Assembly: GCF_000585495.1 (NCBI RefSeq) | Contig: NZ_CP007264.1 | Coordinates: 1,550,001 to 1,614,000, forward strand | Length of the DNA stretch: 64,000 bases | Source of the DNA: Thermococcus nautili | GTDB taxonomy: Archaea; Methanobacteriota_B; Thermococci; Thermococcales; Thermococcaceae | Reading direction: 5' to 3' | Part shown: positions 1 through 64,000 of the stretch, one piece after another | Layout of the letters: each line of letters starts with the position of its first letter | How positions within the stretch are numbered: position 1 is the stretch's first letter | Made by a program: the position numbers and the translations under genes | The notes under the pieces: generated by a model | Databases searched by the model: none | The model's input: only the letters and a program-made list of their open reading frames with translations | What the model was told of the DNA's origin: nothing

Positions 1-673
1 TAAACGCTTCCAGCTTCAGAACCGAAGCATTGACTCCTTCCGGGAGCGCAAGGGAGTAACTCCCTCCCAACCTGAAGTGAACCGTTCCGTTCTCAATCCT
101 CACTGGAACGCCGGTTAAGGAACCGCCGGGGATTTTGTAGTTGGAGACGTTCCAGACGGACCCATTGCAGGTGTCTATCTTTGTCCCGTTGGGATACGAA
201 ACGATTTTACAAGCTGAAACGTTTTCAAAACAAGCCCCATTGAACCGGTAGAGCACCTTCACGGTCACGTTCTTGAGGAGCGTGAAGTTGTGGGACACAC
301 CTTCAATTGTGATTGTCACGTTTTTGTACGGGACGTGAGCCCTGTTGACGGTTAGAACGTAGAGCGTTCCGTTCACAAAACCGAGGAAGGTTTCCCGGCC
401 GATGTCAGTGCCCCCAAGAAAGACGGCCTTGCTCCCGTCGGTAAGGATGTAGTACTCATCCACCGCACACGACGGTCTAGGCATCCACTCCCCCGCTATC
501 ATTTCGCAGGTGTACGTGTTCTCTCCGATTCCAAGGAGAAGCCAGCCGTTGATAATACTGATTGAATCCACGGAATAAATTTTGTACGGCGAGCAATCGG
601 CTGAGACGGCCGGGAGAAAAAGCAGTGAGAGCACAGAGATTACCAAGACCACGTTGGGAATAACTTTTGACAT
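1..673 (-). CDS. Secreted or surface protein of unknown function (partial, C-terminus outside window)
   Basis: Frame reading from ATG at 673 off the low-coordinate edge gives at least 224 residues. The N-terminus (MSKVIPNVVLVISVLSLLF, then LPAVSA) is a clear Sec-type signal peptide with probable cleavage after an A-x-A-like site before DCSPYK. The rest is a beta-rich extracellular sequence with several N-x-S/T sequons (for example NGT, NVT, NFT, NVS) and a few cysteines. The longest ATG frame reported in this area is a different frame; this one was chosen because it is the one with a signal peptide and an uninterrupted run to the edge. I do not recognise the family. It is divergent from the kinase gene at 902. 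Confidence 0.7.
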   Translation of the reverse strand, partial: MSKVIPNVVLVISVLSLLFLPAVSADCSPYKIYSVDSISIINGWLLLGIGENTYTCEMIAGEWMPRPSCAVDEYYILTDGSKAVFLGGTDIGRETFLGFVNGTLYVLTVNRAHVPYKNVTITIEGVSHNFTLLKNVTVKVLYRFNGACFENVSACKIVSYPNGTKIDTCNGSVWNVSNYKIPGGSLTGVPVRIENGTVHFRLGGSYSLALPEGVNASVLKLEAF

Positions 674-901
674 GCCCCCCACCGAATCTCACGTGGCTCC
701 TCGGATTTCACACAAGCCATTGACAAAATAATCAAAGCTCCTAAAAAGCTTTTGGTTACACTAAATCCCAATAGACAACTCAATACGTTTTATATTTTGT
801 CCATTTAATTGGGTAGTAACCGCTTACCACTCATCCAACTCCACCGTTTGGCTTAAAACCCAAGACAACGTAACGACTCCAATCAGGTCAGGGGTGATAG
901 A

Positions 902-1732
902 ATGGTCGAGCTCGTCGTCCTCGGTCACGTTTCGATAGACACGATAGTCTTCCCGGACGGAAGGAAAATCGAGATGCCCGGCGGGGCCGCGGCGGCCGTT
1001 GCTACATCAGCCTCTCTGGCCGGCGCTAAAGTTGGTCTCGTCACGAAAGTCGGCGAGGATTTTCCGCGGGGGTGGCTTGAAAAACTGGCTCAATACGTTG
1101 ACATCAGGGGAGTTCAAATCCTGCCCGGAAAGACCATTCACATCTGGGTTATCTACAAACCCGACGGAAGCGTCGAGTCGCCGGTCGAGATGGGCGTTGC
1201 GGAGAGAATGGGTGAGACGCCGATTCCTGGGGACTACCTTAAGGCAAAAATCTTTCACGTGGCCCCGATTCCGCCCGAGGAGCAGTTGAAGGTCCTTGAG
1301 AGGCTGGAAGGGAAGAATGTGAGCCTCGACTTCAACCCGACATACTACGAGGACTACCGGAGAAAGCCCGACCTCGTGAGGGAGCTCGTATCTATGAGTT
1401 ACGCAGTTTTTCCAAACGAGAGGGAGGCGAAGCTAATCACCGGCCTCGATGACGTGAAGAAATCCGCCGAGGAGCTGTACTCCTGGGGGGCGAAGCTTGT
1501 TGTGATAACAAGGGGAGAGAAAGGAGTCCTGATTTACGACGGAGACTTCCACGAGTTTCCGGCGCTTCCGGTTGAAGGGGAGATAGACCCCACCGGTGCC
1601 GGCGATGCCTTCGCGGGTGGCTTTCTGGCCGGGCTCGTGAAGGGGAAAGCGCTTGAGAAGTGCGCGAAGCTTGGCCTTGAGCGGGCGCGGGAGGTTTTGA
1701 AGAAGAGGGGAAGCTGGAGCATCAGCGTCTGA
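902..1732 (+). CDS. PfkB-family (ribokinase-like) sugar or nucleoside kinase
   Basis: A 276-residue cytosolic kinase of the ribokinase superfamily, expected to phosphorylate a sugar, nucleoside or similar alcohol. The N-terminal substrate lid shows the glycine-rich PGGAAAAVATS stretch (about residues 28-38), and the PfkB signature DPTGAGDAF lies at residues 229-237, with D235 the expected catalytic base. Length is short for the family (usually about 300). The start has a good ribosome binding site (GGGGTGAT) and a TATA-like TTAAAA at about 855. The substrate cannot be told from sequence; Thermococcales have several PfkB paralogues with different substrates. Its 3' end overlaps the convergent gene at 1722 by 11 bases. 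Confidence 0.85.
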   Translation: MVELVVLGHVSIDTIVFPDGRKIEMPGGAAAAVATSASLAGAKVGLVTKVGEDFPRGWLEKLAQYVDIRGVQILPGKTIHIWVIYKPDGSVESPVEMGVAERMGETPIPGDYLKAKIFHVAPIPPEEQLKVLERLEGKNVSLDFNPTYYEDYRRKPDLVRELVSMSYAVFPNEREAKLITGLDDVKKSAEELYSWGAKLVVITRGEKGVLIYDGDFHEFPALPVEGEIDPTGAGDAFAGGFLAGLVKGKALEKCAKLGLERAREVLKKRGSWSISV

Positions 1733-2150
1733 CCAAGAGGTAGAAGAGAACGTATAGAAGGACTACGAAGATGGCGGCAAGGGCAGTGTTGACGAAGCTT
1801 GGAGTGTAGAGGGACAGCAGGTAGGCGAAGTAGTAAATCGGAACGGCAAGCAGGGTTCCAGCGAAGAGAACGTAGTAGTGCTCTGCCGGAGCGCTTCTCT
1901 TGGCGAGGTAGATGGATTCCACGTACTGGATGGCGAATATTAGCGTAAAAATGCCCACAAAGCCCCCTATCGAGCGATAAACCAGCAAAAACCCCAGAAA
2001 TGTGAGGGAAAGATACCCGGCTGGCTCCCATAGAGGAGCCACTAGGGCCAGGGGCAACACGAGGATGAGCTCAATACTTGGGCCAAAATCCATGTAAACG
2101 AAGAACGCGAAGAGGGAAAACAACCCCGCGGGGAGAAGCTTCCTAATCAT
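1722..2150 (-). CDS. Small integral membrane protein, last gene of the MoxR/DUF58 operon
   Basis: 142 residues with about four hydrophobic segments (for example LLPAGLFSLFAFFVYMDF, LILVLPLALVAPLW, the YLSLTFLGFLLVY stretch and FVNTALAAIFVVLLYVLFYLL at the C-terminus). The ATG overlaps the stop of the upstream DUF58 gene in an ATGA arrangement, so it is translationally coupled and the fifth gene of the operon 5793-1722. No family recognised. The context suggests a membrane partner of the MoxR/DUF58 system. Confidence 0.7.
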   Translation of the reverse strand: MIRKLLPAGLFSLFAFFVYMDFGPSIELILVLPLALVAPLWEPAGYLSLTFLGFLLVYRSIGGFVGIFTLIFAIQYVESIYLAKRSAPAEHYYVLFAGTLLAVPIYYFAYLLSLYTPSFVNTALAAIFVVLLYVLFYLLVRR

Positions 2151-3439
2151 TTGCCGAGCACCTCCGCGATTGCGGCTTTGAGCGGTTTCCTAACGTCCCA
2201 GTCTATTATAACGCCGTAGCCGGCGAGATTTTTAAGCACAGCCTTCCTCTTGAGCTGGACGAGCTCCATCGCGAGCTTTTCTTCCTCCGTTTTTGGTTCG
2301 TAGAGACTGTTGGGGTTTGGACTTATCACGACAACGTTGTAGCCATAGCGGGCGAGAATCTTCAGCGCATTCCTGCTCTCCTCCGTCAGAAGGGGCGAGA
2401 AGTAAATTATCTGGGCCCTCGGTGGAAGGGACGTCTTTACGAGGTGCTCAACCTGGTAGGCGATGAAGTTGTTGTTATCGGGCCTCGCAGTGCTCAGGAA
2501 GTCAATGCACTTGAAGAAGTGCCTCTTGCCGTAGTCAACGCGAACCCACAGGGGAATTCTCTCGGCCAGGAGAAGTCCAAAGCTCGTGCCGTCGTTCAGC
2601 GCGTTGAGCATGAGGGAAGCCGCCGCCCGGATTAGATAGTCAAAGACCGGTTCGTTCAGCCTTGAGCCGTCAACGACGAAGACGACGTCAACCTTTCTCT
2701 CGCTCTCGAACTCGTTGGCCATTATCTTACCTGTTCTCGCTGTGGCCTTCCAGTTGATGACCTTGAGCGGGTCGCCGGGCTGGTACTCCCTAATCGCGTG
2801 GAACTCGAGGCCGCCTCCGATGAGGGGAGACGGGAGCGGACCTATCGTTATTTTAGTTCCCTTGGTGGAGTAGGGCGTCTGAACATCGTAAAGGATTGGA
2901 ACTCCAACTATCTCAGTGAAGTGGTCAACGAACCTGTCGGAGGAGAAGAAGCCAAAGGGGTCGCGGTAGGACACGCGAAAGCCCTCGAAGCGGTGAATCC
3001 CACGCCTCATCCTGACCTTGTACTTGAGAACTCCCTCCTCTCCCGGCTTTAGAGAGAACACCTTCTCGGGCTTTCCAATCACCTCAAGGTCGGGCACGAG
3101 GTCGCGGACGTAAAAGTAGTCAATCCTGAAGTCGGTTTTCACGTGAACCTCAATCTCAACCTCTTGGCCCTCAAGGAAGCGGTTGTGATGAACCACGCGC
3201 CAGATTTCAACGCTTCCCGTCGGCTTGAAGAACAGGTAGGAAACCGAGAGGAGCGTAAGGTAGGGGAGCACGAGATAAACGAGGCTCCAGCGGAGAAGAA
3301 GGAACGAAAAGATTGGAACAACCCACAGGGCAATGAGGTAGAGGGCGAGCTTTGAAGTTGGGGAAACTTCAAGCTCCTCTTCATCCTCCTCAAGAGGAAC
3401 CACAGAGGGCCGATACGGGAATCCCCCGAAGCCTAGCAT
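2147..3439 (-). CDS. DUF58 domain membrane protein (MoxR partner)
   Basis: About 430 residues. Two hydrophobic segments near the N-terminus (around ALYLIALWVVPIFSFLLL and LVYLVLPYLTLLSVSYLFF) are followed by a CARDB/Ig-like beta region. A DUF58 domain follows, with the hallmark REYQPGDPLKVINWKATAR and a von Willebrand A-like strand VVFVVDGS. DUF58 proteins typically pair with MoxR AAA+ ATPases, and the MoxR gene lies immediately upstream (stop at 3449). The start was set at ATG 3439, behind GAGGGGTGAGC. An in-frame GTG lies two codons upstream. The role is probably assembly or maturation of an envelope or metalloprotein complex; this is inferred from the family. Confidence 0.85.
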   Translation of the reverse strand: MLGFGGFPYRPSVVPLEEDEEELEVSPTSKLALYLIALWVVPIFSFLLLRWSLVYLVLPYLTLLSVSYLFFKPTGSVEIWRVVHHNRFLEGQEVEIEVHVKTDFRIDYFYVRDLVPDLEVIGKPEKVFSLKPGEEGVLKYKVRMRRGIHRFEGFRVSYRDPFGFFSSDRFVDHFTEIVGVPILYDVQTPYSTKGTKITIGPLPSPLIGGGLEFHAIREYQPGDPLKVINWKATARTGKIMANEFESERKVDVVFVVDGSRLNEPVFDYLIRAAASLMLNALNDGTSFGLLLAERIPLWVRVDYGKRHFFKCIDFLSTARPDNNNFIAYQVEHLVKTSLPPRAQIIYFSPLLTEESRNALKILARYGYNVVVISPNPNSLYEPKTEEEKLAMELVQLKRKAVLKNLAGYGVIIDWDVRKPLKAAIAEVLGK

Positions 3440-3448
3440 GCTCACCCC

Positions 3449-4402
3449 TCACTCAAACTTGGGAACCGGAACCTTCTCGAGGAGCTTTTCCATAACGCTT
3501 TCCTGGGAGACTTTGGTGTACCAGAGCTCGCGCTTGAGGATTAGCCTGTGGCTCAAAGCGGGAACGGCAACGGCCTTCACGTCGTCGGGAATCACGTAAT
3601 CCCTGCCCTCTATTGCCGCGTAGGCTCTGGAGAGCTTCATTAAGGCCAGGCTACCCCTAGGAGAGGCTCCAATCTCGATGCTCCTCTTGTCCCGCCTCGT
3701 CATCTCGACGACGTTGACTATGTAATCGAGTATAGGCTCGCTGATGTAGACGTCCTCGATGGCCCTCTGCATCTCAAGGACTTCCTCAGGTGTCACAACC
3801 GGCGTTATGTCCACGTCCTCCTTCTTGCGCTCCATTCTCCTCTTGAGGATTTCCTTCTCTTCCTCCTTCGTTGGGTAGCCGACCCGGAGGCGGACGAGGA
3901 AACGGTCAAGCTGGGCCTCTGGGAGAGGGTATGTTCCCTCCTGCTCTATGGGGTTCTGCGTCGCTATGACGATGAAGGGCTTTGGAAGCTCGTAGGTGTT
4001 GCCCTCTATCGTTACCTGCCGCTCCTGCATCGCCTCGAGCAGCGCGCTCTGCGTCTTCGGCGGGGCACGGTTTATCTCGTCCGCGAGGAGGATGTTCGTA
4101 AAGATTGGCCCCTTCCTGAACTCGAACTCAAGGGTCTTCTGGTTGAAGACAGAAACGCCGAGTATGTCGCTTGGGAGGAGGTCAGAGGTGAACTGGACGC
4201 GCTTGAACTGCAGGCCGAGAGCACTTGCAAAGCTCTTCGCCATCAGGGTTTTCGCCAGTCCCGGGAGGTCCTCAAGCAGGATGTGACCATCGGCCAAAAT
4301 CGTCGTGAGTATCATCTTCAGCACGTTTTCCTTTCCCACTATGGCCTTTCCAACCTCTTTAAGGACGAGGTTGGACTTTTCGTGAACCTCCTCAATCTTC
4401 AT
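3449..4402 (-). CDS. MoxR-family AAA+ ATPase
   Basis: 317 residues. It has the MoxR P-loop variant [12 protein letters not shown] (about residues 43-54), Walker B with sensor region [20 protein letters not shown], and the arginine-finger segment [12 protein letters not shown]. The C-terminal lid domain is intact and the length is normal for the family. MoxR ATPases act as chaperone-like remodelling enzymes for partner complexes, usually encoded with DUF58 proteins as here. It overlaps the upstream gene by 11 bases and is separated from the DUF58 start by nine bases, which indicates a tight operon. Confidence 0.93.
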
Positions 4403-4835
4403 TCAGCTCAGCCTCCAGAATTTTTATGGCCCTTTTAAGGCCCTCGTAGGGGTTGGGGGATGAGTAGAACGCCTTTAAAGCGGGAGGCGGGTTGGAGCGG
4501 AGCTCCTGATAGTTGAACTCCCCATCATAAAGGGTGTAAAGTATCTCAAGAAGCTCCTCCTCGGCCAGGTTTCGTTTCCCTGCCTTGGCTCTGCTCACAA
4601 TCGTGAGGGCCCTCTCAAAGTCAGGTTTAAGCGGACGGGTATAGGATTCCTCCTTTCTCGGGGAATACGGAATCTTGACGTCCTTCTCAATCAAGATTAT
4701 GCCGAGGATTACGGCCAGGGTAAATGCCGCAATCCAGCGAACGTAGTACTCGCCGGGGACTATGGACAGGAAAACCAGCAAGCCCGCAAGGAGCATTCTT
4801 CCCCTAAAGCTCTCAATCAACTTCCGCAAGCTCAC
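4392..4835 (-). CDS. Small membrane-anchored protein of the MoxR/DUF58 operon
   Basis: 147 residues. Two adjacent hydrophobic segments at the N-terminus ([14 protein letters not shown] and [18 protein letters not shown]) are followed by a charged, helical cytosolic domain. The GTG start overlaps the 3' end of the DUF4129 gene by 23 bases, and its own 3' end overlaps moxR by 11 bases. No recognised family. The compact operon position suggests a dedicated subunit of the MoxR system. Confidence 0.75.
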
Positions 4836-5793
4836 GGGCCTTCCCCCTCAGTTTGTTGTAAACTTCAAGGGCCCTCTCAGCGTCGCTCCAGCTCAGCCTC
4901 TCCGGGGCGTACTTCGCCTTCTCGAAGAGCTTTGTGAGTTCAACAAAGGCATTGTGCATGTATTCGACGTGCTCGGCGTGCTCCCAGTGAGTCCAGCTCT
5001 CCCTGTAGGGTATGCCAAGGCCCTCTAGCCACAGCACGGCGTTCTTGTAAATCTCAACAATTGCCTCCCGCGGGTCTGAGAACCTTTCAAGGCCTAGCTC
5101 ATCCAGGGTCTTATCGAATTCAACGGCCTTCTCGATTTTTCTCTTTCTCTCAACTTTCTCCCTGGCCAGCTTTATGTAGTAGTAAGCAAGGTAAACGAGC
5201 CCGAGGAGAATCGGAAGGAGAAAGACCAGCCAAAGGTGAGTTGCCACTGGATGATTGAGGAACTTCGTGGCTTGAGTGCTGTTTCCACCGATGAGGGGAC
5301 CAACGTCGGGAACAACGGTACAGTTTGTGAGGTTGGAGGTTACGTTGGTGGAAGCGTTGTTGGCAGAAGCGTTAAAGAAAAGCGTAGCATTGGCAGCGGT
5401 AGCGTTCGTAGCGTTAGCATTCGTAACGTTCGTAACGTTTGGAAAGCATCTCAAAGTCAATTCACTCGATTTATGACTCCAATAGGACATTGCCCCGAAC
5501 ATCAGCATCAAGAGAATACTTACCACGGTGGATGCAATGGCAGCTGCTATCGGTGAACCTCCCTTTTCCCTCGTCCATCTCCTTCCAGCTCCGGGCAAAT
5601 CCCTCATGTAGAGCGCAAACACTACGAGAATCAAAAGCCCGACGAAAACTCCAAAGAATATAACAAACGTCAGAAAATCGGCCGCTTCAGGGTTTTTCTT
5701 ATGCGGCGCCGAAAAGGAATAGCTGTCCATCAGGAGGGACATCAAGATTACCGTTATTGTCAGCAACGCAACGAACTTGACTTTAGTGGACAT
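4813..5793 (-). CDS. DUF4129-type membrane protein, first gene of the MoxR/DUF58 operon
   Basis: 326 residues. A signal-anchor (VKFVALLTITVILMSLLM) and two more membrane segments are followed by a long extracellular loop of about 80 residues. That loop is extremely rich in N-x-S/T sequons. A further membrane segment (HLWLVFLLPILLGLVYLAYYY) and a cytosolic C-terminal domain follow. The cytosolic part (EAIVEIYKNAVLWLEGLGIP, then ERLSWSDAERALEVYNKL) fits DUF4129, a domain commonly found with MoxR, DUF58 and transglutaminase proteins. No transglutaminase gene is present in this operon. Start is ATG 5793 with only a weak ribosome binding site. Confidence 0.78.
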   Translation of the reverse strand: MSTKVKFVALLTITVILMSLLMDSYSFSAPHKKNPEAADFLTFVIFFGVFVGLLILVVFALYMRDLPGAGRRWTREKGGSPIAAAIASTVVSILLMLMFGAMSYWSHKSSELTLRCFPNVTNVTNANATNATAANATLFFNASANNASTNVTSNLTNCTVVPDVGPLIGGNSTQATKFLNHPVATHLWLVFLLPILLGLVYLAYYYIKLAREKVERKRKIEKAVEFDKTLDELGLERFSDPREAIVEIYKNAVLWLEGLGIPYRESWTHWEHAEHVEYMHNAFVELTKLFEKAKYAPERLSWSDAERALEVYNKLRGKARELAEVD

Positions 5794-5865
5794 TTTGAGC
5801 CACTGGGAATGGTAACGGGGAGAGGTTTAAAAGGTTTACGAATTAGTAAAAATTCAGGTGAGAGC

Positions 5866-6357
5866 ATGGAGAGGGTTCCGAAGCTCTACGTTGAAGGCAA
5901 GAGGGAAGAGTGCGTTGAGAACGGAAGAGCGGCGAGGGAGTGCGTAATAATAGACGGCAACGTCGAGGTGTGGCTTAAAAAAGGAGACGCAGTTCCGGAT
6001 TTCATAGGGGAGAAAGCGAAGTTCCTAATCAAAGAGGTCTACGACCGCTTTTACCTCTACGTGGACAGAACCACCAACAGGATGAGCGCCGACGCGGTTC
6101 TCGTTCTCCCAGACGGCAGGACGAGGATTTACCTCAAAAAGGGCGACGAGCTGATGCTTCTCCCCGTTGAGGGCTTCACCAAAACGCTGATAGCGAACGT
6201 TGGAAACAGGGTGAGAACTGGAGACGCCTTCGCTGCGGTAACGACGAGAAAGGGGGAAGTCCACTACCTGAAACCGCCGAGGAACGGGACCGTAGTGTTC
6301 ATTGACGAGATAACGAACAGACCCCACTACGTCTACTACATCCTCCCCGAGGAGTAA
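5866..6357 (+). CDS. DUF2118-like conserved archaeal protein
   Basis: 163 residues beginning MERVPKLYVEGKREECVENG. The C-terminal part (GDAFAAVTTRKGEVHYLKPP, then RNGTVVFIDE) looks like a biotinyl/lipoyl-carrier-like hammerhead fold but has no lysine attachment motif. The family looks like the archaeal DUF2118 group. The longer upstream frame was rejected because a TATA-like TTTAAAAGG sits at about 5826 and a GGTGAG ribosome binding site immediately precedes ATG 5866. It is divergent from the MoxR operon, whose start is 72 bases away. Molecular function unknown. Confidence 0.8.
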   Translation: MERVPKLYVEGKREECVENGRAARECVIIDGNVEVWLKKGDAVPDFIGEKAKFLIKEVYDRFYLYVDRTTNRMSADAVLVLPDGRTRIYLKKGDELMLLPVEGFTKTLIANVGNRVRTGDAFAAVTTRKGEVHYLKPPRNGTVVFIDEITNRPHYVYYILPEE

Positions 6358-6666
6358 TCACTCGCCCTTCATTCCCTTTATCATCGCATCGATGCTCGAC
6401 TTCAGCGCGAGGTTTATGGCATCAAGCTTGTCCATTCCTTTTATCGTGCGCGTGTTGTGGGCGCTCGTTATGATTAGGGACCATTTGTATATTTCGTCCT
6501 TAACCGGAATGCTCTGGAACATCGCGATGAACTTCTCACCGCCAGAGCTCACTTCAACTATCTCAACGTCCGTTTCCCCGAGCTTCGAAGAGTAGACCTC
6601 ACGAACCTCAAGGTTACCATACTCGTCCCGAAGGACGTCAGAAAGGTATCCCATATCAATCACCAT
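6358..6666 (-). CDS. Small conserved hypothetical protein
   Basis: 102 residues starting MVIDMGYLSDVLRDEYGN. The longest frame would begin at a TTG at 6681, but a TATA box (GTATATAAGG, about 6688-6697) lies about 25 bases upstream of ATG 6666, which fits a leaderless transcript. The protein is a soluble alpha/beta sequence with no signal peptide or recognisable motif. Convergent with the gene ending at 6357, with no gap. Confidence 0.65.
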   Translation of the reverse strand: MVIDMGYLSDVLRDEYGNLEVREVYSSKLGETDVEIVEVSSGGEKFIAMFQSIPVKDEIYKWSLIITSAHNTRTIKGMDKLDAINLALKSSIDAMIKGMKGE

Positions 6667-6779
6667 TATAACATTAGGCAAAGGGCCTTATATACTTACC
6701 GCACGGGAAAGCCATGAACCAAAAGGGTTATAAGGGGTCGAAGTAAGTCCCAGTGAAGCAATTTTTGGAGTTGAAGGAA

Positions 6780-7280
6780 ATGAAGGTTGAAGCTGGCGAT
6801 TACGTTCTGTTCAACTACGTTGGAAGGTTTGAGAACGGTGAAGTTTTCGACACGAGCATAGAGGAGCTCGCTAGGAAACACGGTGTTTACGTTGAGGACA
6901 GGGAGTACGGCCCGATGTGGGCCAGGATTGGCGTTGGTGAGATTATCCCGGGCCTCGACGAGGCCATAATCGGCATGGAACCGGGGGAGAAAAAGACCGT
7001 CATGGTTCCTCCGGAGAAAGCCTACGGCATGCCAAACCCGGAGCTAATCATCAAGGTTCCGGTCGAGGAGTTCACGAGGGCGGGCCTTGAGCCACAGGAA
7101 GGACTCTACGTCATGACCGACTCGGGGATAGCTAAGATTCTGAAGGTTGAGGAAAACATGGTTTCCCTTGACTTCAACCACCCCCTGGCAGGAAAAACGC
7201 TGATTTTCGAGGTCGAGGTAATAGAGGTAAAGAAGTCAGAAGCCGATGTTGATAAGGGAAGCACCCTTGAAGATAACTGA
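6780..7280 (+). CDS. FKBP-type peptidyl-prolyl cis-trans isomerase (archaeal 18-kDa class)
   Basis: 166 residues that catalyse cis-trans isomerisation of peptidyl-prolyl bonds and act as a folding helper. The FKBP core is seen in VLFNYVGRFENGEVFDTS, VGEIIPGLDEAIIGMEPGEK and the AYG motif. These are followed by the chaperone-like insert-in-flap domain that defines the archaeal 17-18 kDa FKBPs. ATG 6780 was chosen over GTG 6753 because GGAGTTGAAGGA precedes it and the TATA (GGTTATAAGG, about 6726) sits upstream. The C-terminal tail (SEADVDKGSTLEDN) overlaps the convergent secretion gene by 44 bases. Confidence 0.93.
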   Translation: MKVEAGDYVLFNYVGRFENGEVFDTSIEELARKHGVYVEDREYGPMWARIGVGEIIPGLDEAIIGMEPGEKKTVMVPPEKAYGMPNPELIIKVPVEEFTRAGLEPQEGLYVMTDSGIAKILKVEENMVSLDFNHPLAGKTLIFEVEVIEVKKSEADVDKGSTLEDN

Positions 7281-8150
7281 ACCCATTGCGACAAGCAACG
7301 CCGCGTACTTGAGACCGGCGTTGTAGCTCCCTTCTCTTATTACCCCTATTCCAAGTCCAGAGACCAGGGCCTGGATTATCACAAAGATGAACAGTATGTT
7401 CGTCATTGAGTCAACGGGCAGGTTAACTCCGGTTCCCGGACCGCTCATTGAGGCCATGACCTTTGTAACGATACCGAGAATCATCGGGCCCACGAAACCA
7501 CTCGTCACTATGAAGAACATCGCCTGCATTCCAGTCGAGGCTTTTCTCTCCTGCTTTATCCTGAGGATTTCACGCACGTCGTTTCCAACGAACACCAGAA
7601 CGTCACTCATCGGCGCTCCCCTTTCGAGGGCCTCTATAATAATCATCATCGAGCGGTAGATAACCTGGGACTTCCTGTTCCTTATGGCAAAGGCCCTGAG
7701 GGCATCAATGGTGGAGCGACCCTTCTTTATCTCCGCGACTGTCTTCTTGAACTCCTCGGTGAGGGCGCCGAACTTGGCGGTAGTCAGCTCTTCCAGCGCC
7801 TCGGAGAAGGATATACCCGCCCTCAGGGAACTGGCCAGATAGAAGAACGCATCTGGCAGGTTTTTCTCCATGTCCTCGATTCTTTTGGATATCCTCCAGT
7901 AAGGATAGACGAACGCCATGCCGAGGAAGCCACCAACGAAAGCAACGAGACCGTAGAGCCCGTTGCTCAAGAGGGAAACGAGGAGCCCAGCGATAACGCC
8001 TATAAGGAAGGAGACCACTAGGTATTCCGCCGCGAGGAAGTTTATACCGGCTGAATAAATGTAGAGTTCATAGCGCTTGAGGTGTTTCTCGGGGATTATT
8101 TTCTCAACCAGCGCAACGAGGAGCGATGAAATTCCCTTACTGGCCAACAC
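7236..8150 (-). CDS. GspF/TadC-like secretion membrane protein (second copy)
   Basis: About 304 residues, with a type II secretion F-domain. The cytosolic helical bundle is seen in LPDAFFYLASSLRAGISFSE and RSTIDALRAFAIRNRKSQ, and there are membrane segments at the N-terminal third and at the C-terminus. It acts as the inner-membrane platform of type IV pilus/Tad-like machines, driven by the ATPase encoded upstream. Its stop lies inside the convergent FKBP gene. The start is placed at GTG 8150 behind GAGGTGAGA; GTG 8156 or TTG 8147 are alternatives. Last gene of the operon 15350-7236. Confidence 0.85.
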   Translation of the reverse strand: MLASKGISSLLVALVEKIIPEKHLKRYELYIYSAGINFLAAEYLVVSFLIGVIAGLLVSLLSNGLYGLVAFVGGFLGMAFVYPYWRISKRIEDMEKNLPDAFFYLASSLRAGISFSEALEELTTAKFGALTEEFKKTVAEIKKGRSTIDALRAFAIRNRKSQVIYRSMMIIIEALERGAPMSDVLVFVGNDVREILRIKQERKASTGMQAMFFIVTSGFVGPMILGIVTKVMASMSGPGTGVNLPVDSMTNILFIFVIIQALVSGLGIGVIREGSYNAGLKYAALLVAMGSVIFKGASLINIGF

Positions 8151-8152
8151 TC

Positions 8153-9205
8153 TCACCTCGGTTCAGCCTTCTTAATCATGTTGATGATAATCAGGGACAT
8201 CGCCGGGAAGGCTAGGATTAGGATAATCGCGAGGGTCTGAATGTCAAATATCAGTTGCTGGGCCATAACTGAACCCGCAAGGACACCCACGACGAACATC
8301 GTCGGCATGACGATGGTCATGAACATGTAGATGAACGCTATACCGTTGACCTTCTGAACGTACTCAACGAGCTTCATCCTGTACTCGAACGAGAAGTCCT
8401 CGGCGAGCTTGTAGAGTATCTCCGCAAGGTTTCCACCGAACTTGACGGCCCTCAAAATCTGCTTGACGACCCTGCTTATGTTCTCCGAGGCCATTTTCTC
8501 CTCGAACTTGGTGAGGGCATCTTCGAAGGAGGAACCTGTCCTCATGTCCCTTAGGATTAGCTCAAACTCCTCAGAGAGAACCCCGTAATCCGCCTTCGCA
8601 ACCGACAGTATCGCCTCCGCTATACCAACACCGGCGCTGAGGAGGGACGCCATGTGCCTCAGAGCGTAGGGCATCGTCCTCTCAACTTCGGTTACGCGCT
8701 TCTTCCACACCATCTTGGGGTACTGCCTCATGTAAAAGAACCCGCCTAGGAATCCGAGGAGCCCTATGAGTATTGAAGTGTCTATGGGCATGTAGAGGAG
8801 GTACGCGAACACGAAGCCAAAGAACCCGGATATCATGGCAACACCGAGCATGTAGGCTACGTACTTCTCCTTGGGCATGAAGATGCTCGCTCTGTACAGG
8901 TCCTGGTCGAGGCCCTTGATGGAGTTCGTGAGGGACTCAACGGGGCCCCTGAAGTACTTGAGTATCGTCTCGGCGAGTCTCTCGGAGAAGGGCTTGCTTA
9001 TCTCCTCCTTACGCCACTCTATGAGTTCTTCAACCAGACGTTCCTGTTCGCTCTGCATCTTTTCCTGCTCTATCTCCTTCTGGAGCTCCTTGAGGGCACG
9101 AAGTCTTTCCTGGATTGACCTGCCCTGGGGAACGCGACGGAGGGGCTTCTCGGTAATTTCTATCGTCTTGCCACCCAACCTCTCAAGGAATTCTATGAGC
9201 CCCAT
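8153..9205 (-). CDS. GspF/TadC-like secretion membrane protein (first copy)
   Basis: 350 residues. A charged N-terminal region (about 1-110, rich in E/K/Q, with coiled-coil character around LRALKELQKEIEQEKMQSEQ) is followed by membrane segments (YMLGVAMISGFFGFVFAYLLY and neighbours). The F-domain follows (RTMPYALRHMASLLSAGVGI, then the FEDALTKFEEKM region), and two C-terminal membrane helices end the protein. Together with the next gene it would form a heteromeric platform, as TadB/TadC do. ATG 9205 has a GAGGTGTTACC ribosome binding site. It overlaps its downstream neighbour by a few bases. Confidence 0.87.
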   Translation of the reverse strand: MGLIEFLERLGGKTIEITEKPLRRVPQGRSIQERLRALKELQKEIEQEKMQSEQERLVEELIEWRKEEISKPFSERLAETILKYFRGPVESLTNSIKGLDQDLYRASIFMPKEKYVAYMLGVAMISGFFGFVFAYLLYMPIDTSILIGLLGFLGGFFYMRQYPKMVWKKRVTEVERTMPYALRHMASLLSAGVGIAEAILSVAKADYGVLSEEFELILRDMRTGSSFEDALTKFEEKMASENISRVVKQILRAVKFGGNLAEILYKLAEDFSFEYRMKLVEYVQKVNGIAFIYMFMTIVMPTMFVVGVLAGSVMAQQLIFDIQTLAIILILAFPAMSLIIINMIKKAEPR

Positions 9206-9214
9206 GGTAACACC

Positions 9215-12200
9215 TCACATCATCCGTTGAATCTGCTTGCTGGTTTCAATGCTACTCTCAGAGGCTATCTTCTTCATCAGACCTTCCTCATCAATGTAGA
9301 ACTGCCTGATGTAGTAGCCGACTTTGTCTATGCTTCTGATGCCGTTCTCAATCATCCATTCAAGGATTATCTTGCGCTTCTCAATCTCAAGCTCTATCTC
9401 CTTCATGCTCATTCCTGTATGGTGGGCAAGGGTGTTAAGGGTTCTGCTCGGAACTCCTGTAGGAACGAGTTCATCCTTGGCCGGGTCGTATTTGTAGAGC
9501 TTGTTGAGCTGTATGCTCTCACCCTCTATTCCCGAAACCTCCGCTATCTCCGTAACGCGCCTTATGGTTCCCTTCTTCCTGCTGTGGAAGCGGACCTGCA
9601 TGATGATTATATCAAGGGCAGGAATCATAATCCTCGGGACGTTCATCGGCGGACTCTCCAGCCTGACTATCGTCTCACGGGCGCTGTTTGCGTGGATTGT
9701 TCCCATACAGTTCGACACAAGGATTCCGTTGGCGACGTAGTTGTGGTCCTCTTCAACAGTCAGGTCGTAGAGGTACTCTATGCCCAGCTCCTTGGGCTCG
9801 ACTTCTTCAACGCTCACAACCTCGTCCCAGTAGACGTCGCCGTCGGCGATGAGCTCAAGCCTCTTCGCCTGAACCCAGGTCTCTTCATCCCCCAGGTCGC
9901 TCGCAACCTGCTGGAGGGCGAGTGCTATGCCCCTGAGCGCGGAGCGCCTGATTTCCTTCATCCTTCCCTTCTCAACGTGCCTTATGAGGCTCTCCGAGAC
10001 CTTCTCGCCGGCATAGCTTGAGGCGAGCTTCGAAAGCTCCGAAACCGTGAGGTTAAGCCTTCTCCTGAGGGGTTCGAGCATCGCCGGCGAAATCGGAACG
10101 CGGTCGGTTCTCTTTCCGCGGTGGGAGCGGTACTTTCTGATGAGCTCCTCAAGCTTCCCCCTCTTCCTTGAGTGCCTGAGCGGTATTGAGCGGTGGAATC
10201 TAGTCAGGTCTTCAACTCCCCTGACCGTGACCCTGAATATTACGCCCTCCTTGTAGCCCCTGTTCCTCACGCGGGAGACGGTGCTTATTATTCCAAGCCT
10301 CTGGAGGGCGTACCAGACCTTTCTCGCGAGGTTCTCGCTCCTTGTTGTCAGGACAACCGCCGGGCCGTTCTCGTCTATGTATGCATCGGCATCGAAGAGA
10401 CCCGCTATGAAGTGCCTCAGCAGGTCGTCGTTCGAGAGAACCAAATCCGGAACGTCGAGGCTCTCCTTGCGCCCTTTGGGTATTCCAAAGGCCCTGTGGA
10501 GGAACTCGGCGAAGGGCCTTGAGCCGTAGGTTACCACCGTGTAAGCGGGTTCACGCTTTACCTGCGGCTCGCTCTCGGGAAGGAACTCCGAGATGGCAGA
10601 GGTGAAGGCTTTCATGTAGGATTCATCGTCGAAGGTGGCCGAAATGTAGTAGCCGTCCGAGGATATGTAACCGTCTCCAAGGAGGACTCCAACGGCGTAG
10701 GAAAGGCTCTCGTTCACCTCGCGGACGAGCTTCACGGGCTTCGAGTTGATTGAGAGTAGATACTGCGCCATCTCGGGAGGAATGCCATCGTTCGGAACCT
10801 TTACGAGGCCGTTTCCGTTGGGGACTAGGTAGTAGTCGCTTATCCCCGCGTAAACCTCGGGGTTGATGATTGCTCTCCTCTGCGGCGGCCTTGGGGGCTT
10901 CCTCATCACTGCCACTCTGTCACCGGGCTTGAGCTTCTCCGCTTCCTTTCTCACCACGTCGCCGTCGGAGAACACGAAGAACGGATGGGTCTTTGTGAGT
11001 ATCACCTCGTTGCCCGTCCGCGTTCTCACGCGGATGAGTTTCTCCCCTTCTCTAACCTTCCTCCTCCAGACCCTCGAAACGACGTGCTTTCCTGCCTTGA
11101 GGTCTGGGCCAACGCTCACAACCTCAAACCTGTCTTCCTCGTCGAGAACCACGTACTCCAAATCCTTATAGGTTTCAATCCTGTCGGAGTATTTCTGGAA
11201 GAGCTCCTCGAGCAGGTCGCCTATGAGGACGAAGCGGCCGTCCGAGAGCTGGATAACCGAGAAGTCGTAGAGGGCTCCATTGTGGCCCGTGTTCATGGCT
11301 GTGAACATCGTCCTTGCCTCGGGACCACGAACCTCACCGACGATGATTCTGTCGGGACGCATACGGAGGGTATTCTTGACGAGGTCGTCCATGGTGACTT
11401 CTCCCTTGCCCTCGAGGTTCGGCGGCCTCGTCTCAAGCCTTATCCAGTGCTCCACCGGGAGCTGGAGCTCGGCGGTATCCTCTATGCTTATAACGCGCTC
11501 GCTCGGTGGGATGAACATTCCAAGGGAGTTCAGCATCGTCGTCTTTCCGGAACCGGTTCCCCCAGCGACGAGAACGTTGGCCGGTTTAACGCCGAGACCG
11601 TCAACGAAAACCCAGAACAAAGCCGCTATCTCTGAGTTTATGGTTCCGTACTTGATGAGGTCGATTATGGTGAGCGGGTCCTTCTTGAACTTACGTATGG
11701 TTATCGTCGGACCGTCGAGGCTTATCGGCGGAATCGTCGCGTTAACACGGCTTCCGTCCGGAAGACGGGCGTCGAGGAGCGGGCTCTGCTGGTCAATCCT
11801 TCTGCCGACTTCCCTCGCTATCCTCTCGATGATGTTGAGTATCTCCTTCTCCTCGGGAAACGTTATGTTGGTTTTACACATGTTGAAGCGCCTGTGCCAG
11901 ACGTAGACTGGCCTTCCCGTTCCTATGACCATAATTTCCTCAAGGTTGTCGTCCCTGACGAGCGGGTCGAGCTTGCCGTAGCCTATCATCTGCTGGACTA
12001 TCATGTCGGCCAAGACTTCAATTCTTCCTTCGGAGTAGTGAGGGGCCTCCTCCTTAATCATCTTCTTTACCGCGTTGAGGAAGACTTTCCTGCGCTCCTC
12101 TGGGTTGGGTATCGCCGTTGGGTCTATCTGAATCTCGGTGATGGCCCTCTCCTTAATGCGCTTGAAGAGCTGCTGCTCCTCCCTGCTGAGCTTGGGGAAG

Positions 12201-12838
12201 CGGACCTCGTAGATTGGAACAGGCTCACCCTTGACCTTGATTATACGGACGTTGCCGTATGCATCCAAGACTTCACCCCTGCCGGCAAAGGAGGGCTCTT
12301 CTGGGGCGGATGCTCCAAGGATGTCCTGTATATTAGCGGAGGGCTTCCTAGCAGGCTGGGGAACGCTCCTAGCCGGGGAAGCTGGAGTAGGTTCAGGTTT
12401 TGAAAGAATCTCGCTCAGGAAATCGGCACCGGTCTCGCTACCCTTCGGCGCGGGGAGTGGGGGTGAACGTGAGACTTTTGATTCAACTGGCTTGGGCTTC
12501 GGTTTCGGCTGGGGAGTCGAGGAGCCTCCCAAGAGAGAACTCAGCAGGTCGGCACCAGTTTCGGGTGTTGACTGCTCCCGCTTCTGTGCTGGAGCCTCTT
12601 CCTTTCCCCCGAGTATGGAGCTTAAAAGGTCAGCACCGGTCTCCTTTGGCCCCTCTTTCGGCTTATCCTTTGAAACACCCCCGAGTATGTCCTCAAGGCT
12701 TCCACCGGAAGATGAAAACGGGAGGGGTGGCTCTTCCTCTTTCTTCTTGAGAACCTTCTCAAGGGGGTCCTCGCTGCCGGAGAGTATCTCGTCTATCCAG
12801 GAGAACCCCTCCCCCTTTTTCTTTTTCTCACCGAACAC
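9215..12838 (-). CDS. klbA: KlbA-type secretion ATPase (TadA/VirB11 family) interrupted by an intein
   Basis: 1207 codons; after removal of the 522-residue intein the ATPase would be 685 residues. The first 170 residues are a low-complexity Pro/Ser/Glu tail with repeated ADLLSS-LGG-type motifs. The N-terminal ATPase domain follows, then Walker A (GGTGSGKTT, about residues 425-433), the Asp box region and Walker B-like RIIVGEVRGPE. The conserved GHNG/CMGTIHANS region is split by the intein. These hexameric ATPases power assembly or secretion through GspF-type platforms, encoded just downstream. The start is GTG 12838 behind GGTGAGAG. Two further operon members precede it, without pilin or prepilin peptidase genes in the window. 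Confidence 0.93.
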   Translation of the reverse strand: MFGEKKKKGEGFSWIDEILSGSEDPLEKVLKKKEEEPPLPFSSSGGSLEDILGGVSKDKPKEGPKETGADLLSSILGGKEEAPAQKREQSTPETGADLLSSLLGGSSTPQPKPKPKPVESKVSRSPPLPAPKGSETGADFLSEILSKPEPTPASPARSVPQPARKPSANIQDILGASAPEEPSFAGRGEVLDAYGNVRIIKVKGEPVPIYEVRFPKLSREEQQLFKRIKERAITEIQIDPTAIPNPEERRKVFLNAVKKMIKEEAPHYSEGRIEVLADMIVQQMIGYGKLDPLVRDDNLEEIMVIGTGRPVYVWHRRFNMCKTNITFPEEKEILNIIERIAREVGRRIDQQSPLLDARLPDGSRVNATIPPISLDGPTITIRKFKKDPLTIIDLIKYGTINSEIAALFWVFVDGLGVKPANVLVAGGTGSGKTTMLNSLGMFIPPSERVISIEDTAELQLPVEHWIRLETRPPNLEGKGEVTMDDLVKNTLRMRPDRIIVGEVRGPEARTMFTAMNTGHNGALYDFSVIQLSDGRFVLIGDLLEELFQKYSDRIETYKDLEYVVLDEEDRFEVVSVGPDLKAGKHVVSRVWRRKVREGEKLIRVRTRTGNEVILTKTHPFFVFSDGDVVRKEAEKLKPGDRVAVMRKPPRPPQRRAIINPEVYAGISDYYLVPNGNGLVKVPNDGIPPEMAQYLLSINSKPVKLVREVNESLSYAVGVLLGDGYISSDGYYISATFDDESYMKAFTSAISEFLPESEPQVKREPAYTVVTYGSRPFAEFLHRAFGIPKGRKESLDVPDLVLSNDDLLRHFIAGLFDADAYIDENGPAVVLTTRSENLARKVWYALQRLGIISTVSRVRNRGYKEGVIFRVTVRGVEDLTRFHRSIPLRHSRKRGKLEELIRKYRSHRGKRTDRVPISPAMLEPLRRRLNLTVSELSKLASSYAGEKVSESLIRHVEKGRMKEIRRSALRGIALALQQVASDLGDEETWVQAKRLELIADGDVYWDEVVSVEEVEPKELGIEYLYDLTVEEDHNYVANGILVSNCMGTIHANSARETIVRLESPPMNVPRIMIPALDIIIMQVRFHSRKKGTIRRVTEIAEVSGIEGESIQLNKLYKYDPAKDELVPTGVPSRTLNTLAHHTGMSMKEIELEIEKRKIILEWMIENGIRSIDKVGYYIRQFYIDEEGLMKKIASESSIETSKQIQRMM
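9710..11275 (-). mobile_element. KlbA intein with LAGLIDADG homing endonuclease (residues 522-1043 of the host ORF)
   Basis: The host sequence jumps from GHNG to CMGTIHAN; everything between is the intein, beginning ALYDFSVIQL and ending GILVSN. The first residue is Ala rather than Cys or Ser, which is the class 2 arrangement known for KlbA inteins, in which Cys+1 of the extein is attacked directly. The penultimate residue is Ser rather than the usual His before the terminal Asn. Two LAGLIDADG motifs are visible (AVGVLLGDGYI, about residues 718-728; FIAGLFDADAYI, about 811-822), so a homing endonuclease appears intact. A helical, HTH-like segment (LNLTVSELSKLASSYAGEKV) lies between the endonuclease and the C-terminal splicing block. 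Confidence 0.93.
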
Positions 12839-12844
12839 GAACTC

Positions 12845-13873
12845 TCACCGTCCGGAGTTGTTATTCCAGCTCACGCGATAGGTTATATCAATCCTGTCAC
12901 CCATGAAGACTACCCACACCGGGAAGTCAGGGCCGTTATAAGGCTTCCTATCAACACTAACTGGTGAACCCACCCTAACGCCAGAGATAAGGGTGTCGGT
13001 GAGTTTAAAGAGGTTGTTCTCCGGCATTGTAACGTTAACTGCTCTCTTCGCCGGCCCATTAACGCCGGAGTAGCCCCAGACGAACCTCTGAAGGTACTCC
13101 TGGTAGGTCATGGTGTAGTTGGGAGTGTAGTCGTAGGTTTCGCCATCGAGGAATATAACCGGCTGGGCAACCGCGAAGAAGACGTGGAACAGCTTGTCCT
13201 TGCTGTTGAAGTTGGGAACGTTGGTAATCCTGAAGTCAACGAGACCCTCGTATTTGAGCACCTTCACGTTTCTGTCGAGGATGGGAAACATCGAGCGAAC
13301 GCTCAGGAAAGTGGGCCTGTTTATGAGCCGGGGATAAACCGAGCCGCAGACGAGACTATCAAGGCCACCGTTGTTGTCGAGAACCGCGCTGACGAGAGTG
13401 CCGTTTTCGTAGGTGAGCTTGGTGAGCCTGCCCGCGTCGCCGCAGGGCGAGTTGAAATCGAGGAGTGGAACAAGGTAGGAGGAGTTCTCGGTTATCCTGA
13501 AATTGACCACGACGGTCTCGTAGGGTGCGAGCCAGAAGCCAACAAGGTAGTTGACGGATTTGGAGAGGAGCTCCCTTGAAACCGCACCCTGAAGCTCACC
13601 GGTGGCCGTTCTGTAGTTGTAGAGGTACTCACTTCCGTTTCCGCGGAGAACCCTGAAGTCATACCTGGGGTTAACGAGGACGTACTTGGGATAGGGGGCA
13701 GTGTTAACGAGGGTGACGTTGAAATCAACCATTATTTCACCGAGGAGGCCTATGTTATTGTAACTCATTCCCCCAGGGAGCGTGCCGGGGAGGGTGTAAT
13801 CTTGGGCTAGGGAAAATGCGGGAAGCGAGAATAACAGGGTGAAAAGCAAAAGAAGTGAAAGGAGTCTCCTCAT
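12845..13873 (-). CDS. Secreted protein of the KlbA operon
   Basis: 342 residues. Signal peptide MRRLLSLLLLFTLLFSLPAF followed by SLAQ, then a wholly extracellular beta-rich domain with scattered sequons and no C-terminal anchor. It contains a conserved cysteine pair (FNSPCGDAGR and SLVCGSVYP). ATG 13873 follows GAGGTGGTG. The gene lies between the coiled-coil membrane protein and the KlbA ATPase with gaps of about ten bases, so it is part of the same transcript. Probably an external component or cargo of the machine. No family recognised. Confidence 0.75.
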   Translation of the reverse strand: MRRLLSLLLLFTLLFSLPAFSLAQDYTLPGTLPGGMSYNNIGLLGEIMVDFNVTLVNTAPYPKYVLVNPRYDFRVLRGNGSEYLYNYRTATGELQGAVSRELLSKSVNYLVGFWLAPYETVVVNFRITENSSYLVPLLDFNSPCGDAGRLTKLTYENGTLVSAVLDNNGGLDSLVCGSVYPRLINRPTFLSVRSMFPILDRNVKVLKYEGLVDFRITNVPNFNSKDKLFHVFFAVAQPVIFLDGETYDYTPNYTMTYQEYLQRFVWGYSGVNGPAKRAVNVTMPENNLFKLTDTLISGVRVGSPVSVDRKPYNGPDFPVWVVFMGDRIDITYRVSWNNNSGR

Positions 13874-13883
13874 GGACACCACC

Positions 13884-15350
13884 TCACGTTGAAACCTTTG
13901 CCACGTAGAGGTACTGCTGGTTCTGGAGTATGTCCGGGACGAAGATTGACGGAACCTTAACGATTACGAGGAACTCGGTGTTGGGCGGGAGCACCAGCAT
14001 GTCCGAGGACTGTTCGAGGTCTATGACCTTCCATCCGTAGCTCTGAAGGGCCTCCTTCGCCTGGTCACTGGCCTGTATCTTTCCGGCAGCTATGGCCTTT
14101 AGTATCTCGGCGAGGTTAACGTTGTAGGAGTAGCTGGCAGAGGAGCTCTGGCTGGCGCTCTGGGAGTTGGAGTAGGTGTCCGAGACGGTGGTGCCGTTGG
14201 AGTACTGGAAGTCGCCCGGATTGTAGGTTGACGCGTGGTTCTCGTTGTAGGTGGTCGAGGTGGAGGAGCTGGTTGAACTGCTCTGGCTCTGGGATTCGCT
14301 GACCGAAATCTGACCGGCGTTTGTCGGAAGGAGGACGAGTTCAACGTAGCCCTGGTTAACTATCTCGCGGTAAGAACCCTTGGTGCCGTTCTTAGCGAAG
14401 AACATCACGGCGTCGCCCGGCTGGATGAAGCCACCGGTAATCCTGTCCCTGGGCAGAACGAGGGCAATCTCAACGTACTGAACCTTGTAAACCTTGTACT
14501 GGAGCAACTCGGTGTAGCTCGTGACAGCACTCAGGAGGGATTTAGCTTCCGCCTTGGATAGGAGCTGTTTGGTGCCCTCCTTCTCAAGGATAACATCGTT
14601 GCCCGGAATGTTGTCAATCTTCCAGAAGTAGTAGTCCCTCCAGAGCGAGAGAAGGTATGAATCGGGGTTTATGGAGTTAACCTCCTCAATGGTCTTGGCG
14701 CTCATGACCTGGCTCTCAAGGGTCTTCATGGCGGAGACGACCTTGGTCCTGAGACTGTCGGGGAGGGGCATCGAGAGGAGCGGCTGGAACGCAACCTCAA
14801 TGGCCTGAATCTTAGCCTGCTTGGTCTGGTTAAGCTGTTTCTCATAGGCTATCCTTTCCTGCTCTTTGACGCACTCCTGATAAACCTGAACCGCCTTGTC
14901 AAAATAGGCCTTAACGTTTATCTCCTTCAGCTCATCGACGCTGTTGGCGCTCTGAATCTTCTGGAGAACGAGGTTTCTGACCTGAACGGCTTTCTGGGCA
15001 CAGTCCTTGTTGGAGAAGTTGTAGTGTGAGAAGTAGTAGTTGACCTCGTTGACCTTCTTGGTACGAAGGTCCTTCAGCTCGTTTGCGCTCCGGCTCTGCA
15101 TGTAGGAATAAACGCCGATTGAGATAATTAGAATGATTATGATTAAAATTGACGCACCAATCAGAATCCTCTTGCGCCTCTCCCTCTCACGAATGCTACT
15201 GATGGAGCGCGGTCTGCGCGGTGGCTTCTTCGCCGAAGCCGTCGGTGGTTTAACCGGGGGAGTCTCGGGCTCGGCCGTTACCTTCCCGAGCTCCCTCAGA
15301 CGACGTATTTTCGCTTCAATATCCTCTGCCACTTTGAGCACCACCATCAT
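13884..15350 (-). CDS. Membrane-anchored coiled-coil envelope protein, first gene of the KlbA operon
   Basis: 488 residues. A basic, proline-rich cytosolic N-terminus is followed by a single membrane helix (ILIGASILIIIILIISIGVY, about residues 61-80). A long helical region of about 180 residues follows (repeated lysine/glutamine-rich heptads, for example KEQERIAYEKQLNQTKQAKI), then a beta domain interrupted by a Ser/Tyr/Thr/Asn-rich insertion of about 60 residues. The topology suggests an inner-membrane anchor with a large external domain. The exact start among ATG 15350, ATG 15347 and a GTG further in is uncertain. A TATA-like ACTTAAATAAGG lies at about 15400-15411 on the minus strand. Confidence 0.78.
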   Translation of the reverse strand: MMVVLKVAEDIEAKIRRLRELGKVTAEPETPPVKPPTASAKKPPRRPRSISSIRERERRKRILIGASILIIIILIISIGVYSYMQSRSANELKDLRTKKVNEVNYYFSHYNFSNKDCAQKAVQVRNLVLQKIQSANSVDELKEINVKAYFDKAVQVYQECVKEQERIAYEKQLNQTKQAKIQAIEVAFQPLLSMPLPDSLRTKVVSAMKTLESQVMSAKTIEEVNSINPDSYLLSLWRDYYFWKIDNIPGNDVILEKEGTKQLLSKAEAKSLLSAVTSYTELLQYKVYKVQYVEIALVLPRDRITGGFIQPGDAVMFFAKNGTKGSYREIVNQGYVELVLLPTNAGQISVSESQSQSSSTSSSTSTTYNENHASTYNPGDFQYSNGTTVSDTYSNSQSASQSSSASYSYNVNLAEILKAIAAGKIQASDQAKEALQSYGWKVIDLEQSSDMLVLPPNTEFLVIVKVPSIFVPDILQNQQYLYVAKVST

Positions 15351-15710
15351 AGTTATCGCTAAGCCATTAAGGTCTCGAATAGTTTTTGAGCATTAATCCT
15401 TATTTAAGTTTCGGTGAGAACGTGGAACGGTTGGAAATAGTTGTCAAAGAAGTGAGAGGAAAGTGCCCTGTCTTCAAAGAAGGTGACAGAATCGTTGTAG
15501 AAGGCCCAACGATAAAACTGGACGAGACCGATGCAATTTGCACCCACGCCTTCGCGTCGCTATTGCCCTACATAGTGGCCCTGCGAAAGGGTATTAAACC
15601 GAGCGAGCTAGGCCTCGGAAGGGGAGAGAAAGCCTACGTTCAGTGCCTCGACCCGGGACCGCCGTACACCGACGGAGGAACTGTAATCTTCGAGATAACG
15701 GTGGTTAAAG

Positions 15711-17884
<2,174 letters not shown>

Positions 17885-17887
<3 letters not shown>

Positions 17888-18175
17888 CCTCCTCCCCGCC
17901 CTGAAGGGCGAGGGTTCTAACGAGTTAACCCCTCGCCAGCGGGCGGTTCGGTTCGCGGGCCCATCACCTACTCGGGTTACCCCTTTCGGTTCAGCCCGCG
18001 GGCCCGGTCTAAGGCCCATTACCCCTACGGGCAAAGCCCGATTGGGGTTATGACTTAGAGGCCACCACTTAGAGTTTTTAACTGCCACAACGGGCAGTTC
18101 TTGAAAGGACGCCTTACGGCGTCAACCCTCCAATGCTGGAGGGTAACGTGAAACTCTTTTGAGAGGGTTGTCTTA
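17885..18175. mobile_element. Orf-less hairpin-rich element with an IS200/IS605-like end (remnant or TnpB-dependent miniature element)
   Basis: The 383-base gap between the methyltransferase and the gene at 18271 holds no convincing ORF. It starts with TGACCTCCTCCCCGCCC and the perfect hairpin CGCCCTGAAGGGCG (17898-17911). The first 17 bases nearly match those at 44899 that begin the TnpB-carrying element. A chain of further hairpins follows: CGGGCAAAGCCCG at about 18028, CTGCC/GGCAG at about 18082, GACGCCTTACGGCGTC at about 18108 and CCCTCCA/TGGAGGG at about 18126. Ends and strand are not defined because the terminal motif is palindromic. It may be a decayed transposon, a miniature element, or the DNA of a structured RNA. 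Confidence 0.5.
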
Positions 18176-18270
18176 TGGTGGCCTCTTCGAAGCCCTTATT
18201 AGACGGGAGACCATTTAAGGATTTCGGCAAAACTTTTAAGCGGATTTTCCCTACTTTTTCAGGTGGTCAG

Positions 18271-18654
18271 ATGAAGGTCAGGTCACTCGTTTTTGGCCTC
18301 GCGGTCCTCATGGTGACCCTCGCGGGGGTGGTATACTACTCTTTCAACTACTACAACTTCAACTACCAGTGGAAGACCAACCTCGAAGATTATCGGGAGT
18401 ACCGGCTCATCGGGAACTCGACGCTGAACGGCTACGTGAAGGCCGACGGCGAGGTAAGCGTCTACATCCTGACGAAGGAGGACTTCAAGAGGCTCAAAAA
18501 AGGCGAGCTCTTCAGCTATTACAGAGCCTGGGAGCACGTTAAAGCTGTTGAGCTCAACGACGTCAGAATTCCGGATGGGGATTATCTCCTTGTCATCAAG
18601 AACGAGGAGAATGGGATGCAGTGGATTTCCGTTAAGCTGGTGGATAAAAAGTGA
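18271..18654 (+). CDS. Small membrane-anchored or secreted protein
   Basis: 127 residues from ATG 18271 behind AGGTGG. The N-terminal hydrophobic stretch (SLVFGLAVLMVTLAGVVYY) is a signal anchor. The remaining 100 residues form an external beta-rich domain with motifs such as YVKADGEVSVYILTKEDF, resembling a small stress-tolerance type beta sandwich, but no family is recognised. A TATA-like CTTTTAAGCGG lies at about 18233. The longer upstream frame starting at 18175 reads through the preceding repeat element and was rejected. Confidence 0.72.
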   Translation: MKVRSLVFGLAVLMVTLAGVVYYSFNYYNFNYQWKTNLEDYREYRLIGNSTLNGYVKADGEVSVYILTKEDFKRLKKGELFSYYRAWEHVKAVELNDVRIPDGDYLLVIKNEENGMQWISVKLVDKK

Positions 18655-18656
18655 AA

Positions 18657-19334
18657 TCAGCACAGAATCGCGTCCTCGCTCAGGACGTCGAACTCGACCC
18701 TTCCGATGCCCTCAATCCAGGCCTCAACTTTATCCCCGTGCCTCAGCGGACCGACTCCTGCGGGAGTGCCGGTTGCTATTATGTCACCCGGCTCGAGTGT
18801 CATAACGGAGCTTATGTACTCTATGAGCTCGGGAACCTTGAAAACCATCTCGCTGGTTCTTCCGAGCTGTCTGAGTTCGCCGTTCACCTTCAGGCCGATT
18901 TCGAGGTCGTCTATCTTCAGCTCGCGCTTATCCACGACCCTCGGGCCGACTGGCGCGAACGTGTCGAAGCCCTTCGCAATCGTCCAGGGAAGGCCCTTTT
19001 CCCTCGCCTCGGCCTGAAGGTCTCTCGCTGTAATGTCGAGCAGTATCGTGTAGCCGAGGACGTAATCCATGGCTTTCTCAGCGGGAACTCTCTTCGCGCG
19101 CTTCCCGATTATAACCGCCAACTCGACCTCGTGGTCAACCCTCTTGCTCATTCTGGGCAGAATTATCGGCTCGCCGGGGCCGATGAGCGCACTCGGAGGC
19201 TTGAGGAAGAAGACCGGCTTCTCCGGAACGTCGCTCTCCATCTCCCTCGCGTGCTCGGCGTAGTTCTTGGCGAGAGCCACTATTTTGCTCGGGCGCAACT
19301 CGTAGAAGCCGTCCATGTAAGGCAACCGGACCAT
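18657..19334 (-). CDS. Fumarylacetoacetate hydrolase (FAH) family enzyme
   Basis: 225 residues. Single FAH domain with the metal-binding pattern VDHEVELAVIIG (E-x-E) and KGFDTFAPVGP, and the active-site GDIIATGTPAGVG near the C-terminus. Family members hydrolyse or decarboxylate acylpyruvates and related beta-keto acids using a divalent metal. The substrate in Thermococcales is not known. ATG 19334 follows GGTGATGG. It ends two bases from the convergent gene's stop. Confidence 0.9.
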   Translation of the reverse strand: MVRLPYMDGFYELRPSKIVALAKNYAEHAREMESDVPEKPVFFLKPPSALIGPGEPIILPRMSKRVDHEVELAVIIGKRAKRVPAEKAMDYVLGYTILLDITARDLQAEAREKGLPWTIAKGFDTFAPVGPRVVDKRELKIDDLEIGLKVNGELRQLGRTSEMVFKVPELIEYISSVMTLEPGDIIATGTPAGVGPLRHGDKVEAWIEGIGRVEFDVLSEDAILC

Positions 19335-19423
19335 GCCATCACCGTTCCGAGTTCCCGGGAGGCGAATTAAACCTTGCCATACGAGGGACAAAAGTAATAA
19401 GGGGAACCGCCAAAGATTGAGCG

Positions 19424-20392
19424 GTGGTGGGGTTGCAAAAGGTCCTCGTGAGGGAGAGCGGAACGCTCGCGGTCTTCGCGGTTGTGGTGTTTGCTGTCTT
19501 TTTCATCTGGATTGCCATCGGAATGCTGAGCTTCGCGCCGACGTGGTTCGCCCTCCTCTTTTTGGTCATGCCGGTTCTGTTCATACTCCTCGCCCTCGCG
19601 AAGGGAACGAGCGTCTTTACCGGCAACAAAAAGGCCTCGGCCCTCTTCGAAAATTCTGAGGTGTCGGAGAGCGGAGTTACGCTTCCAGAGGAGCTCGAAT
19701 ACGAGACGGGCAGAGTAACCCTCGACGGCTACTGGACGAGCACCGGGCGGAGCAGGAGCTACAACGTCAGGAGGAGCTTTGAGGTCAGGGAGAGGAAAAC
19801 TGGCACGTTCGTGGAGTTTCCGGACGAGCCCTTCAGAGTCCAGGTGCTCCGCGACGGAACGGGTAGAGTTGAGGCTCCAGCGGTGAGAATCCTCAGCGAA
19901 CCCTACAGGGACGCCCTCCTGATTTTCTTCACGGACGAAGGGGAGGTTACCGGCTCGGGAAGCCTTACCCTGAGTAAGGGGAGCGACGTCGCGACGGTGA
20001 CGTTCAGGGGAGAAGGAAAGGAGCTAAGAGGAAACGTGCAGGCCGAGCTGTCGAAGGCGAGGAAGGTGAGAATCGAAGTCGGCTCGGGAAAGGTCTGGAA
20101 GAGGATAGCCGAAGGACAGAGCTTCGACTTCACGTTTTCACCCATCCCCGAGGAGAAAACTGTAGTCTTCGCCAACTACAAGACCGTAAGTCCCATGTCG
20201 CTCGTCAAGGCCCTCTGGAGGGACACCGCCGTGCTCGGCCACGGAGCGTTTGAGCTCAAGGCGGTGCTGGACGTTCCGCTCGCGAGGGACGTCGTTGAGA
20301 AGGCTGAATTTCAGGTTGAGCTGAAGAAAGAAGGGAACGTGGAAAAGAGGGAAAGGAGCGAGTTCGAGGAGGAGTGGGGGTTCTGGAACTAG
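19424..20392 (+). CDS. Membrane protein with two N-terminal helices and an external or cytosolic beta domain
   Basis: About 322 residues. Two closely spaced helices (LAVFAVVVFAVFFIWIAIG and WFALLFLVMPVLFILLALA) are followed by about 250 residues of soluble, beta-rich, highly charged sequence with no cysteines. No recognised family. The start is ambiguous: GTG 19424, or TTG 19433 behind GGTGGTGGGG. A TATA-like AGTAATAAGG lies at about 19393. The C-terminus overlaps the convergent trpS by four bases. Confidence 0.65.
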   Translation: MVGLQKVLVRESGTLAVFAVVVFAVFFIWIAIGMLSFAPTWFALLFLVMPVLFILLALAKGTSVFTGNKKASALFENSEVSESGVTLPEELEYETGRVTLDGYWTSTGRSRSYNVRRSFEVRERKTGTFVEFPDEPFRVQVLRDGTGRVEAPAVRILSEPYRDALLIFFTDEGEVTGSGSLTLSKGSDVATVTFRGEGKELRGNVQAELSKARKVRIEVGSGKVWKRIAEGQSFDFTFSPIPEEKTVVFANYKTVSPMSLVKALWRDTAVLGHGAFELKAVLDVPLARDVVEKAEFQVELKKEGNVEKRERSEFEEEWGFWN

Positions 20393-21537
20393 CGGAGTGG
20401 CTCAGGAATCGCCTTTTCCCACTGCTCCCTCGCCAGCTCGCCGGTGTATTTGAACTTCTCCACCTTCTTCTCGGCCTCCTTCCTCTTCTTCTGGTGCTCC
20501 TTCAGGAACTCCTGAACCTTCTTGATTAGGTAGCGCTTGCACTCTCCACAGGTCAGCTCGCCAGCCTTACAGGCGTGATAGCGCTCCATGAGCTTCTTGT
20601 CGTCCTCCTCGAAGAAAATCTCCAGCCACTTGAAGACGACGCACTTCTCCGGGTTTCCGCCCTTCTCCCTCTGCTCTTTGAGCGTCGGCTGACCGCCCGT
20701 TAAGGCAAACTTCCAGATTTTCTTTCCAGCTTCCTCGGGGTCGTCGGTGAGATAGACGGCGGTTTCAGGTTTGGACGCGCTCATCTTGCCCTCGAGGCCG
20801 GTAAGCGGCGGAACGAACTTCGAGTGCAAAGCGGCGGTCTTGTAGTAGCCGAGGCTCTCGGCGAAGTCCCTCTGGAGCCTCCAGTAGGGGTCCTGGTCAA
20901 TTGCTGCCGGAATTAAACAGCGCTTCTTCTCGAAGAAGGTCGGTGCGGCCTGTATGGCCGGGTAGAAAATCATTCCAATCTTGCTCTGCTCGTTGAAGCC
21001 GAAGACCGCTTTGGCCATCGAGAAGTTTATCTTCTTCGCTATCGGAAGGGCCATCTCGTAAATCTTCGTGAACTCGCTGTCCTGGAAGATGAAGGTCCTG
21101 TCCGGGTCGAAGCCGACCGCGATTATATCTAAAATATTCTCGTAGGCCCAGCGCTTGGTTTCATCCAGGGTGAGGTTCTTGAAGAGGAACTTCTCGTCGT
21201 CGGTTATCTGTATGTAGAGGTTGACGCCGAACTTCTCCTGGAGCCACTTGGTGGCGTAGAATGGGATTATGTGGCCAATGTGCATCGGCCCGCTCGGGCC
21301 CCTGCCGGTGTACAGGAAGAAGCCCCTTCCGCTCTCGTAGTCGGCCAAGATTTTATCGTAGTCCCTGTGGGAGAAGAAGAAGCGCCTGCGGAAGTAAATC
21401 GGCAGTTCGCTCTTCGTGAGCCTTGCCGTCTTCTCAAGCAGCTCGTCAGTCAGCGGGCTGGTTCCGAACTGCTCTATCAGCTTGTCGTAGTCAACTAAAC
21501 CTTCAACGTCCCAGGGGGTAACCTTAAACTCGTCCAT
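20389..21537 (-). CDS. trpS: Tryptophanyl-tRNA synthetase
   Basis: 382 residues; class Ic synthetase charging tRNA-Trp. It has the archaeal/eukaryotic-type HIGH motif (GPMHIGHIIP) and KMSAS in the KMSKS position, after an N-terminal extension typical of archaeal TrpRS (MDEFKVTPWDVEG). The C-terminal region has a cysteine pair (ELTCGEC). Start ATG 21537 behind GGAGGTGC. A strong ORB-like sequence lies immediately upstream of this ribosome binding site. Confidence 0.96.
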   Translation of the reverse strand: MDEFKVTPWDVEGLVDYDKLIEQFGTSPLTDELLEKTARLTKSELPIYFRRRFFFSHRDYDKILADYESGRGFFLYTGRGPSGPMHIGHIIPFYATKWLQEKFGVNLYIQITDDEKFLFKNLTLDETKRWAYENILDIIAVGFDPDRTFIFQDSEFTKIYEMALPIAKKINFSMAKAVFGFNEQSKIGMIFYPAIQAAPTFFEKKRCLIPAAIDQDPYWRLQRDFAESLGYYKTAALHSKFVPPLTGLEGKMSASKPETAVYLTDDPEEAGKKIWKFALTGGQPTLKEQREKGGNPEKCVVFKWLEIFFEEDDKKLMERYHACKAGELTCGECKRYLIKKVQEFLKEHQKKRKEAEKKVEKFKYTGELAREQWEKAIPEPLR

Positions 21538-21551
21538 TCAAAGCACCTCCA

Positions 21552-21570
21552 TTTCCAGTGGAAACGAAGC
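21552..21570 (+). repeat. Isolated origin recognition box-like sequence upstream of trpS
   Basis: TTTCCAGTGGAAACGAAGC matches the archaeal Orc1/Cdc6 mini-ORB core (TTCCAGTGGAAAC followed by purine-AA) with no visible mismatch. It lies in the leader of trpS, directly upstream of its ribosome binding site and about 32 kb from the origin. It has no G-run, so it is not a full-length ORB. Confidence 0.7.
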
Positions 21571-21684
21571 TCGTGGCTAAGGCGGTGCAGAAGAGAAGGA
21601 CTTCACCAAAGCCAAAAACGACCACCGAGCATGGGGAGAGAAAGGGGAGAGGAGAATTTAAAGTTTTTGGAAAGTGAGGGGAAT

Positions 21685-21957
21685 TCATTTATAAGCCGAG
21701 CCCCTCCGCTCAAGGCGGAGAACCCTAATTCTTGAGGTGCGCCAATCAACAACGTAAATCAGACGGTAATCACCAACGCGCACACGGTAAACGGAGAGGT
21801 CTCCCGTACCTTTAAGCTTCTTTACGTCATATAAGCTCGAAGGGACAGGCTCTTCTTGGAGAAGGGACAAAAAGTCGTAAATTCGCTGGTAGTGGGCTGG
21901 CTTCAGCTTTGAGAGTGCTTTGGCAACGCGGGGATGAACCTCAACCGAGAAACTCAT
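21685..21957 (-). CDS. RelE/ParE-superfamily toxin
   Basis: 90 residues with the typical RelE layout: N-terminal strand and helical hairpin (VEVHPRVAKALSKLKPAHYQ), the core KKLKGTGDLSVYRVRVGDYR and LIYVVDW, and the C-terminal RVLRLERRGSAYK. Family members are ribosome-dependent mRNA interferases neutralised by the adjacent antitoxin. ATG 21957 starts two bases after the antitoxin stop and has GGAGGATT inside the antitoxin gene. A TTG six bases earlier is the alternative. Confidence 0.87.
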   Translation of the reverse strand: MSFSVEVHPRVAKALSKLKPAHYQRIYDFLSLLQEEPVPSSLYDVKKLKGTGDLSVYRVRVGDYRLIYVVDWRTSRIRVLRLERRGSAYK

Positions 21958-21959
21958 TC

Positions 21960-22172
21960 TCAATCCTCCGGCTTCGGTAGGTCTTCAAGTTTGACCCATC
22001 CAATGGACTCATCTCTAGCTTCCCTCAGGAGCTCTTTGAGTTCATCTTCATTTAGTTCAAGGCTCTCTTCCATTAAAAGGTCTTCAAGCCTCTGAAGCTC
22101 ACGCCTTATGCGCTTAAGTTCGGTCAGCACGAGCTCAACAGTTGTTTCACTCACCTTCTCCAAGCCCACCAC
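21960..22172 (-). CDS. RelB-like antitoxin
   Basis: 70 residues, acidic and almost wholly helical, with a coiled-coil-like N-terminal half (VELVLTELKRIRRELQRLED) and an acidic C-terminal peptide suitable for wrapping a RelE toxin. It sits directly upstream of and is coupled to the toxin gene, the standard TA order. The GTG at 22172 is assumed; a GTG six codons downstream is also possible. TATA-like sequences lie between 22195 and 22212. Confidence 0.75.
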   Translation of the reverse strand: MVGLEKVSETTVELVLTELKRIRRELQRLEDLLMEESLELNEDELKELLREARDESIGWVKLEDLPKPED

Positions 22173-22291
22173 CGTGCTGTACTACGAAGAAGGGCCTAAA
22201 AGGGTTTTGATATAAGGTCATAAGCCCGAGGGAGTCACAATGCTCAAACCAACGCTCTTAAGATAAAAACTCTAATCTCGTTTATATAATC

Positions 22292-22546
22292 ATGCTTAGA
22301 GAATTTGTCAACTGTAAGGATGCGCCCAAAACTTTCTAATGGAGCGACCTAACGGCGGGAAAGGCGAGGAAAGTTCCGGGGCAACTCGAAAAGAAAGCCG
22401 AGCTCGTTGGATTGGATGGCTACGAGAAGCACTATAGACTAATCGCAAAGAGAATCGAGGGGAAGGAAAACCTCGGGCTGGCCTTCGACCTGAGGGATTT
22501 TGATGAGGTCTTTACCGAAAACACAAGCGAAACAGCTGAGAAATAA
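22292..22546 (+). pseudogene. Decayed gene fragment with an in-frame stop
   Basis: Between the antitoxin and the transporter at 22684 there are 511 bases without an intact gene. A good TATA (TTTATATAAT at about 22281) precedes ATG 22292, which reads 15 codons to a TAA at 22337 and then continues in the same frame for 68 codons to TAA 22546. The downstream part looks like real protein (YEKHYRLIAKRIEGKENLGL, then AFDLRDFDEV). Family not recognised. A further short fragment (MSKRELNKISEEIERGG) begins near 22594. I read this as a degraded accessory gene beside the TA pair. Confidence 0.5.
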
Positions 22547-22683
22547 GAATAGCTTGAGCATCAATGGGCGAGAGCTAACCAGAGAACATTTAGATGAGCA
22601 AGAGGGAACTTAACAAGATAAGCGAAGAGATTGAACGCGGTGGGTAGAGAAGCCCATAAAAACCCAACCGCCCAACCTCGCTC

Positions 22684-23529
22684 ATGGACCGCGAAACCGA
22701 GGGGACGCTGTTAGCCTTCACCGTGCTGGTCCTGCTCGGCCTCGAGCCGGTTGTAATCAAAGCCAATCCAGTTAATCCATTTGCCTTCGCCTCGCTGTCC
22801 GCTCTGGTAGCCTCGCTAATCCTCTGGCCGGTTATACTGCTCGGCGGTCGGGCGAGAGAAATCCGGGAGAGGCCGGCCGAGCTGAGGAAGGCCTTTCTAA
22901 CGGGCCTTTTCGCGACGGCAATAGCCTATTCTCTCTTCTCCTACGGAACGAGGCTGAGCACTGCTGTAAACTCGGCGATACTCACGCGCTTCGAGGTCTT
23001 CTACTCCTTCCTCATCTCGTGGCTCCTCCTGAGGGAGAGGATAACCGGAAGGGCGGTAGTTTCGGCCCTGGCACTCATCACGGGCGTCTTCCTCGTGGTC
23101 GCGCAGGGAAAGAGACCTGAACTTTTGAAGGGCGACGTTCTGCTCCTACTAACTCCCCTCTTCTGGCAACTCGGGCACGCGGTGGCGAAGAGAAACGATT
23201 ACAGCCCGGTGACGATAGCGACGCTGAGGAACACCTTCGGCGGGCTTCTCCTCCTCGTTCCAGCCTTTATTACCGGCTTCGCCTTCACGAAGCTCGCGCT
23301 GGCGGAGGGGCTGATAATAGCGCTCACCCAGAGCCTCTGGTACTTGGCGATAGCGCGGATTAACCTCTCGAAGGCGACGGCCATTTTAACGCCCGCGCCC
23401 GCTTTAACTGTTCTCGTCTCGATTGTGCTCCTCGGTGAAAGGGTAACGCTCTACCATCTCGCGGGCTTAGCCTTAATAACCCTCGGAACGTTAGCCATCA
23501 GCAGAGAGGACAGCGGGGTGAGGGAATGA
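22684..23529 (+). CDS. EamA/DMT-family transporter
   Basis: 281 residues with ten predicted membrane segments arranged as two repeated EamA halves (first half ending near LVVAQGKRPEL, second beginning LLLLTPLFWQLGHAVAKRND). The conserved end-of-repeat pattern LLGERVTLYHLAGLALITLG is clear. These drug/metabolite transporters move small molecules; the substrate is unknown. ATG 22684 lies about 27 bases downstream of a TATA-like CATAAAAAC, so the message may be leaderless. The stop overlaps the next ATG (ATGA). Confidence 0.9.
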   Translation: MDRETEGTLLAFTVLVLLGLEPVVIKANPVNPFAFASLSALVASLILWPVILLGGRAREIRERPAELRKAFLTGLFATAIAYSLFSYGTRLSTAVNSAILTRFEVFYSFLISWLLLRERITGRAVVSALALITGVFLVVAQGKRPELLKGDVLLLLTPLFWQLGHAVAKRNDYSPVTIATLRNTFGGLLLLVPAFITGFAFTKLALAEGLIIALTQSLWYLAIARINLSKATAILTPAPALTVLVSIVLLGERVTLYHLAGLALITLGTLAISREDSGVRE

Positions 23530-24293
23530 AGGTCGTGATTCTCGGCTCGGGTTCATACAGCGGGACGCCGAAGCCCCTCTGCACCTGCGAGAACTGCTCG
23601 CGGGCGAGGATTAATCCAGCCTTAAGGAGAACGCGGTTCTCGCTCTACTTTGATAAAACGCTCGTCGACCCGAGTCCAGACCTTCACTACCATCTGGAGA
23701 GGCTGAACAGGAAGGTGGAGCGGGTTCTCATCACCCACGGCCACTTCGACCACGTTTTCGGCTTACCAGAACTTCAGGTCTTCAAGCGCATCTCTTTCTA
23801 CTCCCACAGGGAAGCACTTGAAGTTGCGAAAAGCTTAGCGAGGCTGGCCTTCGGCTCGGAAAGCCCGGAGGGGCATGAGTGGGCCTACAACGAGCTTGAG
23901 TTCTGGGAGGAGACGAGAATCGGAAAGATGAGAGTAATTCACTTTCCGGTTACTCACACGGTAACTGCCGGGGGCTTCGTCATCGAGGTGAAGGGGAGGA
24001 GGATAGCAATAACCGGCGACACCGGGCCGGAGATTCTGAAGGACGAAAAAGCAATAAAGCTCATGGAAGGGGCCGACCTGCTCATAGCCGAGATGACCCA
24101 TAGGGAAGCCATTCCCGGCTCGCACCTCGGGGTCAGGGAGGCGATAGAGCTGGCGAAGAAGGTCGGGGCAGGCTACACCGTCTTCGCGCACATAAGCCAC
24201 AGCAACTACCCTCATGAAGTTCTGGAGAAGAAGGTCAGGGAAGCCGGGATTCCGGGCGAGGTTGCGAGGGACTTCACGTGGGTTGAGGTTTAG
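23526..24293 (+). CDS. Metallo-beta-lactamase fold hydrolase, PhnP-like
   Basis: 255 residues. The N-terminal LGSGSYSGTPKPLCTCENCS contains the cysteine cluster that binds a structural zinc in PhnP-type phosphodiesterases. The MBL motif HGHFDHVFG follows at about residues 72-80, with further ligands in ITGDTGPE and a C-terminal HISHSN. Likely a phosphodiesterase on a small cyclic phosphate; substrate unknown. Coupled to the transporter by a four-base overlap and GGGGTGAGGGA as ribosome binding site. Confidence 0.87.
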   Translation: MKVVILGSGSYSGTPKPLCTCENCSRARINPALRRTRFSLYFDKTLVDPSPDLHYHLERLNRKVERVLITHGHFDHVFGLPELQVFKRISFYSHREALEVAKSLARLAFGSESPEGHEWAYNELEFWEETRIGKMRVIHFPVTHTVTAGGFVIEVKGRRIAITGDTGPEILKDEKAIKLMEGADLLIAEMTHREAIPGSHLGVREAIELAKKVGAGYTVFAHISHSNYPHEVLEKKVREAGIPGEVARDFTWVEV

Positions 24294-24314
24294 CAGGAGA
24301 AAAGAGAAAACGGC

Positions 24315-25718
24315 TCAGAGCTTTCCGTTCTCCCTGAGCCACTCGCCGTACTTGACGAGGGCGTAGACGGCGTCAACCGCGTCCTCGGTGGTCTCGTAGA
24401 CCGGAATACCCTTCTGCTCGATGTTCCTCGCCATCTTGTGCGGGAAGTCTCCACCGGGAGCCACGAAGACAATCGGCTTGCCGTAGGCCTTCATTCTCTC
24501 GACCGCGTCAATGATTCCCTCGTCGAGGGCAGGGCTCTGGAAGAGAGCTATGACGACGAGAACGTCGACGTTCGGGTCCTCAAGGGCGTAGCGCATGGCT
24601 ATCTCGTACCTGCTCGACGGGGCGTCGCCTATGACGTCAATCGGGTTCTTGTAGGACATGTGAGCCGGAAGCTTTCCGGCCTTAACGTCCTCCTCGAACT
24701 TCTTAAGCGTCTCCTCGCTAAGCTCCGCCATCTTCAAACCGCGCTCGAGCAGGCCGTCGCTCATCATGACTCCTGCTCCACCGCCGTTGGTGACTATCGC
24801 GACGCGGTCGCCCTTGGCCGGCTTCTGCATTGCCAGGACCTTCGCGTAGTTAAAGAGCTGTCTCATCGTGGTCGCTTCCAGAACACCGCTCTGCTCAAAG
24901 GCCGCCCTGTAAATCGCGTAGGAACCCGCGAGTGAGCCTGTGTGGCTTGCGGCGGCCTTGGCTCCTGCCTCGGTCCTTCCGCTCTTTAGAATCACGACGG
25001 GCTTCTTGAGGGTAACGCGCTTTGCCGTCTCGAGGAACTTCCTTCCGTCCTTGACGCCCTCCAGGTAGCCGGTTATAACTCCGGTCTTCTCGTCGTCGCC
25101 GAGGTAGTCCATGAAGTCGCTCTCGTCGAGGTCGGCCATGTTGCCGAGGCTGATGAACTTGCTCATTCCGATTTTCTCCCTCGCGGCCCAGTCAAGGATT
25201 GCGGCACCGAAGGCCCCGCTCTGGCTCATGAAGGCGACCTTTCCGAAGGGCGGTCTGGCCTGCCTCTCGGGCGGGTTGAAGTTACAGTCGAAGCCGTTTT
25301 CAAGGTTCGTGACGCCGAGACAGTTCGGACCGACGACGCGAATGCCCCACTTCCTGGCGCGCTTAACGAGTTCCTCCTCGAGGTCGGCCCTTCCGGCCTC
25401 TTTGAAGCCGGCGGAAATGACTATCGCGCCCTTGACGCCCTTCTCACCGCACTCGTCTATGACGTCCGGCACGAACTTGGCCGGAACCGCGATGACCGCC
25501 ACATCAATCTCGTCGGGAATCTCCTTGATGCTCCGGTAGACCTTGAACTTCTTCCCGTTGACCTCGATTTCACCGCCCTTGACGTTGACCGCGTAGACCT
25601 TGCCGTTGAAGCGGAGCGTCACTGAGCGCATTATGGCGTTTCCAACCTTCCCGGGCACGTGGGAGGCGCCTATGACAGCGACGCTCTTGGGGTAAAACAG
25701 GAAGTCGAGGCTCCCCAT
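24315..25718 (-). CDS. ADP-forming acyl-CoA synthetase (acetate-CoA ligase) alpha-type subunit
   Basis: 467 residues. CoA-binding Rossmann domain at the N-terminus (PKSVAVIGASHVPGKVGNAI), succinyl-CoA-synthetase-like ligase domains, and the phosphohistidine loop AAASHTGSLAGS. Such enzymes make ATP from acyl-CoA in peptide and sugar fermentation in Thermococcales. Several paralogous alpha subunits exist, with different acyl specificities, and which one this is cannot be told. No beta subunit is encoded nearby, as is usual for these enzymes. Start ATG 25718 behind GGAGGTGATTG. Confidence 0.92.
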   Translation of the reverse strand: MGSLDFLFYPKSVAVIGASHVPGKVGNAIMRSVTLRFNGKVYAVNVKGGEIEVNGKKFKVYRSIKEIPDEIDVAVIAVPAKFVPDVIDECGEKGVKGAIVISAGFKEAGRADLEEELVKRARKWGIRVVGPNCLGVTNLENGFDCNFNPPERQARPPFGKVAFMSQSGAFGAAILDWAAREKIGMSKFISLGNMADLDESDFMDYLGDDEKTGVITGYLEGVKDGRKFLETAKRVTLKKPVVILKSGRTEAGAKAAASHTGSLAGSYAIYRAAFEQSGVLEATTMRQLFNYAKVLAMQKPAKGDRVAIVTNGGGAGVMMSDGLLERGLKMAELSEETLKKFEEDVKAGKLPAHMSYKNPIDVIGDAPSSRYEIAMRYALEDPNVDVLVVIALFQSPALDEGIIDAVERMKAYGKPIVFVAPGGDFPHKMARNIEQKGIPVYETTEDAVDAVYALVKYGEWLRENGKL

Positions 25719-25810
25719 ACAATCACCTCCGAAGTTTTTTCGGCCGATGTTATTTAAGGCTTCCGAGGGTGGACGTTTTATCCAGGAGACTTTTTAAAGG
25801 CGGTTCCCCT

Positions 25811-25883
25811 TTACATATATAAAGCTACCGGAACGGAAAAGGTTAAAACGCCTGAGCGTTTAAAGAAACATTGGAGCGTTAAG
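25811..25883 (+). promoter_or_regulatory. TATA box and candidate operator of the ArsR-DUF211-ArsR cassette
   Basis: TTACATATATAAAG (25811-25824) is a strong archaeal TATA box. The expected start of transcription is near 25845. It is immediately followed by the inverted repeat AAACGC-CTGA-GCGTTT (25846-25861), and a second half-site GAGCGTT occurs at 25874-25880. A repressor bound here would block the initiation region, and autoregulation by the encoded HTH proteins is plausible. Inference only. Confidence 0.5.
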
Positions 25884-25897
25884 ATTGGGTGGTCATA

Positions 25898-26473
25898 ATG
25901 TCTAAGGTGAAGGTTATAACCGACCCAGAAGTCATAAAGCTGATGCTCGAAGATACGAGGAGAAAAATATTAGCCCTACTGCGAAACAGGGAGATGACTA
26001 TTTCACAGCTCAGCGAAATTCTCGGAAAAACTCCACAGACGGTCTACCACCACATCGAGAAGCTCAAGGAAGCGGGCCTCGTCGAGGTCAAGAGAACCGA
26101 AATGAAGGGCAACCTCGTCGAGAAGTACTACGGAAGAACCGCCGACGCGTTCTACATCAACCTCTACCTCGGCGACGAGGAGTTAAGGTATTTCGCCCGC
26201 TCGAAGCTCAAGACGAAGCTCGACATCTTCAAGGCCCTCGGATACGAGTTTGACGAAGGCGAGCTCCTCAACGTTATGGACGAGCTCCTCAAGAAGGAGC
26301 ACGAGTTCAAGACCGAGATTTCCGAGGAGATTGAGGCCAACGAGGAGAGGCTCAAGGAATTCTCCAACGAGGACATAATCCACGCCATAGACTGGCTCGC
26401 AATGGCCAGGATGGGACGCGATGAGGAGAGCCTCGAGCTCCTCAAGAAGCTCGGTGAACTGCTCAAGAAGTGA
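25898..26473 (+). CDS. ArsR-type winged-helix transcriptional regulator
   Basis: 191 residues. Winged-helix DNA-binding domain at about 10-90 (RRKILALLRNREMTISQLSE, TPQTVYHHIEKLKEAGLVEV, and a wing containing KYYGRTADAFYI). The C-terminal half is an acidic helical domain of unknown ligand. ATG 25898 follows GGGTGGTC. The cassette continues with a DUF211 gene five bases downstream and a second, related regulator. Confidence 0.88.
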   Translation: MSKVKVITDPEVIKLMLEDTRRKILALLRNREMTISQLSEILGKTPQTVYHHIEKLKEAGLVEVKRTEMKGNLVEKYYGRTADAFYINLYLGDEELRYFARSKLKTKLDIFKALGYEFDEGELLNVMDELLKKEHEFKTEISEEIEANEERLKEFSNEDIIHAIDWLAMARMGRDEESLELLKKLGELLKK

Positions 26474-26478
26474 TTGCT

Positions 26479-26784
26479 ATGGCAAGGGGAATCAGGCTTC
26501 TCGTGCTTGACGTGCTCAAGCCCCACCAGCCGATAGTCACGGAGCTGGCCCTCGGACTGAGCGAGCTCGAGGGCGTCGAGGGAGTCAACATCACGCTCGT
26601 CGAGATTGACAAGGAAACCGAGAACGTCAAGATAACGATAATGGGCGACGACCTCGACTACGACGAGATAGTCAGGACGATAGAGGAGTTCGGCGGTGTG
26701 GTGCACAGCATTGATATGGTCGCAGCAGGTAGGAGAATAGTCGAGGAAGAGGAAACTCCTCAGGACAAGCTGGAGGAGTACTGA
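26479..26784 (+). CDS. DUF211 family protein
   Basis: 101 residues with the DUF211 pattern GIRLLVLDVLKPHQPIVTEL followed by a ferredoxin-like alpha/beta fold (VNITLVEIDKETENVKITIM). The function is unknown; the fold resembles small ligand-sensing ACT-like domains. ATG 26479 was preferred to the GTG at 26470 that overlaps the previous stop. It is flanked on both sides by ArsR-type regulators, with a three-gene coupled operon structure. Confidence 0.85.
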   Translation: MARGIRLLVLDVLKPHQPIVTELALGLSELEGVEGVNITLVEIDKETENVKITIMGDDLDYDEIVRTIEEFGGVVHSIDMVAAGRRIVEEEETPQDKLEEY

Positions 26785-27342
26785 GTGAGGGAAGTCATAA
26801 TAATCACCCAGCCCGAAAAGGTCAAGGTTCTATCGGACGAGACCAGGTTCAAGATACTCCAGCTCCTCAGGCAGAGGCCAATGACGATATGGGAGCTCAG
26901 CATGGCGATAGGCAAGGACAGGACAACGATTTACAGGCACGTCAAAGCCCTTGAGAAGGCGGGTTTTGTGGAAGAGCTGGGCAGTGAGGGCAACGAGAAG
27001 CTCTACGGCAGGACCGCGAGGCTCTTTCTCATAAAGGCCGAGCCCCACGAGAGCGTGGAGAACTTCCGACAGGCGTACCTCCAAGTGGAGGCAGAAAGAC
27101 TCGTAAGAATCCTTGAAAAAGCGGGAATAGGAATTAAGGACCGGGAAAAACTGAAGGAACTCGTGAAGGACATCCTCAACGAAATCGAGATTAACTCCCA
27201 GCCGTTCATTAGGAGAATCTCCGAGGCCAACGTGGAGCTCAGCGAAATAGAGCTATTCCACTTCCTCAACATGCTCGTTTTTCTCCAGAGCTGTGAGCTC
27301 TGTGAGATGGCCGAGAAGGTTAAGAAGCTGATAGAGGTTTAA
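26785..27342 (+). CDS. Second ArsR-type winged-helix regulator of the cassette
   Basis: 185 residues, GTG start directly after the DUF211 stop. The DNA-binding domain (DETRFKILQLLRQRPMTIWE, then KDRTTIYRHVKALEKAGFVE) is paralogous to that of the gene at 25898, and the wing ends KLYGRTARLFLI. The C-terminal domain is helical with a CELC cysteine pair near the end that could bind metal or act as a redox switch. No other obvious target gene is in the operon. Confidence 0.87.
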   Translation: MREVIIITQPEKVKVLSDETRFKILQLLRQRPMTIWELSMAIGKDRTTIYRHVKALEKAGFVEELGSEGNEKLYGRTARLFLIKAEPHESVENFRQAYLQVEAERLVRILEKAGIGIKDREKLKELVKDILNEIEINSQPFIRRISEANVELSEIELFHFLNMLVFLQSCELCEMAEKVKKLIEV

Positions 27343-27363
27343 GAAACTTAAGACGGCTCACCG

Positions 27364-27696
27364 TCACCTTTTTCCTTTAAGGAGCGAGAGGAGCAGTGCC
27401 AGGATGAGAGACAGTCCGAGGATAACCACAAGCCCTCCAACAAAGCCCCAAACGCCCTGCTCTTGATAACCCTGTTTTAGGGCCTCAAAAATCCACGACT
27501 TTCCCCAGGCGAATGTTCCCGCGAGGGTTCCAATCACAAAACCTCCAAGGGAGAAGAATAACTCATAACGCGTTTCAATTCTCACGAAGAGGAGGCCAAT
27601 TAAGATGGCCAAAGCCCCGGTCGGCAGGCTGAACGCAAGGAGAAAACCGAAGAGAAAGTAGAAGAGAGAACGCCAGTTAAGCCCCGACCCTGCCAT
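27364..27696 (-). CDS. Small membrane protein with three or four helices
   Basis: 110 residues from ATG 27696. Hydrophobic segments FYFLFGFLLAFSLPTGALAI, FFSLGGFVIGTLAGTFAW and VWGFVGGLVVILGLSLILAL are glycine-rich. It lies directly downstream of nnr, separated by 14 bases with this start, or overlapping it if the longer frame from 27729 is used. No family recognised. Confidence 0.65.
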   Translation of the reverse strand: MAGSGLNWRSLFYFLFGFLLAFSLPTGALAILIGLLFVRIETRYELFFSLGGFVIGTLAGTFAWGKSWIFEALKQGYQEQGVWGFVGGLVVILGLSLILALLLSLLKGKR

Positions 27697-27710
27697 GCCA
27701 GCACCCCGGC

Positions 27711-29153
27711 TCAGAACTCCTCCACCCATTTTACTGCCTTTGGAATCCGCTTCGCGAGCTCAAGGGCCGTGAAGTTCTCTCCGAGCTCTTCTTTCACAAT
27801 GTCGCCGGCGAGACCGTTGAGAAAGGCACCGACCGAGGCCGACCTCAGCGGAGAGTTTCCGAGCGCGAGCAGGGCCCCGACGAGACCGGCCAAAACGTCG
27901 CCCGTTCCACCGGTCGTCATTCCCCTGTTGCCTGTCCTGTTGTACTTCCAGGTTTCTCCGTCGCTGATGACGTCGTAGGGGCCCTTCAGCAGGATTACGC
28001 CGCCAATTTCGCGGGCCTTTTCCCTCACCAGCCCAGCCCGCTCAATCAACCCCTCGGGGGACTTGACGCCGAAGAGAACGCTGAATTCACCTGCGTGGGG
28101 CGTTAGAACAAAGGCTTTACCTTTGAGAACGCCCAAATCCTCGGCTATCGCCTTCAACCCGTCAGCATCGATGACCATCGGCTTTTCACAGAGCCTCACG
28201 AACTCTCTAACGAACTCCTTAGTTTCCTCAGCGAGACCTATTCCGGGCCCGATGACGACCGCATCTACTTTCTCGGCTAGCTCAAGAAGGTCATCAAGGT
28301 GCTCGGTCGAGAAGTTCTCGCCCGGGAGGGGCCTTAGAATCAGGTCCGGGTCGCTTATCCTCTTCGCAGGTTCAGCAGGCATCGCGAGGTAAACGAGGTC
28401 AACGATGTAGCTCGCCCCCTTGGAGGCGAGGTACGGGGCACCGTAATAGCTTGAGCTGCCACCGATGACTAAAAGCCTGCCGTTCTGCCCCTTGTGCTGG
28501 CCCCTCTTCCTGAGCGCGAACTTTGCATCACCTGGCCCGACGAGATGGTAGAGCTCCCTCGGGTAGCCTATCTTCACTATAACCCTCTCAAATCCTTCGT
28601 ACTCCTCCTTATCCCACTGGAAGGTAACAGCAAAATCTGCTTTAACGCGGACGTCGCTCGGGTAACCGCTCGGCAGGTCGACGCTGACTATCTTCGCCTT
28701 TCCAGCGTACTCGTTGATTTTCTCAATGGCCGAGCGTATGGGTTCCCTCGGCTCGCCCCTCGTGCCGGCCCCGAGGAGGGCATCCACGATGACGTCGTAA
28801 CCACTTAGGTCAAGCCCTTTTATGTACGCGGAATCCTTGAGGACGCGGATTTTCACGAATTCAAGGCCCTTCAGGATTTCCCAGTTGTGTTTGGCTTCCT
28901 CGCTCCTTATCTTGGCCTCGTCGCCCACCAGAAAAACCGTGACGTCGTTCTCGAAGCTAAGATGCCTCGCGGCGACGAAGCCGTCGCCGCCGTTGTTCCC
29001 GGTTCCCGAGAATACCGCAATCCTGAGGCCCTTTCCAAAGCGCTCCTCTATCGTTCTCGCGACGCCGGCGCCGGCGTTCTCCATGAGCTGGTAAGGGGTT
29101 ATCCCGAGCCACTTAGCGTTGATGTCCCAGACGTAAACGTCCTCAATTCTCAT
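27711..29153 (-). CDS. nnr: Bifunctional NAD(P)H-hydrate repair enzyme (epimerase plus ADP-dependent dehydratase)
   Basis: 480 residues. The N-terminal YjeF_N epimerase domain (about 1-210) carries FSGTGNNGGDGFVAARHL. The C-terminal carbohydrate-kinase-like dehydratase domain carries VVIGPGIGL and the signature NRGMTTGGTGDVLAGLVGAL. It repairs NADHX and NADPHX, which form readily at high temperature. Start ATG 29153 behind GGTGATACC; the longer frame from 29180 has no ribosome binding site. Confidence 0.95.
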   Translation of the reverse strand: MRIEDVYVWDINAKWLGITPYQLMENAGAGVARTIEERFGKGLRIAVFSGTGNNGGDGFVAARHLSFENDVTVFLVGDEAKIRSEEAKHNWEILKGLEFVKIRVLKDSAYIKGLDLSGYDVIVDALLGAGTRGEPREPIRSAIEKINEYAGKAKIVSVDLPSGYPSDVRVKADFAVTFQWDKEEYEGFERVIVKIGYPRELYHLVGPGDAKFALRKRGQHKGQNGRLLVIGGSSSYYGAPYLASKGASYIVDLVYLAMPAEPAKRISDPDLILRPLPGENFSTEHLDDLLELAEKVDAVVIGPGIGLAEETKEFVREFVRLCEKPMVIDADGLKAIAEDLGVLKGKAFVLTPHAGEFSVLFGVKSPEGLIERAGLVREKAREIGGVILLKGPYDVISDGETWKYNRTGNRGMTTGGTGDVLAGLVGALLALGNSPLRSASVGAFLNGLAGDIVKEELGENFTALELAKRIPKAVKWVEEF

Positions 29154-29195
29154 GGTATCACCGTTGATTATTGGGCCCAACGTATTAAATCGTTT

Positions 29196-29555
29196 TCAGT
29201 CGTTCTCCCGAATCACCGCGAGGAGAAGCAGAGAGCCGTACCATAGGAGTGCCCAGGGCAGAAAAAGGAGAGCCGTTTGAAGATAAATTCCGCCTAGGAA
29301 AACGCTTGGGAATTCAAGGGGAATGGCCAGAGCAAGGTAGGCCGTTAGAAGAGGTCCCAAGGGTAGACGGTCGCCGGCTACACCCATCAGAAGCTCCCAA
29401 GCGGCCATAACAACTACGTAGCTCACCCAAGCAAAGCCAGGCAATTTTCCAAAAATCCAGAAGTTGTACATGACCGTTAGAGAGAGGGAATAAGCGAAGG
29501 CAAAGGACCTCATAAAAAGCCTCAAAAAGAGGAGAAGACGAAGACGTCCCTGCAT
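29196..29555 (-). CDS. Small hydrophobic membrane protein
   Basis: 119 residues with about four membrane segments (for example VSYVVVMAAWELLMGVAG and LQTALLFLPWALLWYGSLLL). The N-terminus is basic (MQGRLRLLLFLRLFMR). The ATG at 29555 has GGGGTGAATAATT in front. No recognisable family. It is divergent from the M61-like gene. Confidence 0.62.
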   Translation of the reverse strand: MQGRLRLLLFLRLFMRSFAFAYSLSLTVMYNFWIFGKLPGFAWVSYVVVMAAWELLMGVAGDRLPLGPLLTAYLALAIPLEFPSVFLGGIYLQTALLFLPWALLWYGSLLLLAVIREND

Positions 29556-29598
29556 AATTATTCACCCCTGCAGTATAAAACCCAAGAAGCATGAGTTA

Positions 29599-29612
29599 AG
29601 GGTTATATAATA
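29599..29612 (+). promoter_or_regulatory. TATA box of the M61-like gene
   Basis: GGGTTATATAATAC lies about 30 bases upstream of the expected transcription start and 31-44 bases upstream of ATG 29643. A GAGGTGCACC ribosome binding site lies between them. Confidence 0.65.
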
Positions 29613-29642
29613 CTTACGTGTAACTATTTTGAGGTGCACCAA

Positions 29643-31487
29643 ATGCAGAGTACAAAGCGCATTTTGGCCCTGATATTAATACTGATTGTTAGCATAATAG
29701 TCCCAGGGAATATCCGTCTTGTTTCAGCGGCTGATTCTCCAACTGTGATTTATACATACTATGTAGACCCAAGCAAGGACACGATACACGTAAAGATGGA
29801 AATTAGCTGGCCCCAGTGGGATATTACTCTGCAACAAGAAGGCCTAGGATTTAGATGCCAGTGGAAAGTCACTAACGTGACGATATATGGAGATGGGGAG
29901 AAATTAACCATAGCTCCCCAGGTTTCAGATGATGGATGTATCAGTTATCTCCTTCCAACATCAAAATATAACAAGATAGTGGTTGAATACAACGTCCCAA
30001 CAACAGTAACAAGAGGGTCAATTGATTACGTGCAATACAAGGGAGAGGACTTCATTTTAATACGGCCCGACATCTTTCTTCCAAAAAACCTCCCATATGA
30101 TGTCACATCCGTGAAAACTCAGGTTATACATCCCCAAGAATGGGACGTGATAACCCCCGGAGGCAAAAAATTTTACGATGCCATTAGCGAGATTATATTT
30201 GGCAGCCATCACTTCATAATTGTTGCAAAAACAGGGACATTTTTTGAATATACCAAACAAACTGAAAAGGGAACACAGATAGGGATTTACATTCATAAAT
30301 CAATCAAAAACGCGTACAAGATTGAAAAGCAAACCGTTAAGCTCTTTGAATACTACGAAAACCTCTTCGGAACGCCCTCTCCATATGGGGTTTACACGGT
30401 TGTATTTCTACCTGAGCCTCCAGATATGCCGATATGGGTTGGAGAAGGACAGTATGGACAAGGTATAAGTATTGATCCCTCGCTGAATTTTATAACCAGA
30501 ATAAACCATGCAATGTTTCACGTATGGGAAGGATGGGGACCCGGAGGAATGGCAGGGATAGGCGAGGCAAACTGGCAGTGGGAAGGGATAAATGAGTATT
30601 ATGTAACGAAATCTTCTCTTACAATGGGAATTATAAAAAGCTATAAGGAGTCTAGCACATTTAGAGAATTCTATGGAGTCTACAAAATGATGGTAAAAAA
30701 CGGTGACGATATCGCATTATCAAAAGCTCCTGAATACTTCAACACTCATATAGACTGGAATCTCTGGCCAATTGGAATCCTAGCAATATACAAAAAAGGA
30801 GCCCTCGTTGCCATGCTCCTCGACCTCGAAATCCAGAAAGCCACTGGAGGAAGGAAGTCCCTCGATGATGTAGAAAGAATAAAATTCCAAGAATTTGGGT
30901 ATCGAAAAAAACTCTACACAAACAAAGACCTCCTCAGGATTGTAAACAACGTGACAGGCCAGGATTTCTCATGGTTCTTTGAAAAATACGTGTGGGGCAC
31001 CGCAAAGCTTCCAGTTGACAAATACTTCGAGGACTACGACAGCGACGGCATAATAAACATAGATGAGAACTCATGGAGGGCCACGATAGTCTACGGCGAC
31101 GGAAGAGTTGATTCCGAATACGCGGAAGCACTAAAACGCCAAAGCGTAGACAACAATTTGCTTACGGATAAAGATGAAATCCCGGACAATCTCTTTCCGC
31201 TGATTCTCGTAGGCGGCCCGTTGGCAAACAACCTCACAAAGTTCTATCTTGAGAACTACTTTAACCTCAACATCACAAACGACTATCCCGGACGCGGAAA
31301 AGGCATAATAGCAGTCAAAAACATAAATGGGAGAAATGTGGTAATACTGGCCGGCTCAGACCGCTGGGGAACCAAGGCCGCTGTAGAGGTCTTTGGAAAA
31401 ATGGAGAAGTATCCAGAAAACATCGTCATAGTGGACTGGAACAACGGAGAGCCAAATATCATCAAAGAAATTCCCTGGAACAATTGA
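29643..31487 (+). CDS. Secreted M61-like (gluzincin-fold) protein with degenerate zinc motif and S-layer-like C-terminal domain
   Basis: 614 residues. Signal peptide at about 1-30 (ILALILILIVSIIVPGNI). The middle resembles M61 glycyl-aminopeptidases, with the motif region NHAMFHVWEGW where M61 enzymes have HExxHxW. Both histidines are kept but the catalytic Glu is Ala, so peptidase activity is doubtful. The last 130 residues (LILVGGPLANNL, IAVKNINGRNVVILAGSDRW) match the C-terminal cell-wall-type domain seen in Thermococcales S-layer and related proteins. Bases up to about 30980 are much more AT-rich than neighbouring genes, suggesting transfer or chimerism. ATG 29643 follows GAGGTGCACC. Confidence 0.75.
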   Translation: MQSTKRILALILILIVSIIVPGNIRLVSAADSPTVIYTYYVDPSKDTIHVKMEISWPQWDITLQQEGLGFRCQWKVTNVTIYGDGEKLTIAPQVSDDGCISYLLPTSKYNKIVVEYNVPTTVTRGSIDYVQYKGEDFILIRPDIFLPKNLPYDVTSVKTQVIHPQEWDVITPGGKKFYDAISEIIFGSHHFIIVAKTGTFFEYTKQTEKGTQIGIYIHKSIKNAYKIEKQTVKLFEYYENLFGTPSPYGVYTVVFLPEPPDMPIWVGEGQYGQGISIDPSLNFITRINHAMFHVWEGWGPGGMAGIGEANWQWEGINEYYVTKSSLTMGIIKSYKESSTFREFYGVYKMMVKNGDDIALSKAPEYFNTHIDWNLWPIGILAIYKKGALVAMLLDLEIQKATGGRKSLDDVERIKFQEFGYRKKLYTNKDLLRIVNNVTGQDFSWFFEKYVWGTAKLPVDKYFEDYDSDGIINIDENSWRATIVYGDGRVDSEYAEALKRQSVDNNLLTDKDEIPDNLFPLILVGGPLANNLTKFYLENYFNLNITNDYPGRGKGIIAVKNINGRNVVILAGSDRWGTKAAVEVFGKMEKYPENIVIVDWNNGEPNIIKEIPWNN

Positions 31488-31555
31488 TTTAACTCAAAGA
31501 CGACTCTCCAAGAGAATCAAAAAATATAGCCGGAGCTGGAGGTCTTTTTGTTTTT

Positions 31556-32101
31556 TCATTGACCATTATATGTTGAGATGGCTCGCCTGTAGGCATCCTC
31601 CGAGTAAAGCACCAGGTAGACCTTCTCCACGCTTCTCGCTTCCCTTAAGAACTCCTCAACGGTTTCTTTAAAAGTTCTAACGACTTCCTCAAGCGGACAG
31701 CCGTAGATTCCGGCGCTTATCGCTGGGAATGCTATGCTTTTGACGCCCAGCTCGTCTGCCTTCCTGAGCGCCCCCAGTATAGCCTTCCTGAGCTTCTCCT
31801 TCTTATTCCCGTCCCACACTCCCCCGCAGTAGGGGCCGACCGTGTGAATGACGTACCTGATTCTGTACTGTTCAAGTCTCATCGCCGGCGTTACAACGAC
31901 CTCGCCGTGCTCTATTGAGTCCTTTCCAAGCTGTTCCCTCAAGGCTTCCTTGCTTATCCTGATGTACTCGCGGGCGTCTCCAGCGGCGGCCCTGGCTATG
32001 GCGTAGGCGACGCCACCGCTGTGCTCGAGGTAGCGGTTCGCGGCGTTTACAATCGCCTCGGCAGGAAAGCGGGTGATGTCGCCTTTAACAACCTCAAGCA
32101 T
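31556..32101 (-). CDS. Macro domain protein (ADP-ribose/O-acetyl-ADP-ribose hydrolase type)
   Basis: 181 residues, a stand-alone macro domain. It shows VVKGDITRFPAEAIVNAANR, the glycine-rich HSGGVAYAIARAAG-like ligand loop and FPAISAGIYGCP. MacroD-type enzymes remove ADP-ribose from substrates or hydrolyse O-acetyl-ADP-ribose. The ATG at 32101 lies within the end of the upstream DUF835 gene, with GGGTGAGGGC as ribosome binding site, so the two are cotranscribed. Normal length for the family. Confidence 0.92.
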   Translation of the reverse strand: MLEVVKGDITRFPAEAIVNAANRYLEHSGGVAYAIARAAAGDAREYIRISKEALREQLGKDSIEHGEVVVTPAMRLEQYRIRYVIHTVGPYCGGVWDGNKKEKLRKAILGALRKADELGVKSIAFPAISAGIYGCPLEEVVRTFKETVEEFLREARSVEKVYLVLYSEDAYRRAISTYNGQ

Positions 32102-33077
32102 TGCCCTCACCCACGATGCTCCTCAAAAGCTTTCTCTCCCTCTCGGAGAGGAAATCGTCACTTCCGACTATAAACACCGTGGCGCCGTGGACGAGGGCGT
32201 AGTCCCTGAGCGCCGACAGGAACTTGAGGACGCTGGGGAAGCCGTTTTCGAGGACGAGGTAGTCGAGGCCGTCAATGACGATGATGGGCTTTTTACCGGC
32301 TTCCCCAGCTTCCCTCATGAACTTGACCGCCATGTCGAGAATTTTGGGGAGGTTCGTAGGAGAAATTGCCCGCTCGTCGTGAACCGTCGTTATCCAGAAC
32401 CAGTTGGGAGCGTTCCGCGGACTCCGGGAGAACACGAGGGCGGAGGAGAGAACGTCCTCCGGGGCAGAAGGAACTAGAACAAGGCCGGGCTTTTCATCGA
32501 GGCCAACGTCCTTGATTGAACCGATGGAGAAGTCCCCGACGAAAGACGTCCTCAAGAAGGTTCTAACCGACTCAAAGGCGAGGACAACGCCGAGGAAAGC
32601 GGGAACGATGCGGAGCCGGAAGAAGGGAATCAATCCTGAGAGGGCCACGACGACGCCGAGGAAAGCCTGAAGGGCCGACATCGGCAGGAGCGTTCTCCCC
32701 CCATAGAATCCGAGGAGAAGGGCCGAGAGAACAATCCACAGGCCGAGAAGGGCGTAGGCTGACGTTTCGTGTTCAGGATAGAACAGGAAAACGATGAGCA
32801 CCGGGAGAATCGAGAGGTAGAGCAGACTCCTCGCTGTTTCATTGTTTAGGGTCAATTCGTCTATCGCCTCGACGTTGCCTGCCCACAGAAAGGCCGAGAA
32901 AAAGGCTAGGCCAACGATGTAGACTCCCCTATCCGAGGAGAAGACCGGAACGGCGAGGCTCAGCCAGGCTAATGAGTAGTAGAGGAGCGCCTTTCGGCCA
33001 GTAAGGTGATGGTTGTAGAAGAGGAGGACGTAGGAAACGAGCAGTGCAACGCCCAGGAAAAGGTCAAGATAGTTCAC
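32094..33077 (-). CDS. DUF835 domain membrane protein
   Basis: 327 residues. About seven membrane helices occupy residues 1-175 and the cytosolic C-terminal region (about 185-327) is a DUF835 domain (GLVLVPSAPEDV, KPIIVIDGLDYLVLENG, VFIVGSDDFLSERERKLL). DUF835 has a RecA/KaiC-like look without an obvious P-loop and is common in Thermococcales membrane proteins of unknown function. The GTG start overlaps the amidohydrolase end by 14 bases. Confidence 0.85.
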   Translation of the reverse strand: MNYLDLFLGVALLVSYVLLFYNHHLTGRKALLYYSLAWLSLAVPVFSSDRGVYIVGLAFFSAFLWAGNVEAIDELTLNNETARSLLYLSILPVLIVFLFYPEHETSAYALLGLWIVLSALLLGFYGGRTLLPMSALQAFLGVVVALSGLIPFFRLRIVPAFLGVVLAFESVRTFLRTSFVGDFSIGSIKDVGLDEKPGLVLVPSAPEDVLSSALVFSRSPRNAPNWFWITTVHDERAISPTNLPKILDMAVKFMREAGEAGKKPIIVIDGLDYLVLENGFPSVLKFLSALRDYALVHGATVFIVGSDDFLSERERKLLRSIVGEGNA

Positions 33078-34347
33078 GCGCCACCTCCTCCGCCCGGTTC
33101 AGTATTTTCTCCTCATCCAGCGTAAGAACTTCGCGGTCGAGCATTAAAACCTTTCCGTCAACTATCGTCGTCTCAACGTCGTTGCCGTTAGCGGAGTAAA
33201 CTATGTGGCTCACTATGTCGTGAATCGGCCTCAGGTGGGGCCTGTTGAAGTCGAAGATGACCAAATCGGCCAGGTAGCCGGGCTTTATGACGCCGGCGTT
33301 GAGACGGAGCGCCTTTGCACCGTTGACTGTCGCCATCTTGAAAACTGTCCTTGCATCTGCAACCGTCGGGTCGAGGTTGTGGACCTTGTGGAGTAAAGCG
33401 GCAAGCTTCATCTCCTCGACCATATCGAGGTTGTTGTTGCTCGCGCTTCCATCGGTTCCGAGGCCGACGTTGACGCCCGCATTGAGGAGCCTCTGGAGGG
33501 GCATCACACCGCTGGCGAGCTTCATATTGCTGGCGGGATTGTGGGCAACGGTGACGCCGTTCCTCGCGAGGATTGAAACGTCCCTGCTGTCGAGCCAGAC
33601 GCCGTGAGCTATTATCACGTCGCTCCCGAAGAAGCCGATTTCGTCGAGGAGCACGACGGGGCTCTTCCCGTAGCGCTCCTGAATCTTTCCGAGCTCGGCC
33701 ATTGTCTCTGCCACGTGAATCGTTATCAGCTTCCCGTGCTCGTCCGCGAGCTTCCTGACCTCCTTCAGGAGGGCAAGGGAACAGGTGTAGGGCGCGTGGG
33801 GCCCGAAGACGAAGTGGACCCTCTCCGAGTTGAGGCCCTCGATGGCCTTCATCTCGCGCAGGGCCTCTTTAATCTCCTTCTCCGTCCGCTCGGGGTCGCC
33901 GAGGTCTATCATGCCATAGGAGAGATACCCGCGAAGGCCCGCCTCAAGGGTTGCCTCGGCAACCGCGTCCATCTGGAAGTACATGTCGAGGAAAGTTGTC
34001 GTGCCGGTCTTAATCATCTCGAGTGCTCCCAAGTAGGCGCCGACCTTGATGTGCTCGCGCGTCAGCTTCGCTTCCCTCGGCCAGATGTGCTTTTCCAGCC
34101 ACTCCATCAGCGGTAAATCGTCGGCGAGACCGCGAAGAAGACCCATCGGCGAGTGGGTGTGCAGGTTGACGAAGCCGGGGGAAACGACCCTTCCAGTCGC
34201 GTCTATAACGGTATCGGCGCCCTCGTTGATTCCCTTCTTAACCTCGACGATTCTGTTCCCTTCGATTAGAACGTCCGCTTTAACGACCTCAAGGTTCTCG
34301 CCGTAGAGAACGTAACCGTTCCTGATGAGAATGCTCACTCCGACCAC
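33064..34347 (-). CDS. Amidohydrolase of the MTA/SAH deaminase (TRZ/ATZ) family
   Basis: 427 residues. The metal-dependent hydrolase motifs are intact: HTHSPMGLLRG (first two His), FGPHAPYTCS, HVAETMAE, HGVWLD and the acidic GLGTDGSASNNN. Members deaminate 5'-methylthioadenosine, S-adenosylhomocysteine or related nucleosides. With mtnP in the same window this fits purine salvage from MTA, but specificity is inferred. Start is GTG 34347, or more probably GTG 34338 after GGTGGTCGGA. A palindrome lies in front of the start. Confidence 0.9.
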   Translation of the reverse strand: MVGVSILIRNGYVLYGENLEVVKADVLIEGNRIVEVKKGINEGADTVIDATGRVVSPGFVNLHTHSPMGLLRGLADDLPLMEWLEKHIWPREAKLTREHIKVGAYLGALEMIKTGTTTFLDMYFQMDAVAEATLEAGLRGYLSYGMIDLGDPERTEKEIKEALREMKAIEGLNSERVHFVFGPHAPYTCSLALLKEVRKLADEHGKLITIHVAETMAELGKIQERYGKSPVVLLDEIGFFGSDVIIAHGVWLDSRDVSILARNGVTVAHNPASNMKLASGVMPLQRLLNAGVNVGLGTDGSASNNNLDMVEEMKLAALLHKVHNLDPTVADARTVFKMATVNGAKALRLNAGVIKPGYLADLVIFDFNRPHLRPIHDIVSHIVYSANGNDVETTIVDGKVLMLDREVLTLDEEKILNRAEEVARELS

Positions 34348-34364
34348 CCCCTTTTAAAGGGGTG
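34345..34364. promoter_or_regulatory. Palindrome at the start of the amidohydrolase gene
   Basis: CACCCC and GGGGTG arms enclose CTTTTAAA, covering the ribosome-binding region of the gene reading leftwards. A TATA-like CTTTTTAACC lies at about 34380-34389 on the minus strand. It could be a repressor site or an mRNA hairpin over the start region. Confidence 0.3.
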
Positions 34365-34439
34365 TGTTTTCTGCCGAGGTTAAAAAGATGTCGAAGAACA
34401 CCCGAGGCGCCATAAATAAAAGGGAGACGGGAATCGAGG

Positions 34440-37400
34440 CTAACCCCAGTGTTTGTAGAGAGCCACCAGGGTTCTGAGCTGGGTGGTGGCAATTTTAATC
34501 TCGATGTACGCCTGTATCATATGGCTCAAGGCATCAACACTGTAGCCAAGCCGTATGGCCCTTTCGTAGTCGTGCTCGGCAAGACGAGCCAAGCTTAATG
34601 GGCCCTCAAGCAGGATGTCCGGGACTCGCAGCTCCTTCGCCTCGCCGTACAGTTTCTCAAAGAGCTCGCGCTGGTGGTTGTACTTGTTCCTGAACCTGTT
34701 GATAATCCTAGCCCGTCTCATGTTCTCCCTGCTGTATTTGACGACGTTCACTACGATACCGGTGGTGTTGGATATTCCGCCTACGTTAACGGCCTTAACT
34801 TCAATTACGTACGTTCCAAAGCTCAGGTTCTCAAGGGTGTAGGACGTTAACAGACCAACGTTGACCCACGTACCGTTGTTTACCCTGACCTCATAGTGGT
34901 CTATTCCAAGTTTATCCGCCCCGACCCACGTAACGGTAACGTTAACGGTATCGTTGGCGGGAATCACCGTGCCGTTCTCGGGTGAAGTTATGGTTATCCT
35001 CGGTACGCTGAGGCCGCCAATGGCGTAGAGGCTGAAGTGATTAACAACGGCCCAGACGTAGTTCTCCTCGGTGTTAACGCCTGCGTCGTAAACGAAGGGA
35101 CCGTTTGGAATGGTTGAATTCACGTAGTCGGCCACGCGAACCCAGGTGCTTCCGTTCCAGTAGTAAAGGCTCAGCGTGGATTCATCTATCGTTCCTAGTT
35201 CGCTCTCGTTGTAGCGCACCTTGAGGGTGTACTTCTCAACGACGTTTTGGGTGGTGTTGTTTGATTCCACGGAGACCTTGATGTACTTAACGGGAGCAAG
35301 CGCGGTCTCGTTGGTGTCGTTGGAAGGCGATGCAACGACCAAGGAAGTGGCGTTTTCCTCGTTGAGAACGCTTTCATCTGCCGTTACGGTGGCGTTGACC
35401 GTCAGAAGGGCCCCGGTTGTGGCAGACTCGTTGACGTCCATCGTCAGCTCAAGGTCTCCACCCCCAACGGTCACATTGGAGGTCTCGTTGGTCACCACAA
35501 CGTTTTCAACGATGGTTCTCTGCCCGTAGAAGACCAAGGACGTCTCCCCCACGTTTCCGGAGGAATCCACAACCGTTATCACTGCGGTGTATTTTCCAAC
35601 GTACGGAACCGTGTAATCGTAGCTGTAGAATCCAGGCGAATCCCCGAGGTTCGTGGTAAAGCTGGTGCCGTTGGGGAGCACTATCGTCAAGTTAACGGCC
35701 CTGAGCGTATGGTCGTCCGTGCAGTAGAAGGAGATTGTAGTCGAGTTGCCAACGTCAACGACGGAACTGCTGAGGTTCGCCTTCAGGATTATCGGGTTCA
35801 CCTCGTCCCCGCTGTACTGGTCGAGGAAGTACTCCTTCGTGTACGGGTATCCTGGGTTCCTGAAGGCAATCAATCTAAGTTGTGAGGCGTCGGGGTCGTA
35901 GCCCTCAACGACGAAGGGCCCGTTACCAACGAGGGAGTGTCCGTGCTCCAGTATAAAGGCGGAGGTCGAGGCATACCTCTCCTCTGCCTCCTCCTTGGAG
36001 ACGTAGGGCTCCAGGTATTCCGGAATCGGGGCAGTACGGGCCAGGGATTCCAGCTCCCTCAGAAGGTCCTGAGAATGCTGCGGATTGAGCTGGTCAAAGT
36101 CCTCCAAATCCAGCTTGTGCTCGTTGTACGGGGGTTTGCGAATGAGCTCTTCAACGGCGTAGTAAATCTGCCAGGGAGCGAGGGGATACGGGACAAGCAG
36201 TGCCAGGCTATCAAGTTCCTGACCTGGAATTGGCACGTTGTTCTGGTACATGACAATCTGAACGGTGGTATCGTTTACCTGCTTAAACTCAACGGCTTTA
36301 ATCTTATCAAGAACGCCCACGTAGTATTTGTTCGCAGGGTACAGTGAAAAGCCGTCCTGGGAGTACGTAATCTCCCACGCGAAGGACATGCTGGCTATGT
36401 AATCTGCAAGGGTCATGCGCTCTCCGTCGTGCCACGTCCCCAGCGTGCACGAGAGGGTTAACTTCACCGGCACCGTCGAGGTGTTTCCAACGGGTTTCCA
36501 GGTGTTGGTCAAGTCGTCCCATACGAGAGCATTTGCGGGAACGCTGACGTTGTACTCCGCCGAAACCGGCGAACAGTAGTTGCTAAAGACGAGGGACCTG
36601 AGGAGCCCACCGCCGTAGGTGGCGTAGGAGTCGTAAATGTTGGGGTTGGCCGGCGCCCCGAGGAGGGGGTTACTGCCTGGGTAGTAGCTACCCGTGTACA
36701 GGCCTACGCTCACCGTGCCGTCGGTCGTGTTGGCGGTTATGATTGACAGGCCGTTGAGGCCACTGCGCGGGCTCGTGGCGTAATCGTAGAGGCGGGAGGG
36801 GTTCACGGGGAAGACGTTGGTAACACGGGAAACGTAGACCCTGAAGGACTCGTAGACACCGAGGGCGGTTCCGAGCTTTATAAGGTCATCCTTCTGGGAC
36901 TCATCGCTAAGGAAAACGTCCGCAGTTCCATCGCCGTCGAGGTCGACGTAACCGTTGTTTAAAAGGGCCCCGATTTCGTCGGTCGTCCAGTTGAGTATGC
37001 CCTCAAGCCTGGTTCCCGTGTAGTACTGAAGGTTCAGGGAAGTCGCCCCAGCGGTGACGTTTCCATCGCCGATTGCAGAGAGAACGTCCCCGACGGTGCT
37101 CCTCTCCGTGTTCTCTGGCGACCATTTCCAGCCGCCGAGAGCGGGTGCGTAGCCATGGCTGGAGTACATAAAGTACACGGTCCAAAGACCGCCCCCAGAA
37201 CCAAGCCATCCTTCGGTGTAGTACGACCACCCGTAGGAGCGCGGGTCCGTTGAGTAAACGAGGTAGCTGGCCTCGCTTCTCGTGACTTCCTTTCTAACGA
37301 CACGGAAACCGGCCTTCTCAAGCAGGTCCGCGAGGTAGTTGCCGAGCACGTTGCGCTCGTCTTCAACGCGTATAAGCCCCGTGACTTCAACGGGCCTGCC

Positions 37401-40400
37401 GTCGAAGTACCACGTTCCGTTCACCAGCTCAAGGGTGTGGCCCTCCTCCGCCACCTCCTGGGCCGCGGCGTTCATGGCATCGTTTATCATTATCAAAGCC
37501 TTGGCTTCGTTTCCATCGGGACTCATCCCGAGGATTGTTGGAATTGGCGCAACATCCTTGGAGTAGAAGTCAAGCCAGTCCGCAAACGGGGTGAACATCT
37601 CGTCCCCCATCCCCAAGAGGGCGGTGCGTATAAAGTAATCCCTGTTGATGAGCCAGTTTATAGCGAACCTTATCTCCCTGACCGCGAAGGGGTTGAAGTA
37701 GGGCGTTCCGTTAACGGTTATGATGTACCTGCTTCCAGGGTCGTGAACCGGGTTAAAGAGTATGTCAAAGTACTCCAGGCTGTTGGGAACCAGGGAAACG
37801 TTGGAGAGAACGTACTCAGGAATCCGGGAGACGGAGTAGGTCTGATAGCCGAAATCAACGTCTCCCTTAGAAACGGCGTACAGCAGGTCGGTGGCGTTGG
37901 CGTAACCGCCGATAAGCACGCGCTCCGGCACTGGGCCGAGGCTCGGGTTGGGGGTAAGCACGGTAAAGATGACGTCGTTGCCCAGTGAAGTGTTGACGGG
38001 GTTCTTGGCAACGGCCCTAACGTAGTACCGGGACCCAATGGAGAGCCCGTTCAACTGGAACTCGAAGGGGCCCGTTGAGTTCACGAACCTGTGTTCAGTT
38101 TGAAGGGTGGTGTTCGCCCCAACCGGACCGTACTCAAACCACACCTCCGTGAGGGCACCTCCGAGGTCAACGAGGAACCCGCGGAGTGTCACCGTTCCGT
38201 TGTTGAGAACGAGGGGAACTCCAGTGAAGACAACGGGAGTTGATGGGGCGACCAGGGGATATTCATCGGTGCTGTCGCCGGCCACAGTGTAAGGAACGTC
38301 CCCTATGCCGTCTCCGTTCAAATCAGCTCCAGCGTAGTCGCTCCAGTAGTTGCCGAGATAGTTGGTGAACTGAGAACCGGGAACGATGATGGTTCCGTTA
38401 ACGTAATCGTAGGAGATTTGCTCTGGAGAATACCACCTGGCAGTGGAGTTCTCCATGATGACGTTCTGGGAGTTGTTGAAGCGATTTAGGTAGAAGACGT
38501 TGCCGGTTGAATTGTACATGTAAACGCCAGTCCAGGAACTGTTGACAACCGTGTTGTTAACAAAAGTATTGTTGTAAACCTCCCAAAGCCAGAAACCCTT
38601 CACGTTGTTGGCGATAACGTTGTTCTCAACGAGGGAATTCCTGGTGCCGTGTCTTAAAACGACTCCAACGGCTGTTTCATCCATCACGTTGTCAAAGACG
38701 TGGAGGCCACTCGAACCATCCGCCTGGAACGCACCGTTGTTGTCCCTGAAGTAGTTCCGGAACACGCTCGCACCCGTGACGTTGTAAAGCTCAAAGGCGT
38801 TGTAGCCGCTCCCAACGGCAAAACTGTCCCGAATGGTCAGATTACCGGAGTTAACGACAACCAAGGCCTGTCTTGAATTGTTGGCAAAGCTGTTCCCTCC
38901 AAGAACCACGTCAAAACTGTCCTCAACTGCTACCCCCGCGCCGTTGCCGAACACCTTATTACCTAAGATTACGCTGAGGTTCGATTTTATAAGTAGAATG
39001 CCGTTGTTTGCCCCCGTAATCGTGCTGTTGAGTATTCTCAAGCCAGGCGAGAGGTAGGCGGTTATCACCTGATAGTACGAGGAGTTTCCGTGGTTCAGGT
39101 AGCAGTTCTCCACGGTGTTGTTTGGGGAGTATTGAAGATAGATAACGTCACGGTAGGTATTGTAGATGAAGTTGCCCATGAATGTATTGTTCGGAGAATC
39201 GCTGACGTAGAATCCGTTTCCATTCGTTGAACCGTTTATCAAGTTGCCGGCGAAGAGGTTGTCATGAGAGCGTCCAACATAAACACCCGACCCTGTGCTG
39301 TTGAAAACAGTGTTGTTGGCCAGTAGCGAAGAATTAACGTTCCAAAGGAAGATACCCTCGCGACCCGAATATGAAATCGTGTTGTCAACAACAGAAACAT
39401 TCTTGGTGTAAGATACGTGAATTGCCGAACCTTTTTCAATGCCCAGCGTGTTGAACCGAACAACGCTTCCAGTGGAGTTATAAAGGCCTATCCCCTCAAG
39501 AACGACTCCAACCAGCGTGTTGTTCTCAATAACGGAGTTCAAAGCTCCCTGCCCCTCAATTCCAAGTCCAATACCCGAGATGGTGTTTTTCAGAACCTTG
39601 CTGTCAACCGTGCCCCAGAGGGCAACACCCCTCCTAAAGGCCCCCTCTATCGAGTTGGAAACGACCGTAATTGACCTCGAATTCGTTAGCGGAACGCCGT
39701 ATTCAACGTTCCGAAGCGTGTTGTCCGAGATTGTCACGTTGTAGGAGTTCCAGAGATGTACCCCGGACGCAGAGGGGCCCACGTAAAGCATGGCAAGATT
39801 GCTGAGAACGTCGGAGTCGGTCCACTCGTCGGAACTGTCCGATACCGCCCCAGTCCAGGGCACAGAACTGACGGCGGAGCTACCAGAACCCCCCGCAATC
39901 CACGCGATTATTGCAATGTCCCCCTGACGACCACCGAGGGCTTCCCAGGGTATCCTAACCTCCAGGGTCTTCAGTCCAGTCGTAGAATCACCGGTGTAAG
40001 CAGCAGAATATCCACTAAACCGGTCCTGATAATCGTAAATCCATGAGCCAGTGGCAACGTCGTACTTAATCAACTGCAAGCCCTCGTGAGTGCCGTTGTC
40101 GAAGGTGAGCTTGCCTCCGCTCCACCATCCATAGAGCTCGTAGTCAATGCCGTAACGCGAGTCAAAGCCAATGGAGCGGTTCCACGCATCGTTCTGCTCC
40201 CGGTATCCAATGTACCCAAACTGAGTGTATGGGTCAACGTCAATCGCAATGCCGTAAGAAACGTCCCAGCTCTCGTTGTTCCGGGTTGTCAGCGCGATGT
40301 AGAGATAGTCGGAGTCCCACGAAACGTAGAGCGACTCCAGGTTCGCACCGGGAAGACCACTGTCCGGAGCGGTGGCAAGGGGGCTTGACTGACCCCAGTC

Positions 40401-43067
40401 CTCAAGGGAGCCATCAATTGTCTTGGGAGTGGGCTGGAATGGGAACGAGTACAGCTCATCAACGCTGTTCCACCTGATAACGGCGTTACCAGAATCCTGA
40501 AGGGCAATGGCGTCGTACACGTTGTTCTTGATAGTGTTGTTCTCAATAACGAAGTTGGTGCTGTTTTGAATGAGTATACCCTGCACCCCACCCAGAACCG
40601 TGACGTTTCTGATTACGAAGCTCGCCGAAACGTCTTTGACGAGGATTCCGCACCACCTGTCACCAGCGTTCACCGTAAAGTTCTCCAGAACGTATGGGTC
40701 GTTTGGAGTTCCTGAACCGGAAATCAGCCAGTCGTAGGCGGAGAAGCCCTCGTTGCCCTCTATCGTGATGGGAGGAAGAACAGTAACGTTGCTAAAGAAT
40801 CCCAGTGGATAGTCATCCCTGTTTTCGGAGTCAATTATGTACGGAACGTCGCCCACCCCATCGCCGTTGGCATCAGAACCGTAATAGTCGCTCCAGTAGT
40901 TGCCGAGGTAGTTAGTGAACTGAGAACCGGGAACGATGATAGTCCCGTTAACGTAATCGTAGGAAATCTGCTGGGGAGAGTGCCAGATGGCCAGGGAGTT
41001 ATCAGCAATTACGTTTTGGTCATTTTTAAAGACGTTGAGGTAGAAGACGTTGCCGGTCGAGTTGTACATGTAAATGCCAGTCCAAGAACTGTTGACAACC
41101 GTGTTGTTAACAAAAGTATTGTTGTAAACCTCCCAAAGCCAGAAACCCTTCACGTTGCCAACCATTACGTTGTCCTCGACGATAGAATCGTGAACGCCGT
41201 ACCTGAGAGCAACCCCAACGTTGGTGTTTTCCATCCTGTTGCCCGCGATGACGAGTCCCGTTGAATTGTCGGCCTGAAGGGAACCTCCAGAACTGTTGGC
41301 AAAGACGTTCGAGAGGAGCCGTCCGTTACTGGAGGAGTAAACCTCAACACCGTTGTAGGTGGCGTTGAGGAACCTGTTGGATTGAACGGTAAAGTTCGTC
41401 AAGTTTTGAACGACGAGCCCCTGCCTGAGAAGGTCAGAGATGGCGTTTCCTGAGATGCTAACGTTGACGGAATCAATCGCGACAACGCCAGCGCCCACGC
41501 CGTAAACAACGTTTCTCTCAATCCTGGAGTTATGTGATTTGGAGAACAGGTAGATTCCATTATTCACTTTTGTGACCGTGTTGTTGACCGCAACAGTGCC
41601 GGGAGATTCATAGACACTAATTCCCTGAGATGTTAAGATGTTGCCATGTTCAACGTAGTTCCCCGCGAGCAAGTTTCCAGGCGAAAACTGAAGTTGAATA
41701 CCGTCCTCACCCGTATTAACTATCCTGTTACCAGTAACAACGTTGAGTGTGGAGTTCCAGACGTAGACACCGTCTCCACGGAGAACGTTGTGAATTTCGT
41801 TGTTGGATACGTTGTTTTTGTCGGCGCGGTTCAGAGAAATCCCGCTGTAGAGGTTCCCGTCCAGAAAGTTCCCCGCGACGGTGACGTTGGAGACGTTATC
41901 ACGTAGATATATACCGAACTGGTTTCCAATAAGGGTATTGTTTTCGACGGCCATTTCGAAGACATTTCTAACCAAAAGAATCCCTTCTCCACCGTTGTTT
42001 GTGATTTGGTTGCCGTAGATAGCCCCTCCAAAGGTATCGTGGACGTACACACCCTGTGAGGTAGCGTTGGCTATGCTGTTGTCGTGAATCACCGTGTAAT
42101 TGCCCCAACCGACTCCGATGCCATAGCCCCTGTTATTAACAAGGGATATCCTGTTGTAGGCAATCTCCGTCTCGGGAGTATACCCCAGGTACACGCCCCC
42201 GCTGGTTACGTTGAATATTGTGTTATTCAGTATCCGGTTCCCACTTCCCGCAGACCACATATAAACACCAAAGCTGGAAGTATCGTGGAGATAGTTCCCG
42301 ACGAGAACGTTGTTGGAAGCGTTTTCGTTCAGCTGTATGCCATAACGCCCAGAGAAAACCTCGTTTTCAGAAACCACGTTCATGTGAGAGGCCGTCAGGG
42401 CTATTCCACTGTAGTTAACGTTGTATATGATGTTGTTGAGAATCCTGTTACCCTCCGGGCCGTACCGGAGGTAAACTCCATAGGCCATGTTTCTCATAAC
42501 GTTCCCCGACACCGTGTTGTTGGCGTGGAGGCCCTTCTCCAGGAGAACACCGTACCAGACTATGTTCTCGAAGGTGTTGTTGGAAACAACTATATTGCTG
42601 CTGGCTCCAAGGCCTGTAAAGTTCGTTAGCACAACGCCAGCCCCGGAATCGTGAAAGTAGTTGTTGACTATAAGCCCGCGCGAAGAGTTCTCAACGCGAA
42701 CGCCATCGTTGGTGACGTTGCCGAGGTCAGAGAACTCGATGACGAAGTTGCTAACGTTTTCGAGGTAGATGCCGTAGTAGGAACCGAACACGGTAACGTT
42801 CCTTATGACAAAGTGGGCCCTTACATTTCGTATTTCAATCCCTGCCTGACTTCCAGAGGCGTTTATAACCCAGTTCGCGATTATGTATGGATTTTCCTCG
42901 GTTCCATTGCCCCCAAGAACAACGTCGGACGATGCGAGCTCGGAGTCCCCGTTTATAACAACGGGGGAGTGGTTCCAACTCGGGGAATTCGCGGACACGA
43001 ACGCCATTGGTGGGAAAATTGCAAAGAGGGCAATTGCCACCAGCAACAGGGAAACTAATTTTTTCAT
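34440..43067 (-). CDS. Giant secreted protein: beta-helix, DOMON-like module, second beta-helix and family-5 solute-binding domain
   Basis: 2875 residues. Signal peptide MKKLVSLLLVAIALFAIFPP. Residues about 40-740 are right-handed parallel beta-helix repeats of NosD/CASH type (recurring N-N-x-I/V pattern). At about 745-880 a second helix begins. A DOMON/carbohydrate-binding-like module (TIDGSLEDWG to WTDSDVLSNLAML, about 882-1099) is inserted, and the helix resumes to about 1630. A fibronectin-like domain follows. From about 1700 to 2425 it resembles peptide-binding proteins of ABC transporters (FNPFAVREIRFAINWLINRD; LGTWHDGERMTLADYIAS). Ig-like domains and a helical C-terminus (about 2790-2875) without a membrane anchor end the protein. 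No permease or ATPase genes adjoin. TATA CTTATATAATTT lies at about 43155. Many N-x-S/T sequons. Confidence 0.85.
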   Translation of the reverse strand: MKKLVSLLLVAIALFAIFPPMAFVSANSPSWNHSPVVINGDSELASSDVVLGGNGTEENPYIIANWVINASGSQAGIEIRNVRAHFVIRNVTVFGSYYGIYLENVSNFVIEFSDLGNVTNDGVRVENSSRGLIVNNYFHDSGAGVVLTNFTGLGASSNIVVSNNTFENIVWYGVLLEKGLHANNTVSGNVMRNMAYGVYLRYGPEGNRILNNIIYNVNYSGIALTASHMNVVSENEVFSGRYGIQLNENASNNVLVGNYLHDTSSFGVYMWSAGSGNRILNNTIFNVTSGGVYLGYTPETEIAYNRISLVNNRGYGIGVGWGNYTVIHDNSIANATSQGVYVHDTFGGAIYGNQITNNGGEGILLVRNVFEMAVENNTLIGNQFGIYLRDNVSNVTVAGNFLDGNLYSGISLNRADKNNVSNNEIHNVLRGDGVYVWNSTLNVVTGNRIVNTGEDGIQLQFSPGNLLAGNYVEHGNILTSQGISVYESPGTVAVNNTVTKVNNGIYLFSKSHNSRIERNVVYGVGAGVVAIDSVNVSISGNAISDLLRQGLVVQNLTNFTVQSNRFLNATYNGVEVYSSSNGRLLSNVFANSSGGSLQADNSTGLVIAGNRMENTNVGVALRYGVHDSIVEDNVMVGNVKGFWLWEVYNNTFVNNTVVNSSWTGIYMYNSTGNVFYLNVFKNDQNVIADNSLAIWHSPQQISYDYVNGTIIVPGSQFTNYLGNYWSDYYGSDANGDGVGDVPYIIDSENRDDYPLGFFSNVTVLPPITIEGNEGFSAYDWLISGSGTPNDPYVLENFTVNAGDRWCGILVKDVSASFVIRNVTVLGGVQGILIQNSTNFVIENNTIKNNVYDAIALQDSGNAVIRWNSVDELYSFPFQPTPKTIDGSLEDWGQSSPLATAPDSGLPGANLESLYVSWDSDYLYIALTTRNNESWDVSYGIAIDVDPYTQFGYIGYREQNDAWNRSIGFDSRYGIDYELYGWWSGGKLTFDNGTHEGLQLIKYDVATGSWIYDYQDRFSGYSAAYTGDSTTGLKTLEVRIPWEALGGRQGDIAIIAWIAGGSGSSAVSSVPWTGAVSDSSDEWTDSDVLSNLAMLYVGPSASGVHLWNSYNVTISDNTLRNVEYGVPLTNSRSITVVSNSIEGAFRRGVALWGTVDSKVLKNTISGIGLGIEGQGALNSVIENNTLVGVVLEGIGLYNSTGSVVRFNTLGIEKGSAIHVSYTKNVSVVDNTISYSGREGIFLWNVNSSLLANNTVFNSTGSGVYVGRSHDNLFAGNLINGSTNGNGFYVSDSPNNTFMGNFIYNTYRDVIYLQYSPNNTVENCYLNHGNSSYYQVITAYLSPGLRILNSTITGANNGILLIKSNLSVILGNKVFGNGAGVAVEDSFDVVLGGNSFANNSRQALVVVNSGNLTIRDSFAVGSGYNAFELYNVTGASVFRNYFRDNNGAFQADGSSGLHVFDNVMDETAVGVVLRHGTRNSLVENNVIANNVKGFWLWEVYNNTFVNNTVVNSSWTGVYMYNSTGNVFYLNRFNNSQNVIMENSTARWYSPEQISYDYVNGTIIVPGSQFTNYLGNYWSDYAGADLNGDGIGDVPYTVAGDSTDEYPLVAPSTPVVFTGVPLVLNNGTVTLRGFLVDLGGALTEVWFEYGPVGANTTLQTEHRFVNSTGPFEFQLNGLSIGSRYYVRAVAKNPVNTSLGNDVIFTVLTPNPSLGPVPERVLIGGYANATDLLYAVSKGDVDFGYQTYSVSRIPEYVLSNVSLVPNSLEYFDILFNPVHDPGSRYIITVNGTPYFNPFAVREIRFAINWLINRDYFIRTALLGMGDEMFTPFADWLDFYSKDVAPIPTILGMSPDGNEAKALIMINDAMNAAAQEVAEEGHTLELVNGTWYFDGRPVEVTGLIRVEDERNVLGNYLADLLEKAGFRVVRKEVTRSEASYLVYSTDPRSYGWSYYTEGWLGSGGGLWTVYFMYSSHGYAPALGGWKWSPENTERSTVGDVLSAIGDGNVTAGATSLNLQYYTGTRLEGILNWTTDEIGALLNNGYVDLDGDGTADVFLSDESQKDDLIKLGTALGVYESFRVYVSRVTNVFPVNPSRLYDYATSPRSGLNGLSIITANTTDGTVSVGLYTGSYYPGSNPLLGAPANPNIYDSYATYGGGLLRSLVFSNYCSPVSAEYNVSVPANALVWDDLTNTWKPVGNTSTVPVKLTLSCTLGTWHDGERMTLADYIASMSFAWEITYSQDGFSLYPANKYYVGVLDKIKAVEFKQVNDTTVQIVMYQNNVPIPGQELDSLALLVPYPLAPWQIYYAVEELIRKPPYNEHKLDLEDFDQLNPQHSQDLLRELESLARTAPIPEYLEPYVSKEEAEERYASTSAFILEHGHSLVGNGPFVVEGYDPDASQLRLIAFRNPGYPYTKEYFLDQYSGDEVNPIILKANLSSSVVDVGNSTTISFYCTDDHTLRAVNLTIVLPNGTSFTTNLGDSPGFYSYDYTVPYVGKYTAVITVVDSSGNVGETSLVFYGQRTIVENVVVTNETSNVTVGGGDLELTMDVNESATTGALLTVNATVTADESVLNEENATSLVVASPSNDTNETALAPVKYIKVSVESNNTTQNVVEKYTLKVRYNESELGTIDESTLSLYYWNGSTWVRVADYVNSTIPNGPFVYDAGVNTEENYVWAVVNHFSLYAIGGLSVPRITITSPENGTVIPANDTVNVTVTWVGADKLGIDHYEVRVNNGTWVNVGLLTSYTLENLSFGTYVIEVKAVNVGGISNTTGIVVNVVKYSRENMRRARIINRFRNKYNHQRELFEKLYGEAKELRVPDILLEGPLSLARLAEHDYERAIRLGYSVDALSHMIQAYIEIKIATTQLRTLVALYKHWG
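38341..38607 (-). repeat. Internal duplication within the giant gene, copy B
   Basis: The DNA is nearly identical to 40891-41157 at a constant offset of 2550 bases (850 codons). It encodes the beta-helix end segment WLWEVYNNTFVNNTVVNSSW through ISYDYVNGTIIVPGSQFTNY. Silent differences are few, with runs of over 60 identical bases. Confidence 0.8.
40891..41157 (-). repeat. Internal duplication within the giant gene, copy A
   Basis: Partner of 38341-38607 at an offset of exactly 2550 bases. Both copies end a beta-helix array and are followed by a calcium-binding-like D-x-N-G-D-G-x-G-D segment (DANGDGVGD here, DLNGDGIGD in the other copy). Confidence 0.8.
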
Positions 43068-43154
43068 CCCGTTCCCCCCGCTTGACGCCTTATCAACCCC
43101 ATGCCGGATTTTAGTTTACATGATTACAGCATTAATTTTGTAGTATTTCCAAGA

Positions 43155-43168
43155 AATTATATAAGACT
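43155..43168 (-). promoter_or_regulatory. TATA box of the giant secreted-protein gene
   Basis: On the minus strand CTTATATAATTT is a strong archaeal TATA box. Transcription would start near 43135, leaving a leader of about 68 bases before ATG 43067, which has GGGGGGAACGGG as ribosome binding site. The intergenic region 43068-43287 holds nothing else recognised. Confidence 0.6.
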
Positions 43169-43287
43169 TATGTCCATGCAAAAGTTGAATAGCCCAAAGG
43201 GAGCGCTGGAACGTATCAAGTTATTAATTTTGAAATCCCAAAAAGACCAGAGGGAAGGTAAGAACAGAGAACAGAAAGGGCGAAGAC

Positions 43288-44061
43288 TCACACGAACATC
43301 GTTTTCAGGACATCGGCGCAACCGCACTTCCTCTCTTCCGGAATCCTCGGGATGCCCTTCTTAAGCAACTCCTGAACCTTGTAGTTGTTCTCGGCCATGA
43401 CCTTGAGGACCTCCTGGGCATCAACCGGCTTGTCGGCCCAGACGTCGTAGTCGGTGACCGTTGCGATGTTCACGTAGCACATTCCGAGCTCCCTAGCTAG
43501 GTTTATCTCGGGGACGAGCGTCATTCCGATGATGTGGGCGTACTGGCGGAACATGAAGCTCTCGGCGCGCGTTGAGAACCTCGGCCCCTCGATGCAGACA
43601 TAGGTGCCCTTCTCGTGGACCGGGAAGCCGAGCTCCTTGGCAGTCTCGTAGAAGATTTTCCTCATCTCGGGGCAGAAGGGGTCGGCCATCGATACGTGGG
43701 CCACGCGCGGGCCGTTGTAGAAGGTGTAGTCGCGCTTCTTCGTGAAATCGATGAACTGGTCGGTTATGACTATGTCACCCGGCTTGTACTCCTCGCGGAG
43801 CGAGCCAACTGCCGTAACGCCGATTACGCGCTCGACACCGAGCTCCTTGAGCGCCCAGATGTTCGCGCGGTATGGAACCTCATGGGGCGGGAACTCGTGG
43901 TGCTTGCCGTGCCTCGGTATGAATGCCACCTCAACGCCCTCGATTTCGCCGATTTCCACCGGAGCCGAGGGCCTGCCGTAGGGCGTGTGAACCTTGACCG
44001 TCTCCTTCGGCTCGAAGACGCCGTAGACCCCGGAACCACCTATGATACCTATCCTCGGCAT
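43288..44061 (-). CDS. mtnP: S-methyl-5'-thioadenosine phosphorylase
   Basis: 257 residues, matching the known archaeal MTAP length. It converts methylthioadenosine plus phosphate to adenine and methylthioribose-1-phosphate. Phosphate and ribose binding residues are visible in [31 protein letters not shown] and [14 protein letters not shown], with the purine-binding segment [15 protein letters not shown]. The conserved C-terminal [12 protein letters not shown] contains the CxC that stabilises the Pyrococcus enzyme. ATG 44061 was chosen behind GGTGATGACC rather than the longer frame from 44091. TATA (CTTATATGAG on the minus strand) lies at about 44089-44098. Confidence 0.96.
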
Positions 44062-44106
44062 GGTCATCACCGTGTTAAATGCTCGCTCCACTCATATAAG
44101 GGTTGC

Positions 44107-44130
44107 CTTTCCAGTGGAAACGAAGGGCGG
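44107..44130 (+). repeat. Isolated origin recognition box between mtnP and the PAC2 gene
   Basis: CTTTCCAGTGGAAACGAAGG followed by GCGG matches the ORB core plus part of the G-rich flank. It lies between two divergent TATA boxes (about 44089 on minus, about 44132 on plus), about 9.5 kb from the main origin. Confidence 0.75.
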
Positions 44131-44175
44131 AAACTTTAATAACCTTTGGGAACTAAATATTCCGGGGGTGGTGAG

Positions 44176-44901
44176 ATGGAGGAGAAACCAGTCAAGCTCG
44201 TCCTGCCGGAGGTAAAGAACCCGATATTCATCGAGGGTTACCCTGGAATAGGCCTCGTGGGTCACATAGCGGGCAACTTCCTGGCTAAAGAACTCGGAAT
44301 GGAGATGATAGGCTACGTCGAGAGCCCGTTCATCCCGCCGATGAGCATAGTCCTCGAGGGGAAGCCCAACCCACCGCTCCGCTTCTACGGCAAGGACAAC
44401 GTAATCGTGGCCATAGCGGACATCTACGTCCCCCCGACGCTCGTTAACGAGATAGCAAAGGAACTCGCGAGCTACCTCAGCGAGATGAAGGCCGAGAAGG
44501 TAATCTCCATCGGCGGAATCGGCATAGGCTTCTTCAAGGAGAAGATGGAAGTGTGGGGCGTCGGCGCGAGGGAAGAGCTTAACAGGGAGCTCGAAGAGGC
44601 CGGAGCGAAGATACTCCAGTACGGCTCGATTATGGGGATGAGCGGAAAGCTCCTCTGGGAGGCCGGCAAGAGAGGGCTGAACGCCTACGTGCTCCTCGGC
44701 GAGACGTTCGGAGACAGACCCGACCCTAGGGCCGCTGCCAACGTCATCGAGGTCCTCAAGAAGCTCACGCCTATTGACGTCTCGACGGAACCGCTCATCA
44801 AGGAGGCGGAGATGATTGAGGAACAGCTCAGGAAGATGCACGAGCAGATGGAGCAGGCGAGGAAGAAGGAGATGAAGCAGTACGAGAGCCTCTACCTCTG
44901 A
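44176..44901 (+). CDS. PAC2-family protein (proteasome assembly chaperone-like)
   Basis: 241 residues. N-terminal PNP-like fold with the family pattern NPIFIEGYPGIGLVGHIAGN, and a C-terminal helical tail rich in E/K/M (EEQLRKMHEQMEQARKKEMK). Archaeal PAC2 proteins are homologues of eukaryotic proteasome assembly chaperones; the function in archaea is inferred. ATG 44176 follows GGTGGTGAG. Its stop codon is the first point of similarity to the end of the TnpB element that follows. Confidence 0.88.
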   Translation: MEEKPVKLVLPEVKNPIFIEGYPGIGLVGHIAGNFLAKELGMEMIGYVESPFIPPMSIVLEGKPNPPLRFYGKDNVIVAIADIYVPPTLVNEIAKELASYLSEMKAEKVISIGGIGIGFFKEKMEVWGVGAREELNRELEEAGAKILQYGSIMGMSGKLLWEAGKRGLNAYVLLGETFGDRPDPRAAANVIEVLKKLTPIDVSTEPLIKEAEMIEEQLRKMHEQMEQARKKEMKQYESLYL

Positions 44902-46175
44902 CCTCCTCTCCGCCCCAAAGGACGGAGGCCCTCAACATGAGGACTTCGGTTGCGGTAAACCGCATATGGGTCGGCCAGAGACCCATCCACCCAACGGATA
45001 TACCGCTAGGTATCATCAATACCAACTACATGCAAACCTTAATAAACTTTGTGGTAGTAGTAATAATAATGTGTGGCATAAAACTCACACAAACTTTCAA
45101 GTTGATGAAGCCAAACAAGAGAAAAAGGGAGTTGTTGGACGCAACTATTGAAAGGTTCAAAGAGTGCGTTAATGCTTGGATTTCAGAAATTGAACAGCTT
45201 GGCGAATACCCAACGAGGAAAAACGTCCACTCATTTGCATATAAAAAAATCCGAGAGCAATTCAAAGACCTACATTCTAACGTGGTTCAAGAGGCTATGA
45301 ACAGAGCCATTGAGGTTTATAGGGCTTGGCTTAAGACAAAAGGACAAAAACCTGTTTTCACAGCAGACGTTGTTTCGTTTAAGAACGTTGATGTTAAAAT
45401 TGACAGACACTTCATCAACGTTCCGTTAATCAATAAAGAACGGGTTTGGTTGCCAATGCATGTCCCTAAAAAGCTCAGAAAGTTCCTCAAGATGAAGCAC
45501 GGCAGGGTCCAAATTTCAAAAGTCGATGACGAATACTACGCCCAAATTAGCTTTGAGGTTCCAGAGCCAAAACCATATGAACCAAAAGGCTGGCTTGGTG
45601 TAGATATCGGGATTAACCACATTGTCGTAATCTCGGACGACAAGGGAAAAATAAATAAGTTCTATGACAACGCAATTGCATGGAAAAAGAGTGTTGAATA
45701 CCGTAGGGCAAGATTGCAGTTTCTTAAGGATAAACGAACAAAGAAGGGGGCTTGGAGAATTCTCAAACGACTTTCCCACAAGGAGAAGAACAAGATGGCT
45801 TACATAAACCACAAGATAGCAAAGGAGATTGTTGAACTAGCCAAGCACTATCACTATGGCATCGCCATTGAGAATCTTAAGGGGATTAGGCATCATTACA
45901 ACGCCAAAAGGCACAGAAAGAGGCTCCATAAGTGGGCATATGGAGACTTGATCGATAAAATTGTCTATAAGGCCAAATTAAACGGAGTTCCAGTAGTTTT
46001 TGTTGATCCGAGAAATACCTCAAGGACTTGTTCCAAATGCGGGTATTTGGTTGAGAAGGGGGTCAAAGGGAGATGGTTTAGATGTCCAAAATGTGGTTTT
46101 CAATTGGATCGGGATTTGAATGCGGCAAGAAATATTGCAAAGCGGGCTTTCCGCCTCGCCCCCTGGGGGGCTTCC
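44902..46175 (+). mobile_element. IS200/IS605-type transposon carrying only tnpB
   Basis: The left side starts with CCTCCTCTCCGCCCCAAAGG directly after the PAC2 stop, with a hairpin CTCCG/CGGAG (44908-44927). It shares its beginning with the orf-less element at 17885. The right side has the hairpin GCCCCCTGGGGGGC (46158-46171) just before the native ribosome binding site of the next gene. No tnpA is present, so transposition would depend on a transposase elsewhere. Exact ends are approximate. The guide (omega/re) RNA expected for TnpB would overlap the 3' end of tnpB and the right end; I cannot define it further. Confidence 0.75.
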
Positions 46176-46196
46176 AGCTCACAAAGGAGGTGGTAG
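45069..46196 (+). CDS. tnpB: TnpB RNA-guided nuclease family protein (IS605 OrfB)
   Basis: 375 residues from ATG 45069. All RuvC residues appear present: GVDIGINHIVVISD (first Asp), IAIENLKGI (Glu) and DRDLNAARN (last Asp). A complete zinc ribbon is seen (CSKCG ... CPKCG). TnpB proteins are RNA-guided DNA nucleases that favour retention of their transposon. A TATA-like CTTAATAAAC precedes the start at about 45038-45047. The longer frame from 44937 runs through the transposon end and was rejected. Codon use is more AT-rich than the flanking genes. The C-terminal tail (FRLAPWGASSSQRRW) is translated from the right-end hairpin region. Confidence 0.9.
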   Translation: MCGIKLTQTFKLMKPNKRKRELLDATIERFKECVNAWISEIEQLGEYPTRKNVHSFAYKKIREQFKDLHSNVVQEAMNRAIEVYRAWLKTKGQKPVFTADVVSFKNVDVKIDRHFINVPLINKERVWLPMHVPKKLRKFLKMKHGRVQISKVDDEYYAQISFEVPEPKPYEPKGWLGVDIGINHIVVISDDKGKINKFYDNAIAWKKSVEYRRARLQFLKDKRTKKGAWRILKRLSHKEKNKMAYINHKIAKEIVELAKHYHYGIAIENLKGIRHHYNAKRHRKRLHKWAYGDLIDKIVYKAKLNGVPVVFVDPRNTSRTCSKCGYLVEKGVKGRWFRCPKCGFQLDRDLNAARNIAKRAFRLAPWGASSSQRRW

Positions 46197-46197
46197 C

Positions 46198-46581
46198 ATG
46201 GAGGCGGTAATCCTCGCTGGAATCGCGAGACGGGTTTTGGACGAGCTCCTGAGGAATCCATACCGAACGATAGAGCTCAGAAGCGCGAGGAACGTTTTGG
46301 CCATCGAGGAGGCGATAGACGAGGCCCTCAGGCTGTTCCTCACCTACGACCCCTTCGACGACGTCTCCACTGGAACCGAAGGTCTCCTCGCGGAGCTGAT
46401 AGAGGCCAAAGAGCTTGAGACGAGGGTTCCCTGGGAGGAGAGCGATGAGAGAGAAATCACCGTCTGCAGGGCAAAGGTGAAGCTGGTCGGCCTCGGACGG
46501 GTTGTGGAGGTCGAGAGAAGGGACGGAATCCTCGTGGCGAGGGTTAGGGAACTATTCCCACACGAGATGAGCATGGGCTAA
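46198..46581 (+). CDS. Conserved hypothetical protein next to nucS
   Basis: 127 residues. ATG 46198 has an excellent AAAGGAGGTGGT ribosome binding site that probably predates the transposon insertion just upstream. The N-terminal half is helical (LAGIARRVLDELLRNPYRTI, then VLAIEEAIDEALRLFLTY) and the C-terminal half has beta strands (VVEVERRDGILVARVREL). No cysteines apart from one, no signal peptide. Family not recognised. It converges on nucS with a four-base overlap. Confidence 0.7.
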   Translation: MEAVILAGIARRVLDELLRNPYRTIELRSARNVLAIEEAIDEALRLFLTYDPFDDVSTGTEGLLAELIEAKELETRVPWEESDEREITVCRAKVKLVGLGRVVEVERRDGILVARVRELFPHEMSMG

Positions 46582-47327
46582 AACAGCTTGAGCTGTTTTC
46601 CCCTCGATTTCCTGCCCCTCTTTGGCGGTTCGAGCTTCCTGAACTCAAGGCCCTCCTTTTCGAGCAGTTTTTTGGCGCCGGAGGTGAGCGAAGGGGCAAC
46701 TAAAATACCCCTGACGTTCTCGTGCTCCTCGCGGAGGGTTTCGACGTAGCGCTTGAGCTGGCTGACCGCATGCAAATCCGCCCTCCTGCGCTTCAACTCG
46801 AGAACGACGAGGTTTCCGTCTTTGTCAACGCCGAGAACATCAACGATGCCGTGCTTAATCGGCTTCTCTCGGTAGAGGGGCTTAAAGCCGGGCTCTATAA
46901 CCTCGGGATTCTCGAAGATGAGCTCGGCCATCTCGGCCTCGCTACCCGTCAAAGCGAGCTCCTCGTAATCCTCTGCGTGGAAGACGGTGATTAGGTAAAC
47001 TTCCTCAAGCTCGACCTCCAGCGTTTCCCTCGGCTTTCTCCTGACCGAGACGAGAACGGGCTTTTCGCGGAGCTCCAGCCTAACCACACTCCCCGGCGGT
47101 TGCCAGTTAACGGGTTCGCGCTTCTCCTTCTGGTGTATGAGGAAAGAGCCGTCGGGCTTGACGATTATCACCCTGTCGCCGGGGCCGAGCTCACTCTTTG
47201 CCCGGCCATCGTAGTGAACCCGACAGCGGGCGAAGATAGTAAGCACTCCCTCGGAGGAAACTGCCGAATCGACGAGGAGCTTTATTTCCTCTGGAGACGG
47301 GTTCTCTCTGAGCTCAACCTTGGGCAT
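46578..47327 (-). CDS. nucS: NucS/EndoMS mismatch-specific endonuclease
   Basis: 249 residues. The N-terminal beta-sandwich DNA-binding/dimerisation domain is followed by a RecB-like nuclease domain with IVDVLGVDKDGNLVVLELKR (D ... E-x-K active site). A C-terminal PCNA-interacting peptide (KQLKLF) closes the chain. It cleaves both strands at mismatches, starting mismatch repair by recombination in Thermococcales. ATG 47327 was chosen over the longer frame from 47432. A TATA (GCTTTATAAACGG on the minus strand, about 47350-47362) lies in front, so it has its own promoter here. Confidence 0.93.
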   Translation of the reverse strand: MPKVELRENPSPEEIKLLVDSAVSSEGVLTIFARCRVHYDGRAKSELGPGDRVIIVKPDGSFLIHQKEKREPVNWQPPGSVVRLELREKPVLVSVRRKPRETLEVELEEVYLITVFHAEDYEELALTGSEAEMAELIFENPEVIEPGFKPLYREKPIKHGIVDVLGVDKDGNLVVLELKRRRADLHAVSQLKRYVETLREEHENVRGILVAPSLTSGAKKLLEKEGLEFRKLEPPKRGRKSRGKQLKLF

Positions 47328-47459
47328 GGAGAAGAGTTTGAAGGGCCGTTTATAAAGCTTACAAGAAATATCACCATCTTTTAGCATCAGAAGATAAGCC
47401 CGCAGAGGAACGTCCCCAAAATGGAGAATCAAAAACGGAGGAGTGCTGAAATGGAGGAA

Positions 47460-48251
47460 CTATAGCGAGTGCAGTTGGATAAAAACCTTTACAAGCAGAG
47501 GGGCGATGGCAAGAGCAATAATCAGGAGCAGTAAGAGGCCAAGTCTTCTCCTCTTGGGCAGAATTAGAATTCCGATAATGCCATACAGAGCGTTCAGAGC
47601 AGAGAGCAACAGGAGGTTCTTGCACAGATAATTATCCGTACAAACCTTCAAAAGTGGCCGTACTACTGTGATGTTAAAGGCCCAGGGATACCCTGACATT
47701 AAACGAACAAGGACAAGAAAAGCGCCGGAGAGTAGCGAGAGCAGTAGGGCCTTCTCAAAGGAATGGGAAAGCCGTCTTCCGGTAAGGAGCTCGTAGAGTA
47801 TCAAAGCCGTCCCCAAAACAGATATCAGCATAGAAATCATTAGCAAAAGTCCAATAGAGGAAAGTACAAGATAAACGGCAACGGTAAAAATAGTCCCTTT
47901 CTTAACCCCGAATGCAAGGACTGCAGTGCTGAAAACGCCCCACATTGCAACGATGTTAAAGATGTCCCTCGTTGAATCACCGATGATTTTAGGGTCGACT
48001 TCATTTAAAACCCTTGGTAGCTCTCTGAACTCAAACCGGTATCCAGCTTTTTTCAGCAGTCTTCCAACAAAGAGAGCAACAATAACCAGAGTTATAAAAT
48101 AGGAAACCACAGTAATCAGCAACCAGGAGGTGTTGAAATTATCCCGACTAATATCGTGAGGAGGATTAATGTAAAACCACGCCCATATGAAGGCCCATAT
48201 TACCAAAGGAGCCGTTACAGCCTCTATTACCAACCTTTTTCCTGATTTCAT
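47460..48251 (-). CDS. Polytopic membrane protein, paralogue 1 of the putative archaeocin locus
   Basis: 263 residues with about six membrane segments. It shares two blocks with the genes at 48274 and 50397: a cytosolic G-R-L-L-K-K-x-G-Y segment followed by a helical stretch and a W-G motif (MWGVFSTAVLAFG), and a C-terminal NLLLLSALNALYGIIGIL followed by a basic patch and a last helix. Start ATG 48251 behind GGGGTGTTC, 22 bases after the stop of paralogue 2, so the two are cotranscribed. Possible immunity or export function; inference from context only. Confidence 0.78.
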   Translation of the reverse strand: MKSGKRLVIEAVTAPLVIWAFIWAWFYINPPHDISRDNFNTSWLLITVVSYFITLVIVALFVGRLLKKAGYRFEFRELPRVLNEVDPKIIGDSTRDIFNIVAMWGVFSTAVLAFGVKKGTIFTVAVYLVLSSIGLLLMISMLISVLGTALILYELLTGRRLSHSFEKALLLSLLSGAFLVLVRLMSGYPWAFNITVVRPLLKVCTDNYLCKNLLLLSALNALYGIIGILILPKRRRLGLLLLLIIALAIAPLLVKVFIQLHSL

Positions 48252-48273
48252 TTTGAACACCCCTTGGCGGGAT

Positions 48274-49041
48274 TTAACGTTTGAATAAGGACCAGACGAC
48301 GAAGAGCATGGCAACAGCAAGTGAAAGCAGAACAACCGTGAGGATTCTCCTCCCAACTCTGCGCGAGAGGTACAAACCAAGAAAGCCGAACAAAGTGTTC
48401 AAAACCGAGAGAACCAGGAACTTTTCGGCATTCGCAACCACGGCGTTGAATATTCCCAGGATTTCCTCTGGGTAGTTCTGGGTTGCAAGATAACGGGAGA
48501 CGACCCATATTGGAGGAATTGCGATGGTTGAGACAAGGGAGGTTTTACCGATGAACTCAAAGGCATCCTCAGCCCTCTTGTCCCTAAGGAAGTAGAAAGG
48601 AAGCGCTAAAATCCACACAATCATCGTGGCAAAAAGGGGATACCCCCCAATTAAGAGGAGAACTATGCCAACGCATGTGATTAACACTAAAGAAAAATCT
48701 TTGAACTGCAGAAGCAGGGTGCCCAAAAATCCCCAGAGAAGAAGATGATAGATGATACACCTTTGCACTTCATATAAGAGATACCCCGGCTCCCATGGTT
48801 CATTCCAATGTCCCTCCAAAATAACATGTAGTCGTTTAATATCTCTTTTAGTATAGCCATGTTTCTCAAGAATTCTACCAAGGAAAAATACAATTGAAAA
48901 TACCACGGGGATAAGAAGCACTATCATTGTAATAACCCATCCAAAAGTTATACCTCCTACCTTTACCCAAACAAATCCCCACAATGAGAAAGTGGCCACT
49001 ATCATGAGAACAATCATTATAAGTCCCTTGTTTCCCCCCAT
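48274..49041 (-). CDS. Polytopic membrane protein, paralogue 2 of the putative archaeocin locus
   Basis: 255 residues, about six membrane segments. The shared blocks are GRILEKHGYTKRDIKRLHVI, HLLLWGFLGTLLLQF and KFLVLSVLNTLFGFLGLYLS with a basic RRVGRR before the last helix. It lies 54 bases downstream of the cysteine-rich secreted protein; that gap is very AT-rich and contains TATA-like TTTATTTATC and TCTATATTTT at about 49060-49080, so it may have its own promoter. Family not recognised outside this locus. Confidence 0.78.
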   Translation of the reverse strand: MGGNKGLIMIVLMIVATFSLWGFVWVKVGGITFGWVITMIVLLIPVVFSIVFFLGRILEKHGYTKRDIKRLHVILEGHWNEPWEPGYLLYEVQRCIIYHLLLWGFLGTLLLQFKDFSLVLITCVGIVLLLIGGYPLFATMIVWILALPFYFLRDKRAEDAFEFIGKTSLVSTIAIPPIWVVSRYLATQNYPEEILGIFNAVVANAEKFLVLSVLNTLFGFLGLYLSRRVGRRILTVVLLSLAVAMLFVVWSLFKR

Positions 49042-49095
49042 AAGGCATCACCTATAACCTCTAAAAAATATAGATAAATAAATCTCTCAAATATT

Positions 49096-50187
49096 TTAAG
49101 GCAATAGAGCACTAAACGCTGCACATATTTGAGGACAGAATATTGGAGTCAGGACCGCAGCACAGCCACTAATGCATCCGGGGAAGGGTATCTTGCATAG
49201 TAACCTTCCGCATGCCCCCTCCTTTATAATGAGTTCACTACATACATACGAGCAACCTCCACTTACTCCTCCACTTATGAGTGTATTCCATCCCCAGTCG
49301 GAGCTACATAATGCAGTGCATCCTGCGGTGCAGAATGCCCCACCAAGGAAACAGGCCCATCCAAGCCACCCCCCACTAGATACCATAGCACCTAAGCATA
49401 CTATAGTAAAAGCTGATGTACAAGCCAAATCACAGAGGTGAGAGCATCCTGAATAGTCATCGATGACTATAGCATATCCCAAGTTTGTCTTTCCATTGTA
49501 CTCGGGTAGTTTAAGCCTCACCAAGTGAGATAAGTGCCTTAACTCGTAGGCACTCCTGTCCCAAATCCAGCTTGTCTCGTCGCCCCTGCGAAGCTTCATA
49601 AGAACTTTGTTCAGAGTCCAATAGTAATCAGAAAGCGTAAGGTTACCGAGCACTAGCACAGTATCCCCAACAGGAACTGCCCTGTTCTTATCATCAGGAG
49701 CAATGTTCATTCCAGTAACAAAAACCGTGTACTTTCCAGTCTTCGGGTCAGTTAGGATTTTAGTTATCAACGTAAAATTATACTGACTCCTCTCGGCCCT
49801 ATAAACAAGGTTATATATGGTGTAGTTAAAGGTGGCATTGTAAACAGTAACCTTGATGAACAACAACTGTTCATGCTTCCTTGTCATGTTGTACAGGGTA
49901 GTTATTGAAACATTAACGTGAGCGCTTGTATTAACAGCACCACAGGAACTGGCGTTCTGGCAAGCACAGGGAGAATGCGTTAGATTAGTAAGGTTTAACG
50001 TTGCATTCACCCACGTGACGTTCATCTGAAGCTTGCCCTTGTCATCGTACCAAGCAACCACAGCCCTCCTGAAGGTCACGCTGGCATTGTTAGTGCTCAT
50101 GGCCATGGCCTGCGGAGCCTCAATCAACTGCAGGCTCAATACCATGAAGACCAGAACGACTCCAAACGTCGTCTTCCTCCAGTTCAT
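49096..50187 (-). CDS. Secreted protein with a 16-cysteine hydrophobic C-terminal domain (halocin C8-like archaeocin precursor candidate)
   Basis: 363 residues. Signal peptide at about 1-29 (VVLVFMVLSLQLIEAPQAMA). Residues about 30-240 form a beta-rich domain with many sequons and a CACQNASSC cluster. From about residue 247 the chain becomes a compact, hydrophobic, Gly-rich domain with 16 cysteines in 115 residues (IDDYSGCSHLCDLACTSAF; FCTAGCTALCSSDWGW; GCISGCAAVLTPIFCPQIC). This two-part layout, a secreted N-terminal region followed by a cysteine-rich hydrophobic C-terminus, parallels the halocin C8 precursor, where the C-terminus is the antimicrobial peptide and the N-terminus gives immunity. 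Activity is inferred. Start ATG 50187 behind GGGTGGTGG. Confidence 0.8.
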   Translation of the reverse strand: MNWRKTTFGVVLVFMVLSLQLIEAPQAMAMSTNNASVTFRRAVVAWYDDKGKLQMNVTWVNATLNLTNLTHSPCACQNASSCGAVNTSAHVNVSITTLYNMTRKHEQLLFIKVTVYNATFNYTIYNLVYRAERSQYNFTLITKILTDPKTGKYTVFVTGMNIAPDDKNRAVPVGDTVLVLGNLTLSDYYWTLNKVLMKLRRGDETSWIWDRSAYELRHLSHLVRLKLPEYNGKTNLGYAIVIDDYSGCSHLCDLACTSAFTIVCLGAMVSSGGWLGWACFLGGAFCTAGCTALCSSDWGWNTLISGGVSGGCSYVCSELIIKEGACGRLLCKIPFPGCISGCAAVLTPIFCPQICAAFSALLP

Positions 50188-50228
50188 GGCCACCACCCGA
50201 CCAGTTAGTCAAGGAGAGCCGACAATCG

Positions 50229-50243
50229 CCATATATAAATTTT
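50229..50243 (-). promoter_or_regulatory. TATA box of the cysteine-rich secreted protein gene
   Basis: On the minus strand the sequence AAATTTATATATGG is a near-ideal archaeal TATA box about 45 bases upstream of ATG 50187. The expected leader is about 20 bases and contains the ribosome binding site. The gene is therefore probably transcribed independently of radA. Confidence 0.7.
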
Positions 50244-50396
50244 TCTTTTTACAAGTTAGATTCAATAACGTTTTTTTTTCGTAGGATTTTCAATTTTCAA
50301 CAGTATCAAAACGACGAGAATGAAACGAAAGAAGCCAGAGTAAAAGAGCGAACAAGAGAACACAGAAGTTCATTTCTTCAGATGCGCCTCTGAGTT

Positions 50397-51221
50397 TTAC
50401 CACTCGATTACCACCAAGACTCCAAGAAGACGAACGTCAACGAAAACACTCACGATTCCAATGACAAGCAACGCGAGGAGCAACAGCTTACCATACCGTG
50501 TACCTAGGTAACCCGTGATTCCGGATAGAACACCGAGAGTGGAAAGAAGGAACAAGCCCTTGAAAATAGGGTAATCCTCTACGAGCAAGAGCAGACCGCG
50601 AAAAGTGCCAAAATCAGAGTATCCCCCAGGAACCGAGGCGTGGAGAGCAACGAACCGCAGGACTCCAAGTAGAACAAGAAAAGCAAGAGAAACCCAGAAT
50701 ATCCACGCGAAAAGACCCATAACTTTGTTCAGTTCGCCCTTAGAGGTAAAATAAAGGAATGCAGGAATACCAACAACTAAAACGAAAAAAGGAAGCATGA
50801 GCGGAGATAAAAGAATAACCTTAGCGACAATTGAGATAACAAAAAGTGCCGATTTAACCGGACCGTAAACCAGAAAACCGGTAACGTAGACACCCCAGAA
50901 TGTAAAATGGTAATGGACACTCTCTCGAACTGCCTTCAGGAAGTTTACGTTTTCAGAGTTCTCGTCAAGGATTTCGGGGAGACGCACAATGTTCTTCTTC
51001 GAGTAGCCCCACCGCTCAAGGAGCCTCGCGAGGTTGAAGGCCAGAATGGCCGAGACTATTAGGAAAGAGGCCAGAGCAGACAACAGCCACGTGAGGTTAA
51101 AGCTTCCGAAAATCTCAGTATTATCCCCACCGAAATAAGAGAACGAAACCAACCACAGGATGGGCCAGGGGAGGAGAGAAATCAAAAGACTGTTCAGCAG
51201 GTAGCGAAAGCCCCGGCGCAT
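50397..51221 (-). CDS. Polytopic membrane protein, paralogue 3 of the putative archaeocin locus
   Basis: 274 residues with about six membrane segments. It has the same blocks as the genes at 47460 and 48274: ARLLERWGYSKKNIVRLPEI, HFTFWGVYVTGFLVYG and LFLLSTLGVLSGITGYLGTR before the last helices. ATG 51221 follows GGGGAGTCC and lies 34 bases after the radA stop, with no TATA visible between, so it is probably read from the radA promoter. The 209 bases between its stop and the next gene's start (50188-50396) are AT-rich and hold that gene's promoter. Confidence 0.8.
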   Translation of the reverse strand: MRRGFRYLLNSLLISLLPWPILWLVSFSYFGGDNTEIFGSFNLTWLLSALASFLIVSAILAFNLARLLERWGYSKKNIVRLPEILDENSENVNFLKAVRESVHYHFTFWGVYVTGFLVYGPVKSALFVISIVAKVILLSPLMLPFFVLVVGIPAFLYFTSKGELNKVMGLFAWIFWVSLAFLVLLGVLRFVALHASVPGGYSDFGTFRGLLLLVEDYPIFKGLFLLSTLGVLSGITGYLGTRYGKLLLLALLVIGIVSVFVDVRLLGVLVVIEW

Positions 51222-51255
51222 AGGACTCCCCAAAAGATTGGAAGTCAGAAAAACC

Positions 51256-52311
51256 TCAGTCCTCAACTCCCTTCTCTGTAATCCTGAAGACGGCCTCGCC
51301 CTCGGGCAGGTGCGGGCTGTCTATGAGCCTTGCGACTCGCTTTCCGGCCTTGCCCTTCCTGAGGTAGATTCTGAGCGTCGCGCTGTGGGCCAAGATGTGG
51401 CCACCGACGGGCCTCGTCGGGTCTCCGAAGAAGGCATCCGGTTTCGCCTGCACCTGGTTCGTCACGAAGACCGCTATGTCGTAGAGGTCTGCCAAGCGGT
51501 GTAAGTCGGAGAGGTGCTTCGCCAGCTTCTGCTGTCTCTCGGCGAGGGTTCCCCTTCCGACGTACTCGCTCCTGAAGTGGGCCATGAGCGAGTCAACGAC
51601 GAGGAGCTTGACAGGCCTGTCGGTTGAGGCCTTCTCCTTGATTATCTCCTCGGCCTTCTCGACGAGAAGCATCTGGTGGTTGCTGTTGAAGGCGCGCGCA
51701 ACGTAGATGTTCTTGAGCGTCTCGTCGGGGTCCAAACCGCGAGCCTCAGCTATCTGCCTTATCCTCTCGGGCCTGAAGGTGTTCTCGGTGTCAATCCATA
51801 TCACCGAACCGCCGAGGCCACCTTCCTCCGGCGGTTTCTGGACCATGACGGCAAGGGTATGCGCGAGCTGGGTCTTTCCGGAACCGAACTCACCGAAGAC
51901 CTCGGTTATGGCCTGCGTCTCTATTCCCCCTCCGAGGAGCTTGTCGAGGGCTTTGCTTCCAGTGGAAATCCTGCCTATGGTCTTCCGCTTCTCCATGTAC
52001 TCGTCGGCGCGCATGAAGGTTCCGATGTTCGCGGCTTCCCTAGCGGCCTGGATTATCTTGAGCGCGGCACCCTCGCTTATTCCAGCTATCTCCTTGAGCT
52101 CGAGCGGTGAAGCGACTGCTATAGCCTCAATACTGTCGTAGCCGGCCTCGCGAAGCTTCTCAGCGGTGGCAGGACCAACGCCAGGCAAATCTTCAAGGGT
52201 CTTGATTTCTTTTTCCTTCTTTTTTGAGGACGATGACGGTGAGCTTTCGGCTATTTCAAGCTCCTCAAACTCCTCAAGCTCTTTAACCTCTTCAACCTTC
52301 TTCTTCGCCAT
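51256..52311 (-). CDS. radA: DNA repair and recombination protein RadA
   Basis: 351 residues; archaeal Rad51/RecA orthologue forming filaments on single-stranded DNA for strand exchange. An acidic/basic N-terminal tail is followed by a helix-hairpin-helix domain ([19 protein letters not shown]), the linker [15 protein letters not shown], Walker [10 protein letters not shown] and Walker B LLVVDSL. No intein. ATG 52311 follows GGTGAG. A TATA-like AGTTATTTAACC lies at about 52350-52362 on the minus strand. nucS, which I recall as its direct neighbour in T. kodakarensis, is about 4 kb downstream here. Confidence 0.96.
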
Positions 52312-52492
52312 GAGACTCACCCGGAAATACCCTTAATGGGGGTAAAGTTCGGGGGTTAAATAACTTTTCCCGGAAAAATCGGGAAGACAATCTTTTAAGA
52401 CTTTCGCCCGTTTCGAAAAACGAACTTTAAAAACACTCAGATTTTACTGAAAAGCCCAGAAAAAAGAGAACTACGGAAGATAGACCATGAGC

Positions 52493-53512
52493 TCAGGATT
52501 TTCCAGTGGAAATGGAGCCCCTCAGAACTATCAGTTTAGCACCCTCGGGAATCGGTTCGTCGAGCGGAGGATTGAGAACCGGACCATCACGATAGTAACC
52601 CAGGAGAAACAGGTTCTTCGTCTCCTTGAGCTCGCGGAGGGCCTCCATGTACGGCCTGCCCCAGAAGTCCCGCCCGTCCATCACGGTGACGTCGTAGCCC
52701 TTAACCGAGCTCGTTATGTCATCTATAACGTCAACCACCTCGGGCTCGAAGACGGAACTCGCGAGGAGCCTTCCCGCCAGGCTTCTGCTCACGATGACCC
52801 TATCAGCACCGGCCCCCTTCAGGAGCTCAACGCTCTCCTCGCTCAGAACCTCGACGAGAACCTTTGCATTTGACATCCTCTTCACCATGAGGGTAACGAA
52901 GACGGCCTTTGAGTCGTCTTCGAGGGCTAAGATAACGTGGGAAGCCTTTTCAACGCGAGCCCTCTCAAGGGTCTCCCTGTTGGTGGGGTCCCCTATGAGG
53001 ACCTCTATTTCCTCTGGAAGCTCAACCTTCTTGCGCTCCTCCTCGCTGGGGAAGACCACGACAATCGGGGCCAGCCTCAGCTCACCGCGCTCAATTGCGC
53101 CGATAAGTTCGTTAACGCAGGTTGAAACGCTACTCCCCTGCCCGATTACCAGGTAGTGGTTGGTGTAGTTAACCCGGTGCATGCCCATCATCCTCCTGAG
53201 GGACGAGGAAATAAAGTTCTCGGCCAGAAGGGAAACGAGGGCAGTGAAAGTCGAGATTCCGGCCACGGAGGCAACCATTGCAACGATTCTCCCCGCCTCG
53301 GTATTTGGCGTAACGTCGCCGTAGCCTATGGTCGCCATCGTTATGACGGCCCAGTAGAAGGCTGTGAAGAAGTCAACGCCCTCGAAGTAAGCAAAAGCCG
53401 TTGCAAACGCTATTGCCAAGAGCAGAACCGCGAGGGTTATCTGGATTAACCGGTTTCTGCTCACCTTGACCCTCACGCGGAGCAGTCGCCTCACGACGGT
53501 TACGGGTAGCAT
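52493..53512 (-). CDS. Two-helix potassium channel with RCK (TrkA-N) domain
   Basis: About 339 residues. Two membrane helices flank a pore loop with the selectivity filter TMATIGYGDVTP. The cytosolic RCK domain binds nucleotide or calcium (HYLVIGQGSSVSTCVNEL; LIGDPTNRETLERARVEKA) and is followed by a TrkA-C-like region. The start is uncertain: a TATA-like CTTTTTAAGG at about 53534-53543 fits a leaderless ATG 53512, while ATG 53551 would lie upstream of that box. The last codons (RGSISTGKS) are encoded by an ORB-like sequence, and another ORB variant lies over the promoter. Confidence 0.9.
   Translation of the reverse strand: MLPVTVVRRLLRVRVKVSRNRLIQITLAVLLLAIAFATAFAYFEGVDFFTAFYWAVITMATIGYGDVTPNTEAGRIVAMVASVAGISTFTALVSLLAENFISSSLRRMMGMHRVNYTNHYLVIGQGSSVSTCVNELIGAIERGELRLAPIVVVFPSEEERKKVELPEEIEVLIGDPTNRETLERARVEKASHVILALEDDSKAVFVTLMVKRMSNAKVLVEVLSEESVELLKGAGADRVIVSRSLAGRLLASSVFEPEVVDVIDDITSSVKGYDVTVMDGRDFWGRPYMEALRELKETKNLFLLGYYRDGPVLNPPLDEPIPEGAKLIVLRGSISTGKS
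52500..52517 (+). repeat. ORB-like sequence in the 3' end of the K+ channel gene
   Basis: TTTCCAGTGGAAATGGAG matches the mini-ORB core. It encodes Ser-Ile-Ser-Thr-Gly on the minus strand at the extreme C-terminus of the channel, about 1 kb from the origin. Another core match at about 51957-51969 encodes the conserved ISTG of RadA and is probably coincidental. Confidence 0.5.
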
Positions 53513-53599
53513 GGGCTTCATTTCCACTCGAACCTTAAAAAGATGCCCCATACTCAAAACGATTCATTGATGGTCATTAAAATACTACCGGGAACAGTT

Positions 53600-53620
53600 T
53601 TTCCAGTGGAAACAAAGGTC
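53600..53620 (+). repeat. Origin recognition box (core type)
   Basis: TTTCCAGTGGAAACAAAGG matches the ORB core but lacks the G-run. It runs directly into an inverted repeat at 53617-53645 whose other side abuts the next, oppositely oriented ORB. Confidence 0.82.
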
Positions 53621-53645
53621 TTTTTCGATGCTCATCGAAAAGACC
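53617..53645. repeat. Inverted repeat joining two opposed ORBs
   Basis: GGTCTTTTTCGATG (53617-53630) and CATCGAAAAGACC (53633-53645) are complementary apart from one extra T and enclose CT. With the ORBs on either side, 53600-53671 is one large imperfect palindrome. Confidence 0.8.
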
Positions 53646-53670
53646 CCCCAGAGTTTCATTTCCACTGGAA
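53644..53670 (-). repeat. Full-length origin recognition box, left of the unwinding region
   Basis: On the minus strand TTCCAGTGGAAATGAA is followed by ACTCTGGGGGG. The core and G-run together define a full ORB, whose orientation sets the direction of Orc1/Cdc6 loading. Here the G-run points away from the AT-rich region. Confidence 0.87.
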
Positions 53671-53671
53671 C

Positions 53672-53927
53672 CCACTTTCGGAAAACGGACGGTTTTGACA
53701 GGGTAGTTAAAAGTAACGGGAATTCAGGGAGATTGTTTAAGTACGTAGCTGTTGAATCGTTCAATAAATTGTGCGAAATTTTATTATGCTGTTCAAAATT
53801 CTCGTGCATTGTCCATGTTAATTTAGTTGTTTGTTCATAGAAAGATATAAAAACCGGCACCAATAAAAAGGACGGGAGCTTTTTGTCAACTTTAAGTCGG
53901 TCTTCTATGGGAAGCTTCAAAGGCCCG
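53672..53927. other. AT-rich duplex unwinding region of oriC
   Basis: Lies between the two inverted full-length ORBs. The central part (about 53735-53860) is rich in A/T runs such as AATTTTATTATGCTG and AAGATATAAAAACC. No ORF of credible composition; short frames here are chance. This is the expected melting site. Confidence 0.7.
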
Positions 53928-53955
53928 CTCCACTGGAAACAAAACTCTGGGGGGG
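53928..53955 (+). repeat. Full-length origin recognition box, right of the unwinding region
   Basis: CTCCACTGGAAACAAA followed by ACTCTGGGGGGG. Nearly identical in its G-rich half to the ORB at 53644 and in the opposite orientation. Confidence 0.87.
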
Positions 53956-54063
53956 ATACGGACTGTTTAACTTTTCTAATTCTGCAATCGTTACTGTTTA
54001 CCTAAACTGAACTAAACTGTTCTTTAGTGTTCGTCTTTTGATAGCCATACATGTTCATTTTTC

Positions 54064-54080
54064 TTTCAGTGGAAATAACC
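54064..54080 (+). repeat. Mini-ORB variant
   Basis: TTTCAGTGGAAATAACC is a core-type repeat one base shorter than the consensus in its left arm, about 110 bases right of the full ORB. A more degenerate match (TTTCCTCTGGAAG) follows at about 54150. Confidence 0.55.
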
Positions 54081-54207
54081 AATCCTAATCTGTTTCGGGT
54101 TTCCAAATACCAAATCTCGTGCACATCTCTGTGCATTTGACTTTCCCGTTTCCTCTGGAAGGGCAAACCATTAATTCACCAACGCCCTATTTCGGTTGGT
54201 GGTTCCC

Positions 54208-54807
54208 GTGGAGATTAGGGATGTTGTTCTCGACTGGTTGCGCTCCGGCAAGGACGATGCCAACGACATCGTCGACCTGCCCTGGGAAGTTAAGCAACTT
54301 GAACCGAACCTCTACGTCGCGGAGCACCCCAAGATGCCCTTCACACTGCTTCTCTCGTTCGGAGAAGGCTTCATACGACTGCTGGCCCCTATGGGTCTTG
54401 AAACGTTCTCCATGACCAAGGATGAAAAGCTCAAGGTTTACCATGCGCTCCTTCGGCTGAACGCTGAAATCAACCTGATGAAGTTCATCCTCATGGGCAT
54501 GAACGACGACGTTTACCTGGCGGTTGACCTGGATACCTCCAACCTCGGTAAAGCGGAGTTCAACGACGCACTCTCGGCCCTTCTCGTTGGTCTGCTCTCA
54601 GCCGTTTCGGCGCTCAACCTCGAGGAGGAGTTTGAGGCCCTGCTAAAGGAGCGCGTGCTTGCGATGGTCTACGAGAGGCTTCGCAAGGGTGCAAGCAGAG
54701 AGGAGCTTCTTGACTTTCTGGTTTCCCGTGTGGGGATGCCCAGAAACGAGGCTTTGACACTTCTCGCCGAGGTTCTTCCTGAAGAGCAGGATAGGGGCTA
54801 CCTTTAG
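54208..54807 (+). CDS. Origin-adjacent conserved protein, YbjN-like fold suspected
   Basis: About 199 residues, acidic, no membrane segments. The pattern LLLSFGEGFIRLLAPMG, then YHALLRLNAEINLMKFIL and DDVYLAVDLDTSNLGKAEFN resembles YbjN/CesT-type chaperone-like folds. The C-terminal helices (EELLDFLVSRVGMPRNEALT) form a separate small domain. GTG 54208 follows GGTGGTT; TTG 54196 is the longer alternative. It sits between oriC and cdc6 on the same strand as cdc6. Function unknown; fold assignment is tentative. Confidence 0.72.
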   Translation: MEIRDVVLDWLRSGKDDANDIVDLPWEVKQLEPNLYVAEHPKMPFTLLLSFGEGFIRLLAPMGLETFSMTKDEKLKVYHALLRLNAEINLMKFILMGMNDDVYLAVDLDTSNLGKAEFNDALSALLVGLLSAVSALNLEEEFEALLKERVLAMVYERLRKGASREELLDFLVSRVGMPRNEALTLLAEVLPEEQDRGYL

Positions 54808-54952
54808 GGGCAACTTCCTCTTCTTTCTGCATCCCCTTTTACATCCACCTGTTCAACAAGGCATATAAACCCAGACCCCACACTTGCTATGCTTTCCACT
54901 GTATCCGGTGCTTCCGGTGGAGATTTGATACAATGTGCAAAATTTCGGGGAA

Positions 54953-54973
54953 TATCTGGATTAAATCCAGATA
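54953..54973. promoter_or_regulatory. Perfect 21-bp palindrome upstream of the cdc6 promoter
   Basis: TATCTGGATT-A-AATCCAGATA has ten-base arms with a single central base. It lies just upstream of a TATA-like GATATATTTG (54980-54989) that fits transcription of cdc6 (ATG 55068). No T-run follows, which argues against a terminator for the preceding gene. The position suits a transcription factor site or an Orc1/Cdc6-independent regulator of initiation. Degenerate ORB-like sequences lie at about 54912 (CTTCCGGTGGAGAT) and 55047 (ATTTCCGGTGGAGATG). The remaining 54808-55067 is non-coding. Confidence 0.6.
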
Positions 54974-55067
54974 ATATTCGATATATTTGACAAAATGTTC
55001 CCATTTGTGGGCTTAATTACGACGGTAATACGGCGTGAGAGTATGATTTCCGGTGGAGATGGGAGCC

Positions 55068-56321
55068 ATGGGGGACAGGGACGACTACCTGACGTCGATA
55101 TTCGAGAAGTACCTCCACGCCAAGAAGATTTTCAAGAACAAGGAAGTTCTGAGGCACAGCTACACGCCAAAAGAACTCCCTCACAGGCACGAGCAGATTG
55201 ACGAGCTGGCTCATATTCTCGTTCCGGTTTTAAGAGGTGAAACGCCCTCGAACGTCTTCGTCTACGGCAAGACAGGAACCGGTAAAACCGTGACGGTGAA
55301 GTTCGTAACCGAGGAGCTCAAGAAGATATCCGAGAAGTACAACATTCCCGTCGAGGTTATCTACATCAACTGCGAGATAGTCGACACCCACTACCGCGTT
55401 CTCGCGAGGATAGTCAACCACTTCAAGGCTGAAAGTGGTGTGGAGGTTCCCCTCGTCGGCTGGCCGACCGATGAGGTTTACGTCAAGCTAAAGGAAGTTA
55501 TAGATGCGAAGGAGCGCTTTGTAATCATCGTTCTGGACGAGATAGACAAGCTCATCAAGAAGAGCGGGGACGACATACTCTACTCCCTCACGAGGATAAA
55601 CACCGAGCTCTCGAGGGCGAAGGTCAGCATAATCGGCATCTCAAACGACCTCAAGTTCAAAGAGTATCTCGACGCCCGCGTTCTGTCAAGCTTGAGCGAG
55701 GAGGAAGTTGTTTTCCCGCCCTACGACGCCAACCAGCTCCGGGACATTCTCATGCAACGCGCAAAGGAGGCCTTCTACGAGGGCGTTCTCGACGATGCGG
55801 TAGTGCCACTCTGTGCCGCTTTGGCAGCGAGAGAACACGGCGACGCGAGGAGGGCTCTGGATTTGCTCCGCGTCGCTGGTGAAATAGCAGAGCGCGAGGG
55901 GGCGAGCAAAGTAACTGAAAGGCACGTCTGGAAGGCGCAGGAGAAGATTGAGCAGGACACGATGGAGGAAGTCATAAAGACCCTCCCGCTCCACTCGAAG
56001 GTTCTCCTCTACGCGATAGTCATGCTCGACGAGAACGGTGAGTTGCCAGCCAACACCGGCGACGTTTACTCCGTCTACAAGTCCCTCTGCGACCACCTCG
56101 ACGTCGAGCCCCTTACCCAGAGGCGCGTGAGCGACCTAATCAACGAGCTCGACATGCTCGGCATAATCAACGCCAAGGTCGTGAGCAAGGGCCGCTACGG
56201 CAGAACAAAGGAGATAAGGCTAAACGTCACACCCTACATGGTGAAGAACATCTACCGCCACGACGAGCAGGTTAGGAGCCTGCTCACGCTCACCCTCTCC
56301 AAGCAGAGGAGGTTGTTCTGA
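55068..56321 (+). CDS. cdc6: Origin recognition/initiator protein Orc1/Cdc6
   Basis: 417 residues. AAA+ ATPase domain with Walker A YGKTGTGKT (about residue 65), Walker B IIVLDEIDKL and sensor motifs (GISNDLKF), followed by a C-terminal winged-helix DNA-binding domain (SKGRYGRTKEIRLNV). It binds ORBs in the adjacent origin and loads MCM. ATG 55068 follows GGAGATGGGAG; earlier in-frame GTG/ATG codons were rejected. The TGA overlaps the ATG of the polymerase small subunit, so the three replication genes form an operon. Confidence 0.97.
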   Translation: MGDRDDYLTSIFEKYLHAKKIFKNKEVLRHSYTPKELPHRHEQIDELAHILVPVLRGETPSNVFVYGKTGTGKTVTVKFVTEELKKISEKYNIPVEVIYINCEIVDTHYRVLARIVNHFKAESGVEVPLVGWPTDEVYVKLKEVIDAKERFVIIVLDEIDKLIKKSGDDILYSLTRINTELSRAKVSIIGISNDLKFKEYLDARVLSSLSEEEVVFPPYDANQLRDILMQRAKEAFYEGVLDDAVVPLCAALAAREHGDARRALDLLRVAGEIAEREGASKVTERHVWKAQEKIEQDTMEEVIKTLPLHSKVLLYAIVMLDENGELPANTGDVYSVYKSLCDHLDVEPLTQRRVSDLINELDMLGIINAKVVSKGRYGRTKEIRLNVTPYMVKNIYRHDEQVRSLLTLTLSKQRRLF

Positions 56322-58498
56322 TGCTGATTGAGGATTTAATCAAGAATAAATACTTGATAACTCCCTCGGCCTACTACCTCCTTGAACCCCACTATAAGAG
56401 GGACTTCACTCTGGCGGAGCTGATAAAGTTCGCCAAAGCTCGGGGGACCTTCGTCATAGACTCCTCCATAGCCGAGGCCTTCCTCGCTGAGAAGGGTCTC
56501 TTTTCCACTGGAGAACTCACTGAGCAGACCCCCCTTGAGGTCTCTGAGGAAGAGCCTCTTGAGGCTTCTCCGGAGGAAATACATGGGGACTTTGCTGAAT
56601 CTGCTGAAATTCCCGTTTCTGAAACTGTTACAGCCTCTCGGCCCGAAGAAATTCCTTCTTCTGAAGACTTTGAATCCGCGGAAGCATCGGGTTCTATTTC
56701 CACTGGAGATGTTGTGGAAAGCGAGGTTGCCACGGCTTCTTCTGGGGAAGAAAGCGTTGAACCCGCTGAAATTGTTGGCGAGACTTCAATTTCCACTGGA
56801 ACAACCCTTGAATTAGAGCAATCTCCTGCATCTATTCCTGTTGAAGAACCAATTTCCAGCGAGATTTCAGAGGGGGAGAGTTTTGTTTCCACTGGAACAC
56901 CTGAACATGAAGAACTCGTGGATGAAGCCGCTGGTTCATTGGATTCGTCACTAACAGAGGTCGTCGAGGATTCACTTCCAGTGGAAGCCGAGCCCCTGAA
57001 CGGCAACGGCTACGGAAACTACGCCGATAGCGAGGAGTACTATGAGAACGGCGAGAACGGAAACGGGGTGAAGCCCAAAATCGTCTACGGCGACTACGGG
57101 ATTCCCATAGCGTACGTTGGCGAGGACGTCGAGGGCGAGAAGAGCTACTCGACCTACGAGGACGTTGTGATAAAGCCCAAAGAGGGCTTCCACTACCGCG
57201 CGAAGGAGATTCCCGACGAGTGGGAGCTTACCTTCGACGTCAAGAACGTGAAGTTCGAGGCCCCGAAGGTCAAAAACGCCGCGAGCAAAGAAGGTGAGAT
57301 AATAATCCAGGCCTATTCGAGCTACTTCAAGTCGAGGCTCAGGAAGATGCGCAGAATCTTCCGCGAGAACCCCGAAATCGGGACGGTCATAGACATCGCG
57401 AAGCTGAGCTACGTCCGGGACGATGAGGTCACGATAATCGGCCTCGTCAACGACAAGCGCGAAACGGCGAAGGGCTACATGTTTGAGGTGGAAGATGCAA
57501 CCGGGCGGGTTAAGGTCTTCCTCGGCAGGGACAAGGAGAACGCTTCCCAGGCCTACAACGCGATAATGCCCGATTCTGTCGTTGCCTTCCGCGGTCAGCC
57601 GGGCAGGGGAATCTTCTTCGCCAACCGCGTCTTCCTCCCGGATGTGCCGAAGTTCAGGCGCGAGAAGCCTCCACTGGAAGAGAAGGTCTACGCGATTCTG
57701 CTGAGCGACATCCACGTCGGCTCGAACAAGTTCTGCGAAAAGGCCTTTGAGAAGTTCCTTGAATGGCTCAACGGCGAGGTCAACAGCAGGGCCGAGGAAG
57801 AACTCGTAAGCCGGATTAAGTACCTGATAATCGGCGGTGACGTCGTTGACGGCGTCGGTATCTACCCGGGCCAGTACAACGAGCTGGCCATTCCCGACAT
57901 CTTCGACCAGTACGAGGCATTGGCCAATCTCCTCCGCAACGTTCCGGAGCATATAACCATGTTCATCGGCCCGGGCAACCACGACGCCGCGAGGACCGCT
58001 CTGCCACAGCCGGGCTTCTACGAGGAGTACGCTAAGCCGATATACAAGCTCAAAAACGCCGTGATACTAAGCAACCCCGCGGTGATAAACCTCCACGGCA
58101 GGGAGTTCCTCATCGCCCACGGAAGGGGCATAGAGGACGTCGTTGACTTCATCCCCGGGAGAACGCACCACAAGCCCGCCGAGGCGATGGTTGATTTGCT
58201 CAAGCTCCGCCACCTTGCGCCGACCTTCGGTAACAAGGTTCCCATCGCTCCCGACCCCGAGGATACACTCGTCATCGAGAGCGTTCCTGACCTCTTCCAG
58301 GCCGGCCACGTTCACGTTATGGAGTACCGGATTTACAACGGCGTCTTCGTCATCAACAGCGGAACCTGGCAGGCCCAGACCGAGTTCCAGAAGATGGTGA
58401 ACATCATACCCACTCCAGCGCGCGTGCCGATAATAGACGTTGAAACGGCCCGTTTGAGAGCCGTTGTGAGCTTCGACCAGTTCTGTGAGGGGGTTTGA
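56321..58498 (+). CDS. polB: DNA polymerase D (polymerase II) small subunit DP1
   Basis: 725 residues. An N-terminal helical domain (about 1-60) is followed by a long acidic Ser/Glu/Thr-rich linker (about 60-250), an OB-fold region (EVTIIGLVNDKRETAKGYMF) and the Mre11-like phosphodiesterase carrying proofreading. Its metal motifs are all present: LLSDIHVGS, IGGDVVDG, GPGNHDAAR, LIAHGRG and AGHVHVME. The linker makes it longer than I recall for the Pyrococcus subunit (a little over 600). Five ORB-like DNA sequences lie in the linker coding region. ATG overlaps the cdc6 stop. Confidence 0.96.
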   Translation: MLIEDLIKNKYLITPSAYYLLEPHYKRDFTLAELIKFAKARGTFVIDSSIAEAFLAEKGLFSTGELTEQTPLEVSEEEPLEASPEEIHGDFAESAEIPVSETVTASRPEEIPSSEDFESAEASGSISTGDVVESEVATASSGEESVEPAEIVGETSISTGTTLELEQSPASIPVEEPISSEISEGESFVSTGTPEHEELVDEAAGSLDSSLTEVVEDSLPVEAEPLNGNGYGNYADSEEYYENGENGNGVKPKIVYGDYGIPIAYVGEDVEGEKSYSTYEDVVIKPKEGFHYRAKEIPDEWELTFDVKNVKFEAPKVKNAASKEGEIIIQAYSSYFKSRLRKMRRIFRENPEIGTVIDIAKLSYVRDDEVTIIGLVNDKRETAKGYMFEVEDATGRVKVFLGRDKENASQAYNAIMPDSVVAFRGQPGRGIFFANRVFLPDVPKFRREKPPLEEKVYAILLSDIHVGSNKFCEKAFEKFLEWLNGEVNSRAEEELVSRIKYLIIGGDVVDGVGIYPGQYNELAIPDIFDQYEALANLLRNVPEHITMFIGPGNHDAARTALPQPGFYEEYAKPIYKLKNAVILSNPAVINLHGREFLIAHGRGIEDVVDFIPGRTHHKPAEAMVDLLKLRHLAPTFGNKVPIAPDPEDTLVIESVPDLFQAGHVHVMEYRIYNGVFVINSGTWQAQTEFQKMVNIIPTPARVPIIDVETARLRAVVSFDQFCEGV
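56501..56992 (+). repeat. Cluster of five ORB-like palindromes inside the DP1 linker coding sequence
   Basis: Cores CCACTGG at 56505, 56700, 56793 and 56889 and CCAGTGG at 56978, each inside TTTCCACTGGA- or CTTCCAGTGGAA-type sequence. Spacings are 195, 93, 96 and 89 bases. Four encode Ser-Thr-Gly preceded by a hydrophobic residue, and the fifth encodes Leu-Pro-Val-Glu. None has the G-run, so they are mini-ORB-like. Confidence 0.7.
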
Positions 58499-61400
58499 AT
58501 GGGGGAAGAGCTTTACTCACCCGAGATGAAGGCTTACTTCGAATCACTTCAGCGAGAAATTGACAGGGCCTATGAGATAGCAAGGAAAGCCCGCTCTCAG
58601 GGGAAGGACCCCAGCCTCGACGTTGAGGTTCCCCAGGCAACCGACATGGCCGGCCGTGTTGAGAGCCTCGTCGGCCCCCCTGGAGTCGCCGAAAGGATTA
58701 GAGAACTTGTCAAGGAGTACGGTAAGGAACTCGCCGCGCTTAAGGTCGTTGACGAAATCATCGAAGGTAAGTTCGGCGACCTTGGGAGCAAGGAGAAGTA
58801 CGCGGAGCAGGCCGTCAGAACTGCCCTCGCGATACTCACAGAGGGTATCGTCTCGGCTCCGCTCGAGGGAATCGCCGACGTCAAAATCAAGCGCAACACC
58901 TGGGCCGACAATTCCGAATACCTGGCCCTCTACTACGCCGGCCCGATAAGGAGCTCCGGCGGAACGGCGCAGGCGTTGAGCGTTCTCGTTGGCGACTACG
59001 TGAGGAAAAAGCTCGGCCTCGACCGCTTCAAGCCGAGCGAGGAGCACATTGAGAGGATGGTCGAGGAGATAGACCTCTATCACAGGGCCGTTACGCGCTT
59101 GCAGTATCATCCGGAGGCAGATGAGGTAAGGCTCGCGATGAGGAACATTCCCATCGAGATAACCGGCGAAGAGACAGATAAAGTCGAGGTCTCCCACAGG
59201 AACGTTCCCGGCGTCGAGACCAACCACCTGCGCGGTGGAGCGATTCTCGTTTTGGCTGAGGGTGTCCTCCAGAAGGCCAAGAAGCTCGTCAAGTACATAG
59301 ATAAGATGGGCGTGGAAGGCTGGGACTGGATAAAGGAGTTCGTGGAGGCCAAGGAGAAGGGCAAGAGCTCCGAGGAACCCAAGGTCGACGAATCCAAGGC
59401 CGAGGATTCCGGGGCGAGGGAGGAAGTGGCAGAAAAAGTCGAGAAGGGCTTCTACTACGAGCTCTACGAGAGGTTTAGGGCCAACATCGCCCCGAACAAG
59501 AAGTACACGAAGGAGATAATAGGTGGCAGGCCCCTCTTTGCCGAGCCTTCGGAGAACGGTGGCTTCCGCCTGCGCTATGGGAGGAGTCGCGTCAGTGGCT
59601 TCGCGACGTGGAGCGTTAACCCGGCCACGATGCTAATCCTCGACGAGTTCATAGCGATAGGAACGCAGATGAAAACCGAGAGGCCCGGAAAGGGCTGTAT
59701 CGTAACGCCTGCAACAACGGTGGAAGGGCCGATAGTCAAGCTCAAGGACGGGAGCGTCGTACGGGTTGACGACTACGAGACGGCTCTCAGAGTTAAAAAC
59801 GAGATTGAGGAGATTCTATACGTCGGAGACGCCCTCGTGAACTTCGGCGACTTCGTCGAGAACAACCAGACGCTTCTGCCGGCCAACTACGTCGAGGAAT
59901 GGTGGGTTCAGGAACTCGTTAAGGCAATCGAGGAGCTCTACGAGGTCGAGCTCAAGCCGTTCTCCGACAACCCGCGCGAGGCCGTTGAGGAAGCTGCCGA
60001 ATACCTTGAAGTAGACCCTGATTTCCTTGAAAGCCTTTTGAGGGACCCGCTCAGGGTTAAGCCGAGCGTCGAGCTGGCTATACACCTCTCGAAGGTTCTG
60101 GATATACCCTTCCATCCCTACTACACCCTCTACTGGAACACGCTGAAGCCGGAGGAAGTGGAGGAACTTCAAAAGGCTCTTCTCAACGCCCAAATCGAGT
60201 GGGACGAGTTCAGGAAGCTGAAGTTCGCGAAGAGGGTAATCCTCGAAAACGACCCCCAAATCAAGCGCTACCTTGAGCTCCTCGGTCTGCCCCACAGGCT
60301 CGAGAGGACCGAGGACAGGAGGAAGGTCATCGTCATTGACTACCCCTGGAGCTCGGCCCTGCTCACCCCCCTCGGCGACCTCGAGTGGGAGTTCAAGGCG
60401 AAGCCATTCTTCACGGTCATCGACATCATCAACGAGAGCAACCCGATAAAGCTCCGGGACAGGGGAATAAGCTGGATAGGGGCCAGAATGGGCAGGCCCG
60501 AGAAGGCTAAGGAGAGAAAGATGAAACCACCGGTTCAGGTGCTGTTCCCGATTGGGCTGGCTGGGGGCCAGAGCAGGGACATTAAGAAGGCCGCGGAGGA
60601 AGGAAAAACAGCTAAGGTCGAGATAGCCTTCTTCAAGTGTCCGAAGTGCGGTCATACGGGTCCGGAGCACCTCTGCCCTGTCTGCGGAACGAGGAAGGAA
60701 CTCCTCTGGCACTGCCCCAAGTGCAACGTTGATTATCCAGAGAGCGAGGCGAAGGAGTTCGGCTTCCGCTGTCCGCGCTGTGACGTCGAGCTGAAGCCCT
60801 ACGCGGAGCGGGAGATAAAGCCCTCCGAACTGCTGAGGCGGGCCATGGACAACGTCAAGGTCTACGGCATCGACAGGCTCAAGGGCGTCAAGGGTATGAC
60901 TTCCGGCTACAAAATGGCCGAACCCCTTGAAAAGGGCCTCCTGCGGGTTAAGAACGACGTCTACGTTTTCAAGGACGGCACAATCCGCTTCGACGCGACA
61001 GATGCTCCAATAACCCACTTCAAGCCGAAGGAGATAGGTGTAAGCGTTGAAAAGCTTCGCGAGCTCGGCTATACGCACGACTTCGAGGGCAAACCGCTTG
61101 AACGGGATGACCAGATAGTCGAGCTGAAGGTTCAGGACATAATCCTCTCCTACGAGGCTGGAAAATACCTCCTTAAGGTCGCGCGCTTCGTTGACGACCT
61201 GCTCGAGAAGTTCTACGGCCTGCCGAGGTTCTACAACGCCGAGAAGATGGAGGACCTGATTGGCCACCTCGTCATAGGTCTTGCCCCACACACCTCGGCC
61301 GGAATCATCGGCAGGATAATCGGCTTCTCCGACGTTCTGGTCGGCTACGCGCACCCGTATTATCATGCGGCCAAAAGACGCAACTGCGACGGGGATGAGG

Positions 61401-62374
61401 ACGCTGTTATGCTCCTCCTAGATGCCCTCTTGAACTTCAGCAAATACTACCTTCCAGAGAAGCGCGGTGGAAAGATGGACGCACCGCTGGTCGTCACGAC
61501 GAGGCTCGACCCGCGCGAAGTGGATAGCGAGGTCCACAACATGGACGTCGTCCGCTATTATCCCCTTGAGTTCTATGAGGTCACCTACGATATGAAATCG
61601 CCGAAGGAAATCAAGTTCATCGAGCGCGTTGAAGATAGACTTGGAAAACCTGAGATGTACGAGGGCATAAAGTTCACCCACGACACCGACGACATCGGCC
61701 TCGGTCCGAAGATGAGCCTGTACAAACAGCTCGGCGACATGGTCGAGAAGGTCGAGAGACAGCTCGCTTTGGCGGAGCGCATTCGCGCGGTCGATGAGCA
61801 CCACGTTGCGGAAACCATACTCAACTCCCACCTGATTCCCGATTTGAGGGGTAATCTGAGGAGCTTCACGAGGCAGGAGTTCCGCTGTGTGAAGTGCAAC
61901 ACGAAATATCGGAGGCCTCCTCTCATCGGGCGCTGTCCGAAGTGCGGTGGGAAAATCGTCCTGACAGTGAGCAAGGGCGCGGTCGAGAAGTACTTGCCCA
62001 CTGCGAAGATGCTGGTTACCCGCTATAAAGTCAAGGACTACACGAGGCAGAGGATTTGTCTGACGGAGAAGGACATAAAGACTCTCTTCGAGACGGTTTT
62101 GCCCGAAAAGCAGAGGACCTTACTTGGCTTCTCGGCAGACGTCTGCGAGAAGATGATTAAGGAGCGCACTGGCTCCTCGAATGGAAAGAACGGCTATCTA
62201 GATGGCTTCAACGGGAAGAACGGGAAGGCGAAGAAAGCGAAGGTCGGGAGCGAAGCCAAGAAGGAGAAGAAGCCCAAGACCGAAAAGTCGAAAGACCTCA
62301 AGAAGGAAGTCAAGAAAGAGAAGGCGAAGGCCAGGAGAAAACGCATAAGCCTCGACGAGTTCTTCGGGGGTTAG
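58499..62374 (+). CDS. polC: DNA polymerase D large catalytic subunit DP2
   Basis: 1291 residues. Archaeal replicative polymerase with double-psi beta-barrel active site; the catalytic aspartates lie in NCDGDEDAVMLLLDALLNF. Zinc motifs are seen at about residues 715-765 (CPKCGHTG, CPVCG, CPKCNVDY, CPRCDVE) and near the C-terminus (CVKCNTKYRRPP, CPKCGG). The tail is lysine-rich and ends KRISLDEFFGG, a PCNA-interaction-like peptide. No intein is present at the NCDGDEDAV site used by inteins in some Pyrococcus homologues. Coupled to DP1: the GTTTGA stop abuts this ATG. Confidence 0.97.
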   Translation: MGEELYSPEMKAYFESLQREIDRAYEIARKARSQGKDPSLDVEVPQATDMAGRVESLVGPPGVAERIRELVKEYGKELAALKVVDEIIEGKFGDLGSKEKYAEQAVRTALAILTEGIVSAPLEGIADVKIKRNTWADNSEYLALYYAGPIRSSGGTAQALSVLVGDYVRKKLGLDRFKPSEEHIERMVEEIDLYHRAVTRLQYHPEADEVRLAMRNIPIEITGEETDKVEVSHRNVPGVETNHLRGGAILVLAEGVLQKAKKLVKYIDKMGVEGWDWIKEFVEAKEKGKSSEEPKVDESKAEDSGAREEVAEKVEKGFYYELYERFRANIAPNKKYTKEIIGGRPLFAEPSENGGFRLRYGRSRVSGFATWSVNPATMLILDEFIAIGTQMKTERPGKGCIVTPATTVEGPIVKLKDGSVVRVDDYETALRVKNEIEEILYVGDALVNFGDFVENNQTLLPANYVEEWWVQELVKAIEELYEVELKPFSDNPREAVEEAAEYLEVDPDFLESLLRDPLRVKPSVELAIHLSKVLDIPFHPYYTLYWNTLKPEEVEELQKALLNAQIEWDEFRKLKFAKRVILENDPQIKRYLELLGLPHRLERTEDRRKVIVIDYPWSSALLTPLGDLEWEFKAKPFFTVIDIINESNPIKLRDRGISWIGARMGRPEKAKERKMKPPVQVLFPIGLAGGQSRDIKKAAEEGKTAKVEIAFFKCPKCGHTGPEHLCPVCGTRKELLWHCPKCNVDYPESEAKEFGFRCPRCDVELKPYAEREIKPSELLRRAMDNVKVYGIDRLKGVKGMTSGYKMAEPLEKGLLRVKNDVYVFKDGTIRFDATDAPITHFKPKEIGVSVEKLRELGYTHDFEGKPLERDDQIVELKVQDIILSYEAGKYLLKVARFVDDLLEKFYGLPRFYNAEKMEDLIGHLVIGLAPHTSAGIIGRIIGFSDVLVGYAHPYYHAAKRRNCDGDEDAVMLLLDALLNFSKYYLPEKRGGKMDAPLVVTTRLDPREVDSEVHNMDVVRYYPLEFYEVTYDMKSPKEIKFIERVEDRLGKPEMYEGIKFTHDTDDIGLGPKMSLYKQLGDMVEKVERQLALAERIRAVDEHHVAETILNSHLIPDLRGNLRSFTRQEFRCVKCNTKYRRPPLIGRCPKCGGKIVLTVSKGAVEKYLPTAKMLVTRYKVKDYTRQRICLTEKDIKTLFETVLPEKQRTLLGFSADVCEKMIKERTGSSNGKNGYLDGFNGKNGKAKKAKVGSEAKKEKKPKTEKSKDLKKEVKKEKAKARRKRISLDEFFGG

Positions 62375-62405
62375 CTATTTATAGTCCCTTCACCTATTTC
62401 TTCCG

Positions 62406-63092
62406 ATGCTCGACCAGTTCAAGCTCCTCCCCAGCGTTGCCTACCTGCGCGTCGAGAGGCAGGCTTTCGTCGGCTACTCCATGCCCCTGGCGGGGTGGAT
62501 AGGGGAGTATTTGATTAACTATGGAAAGCTTCCCCGGCCGAACTTCCTCGGAAGGGCGATGAGAAAGCTGGGCTTTTCTTTCGCTGGAGAGGAGCGCGAC
62601 GAGCGCTCGATAACCCAGTTCTTCGTGAAGGGGAGTGTTTCAATAAGCGCGAGCTGGGACGTCGAGCGGGAAAACCTATTCCTCCAGGTGATTCCTCTCC
62701 GTTCAAGGCTGTCGAGGGGTTTAACAGTTAGGGCCGAGAACATCGAGTTCTACGACCAGTTCGTCGTTTCCATCGAGCCGGCCGAGAGGCTTCCGCCGGG
62801 CGTGAGGGGGATAGGGATTAAGGCCCTAATCCTCGAGGACTTCTACCCCGTTGAGACCCCCTACTGGGGAATGCTCCACGAGGACTGGGAGAGCGACCTC
62901 AACCTGCTCGTCATGAGGGACGAGGTTTATGACTCCCTTCAGCGCGAGGAGTATCGCTGTCCGGTCTGCTTCTCCCCGCTCGTGGAGGAGAACGGTATCC
63001 TAAAGTGCACCCGCTGTGGCTTCGTTTACACGCCGGAGAGCGACTTCGAGAGGGTCGTCGAGCAGTTCAGCGTCGAGGAGTTTGCGTTTTGA
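62406..63092 (+). CDS. Conserved protein with C-terminal zinc ribbon
   Basis: 228 residues. A large N-terminal region of unknown fold (PLAGWIGEYLINYGKLPRP) is followed at about residues 185-205 by a zinc ribbon CPVCFSPL ... CTRCGFVY. It begins 31 bases after polC, with TATA-like CTATTTATAG in between (about 62375), so it may be transcribed separately or with the polymerase genes. Possibly a nucleic-acid-related accessory protein; no family recognised. It overlaps the convergent gene by 26 bases. Confidence 0.72.
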   Translation: MLDQFKLLPSVAYLRVERQAFVGYSMPLAGWIGEYLINYGKLPRPNFLGRAMRKLGFSFAGEERDERSITQFFVKGSVSISASWDVERENLFLQVIPLRSRLSRGLTVRAENIEFYDQFVVSIEPAERLPPGVRGIGIKALILEDFYPVETPYWGMLHEDWESDLNLLVMRDEVYDSLQREEYRCPVCFSPLVEENGILKCTRCGFVYTPESDFERVVEQFSVEEFAF

Positions 63093-64000
63093 TGGACACT
63101 ACAGATGCGACGTCCTGTATAAGTCTGTTGCACTCTTCGGGTGTGCTGGCATTGCAACACGCTTTGGTATTTAAGATTGTTAGTAATGTGGCGGCAAGAG
63201 GCCATTTTTGCTCGTCAATCTGTTTGAGAATTTCTTTGGCCTCTTCAACGTTTAAATTTCCGCTAACTAATTCGAGTGCGACTTTCAATGCATAGATATC
63301 AGTGTATGGGTCCTTTGTCATCTTTATTATCCTCTCGATGGCATCATCGTAAAGTGAGACGTTGCCAAAATCGTGTTTCGTGGAGTAGTGGATGCATATT
63401 GACTTTACCATGCAATCTACGGCCTCTTGCTTCATTCCCAAATCCGCATAAGTTAAAGCTAAATTGTGGAGGATGAGACCCTTTTTCTCTGGTGTCTTTG
63501 CGTATTCTAATGCTTTTTTGAGCACTGGTAGGGCTTTTTCGGGACGATTAGTTTCGTAATAATGTGTTCCTAAGTTATTCAATGTTATTGCGTGGTGCTC
63601 TGGAACAATGCCGAGCTCTATGGCTTTCTTCTCAAGCTCAACGGCCAGTTGTAAGTATCTCTCGGCCTCTTCCGGACAATCTAGTCGTGGAAAGTAAATT
63701 AAAGAGACTGAAGTAGCGACACCGGCGGCTTTAATGTAATACTCGGCCGCTAGTTCTTGGGGGGTGGGCCTTTTTAGTGTGCCAAACATCTCCTCTAAAA
63801 GTCTCTCAAGCTTGTCGCTATGTTTGTTATTCCTCTTTCTCTTATAGTACTCAGCAATGCTGACGAGCAACTTTATGTAGCCATCGGCATAAACTAGCTT
63901 TTCTCGCTGCCAGGCTTCTTCGTATGACTTTTCAAGGTCCTTCAGAGAGTCTTCTGAGAATCCTTCCGCAAGGAATTCTTGAACTGTTATGCCTTCTGGC
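63067..64000 (-). CDS. Tetratricopeptide-repeat protein (partial, N-terminus outside window)
   Basis: At least 311 residues, reading in from the high-coordinate edge with no start in view; the frame continues upstream of the TTG at 63870 (AWQREKLVYADGYIKLLVSI). Helical repeats with the TPR spacing are visible (AITLNNLGTHYYETNRPEKA, GLILHNLALTYADLGMKQEA). Ends SIKTQTPRR. The sequence is more AT-rich than the replication genes beside it. It presumably mediates protein-protein contacts; partner unknown. Confidence 0.8.
   Translation of the reverse strand, partial: PEGITVQEFLAEGFSEDSLKDLEKSYEEAWQREKLVYADGYIKLLVSIAEYYKRKRNNKHSDKLERLLEEMFGTLKRPTPQELAAEYYIKAAGVATSVSLIYFPRLDCPEEAERYLQLAVELEKKAIELGIVPEHHAITLNNLGTHYYETNRPEKALPVLKKALEYAKTPEKKGLILHNLALTYADLGMKQEAVDCMVKSICIHYSTKHDFGNVSLYDDAIERIIKMTKDPYTDIYALKVALELVSGNLNVEEAKEILKQIDEQKWPLAATLLTILNTKACCNASTPEECNRLIQDVASVVSIKTQTPRR

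Follow-up and report, generated by a model that had tools for sequence, protein, structure and literature searches.

The intergenic array of initiator boxes described here is, from its sequence and near certainly, an Orc1/Cdc6-dependent replication origin (oriC) of the Thermococcales type, the general plan of which was already known. It lies in a 64,000-nucleotide stretch of Thermococcus nautili DNA (the window; positions 1,550,001 to 1,614,000 of the 1,976,356-bp complete genome), to which all coordinates below refer. The explanation that we consider probable is as follows. As in the canonical archaeal layout, Orc1/Cdc6 would occupy two boxes, ORB2 and ORB3, opposed across an A+T-rich core into which the helicase would be loaded. 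ORB1 would put further Orc1/Cdc6 facing ORB2 in fixed helical phase, and the 20-bp dyad in the linker between these two boxes would serve as a duplex binding site for a dimeric protein, or for Orc1 itself, giving a rigid nucleoprotein platform beside ORB2. ORBs scattered in the flanking genes probably keep the initiator concentrated at the origin.

We are more tentative about a joint reading that goes further, in which one or two additional putative sequence-specific factors would bind the linker dyad and a second dyad in the core, and the origin would maintain a halo of ORBs in neighboring genes, gained and lost as genes approach and leave. Studies of archaeal origins center on ORBs and the A+T-rich region; the 50/70-nt spacing of facing ORBs and the two non-ORB dyads are exact, mutable targets, which bear on Orc1/Cdc6 assembly and on whether Thermococcales possess an equivalent of UBP, the core factor of Sulfolobus.

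Location and layout of the origin

The gene order around the origin is radA, K+ channel, oriC, small gene, orc1/cdc6, and polD DP1. To the left are the radA recombinase gene (51256 to 52320, minus strand; Pfam Rad51, 2.2e-96) and the K+ channel gene, which starts near 53520 on the minus strand. To the right are a small gene that matches no Pfam family (54196 to 54807), the orc1/cdc6 initiator gene (55053 to 56321, plus strand; Pfam Cdc6_C, 1.9e-35, Cdc6_lid, and AAA), and polD DP1, which begins at 56321. The array is thus intergenic and near orc1/cdc6 (at 55053), and its ORB1, ORB2, and ORB3 match the family consensus with 0 mismatches.

ORB1 (TTCCAGTGGAAACAAAGGTC; 53601 to 53620, plus strand; 0 mismatches to YTCCASTGGAAAYRAARSYC) has no G string and faces ORB2. 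The full boxes are ORB2 (TTCCAGTGGAAATGAAACTC plus TGGGGGG; box 53651 to 53670, G string 53644 to 53650, minus strand), which is near-invariant among relatives (1.91 bits per position), and ORB3 (CTCCACTGGAAACAAAACTC plus TGGGGGG; box 53928 to 53947, G string 53948 to 53954, plus strand). Together, ORB2 and ORB3 form a 26-nt inverted repeat that is 88% complementary, with 259 nt between the arms, and they enclose the presumed unwinding region, a 257-bp core (53671 to 53927) with 61.5% A+T. Two full ORBs with matching tails, inverted across A+T-rich bases, are what the sequence-only reading had described. Farther right are the mini-ORBs TTTCAGTGGAAA (54064 to 54075, plus strand), which in most relatives has a counterpart at 136 nt from ORB3 (136 to 137 nt in most genomes), and TTCCAGAGGAAA (54149 to 54160, minus strand), at 220 to 223 nt in most Thermococcus genomes. 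A predicted 111-amino-acid open reading frame over the origin (53585 to 53920, minus strand) overlies the conserved array and was therefore taken as a chance occurrence.

That reading had also named the region as oriC, an identification borne out by the radA, cdc6, and DP1 neighborhood, by the family-wide ORB array, and by orthologous arrays at published marker-frequency peaks. The relatives' arrays that coincide with the peaks belong to genomes that we take to be those of T. kodakarensis and T. barophilus. Peaks have been published for both species (PMC11005403). T. kodakarensis can lose the origin and cdc6 with no growth defect in the laboratory (PMC5663688), so the origin is non-essential in at least one relative. 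The results given here bear on the question of why an origin that is dispensable for growth of T. kodakarensis is maintained in Thermococcus.

The facing ORB pair and its linker

The region upstream of cdc6 was compared among some 70 relatives from the same genus and family, and ORB2 could be placed in 66 of them. The ORB1-ORB2 offset is exactly 50 nt in 48 of the 66 genomes and 51 nt in three (G034, G056, and G058), and it is 69 to 70 nt in a class of six, comprising G078 (70 nt) and five genomes of the g6 lineage, in which the array lies away from cdc6. The step from 50/51 to 69/70 nt would correspond to about two helical turns. The ORB2-ORB3 distance is looser, ranging from 270 to 293. Mapped onto a tree of cdc6 (its first 500 nt), the spacing classes require 7 changes, compared to 18.8 with shuffled labels, with the bootstrap not settled. 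ORB1 was not found in eight Pyrococcus-like (g2) genomes or in G029, G033, G038, G043, G055, and G062, and we therefore regard it as accessory. Because the offset takes only the values 50/51 or 69/70 nt, it is plausible that two initiators load head to head at ORB1 and ORB2, and our favored mechanism is such an Orc1 pair on a phased, factor-bound linker. The literature that we reached gave no earlier description of this quantized spacing, and its novelty is provisional.

Between the two boxes lies the 20-bp linker dyad TTTTCGATGCTCATCGAAAA (53622 to 53641; consensus TTTNNGATNNNNATCNNAAA), a candidate site of a dimeric DNA-binding factor. The linker is conserved at 1.55 bits per position, compared to 0.44 in the 30 nt upstream. 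Conservation is symmetric, as in a dimer site, with TT, GAT/ATC, and AA kept, the center free, and no covariation.

The sequence-only reading had joined ORB1, the linker, and ORB2 into one long palindrome at 53600 to 53671 that might extrude as a cruciform. Both the third ORB (53601 to 53620) and a 29-base inverted repeat (53617 to 53645) are present. The repeat, seen in the sequence and in its single-strand fold, is imperfect (GGTCTTTTTCGATG-CTC-ATCGAAAAGACC, with one bulged T) and extends from the end of ORB1 across the linker dyad into the margin of the ORB2 G string. However, the axis of the inner dyad is at 53631.5 and that of the ORB pair is at 53635.5, 4 bp apart; the supposed single palindrome is actually two inverted repeats. 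The site did not rank high in an ungapped palindrome scan of the window, owing to the bulge and the shifted axis.

That the segment forms two extruded hairpins, by which the origin would be marked or melted, seems to us very improbable, even though its single-strand DNA fold in T. nautili is strong (-19.6 kcal/mol for 53600 to 53672, compared to -5.9 +/- 2.1 for shuffles; z = -6.6) and one relative, G014, has a compensated inner palindrome (TTTCAGATGGCCATCTGAAA), the only one seen. Over 45 distinct sequences of the ORB1-ORB2 segment, the fraction of cells in which the inner arms pair is 0.778, compared to 0.788 when the partner column is dealt anew, and two of the nine inner pairs form in fewer than half of the sequences; the arms are not kept complementary through compensatory change. 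The left inner arm is mostly constant (TTTTTCGATG) and the right arm switches among ATCGAAAA, ATCTGAAA, and ATCTAAAA; the ORB arms are near-invariant. Hairpin energy (single-strand DNA fold) ranges among relatives from -7.2 to -23.6 kcal/mol, the inner and outer axes are offset, the outer arm is missing in Pyrococcus-like genomes, and genomes that lack ORB1 retain the inner dyad. The earlier proposal to look for the repeat in relatives thus had a divided outcome: the ORB1-ORB2 pair is kept, but perfect inner base pairing is not conserved.

The position of the dyad was examined with a symmetrized weight matrix built from linkers of the 50-nt class and applied to genomes that had not contributed to it. 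Its scores peaked, and exceeded the 95% level of shuffles, at -27 to -30 from ORB2 in G029, G038, G043, G055, G061, G066, G070, G074, G077, G080, and G083, all of which are without ORB1, and likewise in G056 (offset 51). In the five g6 genomes the best match, again above this level, is at -48/-49, and a weaker second site occurs at -28/-29 in G073, G076, and G065 and as the fourth-ranked match in G082; no second site was found in the remaining g6 genome, G079. The two top sites also fall at the -48/-49 and -28/-29 positions in G066, G078, G086, and G033, and at -48 and -26 in G063. In no single genome does the weaker member of a pair reach the 95% level of shuffles; the case for two copies is that the positions recur. 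From this pattern, the 20-bp longer spacing of some lineages appears to hold two dyad units.

A symmetric motif with conserved half-sites is typical of dimeric regulators, and in T. nautili a divergent gene, that of the K+ channel, starts approximately 100 bp from the dyad. The dyad might therefore be a transcription-factor operator of a flanking gene, placed between two ORBs by coincidence. We consider this improbable, as the left neighbor varies (the K+ channel gene, radA directly, another gene in G008, and in Pyrococcus the 3' end of MTAP, pointing at the origin), whereas the dyad and its distance to ORB2 are unchanged across these differing neighbors and in genomes without ORB1. Moreover, the pattern TTTNNGATNNNNATCNNAAA has a single other match in the T. 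nautili genome. An operator of the K+ channel gene in particular was rejected because of the varying neighbor.

It is also possible, but rather unlikely, that Orc1/Cdc6 itself reads the dyad through extended ORB contacts, with no extra factor involved. The dyad always adjoins the ORB2 G string and is in register with ORB1, as such contacts would predict; yet it is unlike the ORB consensus, and ORB3, an equally full box, has no such dyad at its G string in the sequences inspected. We infer that the linker dyad would function as a site occupied by protein and phased with the two boxes.

The A+T-rich core and known origins

The core of T. nautili ranks in the top 1.2% of the window for A+T content, and those of relatives contain 60 to 74% A+T over 243 to 266 bp. 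When the cores are aligned, the strongest shared block inside them includes the core dyad TGAACANTGTTCAT, near +172 from ORB2. In 70 cores, the 7-mer TGTTCAT occurs 181 times, compared to 10 expected. T. nautili has a degenerate copy of this consensus from relatives (53825 to 53838), with the right half intact. Among 23 complete genomes searched, exact TGAACANTGTTCAT is found in the oriC core of 16 of the 22 others, all outside Pyrococcus, and only two copies (in G009 and G068) lie away from oriC; the T. kodakarensis-like G012 has the core dyad with one mismatch. Both dyads are apparently unreported, a provisional statement that covers the literature reached.

The layout reportedly described by Matsunaga et al. 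for Pyrococcus abyssi and Pyrococcus furiosus is similar, with inverted full ORBs around an A+T-rich core, mini-ORBs, ORBs in DP1, and cdc6 adjacent. Pyrococcus-like genomes differ in having no ORB1 and no ORB halo beyond 5 kb at up to 1 mismatch. They share the linker dyad, of which we found no mention in the literature reached.

The array of G012, presumably T. kodakarensis, is at the position of the presumed origin of that species; it corresponds by position to the array studied here and has three ORBs and an ORB1-ORB2 offset of 50. The accessible part of the published account describes this origin as one ORB and three mini-ORBs, giving neither spacing nor dyads (PMC5663688).

In Sulfolobus, ORB2 and ORB3 around the DUE recruit MCM, and oriC1 combines ORB1 to ORB3 with a ucm motif bound by UBP, which has more than 300 sites in Sulfolobus (PMC12141716). 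By that account, the two systems share inverted ORB2 and ORB3 around a DUE and a conserved non-ORB core motif (TGAACANTGTTCAT in relatives of T. nautili), and the likeness of the core dyad to ucm is by position alone. They differ in that the Thermococcales linker dyad lies outside the core and the core dyad is found almost nowhere but at oriC, in contrast to the more than 300 UBP sites.

ORBs in the flanking genes

ORB-like sites form a halo around oriC that thins over about 100 kb. The 20-mer ORB pattern, at up to 2 mismatches, has 21 matches in the T. nautili genome, 20 of which lie within 51 kb. Exact matches to the 11-mer TTCCASTGGAA number only 13 over 1.98 Mb, and 10 of these fall inside 60 kb around the oriC region. 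In ten complete Thermococcus genomes, ORB density per Mb is 930 within 5 kb of oriC, 48 at 5 to 35 kb, 6.9 at 35 to 100 kb, 3.7 at 100 to 250 kb, and 0.61 beyond. These counts are not independent, since the pattern had been adjusted in part to this window and many of the sites recur as orthologues in several genomes. One distal member of the halo, an ORB with 0 mismatches (21553 to 21572, plus strand), lies in the 5' leader of trpS, the tryptophanyl-tRNA synthetase gene. This site is orthologous in other Thermococcus genomes, even where trpS lies 73 to 133 kb from oriC, and some ORB sites thus travel with genes.

Within the DP1 gene, a pair 96 bp apart consists of an ORB-like site at 56782 to 56801 and an ORB with 0 mismatches at 56878 to 56897, both on the minus strand. 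ORBs inside this gene have already been reported (PMC2643942). The DP1 ORBs (56494 to 56897) translate in frame to FSTG, ISTG, or VSTG in the linker region, so that the sequence encoding a protein linker doubles as DNA sites.

A rearrangement in the g6 lineage separates these genes from the origin. In five genomes the array stays with radA, the K+ channel gene, and the small gene, and cdc6-DP1 is hundreds of kilobases away. Where DP1 is near oriC, it contains ORBs (up to 2 mismatches) in 14 of the 14 genomes examined, usually as a pair 96 bp apart; where it is away from oriC, ORBs at this threshold were found in 0 of 6 g6 genomes. Reciprocally, the PIN-domain gene that adjoins oriC in g6 has a perfect or near-perfect ORB, and its orthologues far from oriC (g1/g4/g5) have none at up to 2 mismatches in eight genomes (G000, G001, G007, G012, G013, G063, G064, and G075). 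The rearrangement was probably one event, so that the DP1/PIN contrast amounts to one natural experiment with two outcomes and its Fisher value overstates independence. That the same genes have ORBs near oriC and lack them far away argues that flanking ORBs serve the origin and not their host genes, and we infer that this service would be to concentrate the initiator. Neither the wide halo nor the reciprocal pattern of ORBs in flanking genes was found in the literature reached, and this novelty is likewise provisional.

Several observations concern individual sites and genes. The g6 breakpoint lies between the small gene and cdc6, and this lineage is an exception to the common rule that places oriC next to orc1/cdc6; the small gene (54196 to 54807) is conserved and still adjoins oriC there, where cdc6 has left. 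The divergent MTAP and PAC2-family genes have an ORB-like site between them (44109 to 44128), and another (L150, 828 to 847) lies where a nucleotidyltransferase-like gene meets the triosephosphate isomerase gene, 16 kb to the right of oriC. A conserved ORB-like site in radA was not counted toward selection at the DNA level, as it overlaps a conserved 11-residue protein motif. In one relative (G011:C1:115925-117162), cdc6 appears split into two overlapping matches, which could reflect a frameshift or an error in sequencing. Two genomes (G017:C2:23623-24783 and G075:C2:6823-7992) encode an additional, diverged relative of Orc1/Cdc6 (34 to 35% identity) on a second contig, probably a plasmid.
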